Shown here: piece by piece, positions 1-64,000 of the stretch | Layout: every line of letters starts with the position of its first letter | Position numbering within the stretch: the first letter of the stretch is position 1 | NCBI RefSeq assembly: GCF_000504285.1 | Contig: NZ_KI632511.1 | Location: forward strand, 5,314,154-5,378,153 | DNA from: Actinospica robiniae DSM 44927 | Lineage (GTDB): Bacteria; Actinomycetota; Actinomycetes; Streptomycetales; Catenulisporaceae | Direction: 5' to 3' | Length of the DNA stretch: 64,000 nt | Notes under the pieces: model-generated | Database searches by the model: none | What the model saw: the letters and a program-made list of their open reading frames with translations, nothing else | What the model was told of the DNA's origin: nothing | Made by a program: the position numbers and the translations under genes

Positions 1-2705
<2,705 letters not shown>

Positions 2706-2764
2706 GTCAAGTTCCTCGCAGTCAGTCGCAAGTGCTTGGTCGGAAGTGTTCTCGTGCCGCAATG

Positions 2765-2789
2765 AAAAAACCCCTCGCACAGGAGGGGT
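2765..2789 (-). terminator. Intrinsic terminator in leuS leader (attenuator)
   Basis: Read on the minus strand, ACCCCTC and GAGGGGT form a perfect 7-bp stem around a CTGTGC loop, followed directly by six T. It lies 60 bp upstream of the leuS start and downstream of the leader peptide, the position of an attenuator terminator. A run of T after a GC-rich stem is uncommon in this GC-rich sequence. Confidence 0.85.
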
Positions 2790-2814
2790 CGCCACGCTGA
2801 GTCGATCCTCAGCG
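2783..2814 (-). promoter_or_regulatory. Alternative hairpins of the leuS attenuator
   Basis: Two mutually exclusive structures can be drawn on the minus strand. Stem 1 pairs CGCTGAG (2808-2814) with CTCAGCG (2795-2801). The alternative pairs GAGGATCG (2803-2810) with CGACCCCTC (2783-2791), with a small internal loop, and would sequester the 5' arm of the terminator. A ribosome stalled on the leader's leucine codons would cover the start of stem 1 and favour the antiterminator. The pairings are read by eye; the mechanism is inferred. Confidence 0.6.
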
Positions 2815-2847
2815 CGGCCGGCCAAGAAGCAGGCGCACAGCTTGCAT
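2809..2847 (-). CDS. Leucine-rich leader peptide of leuS
   Basis: A 12-residue [15 protein letters not shown], with three consecutive leucine codons (CTG CTT CTT). Its stop codon overlaps the first leader hairpin. The ATG lies only 6 nt after a TATCCT -10 hexamer, so the message is probably leaderless and no ribosome binding site is needed. Position, leucine run and downstream terminator are those of a classical transcription-attenuation leader peptide. Confidence 0.75.
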
Positions 2848-2853
2848 GTGTGC

Positions 2854-2859
2854 AGGATA
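2854..2859 (-). promoter_or_regulatory. -10 element of the leuS leader promoter
   Basis: TATCCT on the minus strand, followed by 6 nt and then the leader ATG, so transcription should begin at or next to the A of ATG. No convincing -35 hexamer is visible 17 bp upstream. Confidence 0.5.
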
Positions 2860-3011
2860 CCACCCGCCCCCGCCCGCACGGTCCCGATATCCGCCCTGAT
2901 CGCGGCCGGGGTACCGGCCGGTAGCCGTGCGCGCTCTTAACTTTCGCCGCGTAATGCGATACCGTCCGGTGGGCCCACCCACACCCCGCCCCTCTCCCCG
3001 CGCGAGGACAC

Positions 3012-3974
3012 TTGGACGCGACCCAGACCTCTGACCCGACCGGCGTCGGCCCGGGCACGCCGGGTCAGGCTTCGGCGTTCCGCCGCGCGCTGGACGACCA
3101 GGCCCTGGACGCCGGGGTGGCGAAAGAGGGTCCGCTGGATCTGACCGTTCCGCTCGATTTCGCCGAGATACGCGCGGTGCTCTCGAGTTCGGGTTCGAAT
3201 CCCAAGCCGCCTCCGCCCGAGGACCTGCCGCCGCCGGTCGCCGAGGGCGGCGGGCCTCGGCGACGAAGGCGCGGCGGCGACCACGCGGCCCCGCCCGGGC
3301 ACACCGGCTCGAAACGGCTCGGCCGCATCGGCGTCTTCGTCGCGCTGGCCACTGCGTTCTCGGTGGGCACGGCCGCGGCGCTGGTGCTCTCCAGCGGCGG
3401 CCAGGGCGCCTCGGTCTCGCTGCCGACCACCAACGGGAACCTGCCGGTGGTCACGGCGCTGGCCGGCGGACCCGGCCAGGTGCCCACCTCCTCCGCCGCG
3501 GCCGGCTCGAACCCCTCTTCTTCGCCCGGCTCGCCGTCGCCCTCCCCCTCGGCTTCGGCCTCGTCGTCGGCCTCGGCCTCGCCCACCCAGTCCGGGACCC
3601 CCACGGCCGCCCCGAGCACGTCGCAGGCTTCGAGTTCCGCCTCGGCCGATCCGAGTCCGTCGCAGGCGCCTGCGTCGCCCACGGTCTCCTCCTCGCCCTT
3701 CACCGATCTGCAGCAGGGTTCGAGCGGTTCGACCGTCACCACGCTCCAGCAGATGCTGGCCGAGGTGGATCTGCTGCGCCAGCAACGGCAGCGCCACGAC
3801 ACCGTGTTCGTGTACGTGCGCAACCGGATGATCGCGGATCCGAGCGGCAGCTACGGGGACGCGACGGCGAACGCGGTCGCCGCCTTCCAGCAGGCGAACG
3901 GCGTCGGCGCCCAGCTCGGGGTGTGCGATCAGGCCACCTTCGACGCGCTCGCGGCCCAGGCCGCCGGGCAGTGA
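3012..3974 (+). CDS. Membrane-anchored peptidoglycan-binding-domain protein
   Basis: A 320-residue protein. The N-terminal cytoplasmic part (about 1-100) is polar and ends in a basic RRRRR-type stretch, followed by one membrane segment at about 101-126. A long Ser/Ala/Pro-rich linker (about 155-225) leads to a C-terminal PG_binding_1-like domain (about 230-320) with repeated LQQ/VAAFQQANG helices. The topology implies binding to the cell wall outside the membrane. Start taken as TTG 3012 behind a GAGGA ribosome binding site. It is transcribed divergently from the leuS leader. No catalytic domain is seen. Confidence 0.75.
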   Translation: MDATQTSDPTGVGPGTPGQASAFRRALDDQALDAGVAKEGPLDLTVPLDFAEIRAVLSSSGSNPKPPPPEDLPPPVAEGGGPRRRRRGGDHAAPPGHTGSKRLGRIGVFVALATAFSVGTAAALVLSSGGQGASVSLPTTNGNLPVVTALAGGPGQVPTSSAAAGSNPSSSPGSPSPSPSASASSSASASPTQSGTPTAAPSTSQASSSASADPSPSQAPASPTVSSSPFTDLQQGSSGSTVTTLQQMLAEVDLLRQQRQRHDTVFVYVRNRMIADPSGSYGDATANAVAAFQQANGVGAQLGVCDQATFDALAAQAAGQ

Positions 3975-4009
3975 AACCTCCTCTCATCTCACTGCCCTAA
4001 GGTGTGCGC

Positions 4010-4750
4010 ATGTCAGTGACGAGTCTGTCCGAGCTGTGGCATGAAGTCGTGAGCACGCAGTCGGGTCCGCCGCGCTGGCAGATCATCGGCGCGGGCGCCG
4101 CGGCCCTGGCCGCGGTCGCGCCGCGGCCGGTCTGGCGGCTGACCCGAAACGCCGTCACCATCGCGCACGAGGGCGGGCACGCGCTGATCGCGCTGTGCAC
4201 CGGGCGCCGGCTGAGCGGGATCAGACTGCACGCGGACACCTCCGGGGTGACCGTCTCCTACGGCAAGCCGCGCGGGCCGGGCATGGTCTTCACCGCGCTG
4301 GCCGGCTACGTCTCCCCGGCGCTGCTCGGCCTCGGCGGCGCGGCGCTGGCCGGAACCGGGCATATCACGGCCCTGCTCTGGGCGTGCGTGGCGCTGCTGG
4401 CCTTGATGCTGCTGATGATCCGCAACCTCTACGGGCTGCTCACGCTGGTGGCCACCGGCGCCGGCGTGTTCGCAGTGACCTGGTACGCGACCTCGCAGGT
4501 GCAGGGCGCGTTCGCCGACTTCGCGGTCTGGTTCCTGCTGTTCGGCGGGATAAGGCCGGTGTTCGAGCTGCAGTGGCAGCGCAGCCGAGGCCGGGCGCCG
4601 GACTCGGACGCGGACCAGCTGGCCAAGCTGACCGGCGTGCCGGGACTGCTCTGGGTGCTCGTCTTCGGAGTGGTCGCGCTCGGCAGCGCGGCGCTCGGCG
4701 CGCACTGGCTGATGCCGCACTGGACCACGGTGGCGCTGCCCGGGCACTGA
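4010..4750 (+). CDS. M50B-like integral membrane metalloprotease
   Basis: A 246-residue multi-pass protein. The zinc-protease signature HEGGH is at residues 53-57 at the start of a hydrophobic helix, as in the M50B (SpoIVFB/site-2-protease-like) family. Roughly six hydrophobic segments follow. The family cleaves or binds within the membrane; the substrate here is unknown. The second metal ligand (normally an Asp in a late membrane segment) cannot be fixed by eye. ATG 4010 is chosen because AAGG sits 7 nt upstream; GTG 4004 is the alternative. Confidence 0.75.
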   Translation: MSVTSLSELWHEVVSTQSGPPRWQIIGAGAAALAAVAPRPVWRLTRNAVTIAHEGGHALIALCTGRRLSGIRLHADTSGVTVSYGKPRGPGMVFTALAGYVSPALLGLGGAALAGTGHITALLWACVALLALMLLMIRNLYGLLTLVATGAGVFAVTWYATSQVQGAFADFAVWFLLFGGIRPVFELQWQRSRGRAPDSDADQLAKLTGVPGLLWVLVFGVVALGSAALGAHWLMPHWTTVALPGH

Positions 4751-4898
4751 CCCCGGCGCCGGCCCCGCCGCTCCCGCCGCTCCCGCGCGGGCGGCTCCCT
4801 CCCGTTCACCCTGACACCTGCGAACCCTCGCGCCCCGCCCGGGGCCGGGGGTTCGCGGCGTCTCCGGCCCGGCGGATGACCCCGGCCGGACCCCCGTC

Positions 4899-4927
4899 TT
4901 GCCGTGAAACGCATGATCTACGATAAT
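4899..4927 (+). promoter_or_regulatory. Vegetative-type promoter before the DUF6421 gene
   Basis: TTGCCG (4899-4904) and GATAAT (4922-4927) are separated by exactly 17 bp, in an unusually AT-rich stretch 55 bp upstream of the ATG at 4983. The rest of the gap from 4751 is GC-rich with a possible small hairpin near 4830-4855. Confidence 0.65.
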
Positions 4928-4982
4928 TCTTACGGTAGCTACGCGATTCAAGCGCAAATTTTTCTGTGGAAGGAGCCCGGTG

Positions 4983-6383
4983 ATGACGAGCGTGGACCAA
5001 GCCGTACTTGACCGTACGGCGAGTGCCGGCAGCGCGACCGTGGACGCCGAGTTCCCGGCCTGGCCGCGGCTGGTGGAGGCGATCGAGCGGCTGCGCCCGT
5101 TCCAGGCCAAGGACGGCTCGGTGGAGGCGGAGTCCCGGGAGACCGCCCGGCAGTGCGCCGACGCCATGATCGACGCGGTCGGCGAGCTGGCCCCGTCCTT
5201 CCCGCACGACGCCGACTACCTGCGCGCGCTGCTGACGGACCTGCGCAAGTGGGCCGCCGCGGACTTCGGCGTGCCGGACTTCCTCGACTCGCTGCTGGCC
5301 TTCCGCCCGGACGCCCGGCGCGAGGACGGGCTGCGCCACCTGGTCGTCTTCCCGATGTACACCCAGAACGGCAACCCGAACCGCAACTTCGAGGCGGTGC
5401 TGCTGCGGGTGTTCTGGCCGGACTGGCTGGCCCGGCTCGAGGGCGAGCGCTACGACAACCCGCAGTTCCTGTCCATCTCGTTCGAGGCCTTCACGGCCGG
5501 CTACGACACCAACTCCGCGGTGCTCTTCCCGGAGACCGTGGCGGTGCGCGAGGTGCCCAAGTTCACCTGGGGCGCGATCTTCAGCGACCGCGAGGCGGCC
5601 CGGTTCCGCACCGTCACCGCCGCCGCGGCCGAGGTCACCCGGCTGGAGCTGCCCGACGACGCGGCCCGGCTGGTGGCCGACCAGGCCCTGGCGCAGGACG
5701 CGTTCGCGCTCTGGGACATGATCCACGACCGCACGCACAGCCACGGCGACCTGCCCTTCGACCCGTTCATGATCAAGCAGCGGATGCCCTACTGGCTCTA
5801 CTCGCTCGAGGAGCTGCGCTGCGACCTGAACACCTTCCGCGAGGCGGTGCGGCTCGAGGGCGAGGGCCTGGCCCAGGCCAAGGCGGTGCAGCAGGCGATC
5901 CTGTTCGACCGGCTCTTCCGCTTCCCGATCAGCGGCGACCGGGTGCGCAACTACGACGGCCTCGGCGGCCAGCTGCTGTTCGCCTACCTGCACAAGAACG
6001 GCGTGCTGCAGTGGACCGACAACCGGCTGCGGATCGACTGGCCGGCCGTGGCCCCGGCCGTGATCGCGCTGTGCGAGCAGGTCGAGCAGCTCTACCGGGA
6101 CGGCATCGACCGGCCCAAGACCGCGCACTGGATCGCCGCCTACGAGCTGGTGGCCGGGTACGTCACCCCGCACCCGGGCTCGACCTGGGCGCGCGGGCTG
6201 GGCGGGCACCCGGGCTCGCAGCCGTGGGCCGACGTGCTCCCGCTGGACGGGCCGAACAAGGGCCTGGTGGACCTGGTCCTGGCGGACGAGTTCCCGCTGA
6301 GTATGTTCTACGAGGCACTGGAGAAGAAGATGCGCCCGGTGGTCGCCGCCACCCGCGGCATCACCGCCGACGCCCGCAGCTGA
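4983..6383 (+). CDS. DUF6421 family protein
   Basis: A 466-residue soluble protein matching what I recall as the actinobacterial DUF6421 family; its biochemical role is unknown. Visible features are a conserved-looking FPMYTQNGNPNRN stretch near residue 120 and a His/Asp-rich HDRTHSHGDLPFDPF region near residue 250 that could bind metal. There is no signal peptide or membrane segment. It is followed 68 bp later by the threonine aldolase gene on the same strand, suggesting co-transcription. ATG 4983 is preferred over the adjacent GTG 4980 because it is better spaced from GAAGGAG. Confidence 0.7.
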   Translation: MTSVDQAVLDRTASAGSATVDAEFPAWPRLVEAIERLRPFQAKDGSVEAESRETARQCADAMIDAVGELAPSFPHDADYLRALLTDLRKWAAADFGVPDFLDSLLAFRPDARREDGLRHLVVFPMYTQNGNPNRNFEAVLLRVFWPDWLARLEGERYDNPQFLSISFEAFTAGYDTNSAVLFPETVAVREVPKFTWGAIFSDREAARFRTVTAAAAEVTRLELPDDAARLVADQALAQDAFALWDMIHDRTHSHGDLPFDPFMIKQRMPYWLYSLEELRCDLNTFREAVRLEGEGLAQAKAVQQAILFDRLFRFPISGDRVRNYDGLGGQLLFAYLHKNGVLQWTDNRLRIDWPAVAPAVIALCEQVEQLYRDGIDRPKTAHWIAAYELVAGYVTPHPGSTWARGLGGHPGSQPWADVLPLDGPNKGLVDLVLADEFPLSMFYEALEKKMRPVVAATRGITADARS

Positions 6384-6451
6384 CCGGCGCCCGCCAGAGA
6401 GCCGAACGCACCACCGAACAAGCACCATCGAGAACAAAGGGAGCACGCATC

Positions 6452-7510
6452 GTGCCCGTGCAGCGCCGTCACGACCCGGACTACCGCGGCTTCGCCAGCG
6501 ACAACTACGCCGGCGTGCACCCGGAGATCCTCGAGGCGATCGCCGTGGCCAACGGCGGCCACCAGATCTCCTATGGTGAGGACGCCTACACCGAGCACCT
6601 GCAGGAGCTGTTCCGGGAGCACTTCGGCCCGAGTGCCGAGGTGTTCCCGGTGTTCAACGGCACCGGCGCCAACGTCATCTCGCTCCAGGCGATGACCGAC
6701 CGCTGGCAGTCGGTCATCTGTGCCGAGAGCGCGCACATCCATGTCGACGAGTGCGGCGCCCCGGAGAAGGTGGCCGGGCTCAAGCTGCTGACCGTCCCCA
6801 CCCCGGACGGCAAGCTCACCCCGGAGCTGGTGGACCGGCAGGCCTACGGCTTCGACGACGAGCACCGGGCGCAGCCGGGCGTGGTGGCCATCACCCAGAC
6901 GACCGAACTCGGCACCTGCTACACGCCGCAGGAGGTGCGCGCGCTCGCCGACCACGCGCACAGCCTCGGCATGCGGCTGTACATGGACGGCGCGCGGCTG
7001 GCCAACGCGGCCGCGACGCTGGGCGTCCCGCTGCGGGAGTTCACCACCGACGCGCACGTGGACGTGCTCAGCTTCGGCGGCACCAAGAACGGCCTGCTGC
7101 TCGGCGAGTGCGTGGTCGTGCTGAACCCGGAGGCCGTGCGCAGCGTCAAGTACCTGCGCAAGGCGGGCATGCAGCTGGCCTCGAAGATGCGCTTCCTCTC
7201 CGTCCAGTTCGACGCCCTGCTCGCCGGCGACCTGTGGCTGCGCAGCGCCCAGCACGCCAACGCGATGGCCCAGCGGCTCTACCAGGGCGTCAAGGACGTG
7301 CAGGGGCTGGAGATCCCGCGTCCGGTGCAGGCCAACCAGGTCTTCGCGATCCTGCCGAAGCCGGTGACCGAACGGCTGCAGAAGCGCTTCCGCTTCTACA
7401 CCTGGAACGAGCACACCGGCGAGGTGCGCTGGATGACCTGCTTCGACACCACCGAGGCGGACGTGGACGCGTTCGCCGCCGCCATCGCCGAGGAGTTGCA
7501 CGCCGGCTAG
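6452..7510 (+). CDS. Low-specificity threonine aldolase family (PLP-dependent)
   Basis: A 352-residue fold-type I PLP enzyme of the beta-eliminating lyase/threonine aldolase family. The family cleaves L-threonine or allo-threonine to glycine and acetaldehyde. Visible are FASDNYAGVHPEI near the N-terminus, the substrate/PLP region FNGTGANV, MDGARLANAA, and SFGGTKNG holding the PLP lysine. Start is GTG 6452 with AAAGGGAG upstream. It probably forms a two-gene operon with the DUF6421 gene, so the DUF6421 protein may act on the same metabolites, but that is inference. The exact substrate is not determined. Confidence 0.88.
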   Translation: MPVQRRHDPDYRGFASDNYAGVHPEILEAIAVANGGHQISYGEDAYTEHLQELFREHFGPSAEVFPVFNGTGANVISLQAMTDRWQSVICAESAHIHVDECGAPEKVAGLKLLTVPTPDGKLTPELVDRQAYGFDDEHRAQPGVVAITQTTELGTCYTPQEVRALADHAHSLGMRLYMDGARLANAAATLGVPLREFTTDAHVDVLSFGGTKNGLLLGECVVVLNPEAVRSVKYLRKAGMQLASKMRFLSVQFDALLAGDLWLRSAQHANAMAQRLYQGVKDVQGLEIPRPVQANQVFAILPKPVTERLQKRFRFYTWNEHTGEVRWMTCFDTTEADVDAFAAAIAEELHAG

Positions 7511-7614
7511 GCTCCGGCCGACTCCCGGTCACCCGGAATGCCGCTCGATTGGGCGATCCGCCTCCGGATCGGGTATCGTAATCCTCGCACCGGCCGCGCA
7601 GGCGGACCGGCAGC

Positions 7615-7690
<76 letters not shown>

Positions 7691-7692
7691 CA

Positions 7693-7737
7693 GCACAGCG
7701 GCCGGGTCGTGATCCACGACCCGGCCGCTGTGCTTTT
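7693..7737 (+). terminator. Terminator of tRNA-Lys
   Basis: A perfect 19-bp stem (7693-7711 with 7715-7733) with a 3-nt ATC loop, followed by TTTT, starting two bases after the CCA end of the tRNA. Confidence 0.9.
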
Positions 7738-7837
7738 CACGACACGCCGTCACCCGAATGCCGCGGCGGGCGAAGCAGCCTCGCGCGACTTGTCCGAATG
7801 GACCGTGTAATACCGAAGAGCACTGTAACGCCCGATC

Positions 7838-7843
7838 TATACT
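7838..7843 (+). promoter_or_regulatory. -10 element TATACT
   Basis: TATACT lies 43 bp upstream of the ATG of the secreted-protein gene at 7886. No clear -35 hexamer is seen, so an alternative sigma factor or an activator is possible. Confidence 0.45.
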
Positions 7844-7885
7844 CTCTCGACCGAGCACCTTCGACGTCTGAGAATCGGGAGTTCC

Positions 7886-8407
7886 ATGCATTCGCTCACC
7901 CCCCTGCGCACCGCCGCCGCGGCCGCCGCGGCCGCGCTGGCCGGCGTGCTCGCCGTGGCACCGCAGGCGAGCGCCGCGATCGGCTCAGCCGGCTTCGGCA
8001 CCCCGCCGCGCGTGACGGACGGCGGCAGAAGCCTGACGGTGCCGCTCGACGGCGTCTCGGCCGACCAGGCCGCGGGTGTCGCGACGGCGCAGCAGATGGC
8101 CGACTCCTTCGCCGGCTCCTGGCTGGGCGGCGTGCTCCAGTACGCCGCGGACCACTCCGCGTCCGCCACGCCCACCTGCCGGATGACCGTGGCCGTCACC
8201 GACCCGAACGGCGCGGCCGGCTCCGCCACCGAGGTCCTCCCGGATCAGGGCACCGTGGCGCCGCTGACCATCATGAACCGGACCAAGGGCACCCGCTGGG
8301 GCGCGGGCGACGTCGACCACTTCAGCACCAAGACGACGTGCACGGACATGCGCGGCAACGGCCAGCTGAGCAATGTCACCCAGGACCAGGACGCCGTAGT
8401 CGGCTAA
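7886..8407 (+). CDS. Small secreted protein of unknown function
   Basis: A 173-residue protein with a clear Sec signal peptide: a short polar start, an Ala-rich hydrophobic core and probable cleavage after QASA at about residue 30. The mature part has two cysteines that could form one disulfide and no recognised catalytic motif. ATG 7886 is preceded by GGGAG. It begins a cluster of small secreted proteins (7.9-11.6 kb) that includes rodlin-like genes, so a cell-surface role is possible. I do not recognise the family. Confidence 0.7.
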   Translation: MHSLTPLRTAAAAAAAALAGVLAVAPQASAAIGSAGFGTPPRVTDGGRSLTVPLDGVSADQAAGVATAQQMADSFAGSWLGGVLQYAADHSASATPTCRMTVAVTDPNGAAGSATEVLPDQGTVAPLTIMNRTKGTRWGAGDVDHFSTKTTCTDMRGNGQLSNVTQDQDAVVG

Positions 8408-8486
8408 TACTCCGAATAGGTGAGGGCATTAAGCCGATGGTCTGATTGTCCATACTCTCGTACACCGCTTACATGCGATTCACCGC

Positions 8487-8539
8487 TGATCACTCGTTAG
8501 AGTTCCTTGACACGAAAAGTCGGGAACTCGTGTACGTTT
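8487..8539 (+). promoter_or_regulatory. Shared upstream element of rodlin-like gene 1
   Basis: TGATCACTCGTTAG (8487-8500) and, 29 bp on, GTGTACGTTT (8530-8539). Both occur identically and at nearly the same spacing upstream of the second rodlin-like gene. A TTGACA (8507-8512) lies between them and TACGTT could be the -10. Likely a promoter with a common regulator site. Confidence 0.65.
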
Positions 8540-8627
8540 GCACCCGAGCCGAGTTGCTTGGCAGTTTCCGGCATCATGCCGTGAGTAAATAAGATAATCA
8601 TTCAAGCGAAGGTAGAGGATCAGTATT

Positions 8628-9119
8628 ATGGCGTTTCTGAAGAAGGTCGCCACAATCGCCGTGCTGGCCGGTGCGGGCGTCATGGCCACCGCCGGCCTCG
8701 CGGCCGCGGACTCGGGCGACAACACGACGCACCAGGCCGGCCTGGTCGACGTGAACGCGCTCAACAACGTTGACGTCTCGCCGAACCTCGGCTGCCTGGG
8801 CGACGGCACGCTGCGCGACCTGACGCTGCAGAGCCTGATCGGCATCGTGCCGATCGGCGTGGGCGCCGACCACCTGCTCGAGCACACCAGCCTGAACCTG
8901 CTGGCCAACGGCAACACCTCGACCGAGGTGGAGGACTACTCCTGCACCTCCGACGAGGGTTCGTCGCAGGCGGGCAACGACAGCCACCGCAGCATCGGCG
9001 CGGGCAGCAGCTACAGCGAGCACGAGACCGGCAAGGACGCCGGTTCGCACAACTCGAAGGACGGCGAGGGCGCGGGCGGCCTGCTGGGCGGCACCGGCAT
9101 CCTCGGCACCGGCCTGTAA
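8628..9119 (+). CDS. Rodlin-like secreted surface protein 1
   Basis: A 163-residue secreted protein with a signal peptide (cleavage near GLAAA, about residue 27). The central part has a cysteine in NLGCLG, then QSLIGIVPIGVG and a second cysteine in EVEDYSC. The SLIG(I/L)VPI segment between two cysteines resembles the streptomycete rodlins RdlA/RdlB, which help organise chaplin fibrils on aerial hyphae. A Ser/Gly/Asp/His-rich tail ends GGLLGGTGILGTGL. It converges with a close paralogue at 9503. ATG 8628 has GAGGA upstream. Family assignment rests on remembered motifs only. Confidence 0.55.
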   Translation: MAFLKKVATIAVLAGAGVMATAGLAAADSGDNTTHQAGLVDVNALNNVDVSPNLGCLGDGTLRDLTLQSLIGIVPIGVGADHLLEHTSLNLLANGNTSTEVEDYSCTSDEGSSQAGNDSHRSIGAGSSYSEHETGKDAGSHNSKDGEGAGGLLGGTGILGTGL

Positions 9120-9149
9120 GCCACTGTCTGCACCTGCACCACGCAAAGG

Positions 9150-9186
9150 CCGCAGCAGCTCCGATCTGGGAGCTGCTGCGGTCTTT
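9150..9186 (+). terminator. Terminator of rodlin-like gene 1
   Basis: CCGCAGCAGCTCC and its complement GGGAGCTGCTGCGG form a stem of about 13 bp with a short loop, followed by TCTTTT, 30 bp after the stop codon. Confidence 0.85.
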
Positions 9187-9281
9187 TCGCGTACCGCAGA
9201 AGCAACAGCCGTCGAACCGAGTGAGAGCAATCCCATTGCCGCTGAAGGCATCTCGACCACTCGCCAAGCCAGGCGCGGGGT

Positions 9282-9298
9282 CCGGGGCGGAGCCCCGG
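9282..9298 (+). repeat. Small GC palindrome between convergent genes
   Basis: CCGGGGC-GGA-GCCCCGG lies between the two terminators. A GGGGTCCGGGGC-type block is a common dispersed intergenic motif in high-GC actinobacteria, and a partial copy is visible near 26895. The rest of 9187-9402 shows no gene. Confidence 0.5.
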
Positions 9299-9402
9299 CT
9301 TGGGGCTCGGGGCCGTACCCCGAAAGGACACAGTGGGTTGTGCGCCCGATGTAGGCGTCATCTCGTAGCGAAGCGCGGGGACGACGCCGAAAGTGCACGC
9401 GC

Positions 9403-9434
9403 AAAACCCCGGACCGCGCCATTGCGGTCCGGGG
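9403..9434 (-). terminator. Terminator of rodlin-like gene 2
   Basis: On the minus strand CCCCGGACCGC pairs with GCGGTCCGGGG around a 6-nt loop and is followed by TTTT, about 70 bp beyond the stop codon. Confidence 0.88.
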
Positions 9435-9502
9435 TGTGTACTGCTCGTTCCGTCAGAACGCGGCCGGTCGAGGACCTGGCGCGCGCGGCTCCACCGGGCT
9501 GT

Positions 9503-10027
9503 TTACAGGCCGGTGCCGAGGATGCCGGTGCCGCCGAGCAGGCCGCCCGCACCCTTGCCGTTCTCGGAGTTGTTCGCGCCCGCGTCGGTCCCGGCGCTGT
9601 GCACGTCCGAGCTGCTGCCCGCGCCCACGCTGCCGTGGCTGTTGTTGCCGGCCTCGGACGAGCCCTCGTCCGAGTTGCAGGAGTAGTCCTCCACCTCGGT
9701 CGAGGTGTTGCCGTTGGCGAGCACGTTGAGGCTGGCGTGCTGGAGCAGGTGGTTCAGGCCGACACCGATCGGGATCAGGCCGATCAGGCTCTGCGCGGTC
9801 AGGTCCGGAGCGGTCTGGTCCAGCAGGCAGCCGGCGTTCGGCGAGATGTCGGTGTTGTCGAGCAGGTTCACCGGGATCAGACCGTCCTGCTGCAGGTGGT
9901 CATCGCCCGCCTGCGGGGAGGCCGCCGGGCCCCACGCGCCTTCGTCAGCCGCCGCCATGCCGGCTGCGGACATGACGCCCGCGCTGGCGAGAACGGCGAT
10001 GGTCGCGGCCTTCTTCAGCAATGCCAT
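9503..10027 (-). CDS. Rodlin-like secreted surface protein 2
   Basis: A 174-residue paralogue of the protein at 8628, on the opposite strand and facing it. It shares the MA(F/L)LKK-type signal peptide, CLxD/CLGD cysteine region, QSLIGLIPIGVG, the NGNTSTEVEDYSC block and the identical C-terminal GAGGLLGGTGILGTGL. The final codons are nearly identical at DNA level too, pointing to recent duplication or gene conversion. ATG 10027 is chosen because the signal peptide then starts MALLKK, matching the paralogue. The likely role is assembly of the hydrophobic surface layer. Confidence 0.55.
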   Translation of the reverse strand: MALLKKAATIAVLASAGVMSAAGMAAADEGAWGPAASPQAGDDHLQQDGLIPVNLLDNTDISPNAGCLLDQTAPDLTAQSLIGLIPIGVGLNHLLQHASLNVLANGNTSTEVEDYSCNSDEGSSEAGNNSHGSVGAGSSSDVHSAGTDAGANNSENGKGAGGLLGGTGILGTGL

Positions 10028-10127
10028 GTTGATCGTTCTTCCTGTGGGATGCATATCACATTTTTAATGGATCAGATAGCGGAAGCCCGCTGTCGCGCAT
10101 TTCTGAACGTAGCAGCCTTCAGACTGA

Positions 10128-10181
10128 AAACGTACACCGGACTCACGGCGTCTCGTGGTTACCGACACTAACGAGTGATCA
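10128..10181 (-). promoter_or_regulatory. Shared upstream element of rodlin-like gene 2
   Basis: Minus-strand copy of the element at 8487: TGATCACTCGTTAG (10168-10181), then 30 bp, then GTGTACGTTT (10128-10137), about 100-155 bp upstream of the start. The remaining gap 10182-10516 shows no gene or strong motif. Confidence 0.65.
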
Positions 10182-10516
10182 CCCGCGTGCCCTTACTCAC
10201 AGCATTTTCAGTTCAGCCGACGCCTGCTTCGAAGCAAATCGCGCGGGCGACGCCCACATCGAGAGTATTGCCTGGCAGAGCTAGATCAACGCGATATTCA
10301 CTCGGCCGGAGGACGCCGGAGAAAATTTTAGGACGATCGCAACTGTGGACCGCCGGACTTTTCACCCCCCTCTCGCGTAACGCAATGAAAGGGACCCGGA
10401 AAAATCTCACACAGATTCAAACAGGGGATATCGGACCAGCCGGCTCTGGGCTGGGAATCCGGTCGGCCCGCAGCCCCGGTCCGCGAAAGCTGCGGGCGCG
10501 CGGCTTTGGCCGGCGG

Positions 10517-10873
10517 TCAGTGGCCCGCGGCCGGCGTCATCTCGTCCTCGTCGGCCAGCATCGCGCCGCCGGCCGCCGCGGCCTGCGCGTTCGCGTCGAG
10601 CACCTGGCTGACCCCGGGCAGATCGTGGACCGGCAGGCCGTCGCCGAAGACCTGGGTCACGCCCGTGGAGCGCACCGGCGCGCCCGCGACGGTGGCGTTG
10701 AGCGCGCCGGAGAGCGGGTCGAGCTGGGAGCCGGCGAACGGGTAGAGCCGCATGCCGCCGACCGAGCCGAGCATCGCCGTGCCCGTCGCGGACGCGTCGG
10801 CCTGGGCGATTGCCGGGACGGCCGCGCCGGCCAGGGCGAGCGGAATGAGCGCGAACCGTGCGATCCCTGCCAT
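10517..10873 (-). CDS. Small secreted protein of unknown function
   Basis: A 118-residue protein with a signal peptide (basic start, hydrophobic core, cleavage near AIAQA at about residue 26). The mature part is rich in Gly, Ala and Leu with LYPFAGSQLDPLSGALN and no cysteine. ATG 10873 has GGAGGAG 8 nt upstream. Location next to the rodlin-like genes suggests a cell-surface role; the family is not recognised. Confidence 0.65.
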   Translation of the reverse strand: MAGIARFALIPLALAGAAVPAIAQADASATGTAMLGSVGGMRLYPFAGSQLDPLSGALNATVAGAPVRSTGVTQVFGDGLPVHDLPGVSQVLDANAQAAAAGGAMLADEDEMTPAAGH

Positions 10874-11113
10874 GAAAAAACTCCTCCACTGTGACGGGAT
10901 TCGGATGTCGTCTTGGAATGTAGTCGCCGCCTCTCGCATCCGAAGACAGACACGCGACGACGATCTCCAGGTCTCTTGATTGGACGACTGTCGCAGGGTC
11001 CTGTTCGCTATGGGCCCTTATTCGCACCGTCGCGCGGCCGGCGGCCGCGGAGCTGAGGTGGCGCCAGATCGCCCGTACAGCCGAGCGTGTCGCGCCGCCA
11101 CGCTCCGATCAGA

Positions 11114-11130
11114 TGGACATATCATGTCCA
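11114..11130. promoter_or_regulatory. Operator-like palindrome
   Basis: TGGACAT-ATC-ATGTCCA is a perfect 7-bp inverted repeat with a 3-bp centre, 94 bp upstream of the small secreted-protein gene at 11224. It is typical in size for a dimeric repressor site; the regulator is unknown. Confidence 0.5.
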
Positions 11131-11223
11131 AATGGGTGAGGTAGTGATGATTCCGGTATGTGCCGAGCGGACCGGGGCACGAGGGAAGCGGCCAGTCCAT
11201 CCCAACGAAGGAGAACTTGAACC

Positions 11224-11592
11224 ATGCGCGCTTCCCGTGCCGTCTCGCTGGCGCTGCTCACCGTGGGCCTGACCGTCGGCGGCATCAGCGCCGCCGCCGC
11301 GGACGCCTCCCCCAGCGGCTCCAACCACAACGTCACAAGCTCGGCCGCGAGCTCCGGGTCGAACTCGACCACCGCCGACGGCGTCACCAGCCACCGGGCC
11401 GACGAAGGCGTCGCCATGGGCAGCCACGCCTACGGCGACTCTTCGTACCCGTCCGTCCAGGGCAAGGACGTCAAGCACGACTGCACGTGCCGCGACAACC
11501 AGATGGACCGGGACCGGTACGGCGACCACCACCGCCGCCACCACGACGACGACGCCGACCAGCTCACCGACCTGCTCGAAGCCCTCTTCTAA
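11224..11592 (+). CDS. Small secreted His/Asp-rich protein
   Basis: A 122-residue protein with a signal peptide (cleavage near SAAAADA, about residue 27), a Ser/Asn-rich mature N-terminus, a CTC cysteine pair (residues about 87-89), a run of His/Arg/Asp (DRYGDHHRRHHDDD) and an amphipathic LTDLLEALF end. The CxC and His/Asp cluster could bind metal; this is inference. ATG 11224 follows AAGGAG. No known family recognised. Confidence 0.65.
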   Translation: MRASRAVSLALLTVGLTVGGISAAAADASPSGSNHNVTSSAASSGSNSTTADGVTSHRADEGVAMGSHAYGDSSYPSVQGKDVKHDCTCRDNQMDRDRYGDHHRRHHDDDADQLTDLLEALF

Positions 11593-11632
11593 AGCACACG
11601 CTCCGTCAGCACGACGGCACTGATATATAAGC

Positions 11633-11659
11633 AGGCGCGCCGGCTCGGCCGGCGCGCCT
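11633..11659. terminator. Hairpin between convergent genes
   Basis: A perfect 12-bp stem AGGCGCGCCGGC/GCCGGCGCGCCT with a TCG loop between the stop codons of the genes at 11224 and 11664. There is no T-tract, so termination in both directions is inferred from position. Confidence 0.55.
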
Positions 11660-11663
11660 GGCT

Positions 11664-12845
11664 TCAGTTCCCTGCGACGTCGAGGATGAGCGCGGCCAGG
11701 GTGCGCGCGGCTTCCGGCCGGCCCTGGCGGCGCGCCTGCACCGCCATCTCGCCGCGCGCGGCAGGGTCGGCGAGCAGCGGCTCCAGCGCTTCGCGCAGGT
11801 CGTCGGCGGCCAGCGGGCCGACCAGGGCCCGGGCTGCGCCGCGCTCTTCCAGGAACCTCGCGTTGTGCGCCTGCTCGCCGCCGGCCGAGGAGGCCAGCGG
11901 GATCAGCACCGCGGCCTTGCCGAGGCCGGTGATCTCGGCGATCGTGCCGGCGCCGCTGCGCGAGATCACGAGGTCGGCCAGGGCGTAGACGTCCGGCATC
12001 TCCGCGCCGACGTACGGCGTGACGTGATACCGGCGCGCGAGTTCGGCTGACAGTTCGCCGGCCGCCTGCCGCTGCCGCTCCAAGTCGGCCGCGCCACACT
12101 GGTGGATCACGTTGGCTCGCTCGAGCAGCCACGGCAGCAGCTGCGTCACCAGAGCGTTGATCTGCTTCGCGCCCTGCGCCCCGCCGGTCACGTAGACCGT
12201 CGGCTTCGCGGCGTCGAACCCGGCGAGGTCCAAGGCCTTGCGCGCCTTGTCCGCCTCGCCCTGGAACAGTTCCGGGCGCACCGGATTGCCGGTGACCTCG
12301 GCTCGGCCGCCCACCCGCGGCGGGAGCAGCTGGAGGCTGGACTCCGAGGACAGCGCGGTGCGCGCGGCGAGCCGCACGAGCATCCGGTTGGCCAAGCCCA
12401 GCCGCACCGTCTGCTCGTGCACCATCAGGGGACGACGGCTCAGCCAGGCCGCGACGCTCACCGGCACCGCGACGTAGCCGCCGAAGCCGACGACGACGTC
12501 CGGGCGCGCCGAGCGCACGATGCCGAGGGCCTGGACCGCGCCGAGCGGGACCCGGAAGGCGTCCCGGATGTTCGCCCAGGTGATCATCCGCAGCGGGTTG
12601 CCGGCGCGGCGGAGCTTGCCGGTGGCCACGGAGCGGAACGCGATGCCCGCCTCGCCGGCCACCCGCTCCTCCAGGCTCCCGGCCGCACCGATCCACAGCA
12701 CCTCGGCCGGCGCGGCGCCGCGCTCGGCGAGCACGTCCTGGAGCGTGCGCACGGTGGTCAGCGTGGGGTACACGTGCCCGCCCGTGCCCCCGCCGGTCAC
12801 CATGATCCGAACCGCCCGGCCCTCGACTTCTCGCCTGCCCGCCAC
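11664..12845 (-). CDS. MurG-type UDP-GlcNAc:lipid I transferase, outside a dcw cluster
   Basis: MurG adds GlcNAc to lipid I on the inner membrane face, giving lipid II for peptidoglycan. This 393-residue protein has the GT-B signatures GGGTGGHVYP near residue 20, GFGGYVAVP, HEQTVRLGLANR, GGAQGAKQIN and SRSGAGTIAE. The genes around it are not cell-division or wall genes, so it may be a second copy beside a canonical murG elsewhere, or a MurG-like enzyme with another acceptor. GTG 12845 has GAGGGCGAGC upstream; the first 14 residues precede the conserved part and could be non-native. Confidence 0.8.
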   Translation of the reverse strand: MAGRREVEGRAVRIMVTGGGTGGHVYPTLTTVRTLQDVLAERGAAPAEVLWIGAAGSLEERVAGEAGIAFRSVATGKLRRAGNPLRMITWANIRDAFRVPLGAVQALGIVRSARPDVVVGFGGYVAVPVSVAAWLSRRPLMVHEQTVRLGLANRMLVRLAARTALSSESSLQLLPPRVGGRAEVTGNPVRPELFQGEADKARKALDLAGFDAAKPTVYVTGGAQGAKQINALVTQLLPWLLERANVIHQCGAADLERQRQAAGELSAELARRYHVTPYVGAEMPDVYALADLVISRSGAGTIAEITGLGKAAVLIPLASSAGGEQAHNARFLEERGAARALVGPLAADDLREALEPLLADPAARGEMAVQARRQGRPEAARTLAALILDVAGN

Positions 12846-12962
12846 GCTCGCCCTCTCGTCTCTCGCACTGTGCTGAGGTACCCGCAGAGCCTGCCATACC
12901 CGCCGGTCGCGCGGCGAACGAACCGCCGTCCCGGCCCGCCGGGCACGGCCGGCCCTCGCGGC

Positions 12963-14006
12963 TCAGCGCATGGTGGCGACGTCGATGACGAAGCGGTAGC
13001 GCACGTCCGAGGCCAGCACCCGCTCGTAGGCCTCGTTGATCTGCGCCGCGGCGACGACCTCGATGTCCGCGCCCAGGCCGTGGGCGGCGCAGAAGTCGAG
13101 CATCTCCTGCGTCTCCGCGATGCCGCCGATCATCGAGCCGGCAAAGGAGCGGCGGCGCGGGATGAGCGAGAAGACCCTGACCGCGAGCGGCTCCGGCGGG
13201 GCGCCGACGTTGACCAGGGTGCCGTCGACCGCGAGCAGGCGCAGGTAGGCGTCGAGGTCGAGCTGGGCGCTGACCGTGTTCACGATCAGGTCGAAGCTGC
13301 CGGCCAGCTTCGTGAAGGTCTCCGGGTCGGCGGTGGCGTAATAGTGGTCCGCGCCCAGACGCAGGCCGTCGTCCTCCTTGCGGAGGGACTGCGAGAGCAC
13401 GGTGACCTCGGCACCCATCGCGTGAGCGAGCTTCACGCCCATGTGGCCGAGGCCGCCGAGGCCGACGATCGCGACCTTGCGGCCGGGCCCGGCGCCCCAG
13501 TGCCGCAGCGGCGAGTAAGTGGTGATGCCGGCGCACAGCAGCGGCGCGGCCGCGTCGAGCGCGATGCCGTCGGGGATGCGCAGGACGAAGTCCTGGTCGA
13601 CGACCACGTGCGTGGTGTATCCGCCCTGGGTGACCGTCCCGTCGCGGTCGATGCCGCCGTAGGTCGGCACGTTGCCGTTGCGGCAGTACTGCTCCTGCCC
13701 GGCCTGGCACTCGGGGCACTCGCGGCAGGAGTCGACCATGCAGCCGACGCCGACCCGGTCGCCGACGGCGTGCTTGGACACCTCGGCCCCGACCTCGGTG
13801 ACCAGCCCGGTTATCTCGTGGCCGGGGGCGAGCGGGAAGCGCGTACCGCCCCACTCCTCGCGCACGGTGTGTATGTCGGAGTGGCAGATCCCGCAGTAGT
13901 GGATCTCGATCAGCACGTCGCGCGGGCCGACGTCCCGGCGCTCGACGGTGGTGGCGGTCAGGGGGGCGTTGGCGCCGGGGGCGGCGAAGGCGTTCGCGGT
14001 GAGCAC
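12963..14006 (-). CDS. Zinc-dependent NAD(P) alcohol dehydrogenase
   Basis: A 347-residue medium-chain dehydrogenase of the YahK/cinnamyl-alcohol-dehydrogenase type, reducing aldehydes or oxidising alcohols. Catalytic-zinc residues lie in [10 protein letters not shown] and GHEITG; structural zinc is held by [15 protein letters not shown] (four cysteines). The Rossmann motif is [11 protein letters not shown]. Length and domain order are normal. The start is GTG 14006, in [10 protein letters not shown] context, with AAAGGG upstream. It is transcribed away from the fxs locus and is probably unrelated to it. Confidence 0.88.
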
Positions 14007-14025
14007 GAAGGGGCCCTTTCTGCTC

Positions 14026-14130
14026 GATTGGTCCGCCTCAGTCTTCCACCCGCCCTCGCGGCGGCTTCCGGCGGTGCGGCGCCCGCGCGGGCGGCAGCCG
14101 CGTTCCGCGGGCGGACGCCGCGGACCAATC
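14026..14130. repeat. 11-bp inverted repeat upstream of the alcohol dehydrogenase
   Basis: GATTGGTCCGC (14026-14036) recurs inverted as GCGGACCAATC (14120-14130) around 83 bp of GC-rich sequence. It may be paired operator half-sites for the divergent intergenic region. The rest of 14131-14454 shows no gene. Confidence 0.4.
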
Positions 14131-14454
14131 ACCGGATGATTGAGACCGCCCGAGTGCCAAGGCTCTGATAGCGGTGCCGGGCAATACGATCTCCACGGCG
14201 AAAGTACGGCTGCGGAGGGAGAAGTCCGGTAAACGCTGCGCGACGTCTTCCGCGGAGCATCAGACGTTTGGCTCGCTGACCTGGCCGACGGTGGAGAATC
14301 GAGCGGTTGATATCGGCTCCCGCCAGCCCTTCGCCAGGGGTGAGCCGGATGGCGTATCGGGGCTGACCTGCTCGTCCGGGGGTAGCGCCGCTCTCGCCAT
14401 GACCTGCATGGCCGAACATTCAGTGGCAGTGAACATCTGCCTATTGACGAACGT

Positions 14455-14460
14455 GATAAT
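14455..14460 (+). promoter_or_regulatory. Possible -10 of fxsA
   Basis: GATAAT in a locally AT-rich stretch, 120 bp upstream of the precursor ATG. No good -35 is seen at 17 bp, so the promoter is only tentative. Confidence 0.35.
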
Positions 14461-14580
14461 GTGCAGCACCAGCTTGTGAAATGGGCTGGGTATGCCCGAA
14501 ACCAGATCAAGGAAGCGACGTCAGAGCGGGCATCCGCACCGCAGCCGGCGCAGACTGGATACGAAAGGAGCAGGACCATC

Positions 14581-14733
14581 ATGGACAACACTGAGAAGTC
14601 CCTTGTCACCTCGAACCTGGACGACGTTCGTCAGGCCCCGCTCGGCGCGCTGCCGAGCGCCGAGACCCTGCGCCGCGTTCGGCCGGCTGACAGCAAGCGG
14701 GTTCCGGTCGCCGCGTTCAACGCATCGCTCTGA
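14581..14733 (+). CDS. fxsA: FxsA-type RiPP precursor peptide ending FNASL
   Basis: A 50-residue peptide with an acidic/polar leader and C-terminal [11 protein letters not shown]. In the FxSxx-COOH family the C-terminus reads F-x-S-x-x and is processed by the radical SAM enzyme FxsB. Related maturases join an aromatic ring to the beta-carbon two residues later, giving a three-residue cyclophane. Here the third position is Ala48, not Ser, with Ser at 49. Start ATG 14581 has AAGGAG and AGGA upstream. Its identity rests on the C-terminus plus the adjacent FxsB, FxsC and FxsT genes. Confidence 0.82.
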
Positions 14734-14908
14734 TGAGGACGGGGCGCTACGCCGCCCTCGATCCGCGCGATCGCCGATAGGATTTCGGGGCCTTTCGGCC
14801 TAACTTCACCCCACAGCTCCACGTCGGCCGGTTCGCCAGGCGAGCGGCCGGCGTGGAGCCTCGGCTTTGCCGTCCCGTCGAGGCCCGTCCCGTCGAGGTA
14901 GGTCACCC

Positions 14909-17311
14909 GTGCCCGCCCGCTCCGCCCCCTTCCGCCAGTTCGTGATCAAGGTGCATTCGCGCTGCGACCTGGCGTGCGACCACTGTTATATGTACGAGGC
15001 GGCCGACCAGGGCTGGCGCGGCCAGCCGATGGTGATGAGCGTCGCGACGGCCGGGGCCATCGGGGACCGGATCGCCGAGCACGCGGCCGGCGCCGAGCTG
15101 GGGCTGGTCCGGGTGGTGCTGCACGGCGGCGAGCCGCTGCTGGCCGGGGCCGAGCGGCTCGGCGAGATCATCGACGCGATCGGCGATCCGATCCGGCAGC
15201 TGCCCTCCCCGCCCCGGCTGGACCTGCGTATCCACAGCAACGGGGTGCGCCTCGACGAGACGCTGTGCGACCTGTTCGCCAAGCACCACGTCAAGGTGGG
15301 CATCTCCCTCGACGGCGACCGCGTGGCCAACGACCTGCACCGCCGCTACGCCAACGGACGCTCGAGCCATGCCCAGGTGCTCGACGCCCTGGCCCTGCTG
15401 CGTACGCCGCGCTACCGGCACCTGTACGCCGGGATCCTGTGCACCATCGACCTGCGCAACGACCCCGTCTCGGTCTACCATGCCCTGGCCGCCGAGCAGC
15501 CGCCGCGGATCGACCTGCTGCTGCCGCACGCCACCTGGGATGTCCCGCCCCCGCGCCCGGACGGCATCGCCCGTCCGTCCACGGCCGCGGACCCGGCCTA
15601 CGCGCGATGGCTGCTGAGCGTGTACGAGGCCTGGGACGCCGACGGCCGGCCCTTCGGCATCCGGATCTTCGACTCGATCCGCTCCACGCTGCACGGCGGC
15701 CCGCCGCTGACCGAGGCCCTGGGCCTGGCCCCGAGCGACGTGCTGGTCATCGAGACGGACGGCGCCATCGAGCAGGCGGACTCGCTCAAGGTCGCTTTCG
15801 ACGGGGCCGTGGACACCGGCCTCAACGTCCACCGCGATCCGCTCAGTGCCGCCTCCGCGCACGCGCAGATCGCCGCGCGGCAGGACGGCCCGACGGCGCT
15901 CAGCGCGCAGTGCCGGTCCTGTCCGGCGCTGGCCAGCTGTGGCGGCGGGCTCTACGCCCACCGCTACAAGTCCGCGGCCGCCTCCGCCGACGATCCGGCC
16001 GCCGCCTTCCGCAATCCCACGGTCTACTGCGCCGACCTGCTCCACCTCGTCTCCGACCTCCACGACCGAGAAAGCCGCGACGCCACCTCCATGCCACGGC
16101 TCAGCCTGCACTCCGATCAACTCGACCAGCTCGCCGCCGGGTACGGCGGAGCCGAAGCGCTGCGCCAGCTGGGCGCGGGCCAGGCCAGCGTCAACCGGGC
16201 CCTGCTGGCCGGGGTCGGGGCCGCCCTCGCCGACCAGCACTCCGAAGCGGCCCGGGCCTGGGAACTGCTCCTCGCCCTCGACGCCGCGCATCCGGAGGCG
16301 GTGGCCGAGGCCGTCGCGCACCCTTTCTTCCGTCCCTGGGCGCTGGATGTGCTCGACGATCCGGTGGCCGCGCACCCCGCCCCGCTGATCGGGTACGCGC
16401 TGACCGCCGCGTCGCTGGCAGGGCAGCCGGCCGAGCTCCCGGTGCCGCCCGACTCCACCGGCATCGATCTGCCGGGCATCGGCCGGATCGCCGTGGTGGA
16501 GGCAGTCGCAGGGCTGGAATCCGGCGGTGCGCCGCGCGCTTTGATCGAGGCGGCGCGCTACCTGGGCGACGGCGTATCCGTGCCGCGGGTGCTGCTCGAA
16601 GACCTCGACCCGAGCCGCGACTGCTTCCACACGCCGCTGGTGCCACGGCTCTCCGAGGACGAGCTCGATCGCTGGCGCGAGGCCTTCGCCCAAGCCTGGC
16701 GGTTGATCGAGCAGCAGTACCCGGAGTACGCCCCGGCCCTCGCCGGCGCGCTGCGCGCCCTGGTGCCGCTGCCGCCCGCGCTGGACGGGCACGCCGTCAG
16801 CGGCACCGCGCGGCAGGCGTTCGGCGCGCTCGGACTCGCCCTGCCCGAGGACCCGCGCGTCCTCGCCCTCCTGCTCATCCACGAGTTCCAGCACGTGAAG
16901 CTGGGCGCCGTGCTCGATCTCTACGACCTCTACGACGAGGCCGACACACGGCTCTACTATGCGCCCTGGCGCGAGGATCCGCGCCCGCTCGAAGGCCTGC
17001 TCCAGGGCACGTACGCCCACGTCGCAGTGATCGACTACTGGCTGCGGCGGATCGAGAGCGACGAGGCCGCGCAGATCCACTTCGCCCGCTGGCGCGCCCA
17101 GACCTGGGCCGCTCTGGACGTACTCGAGGACTCCGGCTCGCTGACCGCGCTCGGATCGCAGTTCGTCGCCGGGCTGCGCGCCACCGTGACGCCGTGGCTG
17201 GAGGTGCCTGTCTCCGAAGCGGCGCACGAGGCCGCGGTACACACCAGCTCCGCCCACCGCGCCGCTTTCGAATCAGGCGCGCCCGCCACTGCGGCGGCCC
17301 GTCTTAGCTAA
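14909..17311 (+). CDS. fxsB: FxsB radical SAM/SPASM peptide maturase fused to a HExxH domain
   Basis: An 800-residue fusion. The N-terminal half is a radical SAM enzyme with C19-x3-C23-x2-C26 for the 4Fe-4S/SAM site, GGEPLL, and a SPASM-type cysteine set (C335, C338, C344, C374). It should cross-link the FxsA C-terminus. The C-terminal half contains H658-E-F-Q-H662 in a helix, the HExxH domain that accompanies fxs systems and in related proteins acts as a peptide beta-hydroxylase. GTG 14909 is chosen because the protein then starts MPARSAPFRQFVIKVHSRCD, close to the iron-sulfur motif as in relatives, with GAGGTAGG upstream. It follows fxsA by 175 bp. Confidence 0.88.
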   Translation: MPARSAPFRQFVIKVHSRCDLACDHCYMYEAADQGWRGQPMVMSVATAGAIGDRIAEHAAGAELGLVRVVLHGGEPLLAGAERLGEIIDAIGDPIRQLPSPPRLDLRIHSNGVRLDETLCDLFAKHHVKVGISLDGDRVANDLHRRYANGRSSHAQVLDALALLRTPRYRHLYAGILCTIDLRNDPVSVYHALAAEQPPRIDLLLPHATWDVPPPRPDGIARPSTAADPAYARWLLSVYEAWDADGRPFGIRIFDSIRSTLHGGPPLTEALGLAPSDVLVIETDGAIEQADSLKVAFDGAVDTGLNVHRDPLSAASAHAQIAARQDGPTALSAQCRSCPALASCGGGLYAHRYKSAAASADDPAAAFRNPTVYCADLLHLVSDLHDRESRDATSMPRLSLHSDQLDQLAAGYGGAEALRQLGAGQASVNRALLAGVGAALADQHSEAARAWELLLALDAAHPEAVAEAVAHPFFRPWALDVLDDPVAAHPAPLIGYALTAASLAGQPAELPVPPDSTGIDLPGIGRIAVVEAVAGLESGGAPRALIEAARYLGDGVSVPRVLLEDLDPSRDCFHTPLVPRLSEDELDRWREAFAQAWRLIEQQYPEYAPALAGALRALVPLPPALDGHAVSGTARQAFGALGLALPEDPRVLALLLIHEFQHVKLGAVLDLYDLYDEADTRLYYAPWREDPRPLEGLLQGTYAHVAVIDYWLRRIESDEAAQIHFARWRAQTWAALDVLEDSGSLTALGSQFVAGLRATVTPWLEVPVSEAAHEAAVHTSSAHRAAFESGAPATAAARLS

Positions 17312-17351
17312 AGGGCTCCCCAGCCCGGCGCGGAAGTTGAGAATAGAACCC

Positions 17352-18134
17352 ATGGAGCCACGCGGCATCCCGCTGCGCGCGCAGTTGACGCACCTCGGGC
17401 TGAGCACCGGACAGACGGTCCTGGTGCACAGCTCGCTGCGCAGCGTCGGCTGGATCCCTGGCGGCGCCGCGGCGTTGCGCGACCTGCTGCTCGACATCCT
17501 CGATCCGGCGGACGGCACGCTGGTGGTGCCGACTCAGACCGGGTCGACCTCGGTCACCTCAAGCGGATTCGCGGCCGCCACCGCCGGCCGGTCCGAGGCC
17601 GAGTACCGGGCGTACCTCGACCGGCTGCCCGGCTTCGACGCGGACCACTCCCCCTCGGAGGAGATGGGCGCGCTGGCTGAGGCGGTGCGCACCCACCCGG
17701 ACGCGTGGCGCAGCCCGCACCCGATCACCTCGTTCGCCGCGGTCGGCCGGCTGGCCGCGGAATTGATGTCGGCACATCCGCTCCATTCTCTGCTGGGCAA
17801 GGAATCCCCGCTCGGCCGGCTTTACGAATGCGACGCCCTGGTGCTGTTGATCGGGGTGGGCTACGACAAGTGCACTGCATTCCATCTCGGCGAGAATCCC
17901 GAGATCGCGCCGGAACGGGACTACCGGTGCAAGATCGGCGATTCCTGGCGGCGTTTCCGGGCCCCGGCCCATCGCGACGAGGAATTCGCCGAACTGGGCA
18001 CGATGTTCGAAAGCTCCCGGCCGCACCGGGTGCGCGAGGCGCAGGTCGGCGCGGCCCGCTGCCGGCTGTTCCCGCTGACCGAGGCGGTGGACTACGCCGC
18101 GGTGACGCTGCCCTACCTGCGATTCGCGCGCTGA
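17352..18134 (+). CDS. AAC(3)-family N-acetyltransferase in the fxs locus
   Basis: A 260-residue member of the antibiotic N-acetyltransferase (AAC(3)) family, which transfers acetyl from acetyl-CoA to an amine of aminoglycosides. Family marks are VHSSLRSVGWIPGG near residue 26, SPHPITSFAAVG, and LLIGVGYDKCTAFHLGE holding the active-site region. Its position between fxsB and fxsC suggests it may acylate the peptide or a cofactor, or protect the cell, rather than give drug resistance; this is inference. Start uncertain: ATG 17352 has no strong ribosome binding site and TTG 17337 is possible. Confidence 0.78.
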   Translation: MEPRGIPLRAQLTHLGLSTGQTVLVHSSLRSVGWIPGGAAALRDLLLDILDPADGTLVVPTQTGSTSVTSSGFAAATAGRSEAEYRAYLDRLPGFDADHSPSEEMGALAEAVRTHPDAWRSPHPITSFAAVGRLAAELMSAHPLHSLLGKESPLGRLYECDALVLLIGVGYDKCTAFHLGENPEIAPERDYRCKIGDSWRRFRAPAHRDEEFAELGTMFESSRPHRVREAQVGAARCRLFPLTEAVDYAAVTLPYLRFAR

Positions 18135-18164
18135 TACGCTCCGGACGCGCGCCGCGTGCGCCCC

Positions 18165-18193
18165 TTCAGCGCGGCTGGAATCCGTCCTATAGT
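18165..18193 (+). promoter_or_regulatory. Possible promoter of fxsC-fxsT
   Basis: TTCAGC (18165-18170) and TATAGT (18188-18193) are spaced 17 bp apart, 53 bp before the fxsC ATG. This would let fxsC-fxsT be transcribed separately from fxsA-fxsB. Confidence 0.5.
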
Positions 18194-18246
18194 AAGAGGA
18201 CTGTCTCTCTGGGATCTTGGGTGGGGCGAGGCGAAGGGAATGATCC

Positions 18247-19545
18247 ATGGGGTCGAGCCTTCGGGATTCCGCGGTCGGCCCCGCTGAGGGCGAAGGCGTC
18301 AGTTTCGGACCCGGCTTCTACTTCAGCTACGCGCACACCCCGCCGCTGCGCGGAGACCGCTCCGATCCGGACTACTGGATCAAGCGCTTCTTCCACGAAC
18401 TCGAGACCGAGGTCCGGCATCTCGACCACCGGCTGCACGGCGGCTTCGTGGACCACCGGATACCGGCCGGCCTGGACCCGGCCGAGTACGCCGCGCACCG
18501 GCTGGCCGAATGCCGGGTGTTCGTCCCGCTCTACGGCGACAACTACTTCGAGAGCGAGAAGTGCGGCCGGGAATGGGCCGTGTTCGAGCGCCGGCGCCGG
18601 CTGCGCAAGGCCCGCACCGGCGACGACGGACGCTCGATCGTCCCGGTGCTCTGGACCCCGAGCACCCGCGAGCAGCCCGACTGCGCCCGCCGGGTGCCGC
18701 CGGCCCGGCTGCTCGAGAACGACCTGTACCTGGATCTCGGGCTCTACCAGCTGATCCGGCTCTACGAGCACGAATACCACGAGGCGGTGCTGCGCCTCGC
18801 CCAGCTGATCGTGCACCGCGCCCGGGTCGAGGCGCCGCCGGCGATCTCCCCGGACTCCCACGGCGAGGTCGAGCCCGCCTTCCCCGGCCGGGCCAGTCCG
18901 CAGCGCCCGCTGTACATCGCCGTGGCCGCCGCGGTCCGGCGCACCGTGCCGCGGGAACGCGATCCGGAGTACTACGGCGGCAATCCGGAGGAGTGGCGCC
19001 CCTACCAGCCGCAGGTCGCGGAGCCGCTGGCCGAGCGCGCGGCCCGGATCGCCGGGACGCTCGGCTACTCCGCCCGGATCAGTGTGCTCTCGACCTCCTC
19101 GCCCGAGACGAAGATGCCGGGCCCGCAGCTGGAATCGCAGCGGCAGCAGGGCCCGAGCATCGTGCTGGCCGACCCGTGGGTGTTCGACGGGTTCCCCACC
19201 AGCCGCACCGCGCTGGAGCGGGTGGACCGCTGCCGGCGCGAGACCGTGCGGCTGATGGTTCCGTGGAGCGGCAGCGACGGCGAGACCGCCCGGCAGCGGC
19301 TCTACCTCGAAGCCCGGGTGCAGACCACGGTGCCGTGGATGTTCCGGTGCTGGCGCCGGTCCCTGCCGGAGCGATTACAGGACCTGGCCACGGCCGAGCA
19401 GTTCGACGAGGCCCTGCTCGTGGTGATCGACCGGGCCCGCAGCTACTTCCTGAGCACGAGCGAGCCCCTGCGCAACGCCCCGCTCAACCGCTACTCGAGC
19501 CGGCCGAGGCTGGCCCCGGCACCGCACGAGGAGTCCCCGCCGTAG
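18247..19545 (+). CDS. fxsC: FxsC, TIR-like protein of the FxSxx system
   Basis: A 432-residue protein. The N-terminal domain (about 20-180) has the TIR-like opening FYFSYAHT, a VFVPLYGDNYF strand and a SIVPVLW strand. The C-terminal half (about 215-410) is the FxsC-type domain with PLYIAVAAAVRRTVPRERDP and a second Rossmann-like strand pattern. TIR-like domains sense or signal by protein interaction or NAD handling; the activity here is unknown. Leu377 is encoded by TTA (19375-19377), the rare codon read by bldA tRNA in streptomycetes. fxsT follows 82 bp later. Confidence 0.82.
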   Translation: MGSSLRDSAVGPAEGEGVSFGPGFYFSYAHTPPLRGDRSDPDYWIKRFFHELETEVRHLDHRLHGGFVDHRIPAGLDPAEYAAHRLAECRVFVPLYGDNYFESEKCGREWAVFERRRRLRKARTGDDGRSIVPVLWTPSTREQPDCARRVPPARLLENDLYLDLGLYQLIRLYEHEYHEAVLRLAQLIVHRARVEAPPAISPDSHGEVEPAFPGRASPQRPLYIAVAAAVRRTVPRERDPEYYGGNPEEWRPYQPQVAEPLAERAARIAGTLGYSARISVLSTSSPETKMPGPQLESQRQQGPSIVLADPWVFDGFPTSRTALERVDRCRRETVRLMVPWSGSDGETARQRLYLEARVQTTVPWMFRCWRRSLPERLQDLATAEQFDEALLVVIDRARSYFLSTSEPLRNAPLNRYSSRPRLAPAPHEESPP

Positions 19546-19627
19546 CCCGGGGGCCGCGGAAGCACCCGTTCGCCCACCTTCGCTCCGCCCCCAGGACATC
19601 CGAGACCGCACGCAAGAGGTTAGGACC

Positions 19628-22600
19628 ATGAGCGCACGCAAGCCGGGTCAGGTCGTCACCTTCTACTCGTACAAGGGCGGCACCGGCCGCACCATGTCGC
19701 TGGCCAACATCGCCTGGATCCTGGCCGCGAACGGCAAGCGGGTGCTGATGGTGGACTGGGACCTGGAATCCCCCGGGCTGCACCGGTACTTCGCCAAGTC
19801 GCTGCTCGACCCGGACGCCCTGGCCGCGACCAAGGGCGTGGTCAACATGGTGCGCGAGTTCGAGGACTCGGCCGCGGAGACACCGGAGGAGCAGCGCGGC
19901 TCGAACTTCTACCGCGACCTGGCCCGGGTCAGCGACTACGCGATCGCCATCCGCTGGCCCTTCCCCGACGGCGGCGCGCTGCACTACATGTCGGCCGGCC
20001 TGCAGAACCGCAGCTACTCCAGCGCGGTGGCCAGTCTGGACTGGGAGCGCTTCTACGAGCACCTCGGCGGCGGAGAGCTGTTCAACGCCTTCCGCGCGGA
20101 CATGAGGGCGAACTACGACTACGCGCTGATCGACAGCCGCACCGGCCTGAGCGACGTCGCGGACATCTGCACCCTGCACCTGCCCGACGTCATCGTGGAC
20201 TGCTTCACCCTGAACAACCAGGGCCTGGAGGGCGCGCTGACCGTGGCCGGCGGGGTCGCGAAGTTCACCAACCACCCGATCCGGCTGCTGGCCGTGCCGA
20301 TGCGGGTGGACGAGGCGGAGAAGAACAAGGCCGACGCCGGCCGGGCGGCGGCCCGCGAGCGCTTCGCCGACCTGAAGATAGAGGAGCTCGCCTCGCCCCG
20401 GTACTGGGGCCAGGTCGAGATCCCGTACGTGCCCTTCTACAGCTACGAAGAGACCCTGGCCACCTTCGCCGACAGCCCCAACGACCGGCACACCCTGCTC
20501 GACGCCTACCTCAGGCTGACCGCCGTGCTGACCGAAGGCGAGGTGCGCGAGGTGCCCGAGATGGACGACGTGGCCCGGAAACTGGTGCTGGCCGAGGTAT
20601 CCCGGCTCCAGCCGAGCCGGCAGGAGCAGCTGGCCATCGCGTACGTCGCGGAGGACCGGCTGTGGGCCGAGTGGGTCGAGGCGGTCTACCTGCAGGAGGG
20701 CTTCGACGCCCGGATCGTCCCGCTGTTCGACGACCCGGCCACCCGGCCGGTGATCGAGCCGAACACCCGGATCGTCGCGCTGATGTCGGCCGAGACCACC
20801 CGCAACCCCGGCGCCATGATCCAGCTGCGTTCGTGGTCGAACACCGGGCAGCTGTCCGTGGTCGCGCTCTCCGAGCTGCGCTCCGACTCCCGGCTGGCCG
20901 CGGCCTCGACCTGCGAGCTCTACGGGGTGACCGATCCGGCCGCCGCGGCCGCGCAGCTGCTGCGGCTGGTCGGCGTGCCCGAGCCGGAGGCCGTTCAGGC
21001 CCGGCTGCCCGAGGGCCACCGCTACCCGACCGGGCACCCGCGGATCTGGAACGTCAGCGCCCGCTACACCGTCTTCACCGGCCGCGACGAGGCGATGGAG
21101 CGGCTGCGCCAGCAGATCGTGGGCGGGTCGGCGACGGTGATCCTGCCGGTGGCGCTGCACGGCCTCGGCGGCGTCGGCAAGACCCAGCTGGCCCAGGAAT
21201 ACGCGCTGCGCTTCAGCGCCGACTACGACCTGGTGTGGTGGATCAGCGCCGAGTCCACCGAGTTCATCGACGAGGCCCTGGCCGGCCTGGCCCGGCGGCT
21301 GCACCTGCCCGGCTCCGGCGAGTCGATCACCGAGGACTCGCAGCTGGTGCGCGAGGTGCTGCGGCGCGGGGAGGCGGGACGCTGGCTGCTGATCTACGAC
21401 AACGCCACCGACCCGTCCAAGCTCCAGCCGTTCCTGCCCAGCGGCACCTCGGGGCACGTGCTGATCACCTCGCGCAACCAGGCCTGGGCGCAGCGGGCGG
21501 TGCCGCTGGAGGTGGACGTGTTCACCGCCGCGGAGAGCATCGAGCACCTGACCCACACCGTCAACGGCCTGAGCGACCGCGACGCGCTGCGGCTGGCCGA
21601 GCTGGTCGGCCACCTGCCGCTGGCGGTGCAGAGCGCCAGCGCCTGGCTGAGCACCACCGGCACGCCGGTGGAGCAGTACATCCAGCAGCTGTCCGAGCAG
21701 ATCACCCGGGTGCTCGAGACGCCGCCGGAGGACTACCCGGTGTCGGTGGCGGCGACCTGGACCATCGCGCTGCAGGACCTGGAGGAGCGGCGGCCGGCGG
21801 CGGCGCGGCTGCTCGAGCTGTGCGCGTTCATGAACCCGGACGGGATCTCGACGCACTCGATGATCTACACCAACGCGATGCTCGACACCCTGCGCAAGTT
21901 CGACCGCTCGCTCGTGGACATCGGCATGATCGGCATCGTGGTGGCCGAGCCGGTGCGCCTGAGCCTGCTCCAGCTCGACCAGGCGGCCCGCGAGCTGCGC
22001 ATCCACCGGCTGGTCCAGGAGGTCATCAAGGCCCGGATGACCGGGTCGAAGCAGGACGAGGTGGTGCACGCCGTGCACGGCATCCTCGCCGCGGCGCGCC
22101 CGCAGTCCGGGGACACCGACGACCCGGAGAACTGGCCGCAGTACGCGCTGCTGTGGCCGCACATGACCCCGTCGAGGGCGATGGACTGCGACGAGGGCCC
22201 GGTACGCCAGCTGCTGATCGACCGCATCAGGTATCTGTGGAAGCGCGGCGAGTACCAGAACGCGCTGGAGTCCGGCGAGCGGCTCGAGGAACGCTGGCTG
22301 GACCGGATCGACGAGCTCGGCGGCCTGCAGACGGACCCGGGCGGCGTGCTCTACCAGCAGCTGCTGGTGCTGCGGAACCTGCTGGCGAGCATCATGCGGC
22401 TGCAGGGCGACTTCAACCGGGCCTACCAGATCGACTCGGACGTGCTGGCCGAGCAGGAGCGGCTGTTCGGCCCGGAGCACCCGCACACGCTGCTGAGCCA
22501 CCTGTGCATCGCCGGCGACCTGCGCGGCCTCGGCCGGTTCCAGGACGCGCTGGACAGCGACCTGGCGACCTACGAGCGCCACCGCCGGGTCTACCCCGAG

Positions 22601-23554
22601 GGCGACGCGCGGCTGCTCGGCGCGGCGAACAACCTGGCGGTCAACTTCCGTCTGCTGGGCGACTGCTACAAGGCGCTGGAGCTGGATGAGAGCACGTACA
22701 TCCAGCGCCGCTCCACCCTCGGCCCGAAGCACCCGTACACGCTGTATTCGAGCTCGAACCTGGCCCGCGACCTGCGCGACGCCGGCCAGTACACGCAGTC
22801 CACGGACGTGCTGCGGGCGGCCTTGGCGGACTACCGCGAGGCGGTCGGGGACACCAGCCCGGAGACGCTGCGCACGGCCAAGAGCCTGGCCGTGTCACTG
22901 CGCAAGGCCGGCGAACTGGCCGAGTCGGCGACGCTCGCCCGCGAGACCTACGACCGCTACCGCGGCGAGTTCGGCGACACGAACCCGGACCTGCAGTCCT
23001 GCGCCCTGGTCTACGCCGCGGCGCTGTCCGCGGTGGGCGAGCACGGCACCGCGAAGGAGCTGTGCCTGACCGTGCTGGGCCGTTATGAGGAGCAGCTCGG
23101 CGCGCAGCACCCGTACACGCTGTGCTGCCTCAACAACCTGTCCACCTACGTGCGCAAGTCGAACGACTTCGAGGAGGCGCTGGATCTGGCCCGCCGGGCC
23201 TTCGAGGGCCTGAACACGCTGCTCGGCGATCACCACCCGTACACGCTGATCGCGGCCGCGAACGTGGCCAACAGCCTCGTCGACCTCGGCGACCTGCGCC
23301 CCGCCTCCACGCTGGAGGACGAGTCGGCGCGGAAGCTGGCCGGCGTGCTGCGGCCCAAGCACCCGGACGTACTGGCGATCGAGTCCAACCACGCGGCCAC
23401 CCTGGAGAACCTCGGCCACACCGCCGAGTCGGCCCACCTGCGCAGCCGCGTGGTGGCCGACATGGAGGTCACCCTGGGCCACCAGCACTTCAACACCCGG
23501 GCGGCCCGGCAGTCGCAGCGGCTGGACTGGGATCTGGAGCCGCAGCCGATCTAA
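19628..23554 (+). CDS. fxsT: FxsT: ParA-like, TIR-like, NB-ARC and TPR protein
   Basis: A 1308-residue multidomain protein. Residues 1-250 are a ParA/MinD-like ATPase with deviant Walker A KGGTGRT at 16-22 and VDWDLESPG. About 334-450 is TIR-like (QLAIAYVAEDRLWAEWVE). About 490-800 is an NB-ARC/STAND NTPase with GLGGVGKT at 512-519, the Walker B-like LLIYDN and the sensor strand VLITSR. About 900-1300 are TPR/Kinesin-light-chain-like repeats with recurring G..HP(Y/H)TL. This architecture belongs to the FxSxx-system TPR protein. STAND proteins oligomerise on ligand binding, so it is the probable sensor or effector of the locus. ATG 19628 follows AAGAGGTTAGG. The downstream 1.4 kb is a repeat region. 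Confidence 0.88.
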   Translation: MSARKPGQVVTFYSYKGGTGRTMSLANIAWILAANGKRVLMVDWDLESPGLHRYFAKSLLDPDALAATKGVVNMVREFEDSAAETPEEQRGSNFYRDLARVSDYAIAIRWPFPDGGALHYMSAGLQNRSYSSAVASLDWERFYEHLGGGELFNAFRADMRANYDYALIDSRTGLSDVADICTLHLPDVIVDCFTLNNQGLEGALTVAGGVAKFTNHPIRLLAVPMRVDEAEKNKADAGRAAARERFADLKIEELASPRYWGQVEIPYVPFYSYEETLATFADSPNDRHTLLDAYLRLTAVLTEGEVREVPEMDDVARKLVLAEVSRLQPSRQEQLAIAYVAEDRLWAEWVEAVYLQEGFDARIVPLFDDPATRPVIEPNTRIVALMSAETTRNPGAMIQLRSWSNTGQLSVVALSELRSDSRLAAASTCELYGVTDPAAAAAQLLRLVGVPEPEAVQARLPEGHRYPTGHPRIWNVSARYTVFTGRDEAMERLRQQIVGGSATVILPVALHGLGGVGKTQLAQEYALRFSADYDLVWWISAESTEFIDEALAGLARRLHLPGSGESITEDSQLVREVLRRGEAGRWLLIYDNATDPSKLQPFLPSGTSGHVLITSRNQAWAQRAVPLEVDVFTAAESIEHLTHTVNGLSDRDALRLAELVGHLPLAVQSASAWLSTTGTPVEQYIQQLSEQITRVLETPPEDYPVSVAATWTIALQDLEERRPAAARLLELCAFMNPDGISTHSMIYTNAMLDTLRKFDRSLVDIGMIGIVVAEPVRLSLLQLDQAARELRIHRLVQEVIKARMTGSKQDEVVHAVHGILAAARPQSGDTDDPENWPQYALLWPHMTPSRAMDCDEGPVRQLLIDRIRYLWKRGEYQNALESGERLEERWLDRIDELGGLQTDPGGVLYQQLLVLRNLLASIMRLQGDFNRAYQIDSDVLAEQERLFGPEHPHTLLSHLCIAGDLRGLGRFQDALDSDLATYERHRRVYPEGDARLLGAANNLAVNFRLLGDCYKALELDESTYIQRRSTLGPKHPYTLYSSSNLARDLRDAGQYTQSTDVLRAALADYREAVGDTSPETLRTAKSLAVSLRKAGELAESATLARETYDRYRGEFGDTNPDLQSCALVYAAALSAVGEHGTAKELCLTVLGRYEEQLGAQHPYTLCCLNNLSTYVRKSNDFEEALDLARRAFEGLNTLLGDHHPYTLIAAANVANSLVDLGDLRPASTLEDESARKLAGVLRPKHPDVLAIESNHAATLENLGHTAESAHLRSRVVADMEVTLGHQHFNTRAARQSQRLDWDLEPQPI

Positions 23555-23562
23555 CGCGAGTC

Positions 23563-24040
23563 GATGATCGGCTGGGTGCTGATGGGGCGTGGTGGCTTGT
23601 CGGGTCGGGTGTGGGCGGCCGCTTCGCGTCGCCCGTTTTGTCCGACCACCCGCCCACCCGTTGCGTTGGCGGGGCGGGCTGCGGTTTCAAGATCTCGCCT
23701 CCGGCGGGGACCTTCCCTCGGAGAGAATGCCGGGGTCGTGTGGGTGCTGTCGTTGGCGGGGCGGGCTGACGTTGGGGGTGGTGGGGTTGCGGGGGTGTGC
23801 TCTCTCCTCGGCCGGTCCCCGGAGGCAATCAGGGACCTGCCGGGAGGTCAAGCGGCGGTGGCCTGGGTTGATGCTGAATCGTGCATCGCGCCGCTTGACC
23901 TCCCGGCAGAACCCTGATCAGGCTTCGCCTGCCCGACCGAGGAGAGAACCCACCCCCTGAGGGAGCAGTGCGAGCTGCGCTCGGGCCGGATCCCGTCCCG
24001 CGGCCCGGCCGCGCCCGATCCGGAAGAATCCTGCATCATC
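23563..24040. repeat. Long inverted repeat, left arm
   Basis: About 480 bp matching, inverted and with indels, the segment 24488-24989; blocks of 40-70 bp are nearly identical, for example the opening GATGATCGGCTGGGT and CGCCTCCGGCGGG. The arm itself folds back: CTCTCCTCGG...AAGCGGCG at 23800-23850 is complementary to CGCCGCTTGACC...CCGAGGAGAG at 23888-23946. It begins 9 bp after the fxsT stop codon. No convincing gene is present; overlapping reading frames look spurious. Confidence 0.85.
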
Positions 24041-24246
24041 GTTCGAGACCGCTCTTCGCTTCTCTACTGATTCAACGCCGGGGAACGCGACCGAGTGCCC
24101 GGAAATCTCCATAATTTTTGCTTATTCGCTGGAAGCCGGATACGCGGTTTTTGTCGGTGGTGGCGTCTAGCATGGAAGCGTACGGGGATCGGGACTTGTG
24201 GCAAGAGGGTGGTGGGCGGGGTGGCCGGGGTGTGGCGGAAAACGGT

Positions 24247-24540
24247 GCAGGATCTCCCCTCGGGGTGCGATCGAGCCGCGCGATCGTGCGCGTTGCGTGA
24301 GCTCCGGGTGGATCGGACCGGGGCGATGCAGAATCCTTCCGCATCGAACTCGGCCGGCCTGCGGGATTGTGCAGCGAGGTCTGGGATCGGGGTGGATCGC
24401 ACGAGGGCGGCGCAGGATTTCACCTCAGGCGCGACCCGAGCATCGACGCCTCCGCGCGGATCAAGGATCGGGATGGCCGGATCAGGGTGATGCAGAATCC
24501 TTCCGCATCGAACGCGACCGGGCCACGGGCTCGGACTCGG
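24247..24540. repeat. Degenerate tandem repeat, unit about 81 bp
   Basis: Four units each centred on GCAG(A/G)AT at 24247, 24328, 24412 and 24492, spacing 81, 84 and 80 bp. Units 2 and 4 share GATGCAGAATCCTTCCGCAT exactly. An inverted copy lies near 24020-24040. The last unit runs into the right arm of the long inverted repeat. Gene-free. Confidence 0.65.
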
Positions 24541-24989
24541 ACTCGGCCCGAGCGCAGCTCAGACTCGTACCTCAGGGGGTGGGCTCTCTCCTCGGTCGGG
24601 CAGGCGAAGCCCGATCAGGGTTCTGCCGGGAGGTCAAGCGGCGCCATGCAAGATCCAGCATCAACCCAGGCCGCCGCCGCTTGAGCTCCCGGCAGGTCCC
24701 TGATTGCCTCCGGGGACCGGCCGAGGAGAGAGCACACCCCCGCAACCCCACCACCCCGAACCCCAACCCGCCCCGCCAACGACAACAACCACGCAACCCC
24801 GGCATCTCTCCGAGGGAAGGCCCCCGCCGGAGGCGAAAGCTTGAAACCCCAGCCCACCCCACCAACGCAACGGGTGGGCGGGTGGACAGAAGAACCAGGC
24901 GACGCGAAGCGGCCGCCCACACCACGACGACAACCACCCCGACCCGACCCGACAAGGCAACCCTCCCTACGAGGACCCAGCCGATCATC
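24488..24989. repeat. Long inverted repeat, right arm
   Basis: Inverse copy of 23563-24040 including the internal fold-back hairpin (24572-24625 with 24680-24738). It ends ACCCAGCCGATCATC, mirroring the start of the left arm, and stops about 50 bp before the end of the convergent hydrolase gene. Confidence 0.85.
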
Positions 24990-25037
24990 ATTAGTGCACT
25001 GATCACGCTGCTCGCACCCGCCGACGAGGACTGGCCC

Positions 25038-25940
25038 CTACGCGGCGGACGGCTCGGCCGGCTTCGACGGGTCGCCGTCGCCGTCGATCCAGCGCAGGAT
25101 GTCGACGAGCACTTCCATGGCGCTGAAGTGCGCGGCGTGCCGGGCGATCTCGAGGGTGGCACCGGGGATGCGTCCGGCGAGCCAGCGGGTGTGGCCGACC
25201 GGGGAGAAGTGGTCCTGTTCGCCGTGCCAAAGGTAGACCTGGCCGGGGATGTCGGCCGGGTCGAAGCCCCAGTCCTGGGTGAACGAGCGCGCGTCGTCCA
25301 CCCAGCCGCCGCCGGAGGTGCGCACGGCCTCGGCCATGGCGCGCTTGAAGCCGGAGCGGATCGTGTTGTCCGCCACCACCCGCCAGTCGGCCTGCTCGAG
25401 TTCCGGGCCGAGGTTGCGCAGCATCAGGTTCGGATCGCCCCGGATCTCCTCCGCGGTGGCCTCGATGATCGGGGCGAGCAGGCTCACGCCCTTCTCGGCG
25501 ACCAGGTACTCGCGCACGTTCGAGTCCGTCATGCCCTCGTACCAGTCCAAGCCCTCGCTGCGGAACGGGGCGAGACAGACCAGCGCGGCGGTGCGAACGA
25601 CCCGGTCCGCCAGCAGGGCGGCGCAGGCCAGCGCGTGCGGGCCGCCGCCGGAGCGGCCGACCACGCCGAAGCGGCCGAGGCCGAGCGCGTCGGCGATGTC
25701 CTCCACATCCTCGGCGGCGTGGCGCACGAACCGGCCGGGCAGGCGGTCGGAGCCGCCGTAGCCGGGGCGGTCGTAGGCGATCAGACGGATGCCCAGATGG
25801 TGCAGCCGCATCGGCATCGGGTGCGGGCCGAGGCGGCTGCCCGGGGTGCCGTGGAGGAAGAAGACCGGGGTCGCGCCGCGTGGGCCGAGTGTCAGGATCC
25901 TGAGTCTTCGTCCGTCCCGCGCGAACACCGTGCGTTCCAC
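25038..25940 (-). CDS. Alpha/beta hydrolase
   Basis: A 300-residue alpha/beta-hydrolase-fold protein. It has the oxyanion-hole FLHGTPGSR near residue 28, YDRPGYGGSD, the nucleophile elbow GRSGGGPHAL (serine near residue 95), a late aspartate in GEQDHFSP and histidine in RHAAHFS. No signal peptide. Substrate unknown (esterase, epoxide or peptide hydrolase are all possible). GTG 25940 is preceded by AAGGAGAGG. It converges on the long inverted repeat and is probably not part of the fxs unit. Confidence 0.8.
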   Translation of the reverse strand: MERTVFARDGRRLRILTLGPRGATPVFFLHGTPGSRLGPHPMPMRLHHLGIRLIAYDRPGYGGSDRLPGRFVRHAAEDVEDIADALGLGRFGVVGRSGGGPHALACAALLADRVVRTAALVCLAPFRSEGLDWYEGMTDSNVREYLVAEKGVSLLAPIIEATAEEIRGDPNLMLRNLGPELEQADWRVVADNTIRSGFKRAMAEAVRTSGGGWVDDARSFTQDWGFDPADIPGQVYLWHGEQDHFSPVGHTRWLAGRIPGATLEIARHAAHFSAMEVLVDILRWIDGDGDPSKPAEPSAA

Positions 25941-26110
25941 TCTGGCAGCCTCTCCTTCCGCATGCCGCCCGCGGCTCGCCGCCGCCGGTAAGGCGCTTTG
26001 GATTTATGGCCATTACCCCCCGGGATCGTGATCACTCCCGGTTCGCGCCGAATCGGAACCGTTCCGAAACGTGCGACGCGGCCACAGTGAACGGGGAGCA
26101 GACTGTCCGG

Positions 26111-26809
26111 ATGCAGACACCCGAAGGCGCCCGTACCCGCGCACCGGGCTCCGGGCCCGGCCCGATCACGCCCGACGGCTGCGCGGTCGACCTCTATGCC
26201 GCCGTGCCGGCCCGCGGTGAACCAGAACTCATCCACGCCTCGGTACCGGCGCACGCTGCGGTCTTGGAGCTTGGTTGCGGCACAGGCCGGATCAGCACCC
26301 CGCTCGCACGGCTCGGGCACCGGGTCGTGGGGGTGGACGAGTCGGCCGAGATGCTCGCGCGCTGCGTCGGAATCACCACCGTGCGCTCCGGGATCCAGTC
26401 GCTGCGGCTGCCCGAGCGCTTCCCGGTCGTCGTGTTGCCCTCGCATCTGGTCAACTCCTCGGACGTCGAACTGCGCGACGCGTTCCTGCGCACCTGCCGC
26501 GAGCACGTCGAGAGCTCCGGCATGGTTCTGATTCAGCGCCATCGGCGCGGCTGGATCGCCGAGGCCGCCGACTCCGCCCACGACGACGGCACCCTGCGCA
26601 GCAGCCTCCGCGTGCTCGGCCGTCCCGCGCCGGGCCTGCTGCACGGAAGCATGACCTATGAACTCGGGGATTCCTTGTGGAAACACGAATTCACGGCCCG
26701 CGACCTGCTCGACGAGGATCTGCCGGACGTGCTCGCCGCGGCGGATCTGCGGCTCGATCGGATACTGACGGACGACGGCTCGTGGTTCGTCGCAGTGCCC
26801 ACGGCATAG
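26111..26809 (+). CDS. Class I SAM-dependent methyltransferase
   Basis: A protein of about 232 residues with the SAM-binding motif I VLELGCGTGRISTPLA, then VVGVDES and the post-motif VVLPSHLVN. Substrate unknown. ATG 26111 is 12 nt from GGGGAG; in-frame upstream starts at 26006 and GTG 26087 cannot be excluded. It is divergent from the hydrolase gene, with about 170 bp between them, and ends at a strong terminator. Confidence 0.75.
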   Translation: MQTPEGARTRAPGSGPGPITPDGCAVDLYAAVPARGEPELIHASVPAHAAVLELGCGTGRISTPLARLGHRVVGVDESAEMLARCVGITTVRSGIQSLRLPERFPVVVLPSHLVNSSDVELRDAFLRTCREHVESSGMVLIQRHRRGWIAEAADSAHDDGTLRSSLRVLGRPAPGLLHGSMTYELGDSLWKHEFTARDLLDEDLPDVLAAADLRLDRILTDDGSWFVAVPTA

Positions 26810-26815
26810 GAGCCG

Positions 26816-26852
26816 CTCAGGCCCGTGACATGGCGTCACGGGCCTGAGCTTT
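26816..26852 (+). terminator. Terminator after the methyltransferase gene
   Basis: CTCAGGCCCGTGAC pairs perfectly with GTCACGGGCCTGAG (14 bp) around ATGGC and is followed by CTTT; it lies between convergent genes and may act both ways. Confidence 0.8.
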
Positions 26853-26923
26853 CCCCGGGCTGCCCGCGGCTCGTGGGCGAAGCCGCTCCCTTGTGGGGTC
26901 CGGGGCGTTCAGAGGCGCTTCTT

Positions 26924-28432
26924 CTAGTAAGCGCTCAGGCCCTGCCCGAAGGCGCCGGCGGACTGGACCACGGACGAACAGGTCGCCTCGGCGAAGGTCT
27001 GCGCGCCGCCGGAGCACTCGCTGTCGCGGGTGGCGGACCACATCGCGAGCCAGGCGAGGCCGTTGCTCTTGGCCCAGGAGGCCAGCGCGCTCGCGTCGGC
27101 CACGGTGAAGGTCTCGGTGCTCACGTCGTTGACGCCGATCATCGGGGTGACGGCGATCTTCGCGTAGGCCTGAGCGGTGGTCAGGCCGGTCCAGACCGAC
27201 TGCACCTGCTGCATGGTCGCGGTCGCGGCCTGCTCCGCCAGCGTGGCCATGTCGCCGGGGAAAGAGCTGCCGTAATCCATCGCCATCACGTTCACCGCGG
27301 CGATCGACGCGCCGTCGGCCTTGGCGTTGGAAAGCACGGCGACGCCGTCGCTGGTGAGGCCGGAGGGCAGCACCGGCAGGGTGTAGGAGACCTGCAGGCC
27401 CGGGTCCTCGGACTCGAGGGTGGCGATCGCCTGGTTGCGCCGGTTGATCGAGGCGGTGTCGGTGACGGCCGCGCCCTCGACGTCGAAGTCGATCTCAGTG
27501 AGCGAATACTGCTTGATCACGGACTGGTACGCCGCGGCCAGCGTGCTCGCCGAGGTGCAGCTCTGGGCGAGTTCGGTGCCTGCTTCACCGCCGAAGGAGA
27601 CGCGCACGTCACCGCCGGCCGCACGCAGGCCCGAGATGTCGGACGCGATGGACGAGTCGTTGAGCGCGGTGACTCCGCCCCATTCCGGCGTGCACGCGGT
27701 CGTGCCGCTGGTGATGAAGGCCAGGTTGAAGTACTTCGTGCCCTCGGTCGCGGCCGCGCCGCTCAGGTTGTAGAGCGGGTAGAGGGAGAGGTCGGCGTAC
27801 GGGGAGAACCTGCCGTAGCCGCCGGATCCGGAGCCGCCGGTGGAGGTCGCGGTGGCCGAGGCGCTCGCGGACGGCTTCGCCGAGGCCGACGCGCTGGCGG
27901 ACGCGGACGGCTTCGCCGACGCGCTCGCCGGAACCGAGGCCGGGACCGACGGCGTGGTCGTGGTCGAGCCCGAACAGGCGCTGCCGTTGATCGTGCAGCT
28001 GGACGGCTCGCCGGTGCCGTTGACCGTGAAGCCGAAGGTGGTGCTGGCGCCGGCGGCCAGGGTGCCGTTCCAGCTCGCGTTGGCGACGGTGTAGGTCTGG
28101 CCACTGGCCGTCTCAGTGCCGTTCCACAGGCTGTCCACACTCGAGCCGGCGGGCAGGCCGAAGACCACGGTCCAGTTGCTGATCGCGCTCGAAGTGGTGT
28201 TGGTGATCGTGTACTGGCCGGTGTAGCCGCCGTCCCAGGTGCTGGTCTCGGCGAACGCGGCGGCGGGCACGGCCGCGTTGGCGCCGGTGGCCAGGGCCAC
28301 TCCGGCGCCGGCCGCGACGAGGGTGGCCCCGGTGCCGATCGCGGTGAGCTTCACGCGACGGGAGAAGCGCGGGGCGCGCGGGCGGGAGCCGCGCGAAGGG
28401 TCTGCGGGGGCTGACGAGGCGTGCTGGCCCAT
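26924..28432 (-). CDS. Secreted GH18 chitinase-like enzyme with CBM2
   Basis: A 502-residue secreted protein. The N-terminal signal peptide has a twin-arginine SRRVKLT start and cleaves near GANAA (about residue 55). CBM2-like module about 60-165 (GQYTITNTT, NWTVVFGLP, WNGTLAAGASTTFGF), then a Ser/Ala/Pro/Lys linker about 165-210, then a GH18 catalytic domain with the DxDxE motif in LTEIDFDVEG, whose Glu is the general acid. GH18 hydrolyses chitin or related beta-1,4-GlcNAc polymers outside the cell. ATG 28432 has AAGGA upstream. Direct repeats upstream may bind a response regulator. Confidence 0.88.
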   Translation of the reverse strand: MGQHASSAPADPSRGSRPRAPRFSRRVKLTAIGTGATLVAAGAGVALATGANAAVPAAAFAETSTWDGGYTGQYTITNTTSSAISNWTVVFGLPAGSSVDSLWNGTETASGQTYTVANASWNGTLAAGASTTFGFTVNGTGEPSSCTINGSACSGSTTTTPSVPASVPASASAKPSASASASASAKPSASASATATSTGGSGSGGYGRFSPYADLSLYPLYNLSGAAATEGTKYFNLAFITSGTTACTPEWGGVTALNDSSIASDISGLRAAGGDVRVSFGGEAGTELAQSCTSASTLAAAYQSVIKQYSLTEIDFDVEGAAVTDTASINRRNQAIATLESEDPGLQVSYTLPVLPSGLTSDGVAVLSNAKADGASIAAVNVMAMDYGSSFPGDMATLAEQAATATMQQVQSVWTGLTTAQAYAKIAVTPMIGVNDVSTETFTVADASALASWAKSNGLAWLAMWSATRDSECSGGAQTFAEATCSSVVQSAGAFGQGLSAY

Positions 28433-28556
28433 GGGGAGGTCCTTACGGTGAGAACGCTTCGGACGGCTGGGTGCCGTGATTGGTCCAGACCTGTGGGTCG
28501 GGCCGGGACGGGTCCCCAACGTAGCGAGCCGGATCCGAGGCCACAGCCCCGAATCA

Positions 28557-28644
28557 TTAACCGCGCCCTAAGGCTCCCTCAGGACCGGCCGCCGCGTCCG
28601 GCGCCGGTCCCGGAACCTTAACCAGGGCCTAAGCCTCGCTCAGG
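28557..28644. promoter_or_regulatory. Two 27-bp direct repeats upstream of the GH18 gene
   Basis: 28557-28583 and 28618-28644 match at 22 of 27 positions, each with TTAACC, then (C)CTAAG, then CTCAGG, 61 bp apart centre to centre (about six helical turns). This is typical of OmpR-family regulator binding. They lie 125-212 bp upstream of the GH18 start, next to a two-component system. Confidence 0.55.
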
Positions 28645-28722
28645 GCTCGTCGCCGCGGCGGCCCGACGGCGGCGGAACGGCTTGGCAGCGGCGAGGATTT
28701 CAGCCGTGGCGCACATGACGCT

Positions 28723-29262
28723 CTATGCGCCCGCCGTCACTGTCTGCACGGTAGGAGAGGTTCCAGCCCAGGTGGCGATCACTTCGTACGCCGTCCCCGC
28801 GTCGGCCGGCGAGAATTCGACCTCGACGAAACCGTCGGTCTGCCACGACTGGACGGTGAAACCGGAGTTGGGCGTGGCCGCGACCAGCGTCGCCTTCGTG
28901 GTGCCCACGTCCAGCACGACGGTCCCGCCCGGGGTCGTGTACCGGCGCTGCATCTCGTCCGGCGCCTCGGCCGGGGCGGAGGGCGAGGTGGACGGCTTGC
29001 CGTGGGTGGCCGGGGCGCTGCTCGCGCCGCGGGACCGGCTGGGCGCGGCCGAGGTGGCCGGCGCCGGAGCGCTGGAGCCGCGCGCCGGGCTGCGCACCGG
29101 GGTGGTGGCCGCGTCCTGCACCGGCCAGGCCGCGATGTCGGCCACGTGCGGTCCGGCGGTGGCGGTGGACAGCACCGAGTTCAGACCCGCCCAGACCACC
29201 GCCATCGCGGTGGCCGTGGCCGCGGCCCAGGCCAGGACCGCGTACAACGCCCGCTTCGACAC
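28723..29262 (-). CDS. Membrane-anchored extracytoplasmic protein of unknown function
   Basis: A 179-residue protein with one N-terminal membrane segment (about 5-27), a Ser/Ala/Pro/Thr linker (45-95) and a C-terminal beta-rich domain (95-179) including GGTVVLDVGTTKATLVAATP and WAGTSPTVQTVTAGA. Start GTG 29262 has GGAG 6 nt upstream. It is divergent from the two-component genes and upstream of the GH18 gene on the same strand, so it may be part of the same response; function unknown. Confidence 0.7.
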   Translation of the reverse strand: MSKRALYAVLAWAAATATAMAVVWAGLNSVLSTATAGPHVADIAAWPVQDAATTPVRSPARGSSAPAPATSAAPSRSRGASSAPATHGKPSTSPSAPAEAPDEMQRRYTTPGGTVVLDVGTTKATLVAATPNSGFTVQSWQTDGFVEVEFSPADAGTAYEVIATWAGTSPTVQTVTAGA

Positions 29263-29319
29263 GCTCGCTCCGCTTCTGTCCGGGCCCCGCCTCGTCGCGG
29301 GTCCGGCCGCGTTCATCCA

Positions 29320-29348
29320 TTGGCTGACCGCGGTCAATCCGTTAGGTT
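29320..29348 (+). promoter_or_regulatory. Two-component operon promoter with palindrome in spacer
   Basis: TTGGCT (29320-29325) and TAGGTT (29343-29348) are 17 bp apart. The perfect 12-bp palindrome TGACCGCGGTCA (29325-29336) fills the spacer. The -10 ends 8 nt before the ATG at 29357 and there is no ribosome binding site, so the message is nearly leaderless. Confidence 0.55.
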
Positions 29349-29356
29349 GCCACACT

Positions 29357-30061
29357 ATGGCTCGCGTACTGCTTGTCGAAGACGATCCGGATATTCGCAC
29401 CACCGTGATACGCCAATTGTCCGAGTTCGGACACAGCGTGCGCAGCGCGGGCACCGCGCTGACCGCGCTGCGCGAGGCCACTCGCGACCCGGGCGACGTG
29501 ATCGTGCTCGACCTCGGCCTGCCGGACCTCGACGGGTCCGAGGCGCTCAAGATGCTGCGCGCGGTCACCCGCACCCCGGTGATCATCGCCACCGCCCGGG
29601 ACGACGAGGCCGAGATCATCCGGCTGCTGCACGCGGGCGCGGACGACTACCTGGTCAAGCCGTACTCCTCGGCCCACCTCGCGGCCCGGATCGCGGCCGT
29701 GCTGCGGCGATCCGGGATCGGCGCGCAGCCGACCGCGCTGAAGGTGGGCGGGCTGGAGATCGACCCGCGGCGGCGCCAGGCCACCCTGGACGGGGCCCGG
29801 CTGGACCTGAGCCGGCGTGAATTCGACCTGCTGGCCTACCTCGCGGCCCGGCCCGGCGAGGTGGTCACCCGGCGCGAGCTGCTCTCCGAGGTGTGGCAGC
29901 TGCCCTACGGCGACGACCAGACCATCGACGTGCACCTGTCCTGGCTGCGCCGCAAGCTCGGCGAGCGGGCGAGCCGGCCGCGCTATCTGCACACGGTGCG
30001 CGGCGTCGGGGTGCGGCTGATGGAGCCCGCCGATCCCGTGCCTCCCGAGTCCTCGCCGTGA
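29357..30061 (+). CDS. OmpR/PhoB-family response regulator
   Basis: A 234-residue regulator. The receiver domain (1-120) has the acidic pair EDD at 8-10, phospho-acceptor Asp52 in VLDLGLPDLDG, and K in LVKPYSS. The winged-helix domain (about 130-225) carries LSRREFDLLAYLA and DVHLSWLRRKLG. It binds DNA when phosphorylated by the downstream kinase. Candidate targets are the palindrome in its own promoter and the direct repeats before the GH18 gene; both are inference. Confidence 0.93.
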   Translation: MARVLLVEDDPDIRTTVIRQLSEFGHSVRSAGTALTALREATRDPGDVIVLDLGLPDLDGSEALKMLRAVTRTPVIIATARDDEAEIIRLLHAGADDYLVKPYSSAHLAARIAAVLRRSGIGAQPTALKVGGLEIDPRRRQATLDGARLDLSRREFDLLAYLAARPGEVVTRRELLSEVWQLPYGDDQTIDVHLSWLRRKLGERASRPRYLHTVRGVGVRLMEPADPVPPESSP

Positions 30062-30111
30062 CGGCCCCGCGCGGGCCCGGGGCCGTGCGAGGGGGTCGCC
30101 CGGAAGCCGGG

Positions 30112-31524
30112 ATGCGCTGGTCCCTGGCCCGCGTCGCCTTCGCCGTCACCAGCATGATCGCGCTGGCCTTCCTGATCCCGCTGGGCGTCGCGATGGAGCA
30201 CATCGCGCAGGAGAACGCCCGGCACCAGGCCGAGGCCCAGATCACCGCCCTCGAACCCTTGCTCGCGGTGACGACGGATCAGGCCCGGCTCGACGACGCG
30301 CTCGCCACCCTCAGCGGCGGCCAGATCGTCGGCATCGTGCTGCCGGGCGGGGCCGTGCTGGGCACGAATCATGCCGCGGCCTCGCAGCTCACCGAAGCCG
30401 TCGCACAACGCCGCGCAACCTCGTTGGCCGTCGCGGGCGGGCAGGAGCTCGTACAGCCCGAGCAGCTGAGCTCTGGCATGGCTTTGATCGAGGTCTATCT
30501 CGCCGATTCGGCCAGCGAGCACGGCCTGGTCCGGGCCTGGGCGACGCTGAGCGCGGTGGCGGCGCTGCTGGTGCTCGGTTCGACCGTCGTGGCCGACCGT
30601 CTGGCCACCCGCGTCGTGGGCGCCTCGCGGCACCTGGCCGACGCTTCCCGGCGGCTGGGCGAAGGCGAGACCGGCGTGCGGGTGGTGGCCGGCGGCCCGC
30701 GCGAGTTGGCGGAGGCCGGCGAAGCGTTCAACGCGATGGCCGACCGGGTCGTGCAGCTGATAGCGGCGGAACGCGAGATGGTCGCCGACCTCTCGCACCG
30801 GCTGCGCACGCCGCTGACCGCGCTGCGGCTGAACGCGGCCGGACTCGGCGACAGCCAGGCCGCCCGGCAGACCCAGGAGTCCGTCGCCCGGCTCGAGCAG
30901 GAAGTGGACCGGATCATCCGGGCCGCGCGGGCCGGCAAGGAGGGCAGCGCCGCACCGCTGGCCGGCGCGGTGTGCGAGGTCACGGCCGTGGCCCGGGAAC
31001 GGATCGCGTTCTGGTCCGCGCTGGCCGAGGACGAGGACCGGCCCTGGCGCTTCTTCGGTCCTACCTCCGGCGTGCCGGACGGCTCCGGCACGGTCCGCAC
31101 GGAGCAGCGCACCGACGTGGTGGCGATCTCGGCGCAGGAGCTCAGCGCGGCGCTGGACACCTTGCTGGGCAACATCTTCCGGCACACGCCGGAGGGCACC
31201 GGCTTCCAGGTGACCGTGCACACCGGCGAGGGCAGCGTCGCAGTGCTGATCGACGACTCCGGGCCCGGCCTGGCCGTGCCGGACGGCCTGGCCCTGCAGC
31301 GCGGCGCGGGCACCGGCGGCGACGGCTCGACCGGGCTGGGCCTGGACATCGTGCGCAAGCTGGCCGAGCGGGTCGGCGGCGCGCTCTCGACCGGCCGCTC
31401 GCCCTTGGGCGGCCTGCAGGTGCACGTGAGCCTGCCGACCCTGGCGTCGCGTCAGCCGCAGCCCAAGGCGCCGTTCAAAGCGCGTGTGCCACGAGCGCGA
31501 CGTGCCGGCCGAGGTGACGGGTGA
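30112..31524 (+). CDS. Sensor histidine kinase
   Basis: A 470-residue membrane kinase: membrane segments near 10-30 and 145-165, an extracytoplasmic sensor region between them, a HAMP-like stretch, H-box DLSHRLRTPLTAL with the phospho-His, N-box LLGNIFRHTPEG and the ATP-lid glycines DDSGPGL and GDGSTGLGLDI. It pairs with the adjacent regulator. ATG 30112 has GGAAG 8 nt upstream; GTG 30058, overlapping the previous stop as GTGA, is an alternative. Its 3' end overlaps the convergent gene by 50 bp. Confidence 0.9.
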   Translation: MRWSLARVAFAVTSMIALAFLIPLGVAMEHIAQENARHQAEAQITALEPLLAVTTDQARLDDALATLSGGQIVGIVLPGGAVLGTNHAAASQLTEAVAQRRATSLAVAGGQELVQPEQLSSGMALIEVYLADSASEHGLVRAWATLSAVAALLVLGSTVVADRLATRVVGASRHLADASRRLGEGETGVRVVAGGPRELAEAGEAFNAMADRVVQLIAAEREMVADLSHRLRTPLTALRLNAAGLGDSQAARQTQESVARLEQEVDRIIRAARAGKEGSAAPLAGAVCEVTAVARERIAFWSALAEDEDRPWRFFGPTSGVPDGSGTVRTEQRTDVVAISAQELSAALDTLLGNIFRHTPEGTGFQVTVHTGEGSVAVLIDDSGPGLAVPDGLALQRGAGTGGDGSTGLGLDIVRKLAERVGGALSTGRSPLGGLQVHVSLPTLASRQPQPKAPFKARVPRARRAGRGDG

Positions 31525-32674
31525 CGATCAGCGTGGCGGCGTTGGTCTTGGGCCCGCCCAGCTTGAGTTGACGGCGTAGCGCCTCGGGGTCGATATCGGC
31601 ACCGCGCTTCTTAATGGTCAGCGTGCCGTAACCGCGTTCGGCGACGAAGGCGCGCAGTTTCTTCACGTTGAACGGCAGCACATCGGTGATCTCGTAGCCG
31701 GCGGCGTAGGGCGTGTCCGTGTGCTTATCCGAGGTCAGATACGCGATGGTCGGGTCGAGCGTGCGGGCGTCGAGCAGATCGGCGAGGTCGCCGAGCAGGC
31801 GGGCACGGATGACGGCGCCGTCCGGCTCGTACAGGTAGGGCCCGATCTCGCCGGGGGCCGGGTCGTGGGGGATGGCGGATTCGGAGGGGTCGGCCGAGCC
31901 CGCGGCGAGGCTGTGCGGGCCGGGCAGCAGCGTGGCCCGGCGGGAGGCGGTGCGCAGCGGGCCGAAGTAGATCCCCGCCTCCTTGACGTCGCCGCCGTCC
32001 GAGACCCACTCCGCCTCGGCCTCCGCGGGCAGGGCGCCGTGCGGGATGCCGGGCGCGACCTTGAAGCCCGCCGCGGGCACCCGCTCGGCCAGCCCGACCG
32101 CGAAGGACCACGGCGGCGAGTAGGCGGCCGGATCGAACACCCGGCCGCGTTCGGCGCGGCGGGCCGGGTCGAGGAAGACCGCGTCGCAGCCGTCCAGCGA
32201 CACCTCGGCGACGTCGGCGCAGACCACCTCCACCCGCTCGGCCAGACCGAGGGCCGCGGCGTTGGCCCGCGCCACGGCACAGGTGAGCGGATCGCGGTCG
32301 ACGGCGAGCACGTCGATCCCGGCCGCGGCGAAGGCGAGCGCGTCCCCGCCGATCCCGCAGCACAGGTCGGCGACGCGGCGTACGCCGGCGGCCGTGAATC
32401 TTTCAGCCCGCAGCCGGGCCACCTGACGACGGGTGGACTGCTCGTAGCCGGCCTCGGTGAAGTACAGGTCCGCGGCCTGCTCGCCGAACTTCGCCCGGGC
32501 CCGGCGGCGCAGCCGGTCCTGGGTCAGCGCCGCGGAGACCAGTTCGGCGGGGTAGCGGGCGCGCAGCGCCGTCGCGGCGGCCAGCGGATCCGCCGAATCC
32601 GATCCGGCCGCGAGTTCGGCGAGCAACGCCCGGCCACGCTCCGTGAGCAAGCAGTCGAATTCAGTGAGATCCAC
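31475..32674 (-). CDS. Class I SAM methyltransferase with THUMP-like domain
   Basis: A 399-residue protein. The middle has the SAM motif DLCCGIGGDALAFAAAG, then VDRDPLTCAVARANA and the DPARR catalytic-type motif in FLDPARRAERGR. The C-terminal THUMP-like part has TIKKRGADIDPEALRRQLK. Probably modifies RNA, but the target is unknown. GTG 32674 has no clear ribosome binding site and may be leaderless. It is divergent from the DUF2079 gene 44 bp away. Confidence 0.82.
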   Translation of the reverse strand: MDLTEFDCLLTERGRALLAELAAGSDSADPLAAATALRARYPAELVSAALTQDRLRRRARAKFGEQAADLYFTEAGYEQSTRRQVARLRAERFTAAGVRRVADLCCGIGGDALAFAAAGIDVLAVDRDPLTCAVARANAAALGLAERVEVVCADVAEVSLDGCDAVFLDPARRAERGRVFDPAAYSPPWSFAVGLAERVPAAGFKVAPGIPHGALPAEAEAEWVSDGGDVKEAGIYFGPLRTASRRATLLPGPHSLAAGSADPSESAIPHDPAPGEIGPYLYEPDGAVIRARLLGDLADLLDARTLDPTIAYLTSDKHTDTPYAAGYEITDVLPFNVKKLRAFVAERGYGTLTIKKRGADIDPEALRRQLKLGGPKTNAATLIVTRHLGRHVALVAHAL

Positions 32675-32705
32675 GCGACATATTCTGGCTCACTGCGCGG
32701 TTCGG

Positions 32706-32711
32706 TACTCT
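32706..32711 (+). promoter_or_regulatory. -10 element of a leaderless promoter
   Basis: TACTCT ends 7 nt before the GTG start at 32719, and no ribosome binding site is present, so the mRNA probably starts at the start codon. Confidence 0.5.
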
Positions 32712-32718
32712 GCCCCCT

Positions 32719-34338
32719 GTGCGTTTCCCACGAATAGGTTCAGACCGGTCGCAATCTCCGAATCGGTCGGTCTACGGCCCCTGGCTGCTGGCTCTCGCGC
32801 TCTTCCTGGTCTACGGCACCGACTCGCTGGCCCGGTACTACCGGATGGCGCCCGGATCCTACGACCTCGGCATCTTCGTCGAGGCGGTCAAGCAGTACGG
32901 GCACTTCCACGCGCCGATCGTGGACGTCATGGGGCAGAACTTCAATCTGCTCGGGGACCACTTCCATCCGATCCTGGCCGTGCTCGGGCCGATCTTCCTG
33001 GTCTTCCCGAGCCCGCTGACGCTGCTGATCGCGCAGGCCGCGCTGTTCTCCGTCGCGGCGGTGCCGCTGGTGTGGCTGGGCCGTTCCCGGCTGGGCCAGG
33101 GCGGGGCCTACGCCGTGGGCGTGGCCTACGGGCTGAGCTTCGGGATCGCGCAGGCGGTGGACTTCGACTTCCACGAGATCGCCTTCGCCGTACCCCTGCT
33201 CGCCTTCGCGCTGTGGGCGATGCTCGAGGACCGCGACGCGGTGCTGATCTCCTGCTGCTTCCTGGCGCTGCTGTGCAAGGAGGACATCGGGCTGACCTTC
33301 GTGCTGCCGATCGGCATCGCGGTGATGCTGCGCGGCCGGCTGGTGCTCGGCGCGGTGGTCTCGGCGATGGGCACGGCCGGATCGCTGATCGCGATCTACT
33401 GGCTGATCCCGATGTTCAACCCGCAGCACATCTACACGTACTGGAGCAAGAACGGCTGCCTCGGCGCGCACGGGGCCGCCGCGACCGGCGCCGCACCCGC
33501 CACCCCCGGCTCCGACCCGATCACCTGCCTGCTCAGCTCCGCCCAGTCGAACGCCGGAACCAAGCTGGAGCTGGTTTTCCTGCTGCTCGCGGTGACGGCG
33601 TTCTGCGCGCTGCGTTCGCCGCTGGGGCTGCTCGCGGTGCCGAACCTGGCGCTGCGCTTCATCTCCACCGACTCGAGCTTCTGGGGCACCGGCTACCACT
33701 ACAACGCCGTGCTGATGCCGGTCCTGTGCGTGGCCGCGATCGACGCGATGGACCGGGCCCGGCGGGCCAAGGCCGCGGTGCCGCTCGAAGCGGACCCGGC
33801 CGCGGCCGAAGCGGAGGCCGAACCGGAGGTCGTCGCCACCGAAGCGCCGGAGGAATCGGCCGAGCCGTTCACTCCGACGAGTGAACCGGTGCGCGGCGAG
33901 CCATACGCGCCGGGTGCGATCCGGCGCTGGGGCGCGGGCGCGAGCGGCGCGATGGGCCGGCACGGCGCGGTGGCGATGCTCGCGGCGAGCCTGGCCATGG
34001 TCCCGCAGTTCGCGTTCAACCAGTTCTTCAACCCGGGCACCTTCACCTTCGACGCCCGCACCGACGCGCTGCGCCAGGCCGTGGCGATGGTGCCGAGCGG
34101 CGTCACCGTGGAGGCCACGATCAACGTGCTGGCCCCGCTGGCCGCCCGGGACGACGCGTACTGGGTCGGCAACTCCAACCCGGCGCCGCAGTACGTGGTG
34201 CTCGACGCGGTGGTCTCCGGCTTCCCCGGCACCATCTCGGATCCGGTGCAGTGGGTGGACGGCCGGCACACCGGCAGCAGCTACGAGATCATCTGGAGCA
34301 ACCCGTACGGGATCTACGTGCTCAAGCAGATGAGTTGA
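32719..34338 (+). CDS. DUF2079 multi-pass membrane protein
   Basis: A 539-residue integral membrane protein with roughly ten hydrophobic segments and family-type stretches SYDLGIFVEAVKQYGHFHAP, LGDHFHPILA and DFHEIAFAVPLLAFALWAM. The His/Asp/Glu cluster in DFDFHEIAF suggests a GT-C-like glycosyltransferase site, but no function is established. A hydrophilic Glu/Ala-rich insert lies at about 355-400, and a short extracytoplasmic C-terminal domain ends in YGIYVLKQMS. GTG 32719 fits a leaderless start. Confidence 0.78.
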   Translation: MRFPRIGSDRSQSPNRSVYGPWLLALALFLVYGTDSLARYYRMAPGSYDLGIFVEAVKQYGHFHAPIVDVMGQNFNLLGDHFHPILAVLGPIFLVFPSPLTLLIAQAALFSVAAVPLVWLGRSRLGQGGAYAVGVAYGLSFGIAQAVDFDFHEIAFAVPLLAFALWAMLEDRDAVLISCCFLALLCKEDIGLTFVLPIGIAVMLRGRLVLGAVVSAMGTAGSLIAIYWLIPMFNPQHIYTYWSKNGCLGAHGAAATGAAPATPGSDPITCLLSSAQSNAGTKLELVFLLLAVTAFCALRSPLGLLAVPNLALRFISTDSSFWGTGYHYNAVLMPVLCVAAIDAMDRARRAKAAVPLEADPAAAEAEAEPEVVATEAPEESAEPFTPTSEPVRGEPYAPGAIRRWGAGASGAMGRHGAVAMLAASLAMVPQFAFNQFFNPGTFTFDARTDALRQAVAMVPSGVTVEATINVLAPLAARDDAYWVGNSNPAPQYVVLDAVVSGFPGTISDPVQWVDGRHTGSSYEIIWSNPYGIYVLKQMS

Positions 34339-34396
34339 CGGTGGCTGGCCCTAGGATCGGCCCTGACGGTCATTCACCAACCAAGGAGCGATCCTC

Positions 34397-34825
34397 ATGG
34401 CCACGACACGCAAGGCCTCGGCCCACTGGGAAGGCAGCCTGATGGAGGGCAAGGGCCGGGTCGCCTTCGACTCGTCCCACGCCGGCGAATTCGACGTCAA
34501 CTGGGCCGCGCGCTCGGCCGAGCCCAACGGCGTCACCTCGCCGGAGGAGCTGATCGGCGCGGCCCACTCGACCTGCTACTCCATGGCGCTCTCGCACGCG
34601 CTGGCGCAGAACGGCACCCCGCCCACCACGGTCGACACCGCCGCCGAGGTCGACTTCCAGCCGGGCACCGGGATCACCGCGATCCGGCTGTCGGTGCGGG
34701 CCGCGGTGCCCGGGCTGACCGAGGACCAGTTCGTGGACTTCGCCGTCGCGGCCAAGGAGGGCTGCCCGGTCTCCCAGGCGCTCAAGGCCGTGCCGATCAC
34801 GCTGAGTACCGAGTTCGTAGCCTGA
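34397..34825 (+). CDS. OsmC/Ohr-family peroxiredoxin
   Basis: A 142-residue OsmC-type protein that reduces organic hydroperoxides. The two redox cysteines are Cys60 in HSTCYSMAL and Cys123 in GCPVSQAL. Normal length. ATG 34397 has AAGGAG upstream. The following genes encode a flavin/haem-type reductase pair, so the area has a redox flavour, but the 90-bp gap with an operator-like palindrome suggests separate control. Confidence 0.92.
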   Translation: MATTRKASAHWEGSLMEGKGRVAFDSSHAGEFDVNWAARSAEPNGVTSPEELIGAAHSTCYSMALSHALAQNGTPPTTVDTAAEVDFQPGTGITAIRLSVRAAVPGLTEDQFVDFAVAAKEGCPVSQALKAVPITLSTEFVA

Positions 34826-34857
34826 GCCTGGGCCGTTTAGCAATTTTTCTTCAAATC

Positions 34858-34873
34858 TCGAAGAAATCTTCGA
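34858..34873. promoter_or_regulatory. Operator-like palindrome before the ferric reductase gene
   Basis: TCGAAGA-AA-TCTTCGA, a perfect 7-bp inverted repeat with a 2-bp centre, in an AT-rich patch 46 bp upstream of the ATG at 34919. A dimeric redox or metal regulator could bind here. Confidence 0.55.
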
Positions 34874-34918
34874 CCAAAGCCTCACGATCAACCGAGCAGA
34901 CGAGGTTTACTTCCGGCC

Positions 34919-36385
34919 ATGGAGCCAAGTCCAGGTCCAGCGGGAGTGATACGACGGATCGAGCCGGCGGATGCGGAAACCACCGGCTCGATCTACCCGT
35001 TCGTACGCACCTTCCCCAATCCGCATACCAAGTCCGTGCGCGACGCCCGGCCGATGCTCTCTCGGCTGGCCTTGAGCACGCTGCTGCTGATCCTCGCCGT
35101 CGGCGGCGCCGTCGAGCTGCTGACGCTGTGGTGGATGCAGACCCCGCCCTCACGGGTGGCCAATCTGTCCGAAGAACTGATCATGGGCGCGCAGCTGACC
35201 GGCCTGATCGGCGGCTACCTGCTGCTGATCGAAGTCACGCTGATGGCGCGGATACCCTGGCTCGAGCACCGGATCGGCTCGTGGCTCGCGTCGCTGCACC
35301 GGTACCTCGGCGGGTACCTGTTCCTGCTGCTCACCATGCACGTGGTGCTGGTGCTGGCCGGCTACAGCCTGAGCCTCGGCGCCCCGGTCAACGCCGTGCT
35401 CGTGGGCGTGCTCCAGACCTACCCCGACGTGCTCTTCGCGACCATCGCCTACCTGCTGCTGCTGTGCCTGGGCCTGAGCTCTGCCCGCAAGATCCGGCGC
35501 AAGCTCGGCTATGAGCGCTGGCACATGATCCACCTGATCGCCTACCCGGCCGGCGTGCTCGCCTACGGGCACGAGATCGCCATGGGCGCGCAGTTCACCC
35601 GCAACACCGCCGCCCGCTACACCTGGACGGCGCTGAGCGTCGCGGTGGCGCTCGCGGTGCTCAACCACCGGCTCTACATCCCGATCCGCCGCCACCTCAA
35701 GCACCGGCTGCACATCTCGCACATCGTGGCCGAGGCGCCGGACACCTTCAGCATCTACATCAAGGGCAAGCGGATCGACGACCTCAACGCGGTCGGCGGC
35801 CAGTACTTCCGCTGGCGCTTCATGGCCCGCGGCGTGTGGTACCAGTCGCATCCCTTCTCCCTCTCCGCCCACCCGACCGACGACACGCTGCGGCTGACGA
35901 TCAAGGGCGTCGGGGCCTACACGCGCCGGCTCAAGCGCCGGCTGCGGCCCGGCCAGCGCGTGTTCGCCGACGGCCCGTACGGCGCCTTCACGGCCGTGCT
36001 GCGGCGGCGCAAGCGGGTGCTGCTGCTCGGCGGCGGCGTCGGGGTGACCCCGCTGCGGGCCATCGCCGAGACGCTGGAGGGCAACGAGCGCGACGTGATC
36101 TTCGCGCAGCGGGCCAGCTCCGAGCACGAGCTGCTGATGGCGGACGAGCTGTGGCGGATGCAGCGGCAGGGCAAGCTGACCTTCCTGCCCATCCTCGGCA
36201 AGCGCGGCAAGGATCCGAAGGAGGATCCGATGCACCCGCAGCAGCTGCTGTGGCGGATCCCGGACCTGCGTGAGCGGGAGGTGTTCATCTGCGGCTCGCC
36301 CGGCATGGTGGGCGCGTCCATCCGCAATCTGCGCAAAGCGGGGGTCAAGCGGCGCTACATCCACAGCGAACTCTTCGACTTCTAA
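34919..36385 (+). CDS. Ferric-reductase-like membrane flavoprotein
   Basis: A 488-residue protein. A ferric-reductase-like transmembrane domain (about 45-250, six segments, with conserved histidines in LHRYLGGY, MHVVLV and WHMIHLIAY likely to bind haem) is joined to an FNR-type FAD/NAD(P)H module (about 260-488). The FAD-binding motif appears as SHPFSLSA, and the nucleotide site as LLLGGGVGVTPLR and FICGSPGMV. It should move electrons from NAD(P)H through FAD and haem across the membrane. The FMN-binding gene follows 56 bp later and is the likely partner. Confidence 0.9.
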   Translation: MEPSPGPAGVIRRIEPADAETTGSIYPFVRTFPNPHTKSVRDARPMLSRLALSTLLLILAVGGAVELLTLWWMQTPPSRVANLSEELIMGAQLTGLIGGYLLLIEVTLMARIPWLEHRIGSWLASLHRYLGGYLFLLLTMHVVLVLAGYSLSLGAPVNAVLVGVLQTYPDVLFATIAYLLLLCLGLSSARKIRRKLGYERWHMIHLIAYPAGVLAYGHEIAMGAQFTRNTAARYTWTALSVAVALAVLNHRLYIPIRRHLKHRLHISHIVAEAPDTFSIYIKGKRIDDLNAVGGQYFRWRFMARGVWYQSHPFSLSAHPTDDTLRLTIKGVGAYTRRLKRRLRPGQRVFADGPYGAFTAVLRRRKRVLLLGGGVGVTPLRAIAETLEGNERDVIFAQRASSEHELLMADELWRMQRQGKLTFLPILGKRGKDPKEDPMHPQQLLWRIPDLREREVFICGSPGMVGASIRNLRKAGVKRRYIHSELFDF

Positions 36386-36441
36386 GACCTCGGATACCCT
36401 CAAGTGCCCTCGAGTACGACGAAAACACCCCTGAGGACCTG

Positions 36442-36873
36442 ATGCGCAAATTCGTCTTCTGCGTCGTGGCCTCGATCGCGGTGATGGCCGCGGTCATCCT
36501 GGACAAGGCGTACACGTCGCCGCGGCCCTCGGCCGCGCTCGACGACGTCAGCGCCTCGGCGAGCACCCGCACCGCGGTCGGCCCCGAGATCGCGTTGGCG
36601 CACGGCATCGTGCAGGTGCAGGTCACCTGTGTCGGCTCCCGGATCGTGGACGTCAAGGCGTTGCAGCTGCCGCACGACAACAACCACTCCTGGGAGGACT
36701 CGCAGCACGCGGCGGCCGTGCTGCGCGGCGAGGTGCTCCGCAAGCAGAGCTACCACCTCGACGCGGTCAGCGGAGCCACCTACACCAGCGAGGCCTACCT
36801 GCAGTCGCTGCAGGCGGCGCTGGACGTGGCGGCACCGCCGGCGCCCAAGATGTCGGCGACGGCGATCCAGTAA
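36442..36873 (+). CDS. FMN-binding domain protein
   Basis: A 143-residue protein with an N-terminal membrane anchor (about 3-22) and an FMN_bind domain. The motif SGATYTS near residue 112 is the site where an ApbE-type transferase links FMN to a threonine. It probably accepts electrons outside the membrane from the preceding reductase. ATG 36442 has GAGG upstream. No apbE gene is in this window. Confidence 0.9.
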   Translation: MRKFVFCVVASIAVMAAVILDKAYTSPRPSAALDDVSASASTRTAVGPEIALAHGIVQVQVTCVGSRIVDVKALQLPHDNNHSWEDSQHAAAVLRGEVLRKQSYHLDAVSGATYTSEAYLQSLQAALDVAAPPAPKMSATAIQ

Positions 36874-36898
36874 GGGCGCTGGGAACACCACACGGCTA

Positions 36899-36931
36899 CT
36901 CGGCCGGGCCTCGTCACGAGGCCCGGCCGAG
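36899..36931. terminator. Bidirectional hairpin terminator
   Basis: A perfect 15-bp stem CTCGGCCGGGCCTCG with a TCA loop lies between the convergent genes ending at 36873 and 36944. There is no T-tract. Confidence 0.65.
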
Positions 36932-36943
36932 GCCGGCCCGGAC

Positions 36944-37906
36944 TCAGAACTTGACCACGGACCAGCTGATCGAGCTGGTGATCACCAGGCAGGACGTCCG
37001 GCTGGTGCCGTTCCAGACCGTGATCACCGAGTACGAGGTCTGCGCCGGCAGCACGGTCTGGTCGATGTCGCTCTTGTCGCAGCTGATGCCCGGCGTGTAG
37101 TCGCTGACCATGAACACCTGGGCGGTGTGCGGCGAGGTGCAAGGCGTCACCGTGCTCGGATCGTTCGAATCGGCGAGGCAGTCGCCCACCTTCAGCTGCG
37201 GCAGCGTCGTGGGCGCGGCCGAGGAGGTCGCCGCGTCGCTGTCCTGCGCGACGAAGAACGCGCCGTAGGCGGTGGCCAGCATCAGCCAGCACAGCGCGTA
37301 TCGCAGCACCGTGGCACGCGGGCTGCGCGAGGTGAGCCGGCCCCACAGGCCGAGCGTCGCTGCGATCGGCTGGGTCGGCCCGGCGATCCGCGCGGCAGAA
37401 CGGGATCGGGGCCAGGACGCGCCGATCGGCTTGAGGTCCAGGCCGAACTCGCCCAGGCCCTGCAGCGCGCGCTCGGTGGCCGCGGCCGCCAGCACCGCGT
37501 CCACCGCGGCGTCCGCGCGCGGCGAGGGCGCGGCCACCGCGCCGGCCAGGCAGCGCGAGCCGTCGGCGAGCTCGAACACCACGCCGGTCCGGGTCGCCCG
37601 CGCGCCGTCCACCAGCTGCACCGGGACGCGGTAGGTGCGCCAGACCCCGACGATCATCAGCACCCCGTTGCCCAGGGCGATCCGGTAGCGGTGCAGGTAG
37701 CCGTAGCCGAACCAGATCGCCAGCGCCCCGGCGGCGACGCACAGCACGGCCGGGAACGTGGCGAGATCCCCGCGCAGCCAGGCGCCCGCGGTCGATCCGA
37801 GCACGCAGCAGCCCACGATCGCGACCCAACCGCCCACGATGCGCACGGTCGTCGAGGGCCGCCATTGCCGGACGGCTCCGCCTACGAGATCGTCGTTCCC
37901 GAGCAT
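36944..37906 (-). CDS. Membrane protein with Septum_form-like C-terminal domain
   Basis: A 320-residue protein. Two membrane segments near 25-70 precede a PH-like cytoplasmic region (about 75-160), a further membrane segment lies near 205-225, and the extracytoplasmic C-terminal domain has KVGDCLADSND, VTPCTSPHTAQVF and later cysteines, matching the Septum_form-type pattern (GDC, C..PH..V). Role unknown, possibly envelope related. ATG 37906 (MLGNDD) is chosen over an upstream in-frame start because AAAGG lies about 10 nt upstream. Confidence 0.65.
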   Translation of the reverse strand: MLGNDDLVGGAVRQWRPSTTVRIVGGWVAIVGCCVLGSTAGAWLRGDLATFPAVLCVAAGALAIWFGYGYLHRYRIALGNGVLMIVGVWRTYRVPVQLVDGARATRTGVVFELADGSRCLAGAVAAPSPRADAAVDAVLAAAATERALQGLGEFGLDLKPIGASWPRSRSAARIAGPTQPIAATLGLWGRLTSRSPRATVLRYALCWLMLATAYGAFFVAQDSDAATSSAAPTTLPQLKVGDCLADSNDPSTVTPCTSPHTAQVFMVSDYTPGISCDKSDIDQTVLPAQTSYSVITVWNGTSRTSCLVITSSISWSVVKF

Positions 37907-38107
37907 GCTCCCCACACCTTTACGAGCCCACCACCTCAAGAGGATAGTGCCCGGCCCGGAAGGGTGTCAGGTCTGGGATACCCCGTGGCTGCGCGTTCGA
38001 TGAGGTTCCGGCCGTTTCCGGCCCACGTCAAGCGCCCTGTGCGTTCCGGCTGTGACACGGTGGAAACACACAGTGGAGACGAAAACAGACAAGGCTTTTA
38101 CGCTCTT

Positions 38108-39151
38108 TTACGCGACGACCTCGGTCACCGGCATCGAGGAGTCGGCCGGCAGGTCCAACGCGCTCGGTGCCACGCCGCTGGCGACCAGCTGCGCACCCAG
38201 CGCGGCCACCATGGCGCCGTTGTCGGTGCACAGGCCCGGCCGCGGTACCCGAACCCTGATTCCCACCGCCTCGGCCCGCTCCACCGCCAGCGCGCGCAGC
38301 CGCGAGTTGGCCGCGACGCCGCCGCCGATCAGCAGATGCTCGACGCCGTGCTCCTTGCAGGCGCGCAGTGCCTTGCGGGTGAGCACGTCCACCACGGCCT
38401 CCTGGAACGAGGCGGCCACGTCGGCCACCGGCACCGGCTCGCCGGCCCGCTCCCTCGCCTCGATCCACCGCGCGACCGCGGTCTTCAAGCCGGAGAAGGA
38501 GAAGTCGAACGGCGCGTCACGCGGGCCGGTCAGCCCGCGCGGGAAGGCGATGGCCTGCGGGTCGCCGCCCTCGCGCGCCGCCTTGTCGATCAGCGGACCG
38601 CCCGGGAAGCCGAGGCCGAGCACCCGGGCCACCTTGTCGAAGGCCTCGCCGGCCGCGTCGTCGATCGTGTTGCCCAGCGGGCGGATGTCGGTGGCCACGT
38701 CCGGCACCAGCAGCAGCGAGGAGTGGCCGCCGGAGACCAGCAGCGCCATCGCCGGCTGCGGCAGCGGGCCGTGCTCGAGCTGGTCCACGCACACGTGCGC
38801 GGCCAGGTGGTTGACCCCGTAGATCGGCTTGCCCAGCGCCAGCGCGTACGCCTTGGCCGCGGCCACCCCGACCAGCAGCGCGCCGGCCAGGCCCGGGCCC
38901 GAGGTGACCGCCACCGCGTCGATGTCGGAGAGCTTGAGGCCGGCCTGGTCCAGGGCGCGGCGCACGGTGGGCACCATCGCCTCCAGGTGCGCCCGCGAGG
39001 CCACCTCCGGCACCACGCCGCCGTAGCGGGCGTGCTCGTCGACGCTGGTGGCCACCGCGTCGGCGAGCAGCTCCGTGCCGCGCACGATGCCGACCCCGGT
39101 CTCGTCGCAGGAGGTCTCGAAGCCGAGCACGATCGGCTGGTCGGCGGTCAT
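38108..39151 (-). CDS. tsaD: tRNA N6-adenosine threonylcarbamoyltransferase
   Basis: Transfers threonylcarbamoyl to A37 of ANN-decoding tRNAs (t6A) with TsaB and TsaE. The 347 residues show FETSCDETG near the start, the metal-binding [17 protein letters not shown], the family-typical [11 protein letters not shown], and [11 protein letters not shown]. Its ATG overlaps the rimI stop as ATGA, so translation is coupled. TsaB and RimI genes precede it in one operon, and tsaE lies just beyond an intervening opposite-strand gene. Confidence 0.97.
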
Positions 39152-39783
39152 GGGTTCACCCTGTTCTCGAAATCAGCGTCCATCCCGGTTTCGGGCAGCG
39201 CGGAGTTCCCGGGCAGCGCGTGCGCGCCGCCGAATCCGCCGCCGGGGCCCGGCCCGAACCGGCCGAGCACCCCGCTGCTGCGCATCACCAGCGCGTCCAC
39301 CCCGGCCGGCTGGTAGTAGCCCTTGCGCACCCCGATCCCGGCGAAACCGAAGCGCTGATAAAGCTTCTGCGCCCGCTCGTTGTCCACCCGCACTTCCAGC
39401 ACGACCTCGTCGCAGCGGCGCCGGGCCGCCTCCCGCATCAGCTCGGTCAGCAGCCGCGCGCCGAGCCCCCGCCCGGACCGGGCCGGATCCACCGCGATCG
39501 TGAGCACCTCGGCCTCCCCCGCCCCGGCGAGCAGGCCCGCGTATCCGACGATGCGCGGCTCCGCCTCGCCCGGCCGCCCGCCGCGCGAGCCGGTGTCCTC
39601 GGCCACCACGTAGTGCCGGCTGGCGGACTCGGCCAGCTCCGACCAGAACATCCCGACCGACCAGGCGTCCTCGGGAAAGGCGAGGTGCTCGAGCAGGACC
39701 ACGCCCGGGATGTCCCACCAGCGCATCCGGCGCAGACGGATCCCGGTCTCGCCGGCCGCGGCGGGCGGTCCCCAGCCGGTCAC
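39148..39783 (-). CDS. rimI: Ribosomal-protein-S18-type alanine N-acetyltransferase
   Basis: A 211-residue GNAT acetyltransferase with the acetyl-CoA loop [10 protein letters not shown] and [18 protein letters not shown] near the C-terminus. RimI acetylates the N-terminus of ribosomal protein S18. GTG 39783 overlaps the tsaB stop (GTGA), and its own stop overlaps the tsaD ATG. A Gly/Pro-rich extension of about 40 residues follows the conserved domain, longer than in typical RimI. Confidence 0.9.
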
Positions 39784-40511
39784 GCCGGGCCCGCCCCGGT
39801 CGCCGCGCGGCCGCCGAGCTCGCGCGCGTCCGGCTGGCGCACGGATTTGGGCGCGCCCGGTTCGACCGCGTCGGGGCGGCGCAGGTAGAGCGGATAGGGC
39901 GGCAGCAGCGCACTCGGGTCCTCGGCCAGCAGGCGCGCCGTCAGGTCGGCCAGCACGGCCGCGCTGGGCAGCTCGGGCGCGAGCGGCGCCGGGAAGCGGT
40001 CCGGGTAGAGCACCGGGCCCTGCCCGGCCACCGCGCGTCCGGCCAACTGATCGGCGATCTCGGCCGGACGGTCCACGGCCGGCTCGCCGCCGCGCCGCCC
40101 GGCCGCGTCGTACACGGCCCAGTACACCTCGCGCCGGCGCGCGTCGGTGGCGACCGCGAAATCCTTGCCAGGCCCGCCGTCCGCGAGCACCTCGGCGGCC
40201 AGGATGTCGAGGGTGCACACGCCGTGCACCGGGATCTCCAGCGCGTCCCCGAGCGCCCGGGCCGTCATCAGCCCGACCCGCAGCCCGGTGAACGGGCCCG
40301 GCCCGACCCCGACGGCCACCGCGGTCAGGTCCGCGCGCGCGGCGCCGGCCTCGGCCAGCACCCGCTCGATGCCGGGGGCCAGCAGTTCCCCGTGCCTGCG
40401 CGCGTCGATGACGGTGTGCTGCGCGAGCACGCCCTGTCCGCCCCGCAGTGCGACGGTCACCGCCGGGGTCGCCGTGTCGAAAGCCAAGAGCAGCACCCGG
40501 CCATTATTCAT
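39780..40511 (-). CDS. tsaB: t6A synthesis protein TsaB
   Basis: A 243-residue ASKHA-fold partner of TsaD. Family marks: LLAFDTATPAVTVAL at the start, GVGPGPFTGLRVGL near residue 70 and ATDARRREVYWAVY. It has no catalytic role of its own and scaffolds TsaD. ATG 40511 (MNNGRV) lacks a strong ribosome binding site. First gene of the tsaB-rimI-tsaD unit; an opposite-strand gene separates it from tsaE. Confidence 0.95.
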   Translation of the reverse strand: MNNGRVLLLAFDTATPAVTVALRGGQGVLAQHTVIDARRHGELLAPGIERVLAEAGAARADLTAVAVGVGPGPFTGLRVGLMTARALGDALEIPVHGVCTLDILAAEVLADGGPGKDFAVATDARRREVYWAVYDAAGRRGGEPAVDRPAEIADQLAGRAVAGQGPVLYPDRFPAPLAPELPSAAVLADLTARLLAEDPSALLPPYPLYLRRPDAVEPGAPKSVRQPDARELGGRAATGAGPA

Positions 40512-40636
40512 CACCGCGCGTCCGGAGCCCGTCACGGCTCCCATCCGTCGGCGCCCGCTACCGCGCGGGCACGCACCGTGCCGGAGCGCATTGCCCTGTC
40601 CCTGCCACTTAACCCGCGCCGTACCGGTAGGGCATG

Positions 40637-41284
40637 ATGGCCCCCATGGGTAGAGGAACCCGGGCCGCCGGCGCCCGCAGATACGGCGCCGACCCGGCCC
40701 CCGCCGCCCCGGATCCGGGCGCGCCGCGCGGGGTCCGCGCACCGCGCAAGTCCGGCCGCGGCGCGACCTTCTCGGTGCTGACGATGACGCTGGCCGCCTT
40801 GGCCGGCGTGGGAATCCTCGCCGCCCAGGCGGAGGCGACCGCGCCGCACGCGTCGACGAACAACAGCGCCAAGGCGTCTTCGACCTCGAAGACCGCCCCC
40901 CTGCCCACCACGCTGCCGGCGCACTCGGGCAGCGGCACCCGGATCGTCTACTCGCCGAGCGAGCACCGGGTGTGGCTGGTGCAGGGATCGACGGTGAGCC
41001 GGACCATGCAGGTGGTGCCCGGCACCGTCACACCGCCCGCGGGCACCTTCCAGGTCTACGCCAAGAGCCCCGGCTCGACCGGCGGCGACGGCAAGGCCGT
41101 GGTCTACCTGGTGCGCTTCGATTCCAGCTCCGACACCGTCTTCGGCTTCGACGCCGTGGCCGGCCTGGCCGGCATGCCGCCGAAGCCCACCGGCAGCACC
41201 GGCGGCGTGCGGATGGAACAGACCGACGCGCTGGTGCTCTACCAGTTCGCCTCGGTCGGCACCGACGTCGTCGTCGTGTCCTGA
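40637..41284 (+). CDS. L,D-transpeptidase-like protein lacking the catalytic cysteine
   Basis: About 215 residues: a basic cytoplasmic start, a membrane segment near 45-65, a Ser/Thr linker and a C-terminal region with the YkuD/ErfK-type pattern (RIVYSPSEHRVWLVQG, VVPGTVTPPAGTFQVYAK). Where catalytic members have an SHGC(I/V)R motif, this protein reads TGGVRMEQTDALVLYQF, with no Cys or His. It is likely non-catalytic and wall-associated. The start is uncertain among ATG 40634, 40637 and 40646. It sits on the plus strand inside the minus-strand t6A genes. Confidence 0.65.
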   Translation: MAPMGRGTRAAGARRYGADPAPAAPDPGAPRGVRAPRKSGRGATFSVLTMTLAALAGVGILAAQAEATAPHASTNNSAKASSTSKTAPLPTTLPAHSGSGTRIVYSPSEHRVWLVQGSTVSRTMQVVPGTVTPPAGTFQVYAKSPGSTGGDGKAVVYLVRFDSSSDTVFGFDAVAGLAGMPPKPTGSTGGVRMEQTDALVLYQFASVGTDVVVVS

Positions 41285-41309
41285 CACGCCCGGCGATCCG
41301 CGCGCCGCG

Positions 41310-41780
41310 TCAGGACCTTTCGAAGGCGATCTCCCGGACGTCGTCCTCGCGGGAACGGTCGAACCTGACCACGTAGTGCCCGCCTCGGCCCTCGGCCAGC
41401 ACCTCCGCCTTGCCCTCGCCCCACTCCACCACGGTGACCGAGTCCTCCACCGACGCGTCGAGGTCCAGGTCGTCGAGCTCGGCCAGGCCGCCGAGCCGGT
41501 AGGCGTCCACGTGCACCAGCGCCGGGCCGCCGGTGAGCGAGGGGTGCACCCGCGCCAGCACGAAGGTGGGCGAGGTGATCGGGCCGCGCACGCCGAGTCC
41601 CTCGGCCAGGCCCTGGGTGAAGGTGGTCTTGCCCGCCCCCAGTCCACCCGAAAGAATCACCAGGTCGCCGGGGCCGAGGCGCTCGGCGAAGCGCAGGCCG
41701 GCCGCGCGGGTGGCCGCGGCGTCCTCGGCCCGCACCACCTCGGGCGCGGTCCGGCCGCGGCCGGACTCGGAATCGTTCAC
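41310..41780 (-). CDS. tsaE: t6A synthesis ATPase TsaE
   Basis: A 156-residue P-loop protein with Walker A GGLGAGKTTF, SPTFVL, VDAYRL and VEWGEG. It energises the TsaBD complex. Start GTG 41780 is behind GAGGG. The hydrolase gene ends 23 bp upstream on the same strand. Confidence 0.95.
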   Translation of the reverse strand: MNDSESGRGRTAPEVVRAEDAAATRAAGLRFAERLGPGDLVILSGGLGAGKTTFTQGLAEGLGVRGPITSPTFVLARVHPSLTGGPALVHVDAYRLGGLAELDDLDLDASVEDSVTVVEWGEGKAEVLAEGRGGHYVVRFDRSREDDVREIAFERS

Positions 41781-41803
41781 TGCGCATCCCTCACTGCGAG
41801 TCC

Positions 41804-42985
41804 CTACTGCGCCGCCCTCCGGGGGGACGGAGCCGGATCGAGCTGAGCCTCGACCCGGTCCACCAGAGTACGCAACGCCTCGTTCACCTCGTCCGGATGC
41901 TCCAGGATGACCGCGTGTCCGGCGTTCGGCAGCACCGTGTAGGCGGCCGAGGGGATGGCGGCGGCCAGGGCCTCGCTGTGCGCCACCGGCAGCACCATGT
42001 CGCCGGAGGCGCCGAGCACGAGCGTGGGCACGCGGTCGAACAGCGGCACCGCGTCGCCGAGCTCCACGTGGCTCAGCGCCGGGTAGTACTCGGCGATGAC
42101 GTCGATGGACACTGATTCGATCATGTCCAGGGTGAAGCGCACCACTGACTCGGGCACCTCGGAGCCGAAGGCGTAGCGGCGGGTGAGCACCAGGCCGAGG
42201 TCGCCGCCGAGCGTGCGGCCGCGGTCCACCAGCGCGGCCTGACGGGCCAGCAGGCCGAGCAGCCCGGGGGTGGCCCGGTGCAGCAGCTGCGCGCCGGGGC
42301 GCGGCAGCCCGAACACGACGTCCTCGAAGCGCCCGGCCGAGGTGCTGATCAGCGCGGCGCCCACGATCCGGTCGCCGAACAGCTCGGGATGCCGCTGGGC
42401 CAGCGCCATCATGGTCATCCCGCCCATCGAGTGCCCGATCAGGATCACCGGGCCCTGCGGGCAGGCGGCCTCGAGCACGGCGTGGAGGTCGTCGGCGAGC
42501 TGATCCACCGTCACCGAGGCCGAACGGCCGGAGCGCTCGCGCGGCAGCTTGCCGGAGCGGCCGTGGCCGCGCTGGTCCCAGAACACCATCCGGTGCGTCG
42601 CGGAGAACTCGGCCCGCTGGTAGTGCCAGCAGTCCTGGTCCAGGCAGAAGCCGTGGGTGAAGAGCAGAGTGGGGCGCTCGGCCTCGTCCGGATCGGCGGC
42701 CTCCGCCGCCCGCCCCGTCGCCGGGCCGCGCGGCTCGTCCACCTCCACGTGCAGCTCGACCCCGTCGTTCGCGCGCACCGTGCGCGCGTCGCCTCGCAGC
42801 GAGCCGAAGGGCTCGCCGGGGTCGTGTATCGCGGCCATCCGCCGCACCGCCCGCCCGATGGTGAGCCGTTCCACGGTGAAGCCGACCGCGACTCCCGCCG
42901 CCACCACCCCGACGGCGGCGCCGAGAAGCCCGGCCCGCCTGCCCTTGCCCGACGCCTCTGCCACCGCTCGGCCGCCTTCCGCCAC
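41804..42985 (-). CDS. Membrane-anchored alpha/beta hydrolase
   Basis: A 393-residue protein with an N-terminal membrane or signal-anchor segment (about 17-38), then an alpha/beta-hydrolase fold: HGFCLDQDCW, WDQRGHGRSG, nucleophile GHSMGGMTMM (Ser near 178), a late Asp and NAGHAVILEHP (His). Such hydrolases are usually found between alr and tsaE in streptomycetes; the substrate is unknown. GTG 42985 lacks a close ribosome binding site, and GTG 42964 is an alternative. Confidence 0.8.
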   Translation of the reverse strand: MAEGGRAVAEASGKGRRAGLLGAAVGVVAAGVAVGFTVERLTIGRAVRRMAAIHDPGEPFGSLRGDARTVRANDGVELHVEVDEPRGPATGRAAEAADPDEAERPTLLFTHGFCLDQDCWHYQRAEFSATHRMVFWDQRGHGRSGKLPRERSGRSASVTVDQLADDLHAVLEAACPQGPVILIGHSMGGMTMMALAQRHPELFGDRIVGAALISTSAGRFEDVVFGLPRPGAQLLHRATPGLLGLLARQAALVDRGRTLGGDLGLVLTRRYAFGSEVPESVVRFTLDMIESVSIDVIAEYYPALSHVELGDAVPLFDRVPTLVLGASGDMVLPVAHSEALAAAIPSAAYTVLPNAGHAVILEHPDEVNEALRTLVDRVEAQLDPAPSPRRAAQ

Positions 42986-43126
42986 TGCCGCACGCCCGGC
43001 GCTCGCTCCGCGCCGCCACCGCGGCCACGCCGCCGCGATCTGTTCACTATTGTTGCCCGGCAGCCGCGCTTCAAGCGTTCGACCGGCCGAGATCGCGGCG
43101 GCCGAGGCAGGCCGCCTGACGTGCGC

Positions 43127-44287
43127 TCAGCCGACGTACACCCGAGGCACCCGGCCACCGATTCGGGTGACCACCTCGTAGCCGATGGTGCCGATCGCCT
43201 CGGCCCAGTCCTGCGCCGTCGGCTCGCCCCGCTCGCCCGGTCCGAACAGCACCACCTCGTCGCCGGCCGCCGGCCCGTGCTCGTCCGGGCCGCCCGGCCC
43301 GAAGTCGACCACGAACTGGTCCATCGCCACCCGGCCCGCGACGTGGTAGCGCCGCCCGCCGACCAGCACCGGGCCGCGATCCGAGGCCGCGCGCGGGATG
43401 CCGTCCGCGTACCCGGCCGGCACCAGCCCGAGCCGGGTCTCGCCCCCGGTCCGGTAGGTGTGCCCGTAGGACACGCCGTGGCCCGCCGGGACCCACTTGA
43501 CCAGGGCGAGGCGCCCGCGCAGGGTCATCACCGGCCGCAGCCCGTGCTCCGCCGGGGTGCCGAGCTCCGGCGCGGGGCTGAGCCCGTAGACGGCGAGGCC
43601 CGGGCGGACGAGGTCGAAGTGGCTCTCCGGCAGGGTGAGGGTGGCCGGCGAGTTCGCCATGTGCCGCAGCCGGCCGCGCAGGCCGGCCGATTCCGCGTAC
43701 TCCAAGGCCTCGTGAAAGCGGGTCAGCTGCGCTCGGATCGAGGGATGCCCGGGCTCGTCCGCGCAGGCGAAGTGCGACCACAGGCCGGTCACCTCGAGCA
43801 GCCCGGCCCGCTCGGCCTTGACCGCCTCGTCCACCACCAGCGGCCACTCGTGCGGCTGGATCCCGTTGCGGCCCAGCCCGGTGTCCGCCTTGAGCTGGAT
43901 CCGGGCCAGGCGGCCGGCGCGCTCGGCCGCCTCCAGCACCTCCGCCAGCGCCCACTGGCCGGAGACGGAGACGTCCACCTCCGCCCGCACCAGCGCCTCG
44001 AAGTCGTCGCCGGGCGCGTGCAGCCAGGTCAGGATCGGCACGTCGAGGCCCGCGGCGCGCAGAGCCAGCGCCTCCTCCGGCACGGCCGTACCCAGCCAGG
44101 CGGCGCCGGCCTCGACCGCGGCCCGGGCGCACGGGACCATGCCGTGCCCGTACGCGTCGGCCTTCACCACGGCCATCACCCGAGCCGGCCCGGCGATCTC
44201 GCGCAGGCGCCGCACGTTGGCGCGAAGCGCGTCGAGATCCACACGGGCCTCGAGCCGTGCGGGCGGTGCGGCGGTACGGGTGCTCAT
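43127..44287 (-). CDS. alr: Alanine racemase
   Basis: Interconverts L- and D-alanine for peptidoglycan. The 386 residues have the PLP lysine Lys42 in AVVKADAYGHG, the HMANSPA region, and GVSYGHTYRTG around the second catalytic Tyr; RVAMDQFVVD closes the active site. ATG 44287 overlaps the preceding stop (ATGA). Confidence 0.97.
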   Translation of the reverse strand: MSTRTAAPPARLEARVDLDALRANVRRLREIAGPARVMAVVKADAYGHGMVPCARAAVEAGAAWLGTAVPEEALALRAAGLDVPILTWLHAPGDDFEALVRAEVDVSVSGQWALAEVLEAAERAGRLARIQLKADTGLGRNGIQPHEWPLVVDEAVKAERAGLLEVTGLWSHFACADEPGHPSIRAQLTRFHEALEYAESAGLRGRLRHMANSPATLTLPESHFDLVRPGLAVYGLSPAPELGTPAEHGLRPVMTLRGRLALVKWVPAGHGVSYGHTYRTGGETRLGLVPAGYADGIPRAASDRGPVLVGGRRYHVAGRVAMDQFVVDFGPGGPDEHGPAAGDEVVLFGPGERGEPTAQDWAEAIGTIGYEVVTRIGGRVPRVYVG

Positions 44288-45723
44288 CCGGCGACATTCT
44301 GCCAGGCCCCGGGCAGGGCCGCGACCAGGTCACCTGCGGCGACCGGCCCGCTGCGTGCCGCGACCAGCCCGGCCGCGCCGTGCAGATACGCCGCCGCCGA
44401 CGCCGCGTCCATGGGCGAGAGCCCGCCCGCCAGCAGGCCGCCGGCCAGGGCCGCGAGCACGTCGCCGCTCCCGGCCGTGGCCAGGTACGAGGTGGCATGG
44501 GTGTTGACCCGGACAGTGCCGCCGCCAGGGTCCGCGACGAGGCTGAACGCCCCCTTCAGCAGCACCGTGGCATCGTAGGTGCGCGCCAGGTCCCGAACCG
44601 CGTCCAGCCGCCGCGCGTCGACCTCCTCGGCGCTGCATCCGAGCAGCGCGCCGGCCTCGCCGCTGTGCGGGGTCAGCAGCGTCGGCGCGGTCCGCTCGAG
44701 GCGGCTCTTCGGCAGCAGCCTGAGACCGTCGGCGTCGATGAGCACCGGCACGTCCCCGGCCAGGACCCTGGTCAGCCGCCCCCGCGCCTCGTCGCCCTCC
44801 CCGAGCCCGGAGCCGACCACCCACGCCTGCACCCGCCCGTCGCCCTGCAGCACCTCCGGATGGGCGCTGACGACGTCGACCGGCCCGTCATAGCGCACCG
44901 CTCCCACGCCGGAGCGCAGCGCAGCTCCGGCCGCGAGTAGGGCCGCGCCGGGGTAACGCTCGGAGCCGACCGCGAGGCCGAGCACGCCGCGGCTGTACTT
45001 GTGCGCGAACCGGCCCGGCTCGGGCAGCAGAGCACGCACATCCGCCTGCTGTAAGACCTCGACGGCCGGCTCGGCGGAGCCGAACTCCAGGCCGATGTCG
45101 ACGAGTTCGACGACGCCGACGTGCGCGGCCGCCGGATCGATGAAGAGCCCTGGCTTGTGCGTGCCGAAGGTGACGGTGACGTCGGCCCGGATCGCGACGC
45201 CGCCGACCTCGCCGGTGTCCGCGTCCACGCCGCTGGGCAGATCCACCGCGACGATCGGCGCGCCCGTCTGCGCGACGGCGGCGTGCGCGGCCTCGGCGAG
45301 CTCGGCGAAGACGCCGCGCAACCCGCCGTGTCCGCCGATGCCGAGCAGCCCGTCCAGAATCAGGTCCGCGCGATCAGCGAGCTCCCGGGCGTCACCCGCC
45401 GGTGCGGCCCGGCCGCCGGCCGTCCGCAGCGCGTCGAGCCCGCCGGCGTGCGCCCGGGAGGGGTCGGCGAGCACCGCGTGGACCGCGGCGCCGCGCCGGG
45501 CCAGCATCGCTCCCGCGTAGAGGGCGTCGCCGCCGTTGTCACCCACGCCCACCAGCAGCAGCACGCGCGAGCCGTACACGCCGCCGCGGGCCGAACCCAG
45601 AATGGCCGCGGCCACGTTCGCCAACCCGGTCGCGGCCCGCTGCATGAGCGCGCCCTCGGGCAGAGCGGCCATCAGTTCCTGTTCCGCCGCGCGGACGGCC
45701 GCCACCTCGTATGCGTACCTCAT
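44284..45723 (-). CDS. nnr: Bifunctional NAD(P)HX epimerase/dehydratase
   Basis: Repairs hydrated NADH/NADPH. The N-terminal YjeF_N domain (about 1-210) has GVGDNGGDALYAG and VDLPSGVDADTG. The C-terminal ribokinase-like domain (about 225-479) has the ADP-dependent dehydratase motifs LLTPHSGE and ATAGSGDVLAALAGGL. Fused as in many bacteria. ATG 45723 lies 17 bp after the acpS stop, suggesting one operon acpS-nnr-alr. Confidence 0.95.
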   Translation of the reverse strand: MRYAYEVAAVRAAEQELMAALPEGALMQRAATGLANVAAAILGSARGGVYGSRVLLLVGVGDNGGDALYAGAMLARRGAAVHAVLADPSRAHAGGLDALRTAGGRAAPAGDARELADRADLILDGLLGIGGHGGLRGVFAELAEAAHAAVAQTGAPIVAVDLPSGVDADTGEVGGVAIRADVTVTFGTHKPGLFIDPAAAHVGVVELVDIGLEFGSAEPAVEVLQQADVRALLPEPGRFAHKYSRGVLGLAVGSERYPGAALLAAGAALRSGVGAVRYDGPVDVVSAHPEVLQGDGRVQAWVVGSGLGEGDEARGRLTRVLAGDVPVLIDADGLRLLPKSRLERTAPTLLTPHSGEAGALLGCSAEEVDARRLDAVRDLARTYDATVLLKGAFSLVADPGGGTVRVNTHATSYLATAGSGDVLAALAGGLLAGGLSPMDAASAAAYLHGAAGLVAARSGPVAAGDLVAALPGAWQNVAG

Positions 45724-45740
45724 CCCGCCATTCTGCCCGG

Positions 45741-46094
45741 TCAGCTCGCCTCAGCCACCACCATCGCCGAGGCGATCCCGGCATCATGGCTCAGCGACAG
45801 GTGCCAGCGGGTGACGCCGAGCTCGGCCGCACGCCGGGCCACCCCGCCGGAGACCACCAGGTACGGCCGCCCGGTCGGCTGGCTGCGCACCTCGGCGTCC
45901 TGCCAGCTCAGGTCGCCGGGCACGCCCAGCGCCTTGCCCACCGCCTCCTTCGCGGCGAACCTGGCCGCGAGCGAGGCCGTCGGCAGGCCCCGCTCGCCGG
46001 GCGTGAAGACCCGCTCGAGCAGCGCCGGGGTGCGCTCGAGCGTGGCCTGGAACCGGGCGACATCGACCACGTCGATCCCCACACCCACGATCAT
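45741..46094 (-). CDS. acpS: Holo-[acyl-carrier-protein] synthase
   Basis: Transfers 4'-phosphopantetheine from CoA to acyl carrier protein. The 117 residues have the Mg-binding [10 protein letters not shown] at the start and the [13 protein letters not shown] motif. HLSLSHDAG is also conserved. ATG 46094 has GGAGG 8 nt upstream. It follows glmS by 71 bp on the same strand. Confidence 0.96.
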
Positions 46095-46165
46095 CGCCCA
46101 GCCTCCGGCCCTGCTATTCCCCCGACGTCGTTGCGACGGACTTCGCCAGGTTAGCCGATCGGCTG

Positions 46166-48028
46166 CTACTCGACTGTCACGGACTTCGCCAGGTTACGCG
46201 GCTGGTCCACGTCCAGTCCCTTCGCGTCCGCGAGCGCGCAGGCGAAGATCTGCAGCGGCACGGTGGCCACCAGCGGCTGCAGCAGCGTCGGCAGCTCCGG
46301 CACGTAGATGAGCGTGTCCGCGAACGGGACCACCGCCTCGTCGCCGTCCTCGGCGATCACGATGGTGCGGGCGCCGCGGGCCCGGATCTCCTGGATGTTC
46401 GAGACGATCTTGTCGTGCAGCAGCGGCCGGTCCGCCGGCGGCACCACCACGACGACCGGCAGGTCCTGGTCCACCAGCGCGATCGGGCCGTGCTTGAGCT
46501 CGCCGGCGGCGAAGCCCTCGGCGTGCACGTACGCCAGCTCCTTGAGCTTGAGCGCGCCCTCGAGCGCCACCGGGAAGCCCACGTGCCGGCCGAGGAACAG
46601 CACCCGGCCGTGGTCCTTGAGCGCCCGGCCGAGCTCGCGCACCGGCTCCATCCGGTCCAGCGTCTCGCGCACCTTCGCCGGGGCCTGCGAGAGCTGGTCG
46701 AGGATCTCCCTGATCTCGTCCGGGAACTTCGCCGCGCGCACCTGGGCGAGGTAGAGCCCGACCAGGTAGCAGGCGATCAGCTGGGTGAGGAAGGCCTTGG
46801 TGGAGGCGACCGCGATCTCCGGGCCGCCGTGGGTGTAGACCACCGCGTCGGCCTCGCGCGGGATGGTGGCGCCGTTGCTGTTGCAGATGGCCAGCACCCG
46901 GGCGTGCTGGTCCTTGGCGTGCCGCAGCGCCATCAGCGTGTCGGCCGTCTCGCCGCTCTGCGAGATCACCAGCACCAGCGTGTCCCGGGTCAGGATCGGG
47001 TCGCGGTAGCGGAACTCGGAGGCGAGCTCGACCTCGACCGGGATCCGGGTCCAGTGCTCGATGGCGTACTTGGCGATCATGCCCGCGTGGTACGAGGTGC
47101 CCGCGGCGATCACGATCACCTTGTCCACGCTGCGCAGCTCGGCCTCGCTCATCCGCATCTCGTCGAGCTCGAGCTTTCCCTCGCCGCTGACCCGGCCGAG
47201 CAGGGTGTCGGCCACCGCCTGCGGCTGCTCCTCGATCTCCTTCTCCATGAAGTAGTCGTAGCCGCCCTTCTCCGCGGCGGCCACGTCCCAGTCCACGTGG
47301 AAGGGCTTGCCGACGGCGGGCTCGCCGTGGAAGTCGGTGATCACCACGGCGTTGCTGCGCACCTCGACGACCTGCGCCTGGCCGAGCTCGATGGCCTCCC
47401 GGGTGTGGCCGATGAAGCCGGCCACGTCGCTGCACAGGAAGGCCTCGCCCGCGCCCACGCCGACCACCAGCGGGGAGTTGAGCCGGGCGCCGACCACCAC
47501 GTCCGGCACGTCGGAGTGCACCGCGACCAGGGTGAAGGCGCCGTCGAGCCGGCGGCAGACCCGGCGCATCGCCTCGGCCAGCGCGCCGTCCCCGAAGGAC
47601 TCCACGCAGCCCGGGTACTCCAGCCCGATCAGGTGCGCGACCACCTCGGTGTCGGTCTCGCTGGACAGCTCGATCCCGGCCTCGCGCAGCTCCTCGCGCA
47701 GCACCGCGAAGTTCTCGATGATCCCGTTGTGCACCACCGCGACCCGGCTGCCGTAGTCGAAGTGCGGGTGCGCGTTGGCGTCGGTGGGCCCGCCGTGGGT
47801 GGCCCAGCGGGTGTGCCCGAGCCCGAGGCCGGAGGCCGGCAGCGGGTTGGCGGCCAGCTCCTTCTCCAGGTTGCCCAGCTTGCCGGCCTTCTTCCGCGCG
47901 GTCAGCTCGCCGTCGGCCACCACGGCCACCCCGGCGGAGTCATAGCCGCGGTACTCCAGCCGCCGCAGTCCCTCGAGCACCACGTCGAGGGCGGACTTGG
48001 CTCCGACATAACCCACGATTCCGCACAC
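46166..48028 (-). CDS. glmS: Glutamine-fructose-6-phosphate aminotransferase
   Basis: Makes glucosamine-6-phosphate, the first step to UDP-GlcNAc. The 620 residues comprise an N-terminal glutaminase domain with catalytic Cys2 (start M-C-G-I-V-G, Met removed) and HTRWATHG, and two SIS isomerase domains (about 300-620) with SQSGETADT and the C-terminal [16 protein letters not shown] 48028 is fixed by the requirement for the N-terminal cysteine. Works with glmM, 4 kb away. Confidence 0.98.
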
Positions 48029-48270
48029 CTGGATCTTTTCCTCTCGCCGTAGATGCCCCCACTCTAGCCGTCCCGAGGCGTACGCTGCCGCCGCCAAGCC
48101 GGGAAAACCGCAGGTAGAGGTATAGACCAGTGATCGGACGGGGGTGTCCGGCCGTCGCGGGTCGGGGTAAGTCCCTGACTCCGGCCCAGGGTCCGCCATC
48201 CTTCCGGATGACGCGGAAACCCGCCCACGGCCGGACGCCGTAGCGGCGGGCGGGGCACTAGCGTCGGAGC

Positions 48271-49218
48271 GTGTCAGACTACGAGCAACCGATCATCGAG
48301 GCGAAGGCGCTGACGATGCGCTATCCGGGCGGCGTGACCGCCCTGAGCGACCTCGAACTGTCCGTGCAGCCGGGGATCACCGGCCTGGTCGGGGCCAACG
48401 GCGCCGGCAAATCCACCCTCATCAAGATCCTGCTCGGCCTGATCACGCCGAGCGCGGGCCAGATCCGGGTGCTCGGCCTCGACGCCCGGGAGCAGGGCGC
48501 GGAGATCCGCGGGCGGGTGGGGTACATGCCGGAGCACGACTGCCTGCCGGCCGACGTGAGCGCGACCGAGTTCGTCACCCACCTCGGCCGGATGACCGGC
48601 CTGCCGCCGACCGCGGCCAAGGAGCAGGCCGCCGAGGCGCTGCGGCACGTGGGCCTGCACGAGGAGCGCTACCGGCAGATCGGCACCTTCTCCACCGGCA
48701 TGAAGCAGCGGGTCAAGCTGGCCCAGGCGCTGGTGGGCAACCCGGGCCTGCTGCTGCTGGACGAGCCGACCAACGGCCTCGACCCGGCCGGGCGCGACGC
48801 CATGCTCGCGCTGATCCGCCGGATCGGCTCGGAGTTCGGCATCGCCGTCGTGGTGGCCTCGCACCTGCTGAGCGAGATCGAGCGGATCTGCGACCACCTG
48901 GTCGCCATCGACGGCGGCAAGCTGCTGCGGGCCGCGTCGCTGGACTCGATGACGCAGGCGCTGCCCTGGCTCGCCGTCGAGGTGGACGAGGGCTTCGAGG
49001 CGCTCCGGCGGCAGCTGGAGGGCCAGGGCCTGGTGGTGAGCGTCCAGGGCCGCGCCCTGCTGGTCCGCCTCGACGCCGACCCGGTCTTCGACACCGTGCG
49101 CGACGCCGTCGCCGACCTCGACCTCCCGCTCACCCGGCTCGAGCACCGCCGGCACCACGTCGAGGAACTGTTCGAGCAGCGCGAAACCGGCGAACCGATG
49201 GAGGCGACGATCCAGTGA
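48271..49218 (+). CDS. ABC transporter ATP-binding protein 1
   Basis: A 315-residue ATPase of the ABC-2 exporter type: Walker A GANGAGKST, signature FSTGMKQRVKLAQAL, Walker B LLLLDEPTNGLDP, H-loop ASHLL. GTG 48271 may be leaderless, as the TAGCGT near 48256 would place transcription close to the start codon and only GGAG at 2-nt spacing is present. First of four overlapping genes forming two ATPase/permease pairs. Confidence 0.92.
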   Translation: MSDYEQPIIEAKALTMRYPGGVTALSDLELSVQPGITGLVGANGAGKSTLIKILLGLITPSAGQIRVLGLDAREQGAEIRGRVGYMPEHDCLPADVSATEFVTHLGRMTGLPPTAAKEQAAEALRHVGLHEERYRQIGTFSTGMKQRVKLAQALVGNPGLLLLDEPTNGLDPAGRDAMLALIRRIGSEFGIAVVVASHLLSEIERICDHLVAIDGGKLLRAASLDSMTQALPWLAVEVDEGFEALRRQLEGQGLVVSVQGRALLVRLDADPVFDTVRDAVADLDLPLTRLEHRRHHVEELFEQRETGEPMEATIQ

Positions 49219-50327
49219 GCAGTCCGACCACGAGCGTCATCCACGACATCGGCTACAAGCCGTACACCGGTCCACGGCTGGGCCGGGCGCAGATCCTGCG
49301 TGCCCTCTACGTCCACGGCCTGCGCGCCTGTTTCGGCTTCGGACGCGGTCCGAAGGCGAAGATCGTGCCCTGGTTCGTCGTACTCGTCATGGTGATCCCG
49401 GCCGCGCTGAACGTGTACATGGCCTCCAGCGGCAAGGACCTGGTGCTGAACTACTCCGTCATCGGCATCGACATGGCCCTGTTCACCGTGCTGTTCGTCG
49501 CGGTGGCCGCGCCCGAGCTGGTCTCCCGGGACCTGCGCCACCACACGCTGCCGCTCTACTTCTCCCGGCCGCTGCGCCGGCTCGACTACCCGCTGGCCAA
49601 ACTGCTCGCCCTGGCCACCAGCGTGCTGATCGTGACCGCTCTGCCGGTGCTGATCACCTACCTCGGCCAGGTGGCCTCGTCCAACGGCGGCCACCAGATC
49701 TGGCTCGACACCCGCCAGGCCTTCCCCGGCGTGGTCGTCGCACTGCTGCAGGCCGCCGTCTTCAGCGTGCTGGCGCTGCTGCTCGCCTCCACCACCGGCC
49801 GCCGCGTCATCGCCACCGGCATGATCGCGATCTTCTTCCTGGTGACGCTCGCCATCTCGCAGGTCATGTCGAACGCGCTGGGCAAGACGTGGGCCAGCCA
49901 CCGGGAAAGCTGTGTGGTGCCCGCCCTCGACCCGAACTCGCCGAACCTGAGCGGGGACATCTTCCCGGTCGGCGGCGGCGAGAACGGCCCGCCGCAGTTC
50001 CTGGTCAACCAGTACTGCCAGGGCGTGAACGCGCGGGAGTACGGCATCGACGGCATCACCGGCGCCGAGGACCCGAACAAGCCCGGCTACGCCGACATCA
50101 CCGTGACCTACGAGGTCCCGGTCTACTCGGACATCGCCAAGGCCGGCGGGCTGCTCAACCCGGAGAACCTGGTCGAGGGCACCCGGATCTGGGTGTTCCA
50201 CGCGACCGACAGCGATCTGCCCGACCCCTCCCCGCTCGGCCCGGTCTACGGCCTCGAACTCGTCCTGCTCGTAGCCGCCGGCACCGGCGGCCTGTTCCTG
50301 CGATACCGGAAGGTGAGCGTCTCGTGA
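49215..50327 (+). CDS. ABC-2 type permease 1
   Basis: A 370-residue membrane protein with about six membrane segments (for example near 60-80, 100-125, 145-165, 185-205, 215-240 and 345-365) and a large extracytoplasmic loop between about 235 and 340 that holds three cysteines. The GTG start overlaps the stop of ATPase 1 (GTGA). Substrate unknown. Confidence 0.85.
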   Translation: MSSPTTSVIHDIGYKPYTGPRLGRAQILRALYVHGLRACFGFGRGPKAKIVPWFVVLVMVIPAALNVYMASSGKDLVLNYSVIGIDMALFTVLFVAVAAPELVSRDLRHHTLPLYFSRPLRRLDYPLAKLLALATSVLIVTALPVLITYLGQVASSNGGHQIWLDTRQAFPGVVVALLQAAVFSVLALLLASTTGRRVIATGMIAIFFLVTLAISQVMSNALGKTWASHRESCVVPALDPNSPNLSGDIFPVGGGENGPPQFLVNQYCQGVNAREYGIDGITGAEDPNKPGYADITVTYEVPVYSDIAKAGGLLNPENLVEGTRIWVFHATDSDLPDPSPLGPVYGLELVLLVAAGTGGLFLRYRKVSVS

Positions 50328-51298
50328 CCGCTGTCGAACCCTCCGCCGTGCCCGCGGCGCGGATGTCCGCCGATGCCGGCTCCGCTCCGGCGATCGTCAG
50401 CTTCGACCACGTCACGCACTGGTACGGCAACGTGGTCGCCGTCAACGACATCTCCCTCGAGCTCGGCCCGGGCGTGACCGGCCTGCTCGGCCCGAACGGC
50501 GCGGGCAAGTCCACCATCCTGCACCTGCTCTCCGGCTTCCTCTCGCCCTCGCGCGGCTCGGTGACCATCGGCGGCGTCTCGCCGTGGCGCAACCCGGCGA
50601 TCTTCGAGACCGTCGGCCTGGTGCCCGAGCGCGACTCGGTCTACGCGTTCCTGACGGCGCGTGAATTCGTCGTCGCCTCGGCGAAGCTGCACAAGCTGGC
50701 GGACCCGAAGGCCGCGGCCGAGCGGGCGCTGGAGCAGGTGGAGATGACCGCGGCCGCGGACCGGCCGATCCAGACGTACTCCAAGGGCATGCGGCAGCGG
50801 GCCAAGGTGGCCGCGGCGCTGGTGCACGACCCGAAGGTGCTGCTGCTGGACGAGCCGTTCAACGGCATGGACCCGCGCCAGCGGCTGCACATGATGGACC
50901 TGCTGCGCGCGCTCGGCGGCGCGGGCCGCACCATCCTGTTCTCCTCGCACATCCTGGAGGAGGTCGAGCGGCTCGCCGACACCGTGCAGGTGGTGGTGGC
51001 CGGGCGGCTGGCCGCCTCGGGCGACTACCGCACCATCAGGCGCCTGATGACCAACCGGCCGCACGTGTTCCTGTTGCGCAGCAGCGACGACCGGGAGCTG
51101 GCCAGGGTGCTGATGGCCAGCCCGGCGGTGCAGGGGGTGGCGCTGACCAAGGAGGGGCTGGAGGTGCGCGCGAGCGACCACGGCACCTTCACCCGCGGCC
51201 TGGCGGGCTCCTGCCGCGCCGCCGGGATCGGCCTGCGCGAGCTCATCCCGTCGGACGAGTCGCTCGAATCCGTGTTCGCCTACCTCGTGGGAGCCTGA
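50324..51298 (+). CDS. ABC transporter ATP-binding protein 2
   Basis: A 324-residue ATPase with Walker A GPNGAGKST, signature YSKGMRQRAKVAAAL, Walker B LLLDEPFNGMDP and H-loop SSHIL. GTG 50324 overlaps the permease 1 stop (GTGA). Probably pairs with the following permease. Confidence 0.92.
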   Translation: MTAVEPSAVPAARMSADAGSAPAIVSFDHVTHWYGNVVAVNDISLELGPGVTGLLGPNGAGKSTILHLLSGFLSPSRGSVTIGGVSPWRNPAIFETVGLVPERDSVYAFLTAREFVVASAKLHKLADPKAAAERALEQVEMTAAADRPIQTYSKGMRQRAKVAAALVHDPKVLLLDEPFNGMDPRQRLHMMDLLRALGGAGRTILFSSHILEEVERLADTVQVVVAGRLAASGDYRTIRRLMTNRPHVFLLRSSDDRELARVLMASPAVQGVALTKEGLEVRASDHGTFTRGLAGSCRAAGIGLRELIPSDESLESVFAYLVGA

Positions 51299-51301
51299 GC
51301 C

Positions 51302-52018
51302 ATGTTCAACTCCACTGTGGCCTGGATCTCCTTCCGGGCGCTGTTCGGACGGCGCCGGGCCCTGCTGTTCGCGCTGCCCGCGGCGATCCTGGTGCTGATC
51401 ACGCTCGCGCTCAAGGGCGCCAACGGCACCGTGCAGGACTGGCCCGCGATCGTGCTGGGCCGGGTCGGCGCGGGCGCCGTGGTGCCGTTGACGGCGCTGC
51501 TGGTGGGCACTTCGGTGCTGGGCTCGGAGATCGACGACAACAGCGTGCTGCACCTGCTGGCCACGCCGGTGCCGCGGCGGGCGGTGATCCTGTCGAAGAC
51601 GGCCGTCTCGGCCGCGGTGACCTTCCTGTTCGCGGCGCTGCCGGTGCTGATCGCCGGCGTCATCGCGCAGAGCGGCGTGCACGCGCTGTCCGTGGGCTGC
51701 TTCCTCGGCGCCACGCTCGGCTCGGTGGTCTACTCGTGCCTGTTCGTGATGATCTCGGCGGCGCTGCGCCACCCGGTGATCTACGCGCTGGCCTACGTGG
51801 CGCTGTGGGAGGAGCTGATCAGCAACCTGGTCAGCGGCGCGAAGTACCTCTCGATCGAGCAGTGGTCGCTCGGCCTCGCGCACTCGGTCTCGAAGAGTGG
51901 CGACTTGAACGCGCACCTGACCATCACCCCGTCGCTGGTGCTCGCCGCGATCGCGGTGGTCGTGCTGCTGGGCTACGGGACACGCCGGCTGAGCGCCTTC
52001 ACGGTCCGGGCGGACTAG
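51302..52018 (+). CDS. ABC-2 type permease 2
   Basis: A 238-residue permease with six hydrophobic segments and the GTSVLGSEIDDNSVLHLLATPV element of ABC-2 permeases. ATG 51302 lies 3 bp after the previous stop. Last gene of the exporter operon. Confidence 0.85.
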   Translation: MFNSTVAWISFRALFGRRRALLFALPAAILVLITLALKGANGTVQDWPAIVLGRVGAGAVVPLTALLVGTSVLGSEIDDNSVLHLLATPVPRRAVILSKTAVSAAVTFLFAALPVLIAGVIAQSGVHALSVGCFLGATLGSVVYSCLFVMISAALRHPVIYALAYVALWEELISNLVSGAKYLSIEQWSLGLAHSVSKSGDLNAHLTITPSLVLAAIAVVVLLGYGTRRLSAFTVRAD

Positions 52019-52077
52019 GGCGCGTCTTCGAACCAGCTGCTGTACGGGCACTGCGGACCGAACCCGATCCGCGCAGC

Positions 52078-52112
52078 GAAGCGGGGGCTGACGAGACGTC
52101 AGCCCCCGCTTC
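52078..52112. terminator. Terminator between the ABC operon and glmM
   Basis: A perfect 16-bp stem GAAGCGGGGGCTGACG with an AGA loop, between converging transcription units. No long T-tract on either side. Confidence 0.75.
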
Positions 52113-52124
52113 GGTCGTTCACCT

Positions 52125-53483
52125 TCAAGCCGCCTCGGCCACCGTCAGCGCCGAGCGCACCGCCTCGGCCAGCCGGTGCGCGATCTGCTCGGCCTGGTCC
52201 TGCGTCTGCGCCTCGACCATCACCCGCACCAGCGGCTCGGTGCCGGAGGGGCGCAGCAGCACCCGGCCGTTCGCGCCGAGCTCGGCCTCGGCCTCGGTCA
52301 CCGCCGCGGCCAGCTCCACGCTCGCGGCCAGCAGGGACTTGTCCACGTCCTTCACGTTCACCATCACCTGCGGCAGCTTGCGCATCACCGCGGCGAGCTC
52401 GGCCAGCGGCTTGCCGCTCTCGGCCACCCGGGCCAGCAGGTGCAGCCCGGCCAGCACGCCGTCGCCGGTGGTCGCGTACTCCTGCATGATGATGTGGCCG
52501 GACTGCTCGCCGCCCAGCACGAAGCCGCCCTCGCGCATCGCCTCGAGCACGTAGCGGTCGCCCACGGCCGTCTGCACCACCTTGAGCCCGGCCCGCTCCA
52601 TCGCGATCTTGAAGCCCAGGTTCGCCATCACCGTGGCCACGACCGTGTCCGAGGCCAGCGCGTCACGCTCGCGCAGCGAGAGGGCCAGGATGGCCATGAT
52701 CTGGTCGCCGTCCACCACCTCGCCGGTGTGGTCCACCGCCAGGATCCGGTCCGCGTCCCCGTCGTGCGCCACGCCGAGGTCGGCGCCCTGCTCGAGCACC
52801 GCGGCCCGCAGCGCTTCGAGGTGGGTGGAGCCGCACTCGTGGTTGATGTTGTTCCCGTCCGGCGCGTCGCCGATGGTGACCACCTCGGCGCCGAGCCGGC
52901 GCAGCGCCGCCGGGGCCGCCGCGGCGGCGGCGCCGTGCGCGGTGTCGAGCACCAGCCGCAGCCCGTCGAGCCGGTTGGGCACCGTGGCCACCAGGTAGTC
53001 GACGTAGCGCTCCACCCCGTCCGGCAGGTCGGTGATCCGCCCGATGCCCGCGCCGACCGGCCGCTGCCACGGCTCGCCGAGCCGGGCCTCGATCGCGTCC
53101 TCCACCTCGTCGGCCAGCTTCAGCCCGCCGCGCGCGAAGAACTTGATGCCGTTGTCCGGCGCCGGGTTGTGGCTGGCCGAGAGCATCACGCCGAAGTCCG
53201 CGCCGAGCGAGATGGCCAGGTAGGCCACCGCCGGCGTCGGCAGCACGCCGAGCCGCACCACGTCCACGCCGGCCGAGGCCAGGCCCGCGGCCACCGCCGC
53301 CTCCAGGAACTCCCCCGAAGCCCGCGGGTCCCGGCCGATGACCGCCTTGGGCCGGTGCCCGGCGAAGTCGCCGCGTTCGGCCAGCACGTGGGCCGCGGCG
53401 ACCGAGAGGTCGAGCGCGAGCTCCGCGGTGACCTCGCGGTTCGCCGTGCCGCGTACTCCGTCGGTGCCGAAAAGTCGGGCCAT
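52125..53483 (-). CDS. glmM: Phosphoglucosamine mutase
   Basis: Converts glucosamine-6-phosphate to glucosamine-1-phosphate for UDP-GlcNAc. The 452 residues have [12 protein letters not shown] at the start, the phosphoserine loop MLSASHNP (about residue 100), metal-binding DGDADR and the C-terminal [14 protein letters not shown] 53483 has AAGGGG upstream. Confidence 0.98.
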
Positions 53484-53614
53484 GGATGCGGACCCCTTAG
53501 CTGTGTGGTCGGTCAGGGAGGGAACAGACAACCCCACCGTACGCCGTCGAGCGGACGATGGGGCTGTCTGACTTGCCGATAAGAGGCCGAAAGGACCTCC
53601 GGTGTGTTCGGCGA

Positions 53615-54115
53615 TTAACGCTTCGAGTACTGAGGCGCCTTGCGCGCCTTCTTGAGACCCGCCTTCTTGCGCTCGGTCGCGCGCGCGTCCCGGGTCAGGA
53701 AGCCGGCCTTCTTCAGGGTCGGGCGGTTCGCCTCGACGTCGGCCTCGTTCAGGGCGCGGGCGATGCCCAGGCGCAGCGCACCGGCCTGGCCGGAGATGCC
53801 GCCGCCGTTGATCCGGGCGATCACGTCGTACTGGTCGTCCAGCTCGAGCACGTGGAACGGCTCGTTGACTTCCTGCTGGTGGACCTTGTTCGGGAAGTAC
53901 TGGTCGAGGGTACGGCCGTTGATCTTCCACTTGCCGGTGCCGGGGACGATGCGCACGCGCGCGACCGCCTCCTTGCGACGGCCGGTGCCACCCGCCGGGA
54001 CCAGGTTGGCGGCGCGGCGCACGGGGGCGTCGGCGGCCGGGGCGGTCTCCGTCGTGTAGGTCTCGGGAACTTCTTCGTCGTCGAGGGTCTCGACGTCGGT
54101 GGTCAGGTCGGACAC
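53615..54115 (-). CDS. rpsI: 30S ribosomal protein S9
   Basis: A 166-residue S9 with an actinobacterial acidic N-terminal extension of about 40 residues before the conserved [14 protein letters not shown] and a C-terminal [12 protein letters not shown] tail that contacts the P-site tRNA. GTG 54115 has AAGGAG. Follows rplM by 21 bp. Confidence 0.97.
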
Positions 54116-54136
54116 TGCCGCAAACTCCTTGATCGA

Positions 54137-54580
54137 TTACTGGGCGACTTGGGACAGCTCGAACGCAACGGGCTGCTGTGCGGCGTGCGGGTGGTTCGGT
54201 CCGCCGTAGACCTTCAGCTTCTTGAGCATCTCGCGCCCGAGGCTGTTGTGCGGGAGCATGCCGCGCACGGCCTTCTCGAGGGCCTTGCGCGGGTCCTTGT
54301 CGATCAGGTCGCCGTACTTGACCGAACGCAGACCACCCGGGTAGCCCGAGTGACGGTAGGCGAGCTTGTCCTCGCGCTTGTTGCCGGACAGGTGGACCTT
54401 CTCCGCGTTGACGATGATGACGAAGTCACCGGTGTCCACGTGCGGAGCGAACTGCGGCTTGTGCTTGCCGCGCAGCAGGATGGCCGTCTGGCTGGCGAGC
54501 CGGCCGAGAACGATGTCAGTGGCGTCGATGACGTACCACTTGCGCTCGACCTCGCCGGGCTTGGGGCTGTACGTACGCAC
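54137..54580 (-). CDS. rplM: 50S ribosomal protein L13
   Basis: A 147-residue L13, the standard length, with [16 protein letters not shown] and [17 protein letters not shown] 54580 gives [10 protein letters not shown] at the N-terminus and has GAAGG upstream. First gene of rplM-rpsI; about 230 bp separate it from the next gene upstream, with no clear promoter hexamers recognised. Confidence 0.97.
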
Positions 54581-54808
54581 GGGTCGTATGCCTTCACTCG
54601 ATGTCGGAAGTCCACGGGTTCGTGGAAGTTGACGTGATGAACCGCAGGCGGAGTGCACTCGACACCTACGGCATCAGGCACCGGGCCCCCCGGTTTCTTG
54701 TACCCTCACCCGGCGAGCCGGTCAGGATAGAAGTCCGGGCGCGCATCAGATCGCGCGGAACACAACTGGGCTTACGGTACAGGCCGTGGACGGCTCAGGT
54801 CAAAACGG

Positions 54809-55795
54809 TCACTCGTCCGTGGAGCCTTGGCCACCCTGGTCGTCCGGCCCGCCCGGCCGACGGCGACGCGTGCTGAACCGCCAGCCGAAGAACGCGACGG
54901 CGAGGACGACGAGGACGATCGGCAACGCGACCTCGATCCCGTTCGAGCCGGAGCCGGAGGCCGAGGCGGTCGGCACGGCGTCGAGCACGGCGGGCGCGCT
55001 CGAGGCGACGGGCACGTCGGTCGGCGACGCCGAGGCGTCGGACCCGGCGGCCGAGGCCGAGGCGGGGGCCGACACGAATGACGAGCCGCTCGTCGAAGCG
55101 GCCGCCTCTGCGTTCGTCGTCGTCGAGCCTGCGGCGGCGGACGTGTGGCCGGCCGCCGGGGCGGAGCTCGAGGCCGCGTGCGGCGCCGTCGTCTTCGCGG
55201 CTGCCGTGTCGGAGGCGGAGCACGGAGGCGGGGCGGCGGCACACGGTGCGGGGCCGGGAACGATCTCGATGGCGAATCCGGCGCTCCACGTCCCCCCGTC
55301 CGACGCCGTCGAACCCGCCGCCGGCGCGTCCGGGCCGCCGAAGTCCACCGAGTCCGCGGTGCACTCCCACATCTCACCGCTCGGAAGCAGCGTGCATGCC
55401 GTCTTCGTGGTGGCGGTGTCGACGCTCACCGCCAGGGAACCGACGCTCCAGCCGGACGAGCCCGGCACGCACTTCCAGGAGATCTTCGTTCCCGACGCCG
55501 ACTGCTTGCCGCAACTCGCGCCGGATTCGCCCGACGCCGACAGGCCGCCGAACCACGCGATCCCGGAAGCCTCGTTGACGGTGAAGTCGACGGGTACGTC
55601 GGCACCGACCAGCGGAGAGTCCGCGGTGATGCGGATCTGCGCCGTATGGGTTCCGGTGTTGCTGTCGTACTGGTAGGGACTCTCCGGAAAGAAGAGGCCG
55701 TACGCCGAGCTGTCCGCATGGCTCGCGCCCGTGCTCAGAGTCCCGGCGAGCGCCGCCAGCACCACCACCGTGAAAGCGCGCCACTTGCCCGCCAT
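54809..55795 (-). CDS. Surface-anchored Ser/Ala-rich protein
   Basis: A 328-residue protein with a signal peptide (cleavage near TGASHA, about residue 27), a beta-rich domain with paired cysteines (about 30-195), a Ser/Thr/Ala-rich stalk (about 200-280), and a C-terminal membrane helix (about 287-305) followed by RRRR and an acidic tail. No LPxTG. It is thus membrane-tethered and exposed to the wall. Family not recognised. ATG 55795 has GGGGAG. It interrupts the usual adjacency of truA and rplM. Confidence 0.7.
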   Translation of the reverse strand: MAGKWRAFTVVVLAALAGTLSTGASHADSSAYGLFFPESPYQYDSNTGTHTAQIRITADSPLVGADVPVDFTVNEASGIAWFGGLSASGESGASCGKQSASGTKISWKCVPGSSGWSVGSLAVSVDTATTKTACTLLPSGEMWECTADSVDFGGPDAPAAGSTASDGGTWSAGFAIEIVPGPAPCAAAPPPCSASDTAAAKTTAPHAASSSAPAAGHTSAAAGSTTTNAEAAASTSGSSFVSAPASASAAGSDASASPTDVPVASSAPAVLDAVPTASASGSGSNGIEVALPIVLVVLAVAFFGWRFSTRRRRPGGPDDQGGQGSTDE

Positions 55796-55858
55796 GACCC
55801 GACTCCCCGCCCGCGATCGCCATCGAAACGGTCGGATATTACTGGTACGCCCACTGGC

Positions 55859-56686
55859 TCAGCAACCCAGCACCCTTATCCTCCGGGTCTCCTCCACCCG
55901 GGCCGCGAGCTCGGCGTCGTCGGGGTACTTGACCTCCTCCAACGTCAGTCCGTGCGGTGGCAGGACATTGACCGACGGGTGCCGCTCCCTGCCGGCGAGC
56001 ACCTCGGCCGGGAACTCCGGCGCGCAGCGGCCGTCGCCGGCCATGAGCAGCGCGGCGACGAGGGCGCGCACCATGGAGTGGCAGAACGCGTCGGCCTCGA
56101 TGGTGGCCGCGACCTCGTCCGGCCGGGTGCGCTCCCAGTGCACGTCGAGCAGCCGGCGGATGGTGGTCGCGCCTTCGCGCTTCTTGCAGTAGGCGGCGAA
56201 GTCGTGCTCGCCGAGCAGCAGTTTCGACGCCTCGGTCAGCCGGTCGAGGTCGAGCTCGCGGTTGTGCCAGAGCACGAATCCGCGCCGAGTGGGCAGCGTG
56301 CCGACCTTCGAGTCGCAGACCCGGTAGATGTAGCGGCGCGAGGTGGCCGCGAACCGAGCGTCGAAGCCCTCAGGCGCTACCGACACCTTCGCCACGCGCA
56401 CGTCCATCGGCAGCTTCCCGGCGAGGCGGCGCAGCAGCTTCTCCTGGTGCGCGGCCCAGACGCCGTCCGGCAGGTCGAAGTGCGCGACCTGCCCGGACGC
56501 GTGCACGCCGGAGTCGGTGCGCCCGGCCACGGTCAACTGCACCGGCTCGGACACCCGCAGCACCGCCGTGAGCGCCTCCTCCAGCACCTGCTGCACCGTC
56601 CGCACGCCACTGCGCTGCCTGGCCCAGCCGGCGAACTCCGTGCCGTCGTAGGCCAGGTCCAGCCGTACCCGGGTCACCCGCGTCAT
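55859..56686 (-). CDS. truA: tRNA pseudouridine synthase A
   Basis: Forms pseudouridine at positions 38-40 of tRNA. The 275 residues have the catalytic Asp58 in [14 protein letters not shown], plus RRYIYRV and [13 protein letters not shown] 56686 has AGAGG at good spacing; longer upstream starts are less likely. It lies 95 bp downstream of rplQ, the usual order. Confidence 0.96.
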
Positions 56687-56781
56687 GCTCTGCCTCTCCA
56701 TGCCGAAAGGGCGCCCCGTCAGGTTGCCCTGCGGAACGCCCTTCACCGTACTGCGCCGTGAGCTCTCGAGGAGCCGCGGGC

Positions 56782-57324
56782 TCAGGACTCGGTGGTCTCC
56801 TCGACCGCCTCGTCCTCGACCTCGGCGGCCTCGGCGGCGGGCGCCTCGTCCTCGACGACCGGAGCCTCGGCCTTGGCGGCCTTGTCCTTGGCCGAACGCT
56901 TGGTCGCGGCCTCGGCCTCGCGCGTGGCCTCCTGAGCGACCGTCAGCGGCTCGACGAGCTCGATGATCGCCATCGGGGCGTTGTCGCCGCGACGCGGGCC
57001 GAGCTTGACGATGCGGGTGTAACCACCCGGACGGGCCACGTAGCGCGGCGCGATCTCTTCGAAGAGCTTGTAGAGCGTGTCACGGCCGCTGTAGAACGGC
57101 GTGTTGCGCAGCTCCAGGGTCGCGGCCACCTGGCGACGCGAGTGCAGGTCGCCCTTCTTGGCCTTGGTGATCAGCGGCTCGACGAACGGGCGCAGCTGAC
57201 GGGCCTTGGCCTCGGTGGTGGTGATCCGCTCGTGCTCGATCAGCGACTTGGCCAGGTTCGCCAGGATGTGCTTCTGGTGCACACCGGAACCGCCGAGACG
57301 CGGACCCTTCTTGGGGGCGGGCAT
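56782..57324 (-). CDS. rplQ: 50S ribosomal protein L17
   Basis: A 180-residue L17: the conserved core (1-120, [29 protein letters not shown]) is followed by a long Ala/Glu-rich acidic tail common in actinobacteria. ATG 57324 has GGGAGAG. It follows rpoA with a hairpin-rich 200-bp gap. Confidence 0.97.
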
Positions 57325-57375
57325 GTTTCTCTCCCTGTTGATCCTGTGTGAGCCGGACTAGGTACTCGCACAGTC

Positions 57376-57403
57376 CCGGGGCTCCTCGGTGTCGGAGCCC
57401 CGG
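57376..57403 (-). terminator. Hairpin between rpoA and rplQ
   Basis: CCGGGGCTCC pairs with GGAGCCCCGG (10 bp). No T-tract follows on the minus strand, so it may be a partial terminator or processing site. Confidence 0.45.
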
Positions 57404-57416
57404 ACGTTTGGCGTGC

Positions 57417-57439
57417 CCTCCTGACGTGAAGTCAGGAGG
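57417..57439 (-). repeat. 9-bp palindromic hairpin downstream of rpoA
   Basis: CCTCCTGAC-GTGAA-GTCAGGAGG, a perfect inverted repeat adjoining the rpoA 3' repeat region. Confidence 0.5.
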
Positions 57440-57448
57440 TGGTGAAAA

Positions 57449-57541
57449 TCAGTACTGCTCGGTCTCCGCCAACCAGCACAGTGGTCGGCGTCCTCCTTAG
57501 TACTGCTCGGTTTAGTACTGCTCGGTTTAGTACTGCTCGGT
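57449..57541 (-). repeat. Repeated rpoA 3' end with in-frame stop codons
   Basis: Three perfect 15-bp tandem copies, each reading T-E-Q-Y-stop in the rpoA frame (57497-57541), and a fourth copy A-E-T-E-Q-Y-stop at 57449-57469, also in frame. An AAGGAGG block lies between the third and fourth. Probably generated by slippage and duplication of the gene end. Confidence 0.85.
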
Positions 57542-58552
57542 CTCCGCGAACGACAGGTCGTCGTCCTCGTAGCCCTCGTCGGTGGCGGCGAGGGCGGCCG
57601 ACGGGTCGAACCCGGGGGGCGAGTCCTTCAGCGCCAGGCCCATGCCGTGCAGCTTGGCCTTGACCTCGTCGATCGACTTCGCGCCGAAGTTGCGGATGTC
57701 GAGCAGGTCCGCCTCGGAACGCGCGACGAGCTCGCCCACGGTGTGGATGCCCTCGCGCTTGAGGCAGTTGTAGGAGCGGACGGTGAGCTCCAGCTCCTCG
57801 ATCGGCAGGGCCAGATCGGCGGCCAGCGCGGCGTCCGTCGGGGACGGGCCCATGTCGATGCCCTCGGCCTCGACGTTGAGCTCGCGGGCCAGGCCGAACA
57901 GCTCGACCAGGGTCTTGCCGGCCGAGGCCACCGCGTCGCGGGGACGCAGGCACTGCTTGGTCTCGACGTCCACGACCAGCTTGTCGAAGTCGGTGCGCTG
58001 CTCGACTCGGGTGGCCTGGACCTCGTACTTGACCTTGAGCACCGGCGAGTAGATCGAGTCGACCGGGATCCGACCGATCTCCTGGCCGGGCTGCTTGTTC
58101 TGCACGGCGGAGACGTAGCCGCGGCCGCGCTCGACCGTGAGCTCCATCTCCAGCTTGCCCTTGGCGTTGAGCGTGGCCAGGATCAGCTCGGGGTTGTGCA
58201 CCTCGACGCCGGCCGGCGGGGCGATGTCGGCGGCGGTGACGATGCCGGGGCCCTGCTTGCGCAGGTACATCACGACCGGCTCGTCGTGCTCGGAGGAGAC
58301 GACCAGACCCTTGATGTTCAGGATCATGTCGGTGACGTCTTCCTTGACGCCCGGGATGGTCTGGAACTCGTGCAGCACGCCGTCGATGCGCAGGCTGGTG
58401 ACGGCGGCACCCGGGATCGAGGAGAGCAGGGTGCGGCGCAGCGAGTTGCCGAGGGTGTAGCCGAAGCCCGGCTCCAGCGGCTCGATGGTGAACCGGGAGC
58501 GGAATTCGTCGACGACCTCTTCGGTCAGCGTGGGGCGCTGAGCGATGAGCAA
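57527..58552 (-). CDS. rpoA: RNA polymerase alpha subunit
   Basis: A 341-residue alpha subunit: N-terminal dimerisation domain (about 1-230, [17 protein letters not shown]) and C-terminal DNA-binding domain (about 250-320, [16 protein letters not shown]). The start MLIAQRPTL is a TTG codon at 58552 with GGAGG 6 nt upstream. The 3' end is tandemly repeated beyond the stop. A promoter and a large palindrome lie just upstream. Confidence 0.98.
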
Positions 58553-58619
58553 GGGAAACCTCCATGTTCATGGACGCCCGATATATGACGTCCGTTGGTA
58601 CACCCGGGCGAGAAGCACA

Positions 58620-58678
58620 CAGGGTGCCGATCCAGTATACCCCATGGGGCGTATACCGAAACCGGCACCCTGCGTCAA
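58620..58678 (-). promoter_or_regulatory. Internal rpoA promoter inside a nested palindrome
   Basis: On the minus strand TTGACG (58673-58678) and TATACG (58650-58655) are 17 bp apart. The same region is a nested inverted repeat: outer arms CAGGGTGCCG (58620-58629) and CGGCACCCTG (58663-58672), inner arms GTATAC around CCCATGGGGC. It gives rpoA-rplQ a promoter independent of the ribosomal operon. Confidence 0.65.
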
Positions 58679-58710
58679 GCACCGCGGCGCCTCGCGCCGC
58701 GGGATCAGCC

Positions 58711-59337
58711 TTACTTCGAGTAGAACTCGACGATCAGCTGCTCCTGCACGAGCGTGTCGATCGCGCCGCGCTGCGGGAGCGCGTGCACCAGGACGCGCAT
58801 CTTCGACGGCACGACCTCGAGCCACGCCGGTGACGTCCGGTCGCCGGCCTCGGCCCGGGCCACCACGAACGGGGTGAGCTCGAGCGAGGACTTGCGCACC
58901 TCGACGATGTCGTTCTCGGTCACCCGCATCGACGGGATGTCGGCCTTGTGGCCGTTGAGCGTGATGTGGCCGTGGCGCACCAGCTGACGGGCGTGGTCAC
59001 GGGACTTGGCGAAGCCCGCGCGGTAGACCACGTTGTCGAGCCGGGTCTCGAGGATGCGCAGCAGGTTCTCGCCGGTCTTGCCCTGCTTGCGGCTGGCTTC
59101 CTCGTAGTAGCCGCGGAACTGCTTCTCGAGCACGCCGTAGATACGCGCGCACTTCTGCTTCTCGCGCATCTGCAGCAGGTACTCGCTGTCCTTCGAGCGG
59201 CCGCGGCCGTGCTCGCCCGGGGGGTACGGACGGATCTCGATGGGGCACTTCGCCGACTCGCACTTGGCGCCCTTGAGGAAGAGCTTCGTCTTCTCGCGGC
59301 GGCACCGCTTGCAGTCGGCTCCGGTGTAACGGGCCAT
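58711..59337 (-). CDS. rpsD: 30S ribosomal protein S4
   Basis: A 208-residue S4 of the zinc-binding type, with CKRC near residues 9-12 and further cysteines in GAKCESAKCP. S4 RNA-binding motif RLDNVVYRAGFAKSRDHARQLV. ATG 59337. It lies between rpsK and rpoA. Confidence 0.97.
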   Translation of the reverse strand: MARYTGADCKRCRREKTKLFLKGAKCESAKCPIEIRPYPPGEHGRGRSKDSEYLLQMREKQKCARIYGVLEKQFRGYYEEASRKQGKTGENLLRILETRLDNVVYRAGFAKSRDHARQLVRHGHITLNGHKADIPSMRVTENDIVEVRKSSLELTPFVVARAEAGDRTSPAWLEVVPSKMRVLVHALPQRGAIDTLVQEQLIVEFYSK

Positions 59338-59369
59338 GGTTCTCTAATCTCCTCGGACTCGAACGCGAC

Positions 59370-59783
59370 TCAGACGCGGCGGCGCTTCGGCGGACGGCAG
59401 CCGTTGTGCGGGGACGGGGTCACATCGTTGATGGACCCGACCTCGAGGCCGGTCTGCTGCAGCGAACGGATCGCGGTCTCGCGGCCGGAGCCCGGACCCT
59501 TGACGAACACGTCCACCTTGCGCATGCCGTGCTCCATGGCGCGGCGAGCGGCGGCTTCGGCGGTCATCTGGGCGGCGTAGGGGGTCGACTTGCGCGAACC
59601 CTTGAAGCCGACCTGGCCGGACGAAGCCCAGGCGATCACGTTGCCCTGCGGGTCGGTGATCGAGACGATCGTGTTGTTGAACGTGCTCTTGATGTGGGCG
59701 TGCCCGTGAGCGACGTTCTTCTTCTCCTTGCGGCGCACCTTGGTCTTGGCGGCTGCCGCAGCCTGACGGCTCTTGGGAGGCAT
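59370..59783 (-). CDS. rpsK: 30S ribosomal protein S11
   Basis: A 137-residue S11 with THNNTIVSI-type [26 protein letters not shown] and the C-terminal [11 protein letters not shown]. Starts [16 protein letters not shown] 59783. Confidence 0.98.
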
Positions 59784-59852
59784 TTCTCGGTGTACTCCAG
59801 GTTGAGGTGATCGGTCCCTGATTTCCGGAATTCCAGAGGGAACCGGAGGGGA

Positions 59853-60233
59853 CTACTTCTTGCCCGGCTTCTTCTTGCCGGCGATGGCGCGACGCGGGCC
59901 CTTGCGGGTACGCGCGTTGGTGTGGGTGCGCTGGCCGCGGACCGGGAGGCCCTTGCGGTGGCGCAGACCCTGGTAGCACCCGATCTCCATCTTGCGACGG
60001 ATGTCGGCGGCCACCTCGCGACGGAGGTCACCCTCGGTCTTGTAGTTGGCGTCGATCCAGTCGCGCAGCTTGATCAGGTCGTCTTCGGACAGGTCCTTGA
60101 CGCGGAGGTCCGGGGAGATCCCGGCCCCGGCGCAGGTAGCCTGCGCCCGGGTACGGCCGATGCCGTAGATGTAGGTCAGCGCGATCTCCACCCGCTTCTC
60201 ACGGGGGAGGTCGACTCCGACGAGGCGAGCCAT
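59853..60233 (-). CDS. rpsM: 30S ribosomal protein S13
   Basis: A 126-residue S13 with [21 protein letters not shown]-type start, [20 protein letters not shown] and a basic Lys-rich end. ATG 60233. The 249 bp to rpmJ upstream contain a 7-bp GC hairpin (60317-60336) and no gene. Confidence 0.98.
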
Positions 60234-60482
60234 CTGGCTGTCTCCTAGGTTCGTTACCGGAGGTCTGGCGCGGTACCGTTCCCGGTCGCGGCCGCGGGCG
60301 GCCGTACATGGAAGGTCCCCGGCCTCCGTGCCGGGGGTGGCGTCCCGTTCCGCCGGACGAGCCGGTGGGACGGGGGGCGGGATACCGCGCTCTTACGGGT
60401 GCTGGACGTCAACGCGAAGACGACGAGCAAGCGCAGGCAAGAGCAGAAAAAGCCTCGCACACGCAGATCAGGGCTTTGTGAA

Positions 60483-60596
60483 CTAGCCCTGGCGCTGCTT
60501 GTGCCGGAGGTTCTCGCAGATCACCATGACCCGGCCGTTACGGCGGATCACCTTGCACTTGTCGCAGATCTTCTTGACGCTCGGCTTGACCTTCAC
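60483..60596 (-). CDS. rpmJ: 50S ribosomal protein L36
   Basis: A 37-residue L36, [20 protein letters not shown] at the start, with the zinc ligands Cys11, Cys14, Cys27 and His32. GTG 60596 with AGGGACC upstream, stop at 60483. Confidence 0.96.
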
Positions 60597-60649
60597 TGCA
60601 GGTCCCTTTCGAGCGGCGCCGCCGGAGGGCGACGCATGATCGCGATTGT

Positions 60650-60871
60650 TTACTTGTACCGGTAGACGATCCGCCCACGGGTCAGGTCGTACGGGCTGAG
60701 CTCGACGACGACCCGGTCATCCGGCAGGATGCGGATGTAGTGCATCCGCATCTTTCCGCTGATGTGCGCAAGAACTTGGTGCCCGTTCTGCAACTCCACC
60801 CGGAACATGGCGTTGGGCAGAGATTCGACGACGGTGCCCTCGATCTCGATGGCCCCTTCTTTCTTGGCCAT
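60650..60871 (-). CDS. infA: Translation initiation factor IF-1
   Basis: A 73-residue OB-fold protein that binds the ribosomal A site during initiation; start [12 protein letters not shown], end [11 protein letters not shown] 60871 follows GTGCGAGGAT. Probably the first gene of infA-rpmJ-rpsM-rpsK-rpsD-rpoA-rplQ, preceded by 190 bp without a gene. Confidence 0.98.
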
Positions 60872-61060
60872 ATCCTCGCACTTCTTCGGTCGGAAACGTG
60901 GGCTTTCGGCCTAGGCCGGCACCGCACGTGTCGAGGGCGCAAAACACCCATGACACATACAGCAAGGCAGTCTACGCTGCGTTCCCGCGGAAAGGCCAAT
61001 CGGACGATCTTGGAAGTGCGGGCCCTTTCCCGCGGTCTCCGGCGCCTGCGCACGCGGCCT

Positions 61061-61492
61061 TCAGCGCCGGCCCCACTCCTTGATTCCGCGCGAGAGACCC
61101 AGCGCGGCGAGCACGCCGAGCGGCCAGCCCGGCCAGTAGTAGCCGGCTCCGGTGACCGCCCAGATCACGGTGAGCACGACGGCCAGGCTCGCCCAGCTCG
61201 AGACGGCGGCGCGCATCTGCTTGGTCATCGGCACCTGCGCCGCCTGCCTGCGGGCGAGCTCCGCCTGCTGCCGGGTGTGCGCGGCGAGGTCCACCGGCAG
61301 GTCCGTGGTCAGCTCGGCCAGCGCCCCCATCGTCTTGGCGGCGTACGCGGCGCTCATCCGCTCCTCGAACTCGTCCGAGGTCAGCCGTCCTTCGACGTTG
61401 TTCTGCCGCAGGATCTCCACGACCCGTTCGCGATCCGCGTCGGACGCCCGTATCGCCGGGTTCAGGGCGCCGGCGCCATCGTTCTTCCCCAT
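61061..61492 (-). CDS. DUF1707 (SHOCT-like) membrane protein
   Basis: A 143-residue protein with an N-terminal DUF1707 domain (about 15-65: IRASDADRERVVEILRQN, then LTSDEFEERMSAAYAA) and a two-helix membrane hairpin (about 97-135). Function unknown; such proteins often sit next to unrelated genes. ATG 61492. Confidence 0.82.
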   Translation of the reverse strand: MGKNDGAGALNPAIRASDADRERVVEILRQNNVEGRLTSDEFEERMSAAYAAKTMGALAELTTDLPVDLAAHTRQQAELARRQAAQVPMTKQMRAAVSSWASLAVVLTVIWAVTGAGYYWPGWPLGVLAALGLSRGIKEWGRR

Positions 61493-61593
61493 ACGACCAG
61501 CTTAGCCAGGGCCGGGGCGGCCGCGTTAGTGACGGATGTCAGGGGACGCGTCCGCGGCCGCGCCGCGGGATCCCGGAGCGGGCGGCGGGAACT

Positions 61594-62406
61594 TCAGGGG
61601 TGCACCGCGACGCCGAAGGGCGCGAGGCCGGCCTTGCCGCCGTCCTCGGCCGTGGTCACCCACAGCCCCTGCTCGGTCAGGCACACGGTCTGCTCGAAGT
61701 GCGCGGCGGGCGAGCCGTCCCGGCTCACCACGGTCCACTGGTCGTCGGTGACGAGGGTGAACTTGCTGCCGAGGGCGAGCATGGGCTCGATCGCCAGGGC
61801 CATGCCGGTGCGCATCCGCAGCCGGGAGCCGGGGTCGCGCAGCATCCGCTGGTTGTGCACGAACGGGTCCATGTGCATCTCGGTGCCGATGCCGTGGCCG
61901 CCGTAGCCCTCGACGATGCCGTACGGGCCCTGCGAGCGGACGTAGCTCTGGATGGCCGAGCCGATCTCGCCGAGCTTCTTGCCGTCCTGGATCGCCGCTA
62001 TCCCGTGCCACATCGACTGCTCGGTCACCCGCAGCAGCTCGGCGAGTTCCGGGCCGATCTCGCCGCAGCCGACCGTGATCGCCGCGTCCCCGTGCCAGCC
62101 CTGGTAGATCGCGCCGCAGTCGATGGACAGGATGTCCCCGTCGCGCACCACGGTCTGGCCCGGGATGCCGTGTACCACCTCGTGGTTGACCGAGGCGCAG
62201 ATCACGGCCGGGAAGGGCGGGTCGCCGTAGCCCTTGAACGAGGGGACGGCGTCGTGCGAGCGGATGTACTCCTCCGCGATCGCGTCCAGCCCTCCGGTGG
62301 TCACGCCGTCCTTGACCTCGCCGCGCAGCGTCTCCAGGGCGCCGCGCACGATCAGCCCGGCCTCGCGCATCAGCGCGAACTGTTCCTCGGTCTTGAGCTC
62401 GATCAT
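61594..62406 (-). CDS. map: Methionine aminopeptidase
   Basis: Removes the initiator methionine. The 270 residues have the metal ligands in LSIDCGAIYQGWHGDAAITV (two Asp), GYGGHGIG (His) and ALAIEPML (Glu). ATG 62406 matches the usual family start; an upstream ATG at 62415 is possible. A 19-bp hairpin ends 18 bp before the start. Confidence 0.96.
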   Translation of the reverse strand: MIELKTEEQFALMREAGLIVRGALETLRGEVKDGVTTGGLDAIAEEYIRSHDAVPSFKGYGDPPFPAVICASVNHEVVHGIPGQTVVRDGDILSIDCGAIYQGWHGDAAITVGCGEIGPELAELLRVTEQSMWHGIAAIQDGKKLGEIGSAIQSYVRSQGPYGIVEGYGGHGIGTEMHMDPFVHNQRMLRDPGSRLRMRTGMALAIEPMLALGSKFTLVTDDQWTVVSRDGSPAAHFEQTVCLTEQGLWVTTAEDGGKAGLAPFGVAVHP

Positions 62407-62424
62407 GGGAGACATTCTCTCACC

Positions 62425-62466
62425 GACGACGCGGGCGGACGCCCTTCGGCGTCCGCCCGCGTCGTC
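62425..62466 (-). promoter_or_regulatory. 19-bp hairpin just upstream of map
   Basis: A perfect 19-bp inverted repeat (62425-62443 with 62448-62466) with a 4-nt loop, between adk and map in the secY-adk-map unit. No T-tract, so a processing, stability or attenuating element is possible. Confidence 0.6.
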
Positions 62467-62486
62467 AGACAGGTGTGGGGGGGGTG

Positions 62487-63137
62487 CTAGTGCGCTTCGA
62501 GCGCGGTCAGGATCCGCTCGGTGACCTCGTCCGGCGTGCCCATGGCCTCGACCGAGGCGAGCAGGCCGCGCTCGGCGTAGAAGCCGACGATCGGGGCGGT
62601 CTTCTCCTCGTACTCGCGCAGGCGCTTGCGCACGGTCTCCGCGCGGTCGTCGTCGCGCTGGTAGAGCTCGCCGCCACAGACGTCGCACACGCCCGGCTCG
62701 GCCGGCGGCTTGGACTCCACGTGGAAGATGTGCGTGTTGTCGTTGCGGCACAGCCGGCGGCCGGAGATGCGCCGCACGACCTCGTCGTTGTCCACCTTCA
62801 GCTCGACCACCCGGTCGAGCTTGACCTCGATGCCGGCGAGCATGGTCTCGAGCTCCTCGGCCTGCGGCACGGTGCGCGGGAAGCCGTCGAGCAGGAAACC
62901 CGCGGCCGCGTCCGGCTCGGTCAGCCGGTCCCGGATCAGGCCGATGGTGACCTCGTCCGGGACCAGCAGGCCCTGGTCCATGTACTTCTTGGCCTCCACA
63001 CCGAGGGTGGTGCCCGCCGTCACGTTCGCCCGGAAGATGTCTCCGGTGGAGATGGCCGGGATGCTCAGACGTCCGGCGACGACCGTGGCCTGGGTACCCT
63101 TGCCCGCTCCCGGCGGGCCCACGAGGACGATGCGCAT
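62487..63137 (-). CDS. adk: Adenylate kinase
   Basis: Interconverts AMP, ADP and ATP. The 216 residues have the P-loop [10 protein letters not shown] at 7-16 and FLLDGFPRT. The long LID reads CRND...CDVC, with three cysteines and an Asp in the usual zinc positions. ATG 63137 is 5 bp after the secY stop. Confidence 0.97.
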
Positions 63138-63142
63138 ACTGG

Positions 63143-64000
63143 TTACCGGAGGAACCCTTCGTAGTTGTGCTGCTGCAGCTGGCTCTCGATCTGCTTGACC
63201 GTCTCGAGGCCGACGCCGACGAGGATCAGGATCGAGGTACCGCCGAACGGGAACTTGTTGCTGGTGTGGAATTCCGCGAGGGCGATCATCGGGATGATCG
63301 CGATCAGCGCCAGGTACATCGATCCGGGCCAGGTGATCCGGGTCAGGATGAAGTTCAGGTAATCGGCGGTCGGCTTGCCCGCGCGGATGCCCGGGATGAA
63401 GCCACCGTACTTCTTCATGTTGTCCGCGACTTCTTCGGGGTTGAACGTGATGGCCACGTAGAAGAAGGCGAAGAACAGGATCAGCAGGAAGTACGCGGCC
63501 ATGTACAGGCCCGAGTAGCCCTGGACGTTGTAGCCGAGCTCGTTGTGGATCCACTGGGCCCAGCCGTGCGAGAAGGTCGGGTCGGCGAACTGGACCACGA
63601 GCACCGGCAGCTGGAGCAGCGAGGAGGCGAAGATGATCGGGATGACACCCGGTTGGTTCACCTTGATCGGGATATAGGTCGAGGAGCCGCCGTACATCCG
63701 GCGGCCGACCATGCGCTTGGCGTACTGCACCGGCACCCGGCGCTGGCCCTGCTCGATGAAGACCACCAGGCCGACCAGCACGATGCCGATCAGGATGACT
63801 CCGAAGAAGACCACCCAGCCGCCGCCGAGGGTGGAGGAGGACTTGATGGACCACAGCTGGGTCGGCAGCTGCGAGGCGATCGAGGTGAACATCAGCAGGG
63901 ACATGCCGTTGCCGACGCCGCGGTCGGTGATCAGCTCGCCCAGCCACATGATGATCGAGGTGGCCGCGACCATGACCGCGACCATGACCGCGATGCCGAA
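63143..64000 (-). CDS. secY: Preprotein translocase subunit SecY, N-terminus cut by window edge
   Basis: Channel subunit of the Sec translocon. The last 285 residues are present, covering the later membrane segments and cytoplasmic loops [12 protein letters not shown] and [19 protein letters not shown], which bind SecA and the ribosome. The reading frame is open to the right edge. Followed by adk, map. Confidence 0.97.

Follow-up and report, generated by a model that had tools for sequence, protein, structure and literature searches.

The closest described systems are the FxSxx-COOH/SjiA precursors and their triceptide maturases of the FxsB family (TIGR04268, NF040585, TIGR04269; MscB), which the locus studied here resembles in its operon, in the family of its FxsB and in a C-terminal Phe motif. 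MscB (IPR026335) was reported to join Phe C4 to the Cβ of Ser, from residue i to i+2, in the accessible part of PMC11002830; the FxsA in the window (the whole 64,000-nt stretch of DNA that was analysed, from the soil actinobacterium Actinospica robiniae) has Ala in place of this Ser acceptor. HaaB and ScaB were reported in the same part of that source to join His C2 to Ala Cβ, also i to i+2. The acceptor proposed in the window is likewise the β-carbon of an Ala at i+2; however, the donor is His in HaaB and ScaB (Tyr in a mutant) and would be Phe in the window. The window enzyme was assigned to TIGR04269, and its likeness to HaaB and ScaB is by description. The XncB and OscB triceptides, as described there, have another non-Ser acceptor, with Phe C4 joined to Asn Cβ, resembling the F-x-N precursors of relatives; they differ in their maturase families, and F-x-N was absent from the window. 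ChlB, with its aKG-HExxH β-hydroxylase ChlH, shares with the window FxsB the combination of radical SAM/SPASM and HExxH in one protein, but acts on another precursor, and ChlH was reported to hydroxylate Asp and His (PMC12636437, accessible part). An older genomic survey read the FxSxx zincin-like protein as a peptidase that releases the C-terminal peptide; a part in biological conflict was also predicted there (PMC7159879, accessible part). No Phe-to-Ala cyclophane made by an FxsB enzyme was found in the literature searched, within the accessible scope of PMC11002830. The same holds for reports of F-x-A in FxsB systems; key subscription papers lay outside this literature, and we do not claim that the motif is unpublished.

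The fxs operon and its maturase

An intact fxs operon comprising fxsA, fxsB, an AAC(3)-like gene, fxsC and fxsT was located on the + strand, entirely within the window. The precursor gene fxsA (14581..14733, +), whose product has homologs in both A. durhamensis and A. acidithermotolerans, starts with ATG at 14581-14583, runs for 50 codons (50 aa) and stops with TGA at 14731-14733, behind a likely ribosome-binding site, AAAGGAG (14564..14570, +). The C-terminal motif F-N-A-S-L-stop (14716..14733, +) is encoded by TTC for F46 (14716-14718), AAC for N47, GCA for A48 (14722-14724), TCG for S49 and CTC for L50. The initial annotation had reported this ending and the GCA codon of Ala48, and its coordinates and residue numbers were exact.

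FxsA is encoded next to an FxsB maturase, as is expected of the TIGR04268 (FxSxx-COOH peptide) family, but its tail departs from the C-terminal F-x-S-x-x of that family. The TIGR04268 profile gave FxsA 22 bits, under the curated cut-off of 28 bits. Among ten relatives scored, only L297, which ends in FEAVI, passed the cut-off (31.7 bits), and its match ended immediately before the Ala; the F-x-S relatives L035, L174, L071 and L066 scored 21.2, 20.8, 22.1 and 17.7 bits, all under the cut-off. When the A. robiniae genome was scanned with the same profile for a further fxsA copy, nothing scored above the cut-off; the known gene ranked second and the other matches were noise-like.

The maturase gene fxsB (14909..17311, +) encodes 800 aa and passed the curated cut-off of TIGR04269 (FxsB cyclophane maturase; 507.9 vs 370 bits). 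Its radical SAM/SPASM domain (residues 8-385) is fused to an aKG-HExxH domain (residues 593-756), which scored 174.6 bits with TIGR04267 (cut-off 40) and has kept RPLEG...YAH and the metal-binding motif HEFQH of the β-hydroxylase domain (residues 658-662; 16880..16894, +). Cysteines C19, C23 and C26 of CxxxCxxC and C335, C338 and C344 of SPASM were invariant in 19/19 aligned proteins. Judged by the conservation of CxxxCxxC, the SPASM cysteines and HEFQH, FxsB is intact. The AlphaFold model had a mean pLDDT of 82.1 and a pTM of 0.59, with several segments below 50, which include residues 24-33, beside the motif that binds the cluster, and residues 342-371 of the SPASM region. The HExxH half of the model matched the fold of crystal entry 22ob, titled SjiH-Ni, at 41% identity, a further likeness to the FxSxx-COOH/SjiA system. 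ChlB entries 9gm3 and 9gmc were matched as well, 9gm3 by the radical SAM half, and 8s5f (ChlB HExxH domain) was matched by the HExxH half.

The AAC(3)-like acetyltransferase gene (17352..18134, +) scored 213 bits with PF02522 and 136.3 bits with NF033082, the latter below the cut-off of 270, and a homolog was found downstream of FxsB in 49/80 named loci (flanks ≤4 kb). It is followed by fxsC (18247..19545, +), whose N-terminal part is TIR-like (NF040588, 161.6 bits, cut-off 130; TIGR04276, 121.5 bits, cut-off 55), and by fxsT (19628..23554, +), which encodes an AAA, NB-ARC-like and TPR protein of the FxSxx system (NF040586, 948 bits, cut-off 300). The spacer between fxsA and fxsB, 178 nt from the last fxsA sense codon to the fxsB start, is unusual, spacers being shorter than 100 nt in 265/285 called loci, with a median of 25. 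A 15-bp inverted repeat with a 14-nt loop (14816..14859, +) was located there by inverted-repeat and folding analysis; the 182-nt stretch containing this hairpin had a folding z-score of -2.3, and no Rfam family matched the hairpin at the gathering threshold.

The third motif residue in relatives

The initial annotation had suggested a comparison of FxsA C-termini in relatives. For this comparison, 434 pooled loci were reduced to 336 distinct FxsB, a sample drawn by FxsB similarity and not at random. All counts came from a precursor caller that was blind to the third motif residue and accepted upstream reading frames ending in aromatic-x-x-x-x at a score of 4 or 5. FxsA was called upstream in 287/336 loci (259 at score 5); on the opposite strand, used as control, the caller returned 2/336, both at score 4, and nothing at score 5. 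The third residue was Ser in 269 of the called precursors, Ala in 13, Asn in 3, and Pro and Gln in 1 each. FDPVW (L059) and FSQRL (L364), both at score 4, were judged chance calls and excluded as variants. FSASG for L137 was spurious; it came from an earlier caller with a bias towards S or A as third residue, whose output does not enter the counts. No FxsA was called for 49/336 FxsB, many of them stand-alone or split proteins, whose precursors may lie elsewhere.

The Ala precursors ended in FNASL (window and L043), FDASL (L018), FDAII (L050), FDASI (L056), FDAAL (L267), FEAVI (L297) and, in six of the 13, FQASI (L101, L178, L187, L309, L311 and L312). The three Asn precursors, FSNFV (L322), FQNSI (L327) and FGNYI (L373), adjoin fused FxsB of one group that are 72-77% identical. 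The second motif residue was acidic in 5/13 Ala and 8/272 other precursors (Fisher p = 9e-5, computed on related rows with kinship ignored). A leader P-[LMF], considered as a mark of an intact leader, was non-discriminating: where FxsB is fused and HExxH intact, 127/199 Ser and 5/11 Ala precursors had it.

Within Actinospica, FxsA of A. durhamensis also ends in FNASL, with the Ala codon GCG instead of the GCA of the window, and its FxsB is 78% identical. The third genome, that of A. acidithermotolerans, has the tail FNSSL and an FxsB of 66% identity; VAAFN directly before residue 48 is common to all three orthologs. The silent difference between GCA and GCG suggests that Ala is maintained. A five-member FQASI group likewise varied silently between GCT and GCC, so that in both groups Ala was kept while its codon drifted. 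Judged by these sequence comparisons, the FNASL form of the FxsA core is genuine and has been maintained.

On a FastTree phylogeny of 284-285 FxsB radical SAM domains, at least about 7 changes between Ser and Ala were required, an approximate count given open forks and long branches, with the direction of each change unset. After 50 label shufflings, 11 to 13 changes were needed, which argues that the Ser/Ala state of these sequences is in part inherited, with repeated switches. Acrocarpospora pleiomorpha (L101, FQASI) and L174 (FQSSI), which its group code marks as a congener, have FxsB that are 95.5% identical, indicating that the switch of residue needs little or no change in the enzyme. 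In this pair nature has already set up a test of whether a methyl group is enough for FxsB or the enzyme depends on the activated C-H that serine offers. When FxsB columns were examined for convergence in Ala lineages, 9 had gained the same residue in 3/7 contrasts and none in more; these are raw counts, and no conclusion is drawn from them. Separately, the HExxH motif was lost in 68/294 fused FxsB, and the HExxH state (fused and stand-alone) changed at least 12 times on the FxsB tree.

In this sample, the motif in the FxSxx name is a consensus, with Ser at the third position, less often Ala, and Asn in one clade. Ser at this position is the majority state and, as far as these sequences go, seemingly no requirement; once this is recognized, the puzzle of FNASL largely dissolves. 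Genome mining would miss likely precursors if it demanded F-x-S or a TIGR04268 score above the cut-off.

A predicted Phe46-Ala48 ring and its alternatives

The reading we prefer, with a probability of about 70%, is that FxsB tolerates Ala and couples the ring of Phe46 to the β-carbon of Ala48, the serine hydroxyl being unneeded for ring closure. FxsB would bind the FxsA leader, and the 5'-deoxyadenosyl radical would take a hydrogen from the β-carbon at motif position 3, which in this precursor is the methyl group of Ala48. This carbon would then join the Phe46 ring, giving a three-residue Phe-Asn-Ala cyclophane whose register matches that of Phe-Asn-Ser, and the fused HExxH domain would probably β-hydroxylate the ring product, at a site left unspecified. 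The i to i+2 links reported for MscB, HaaB and ScaB, taken together, make a Phe46-Ala48 methyl link the simplest account, and by analogy the His-Ala cyclophanes of HaaB and ScaB are a chemical precedent for an Ala acceptor (PMC11002830, accessible part). Against this reading, Ala is the minority state, and a minority variant can mark differently processed precursors; FxsA also scored under the TIGR04268 cut-off, as did four F-x-S precursors (17.7-22.1 bits), and the accessible literature yielded no Phe-to-Ala cyclophane from an FxsB enzyme.

The interpretation in the initial annotation was partly supported. It rightly argued that the i to i+2 rule places the acceptor on Ala48, so that the link needs a methyl group, and of its three options the one favoured by the comparison, that serine is not required, agrees with Ala in 13/285 precursors with Ser, Ala or Asn, with the at least 7 changes on the tree and with Asn in 3. 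The option of a shift of register to Ser49 fared poorly, as set out below. It overlooked the reported methyl acceptors, the HExxH domain and the status of FxSxx as a consensus, not an invariant rule. With an aKG-HExxH hydroxylase domain in FxsB, mass shifts besides the -2 Da expected of a cross-link become relevant.

The activated C-H of serine is absent from Ala. On this general chemical ground, Ala48 might abolish cross-linking and leave FxsA unmodified, modified by HExxH only, or decaying. We regard this as unlikely, since Ala was retained in two groups of precursors although its codon had changed silently, the tail and the operon are intact, and HaaB and ScaB were reported to use Ala (PMC11002830, accessible part). 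A further point against it is ChlH, whose hydroxylation was reported to require a pre-formed ring (PMC12636437, accessible part).

A shift of register, in which FxsB would join Phe46 to Ser49 in a four-residue ring, is slightly less probable. Ser occupies motif position 4 in 10/13 Ala precursors, those of the window and A. durhamensis among them, as this shift would predict; however, it is absent from FDAII, FDAAL and FEAVI, is common in F-x-S precursors too (123/269), and stands beside the third-position Ser in the sister ortholog FNSSL. The triceptide links reported in the accessible part of PMC11002830 run from i to i+2.

It is more doubtful still that serine is dispensable only where HExxH is active. 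A fused-HExxH FxsB would then close the Phe-x-Ala ring on the unactivated methyl group, and the HExxH domain would β-hydroxylate the linked carbon to give the product of a Ser precursor, making Ser interchangeable with Ala plus a hydroxylase. The HExxH state was classified by alignment at the loci of 284 precursors, and an intact HExxH domain or gene accompanied 12/13 Ala precursors. However, intact HExxH was common anyway (215/284), Ala occurring in 12/215 loci with it and 1/69 without (Fisher p = 0.20), and 200 Ser precursors have intact HExxH, which would need another target there. The HExxH of L267 (FDAAL) is degenerate. About 6/7 independent tree pairs had the same HExxH state in both members and gave the association no support. 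With this p value, the degenerate domain of L267 and the uninformative pairs, the idea that the hydroxylase supplies the missing serine hydroxyl is unsupported.

An error of sequencing or assembly at codon 48, for which a single base change from Ser TCA to Ala GCA would suffice, is very unlikely and has next to no weight among the readings, because the independent A. durhamensis genome encodes FNASL with GCG, not GCA, and Ala was found again in other families.

Further observations in the genome and the window

A second cyclophane-type maturase, AmcB-like, is encoded in the A. robiniae genome (L001, C1:6106656-6107735; NF041718, 568.7 bits, cut-off 425); its upstream reading frames were listed and no precursor was identified among them. 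Within the window, two similar small, secreted-looking proteins are encoded in opposite orientation at 8628-9119 (+) and 9503-10054 (-), both ending in GGLLGGTGILGTGL.
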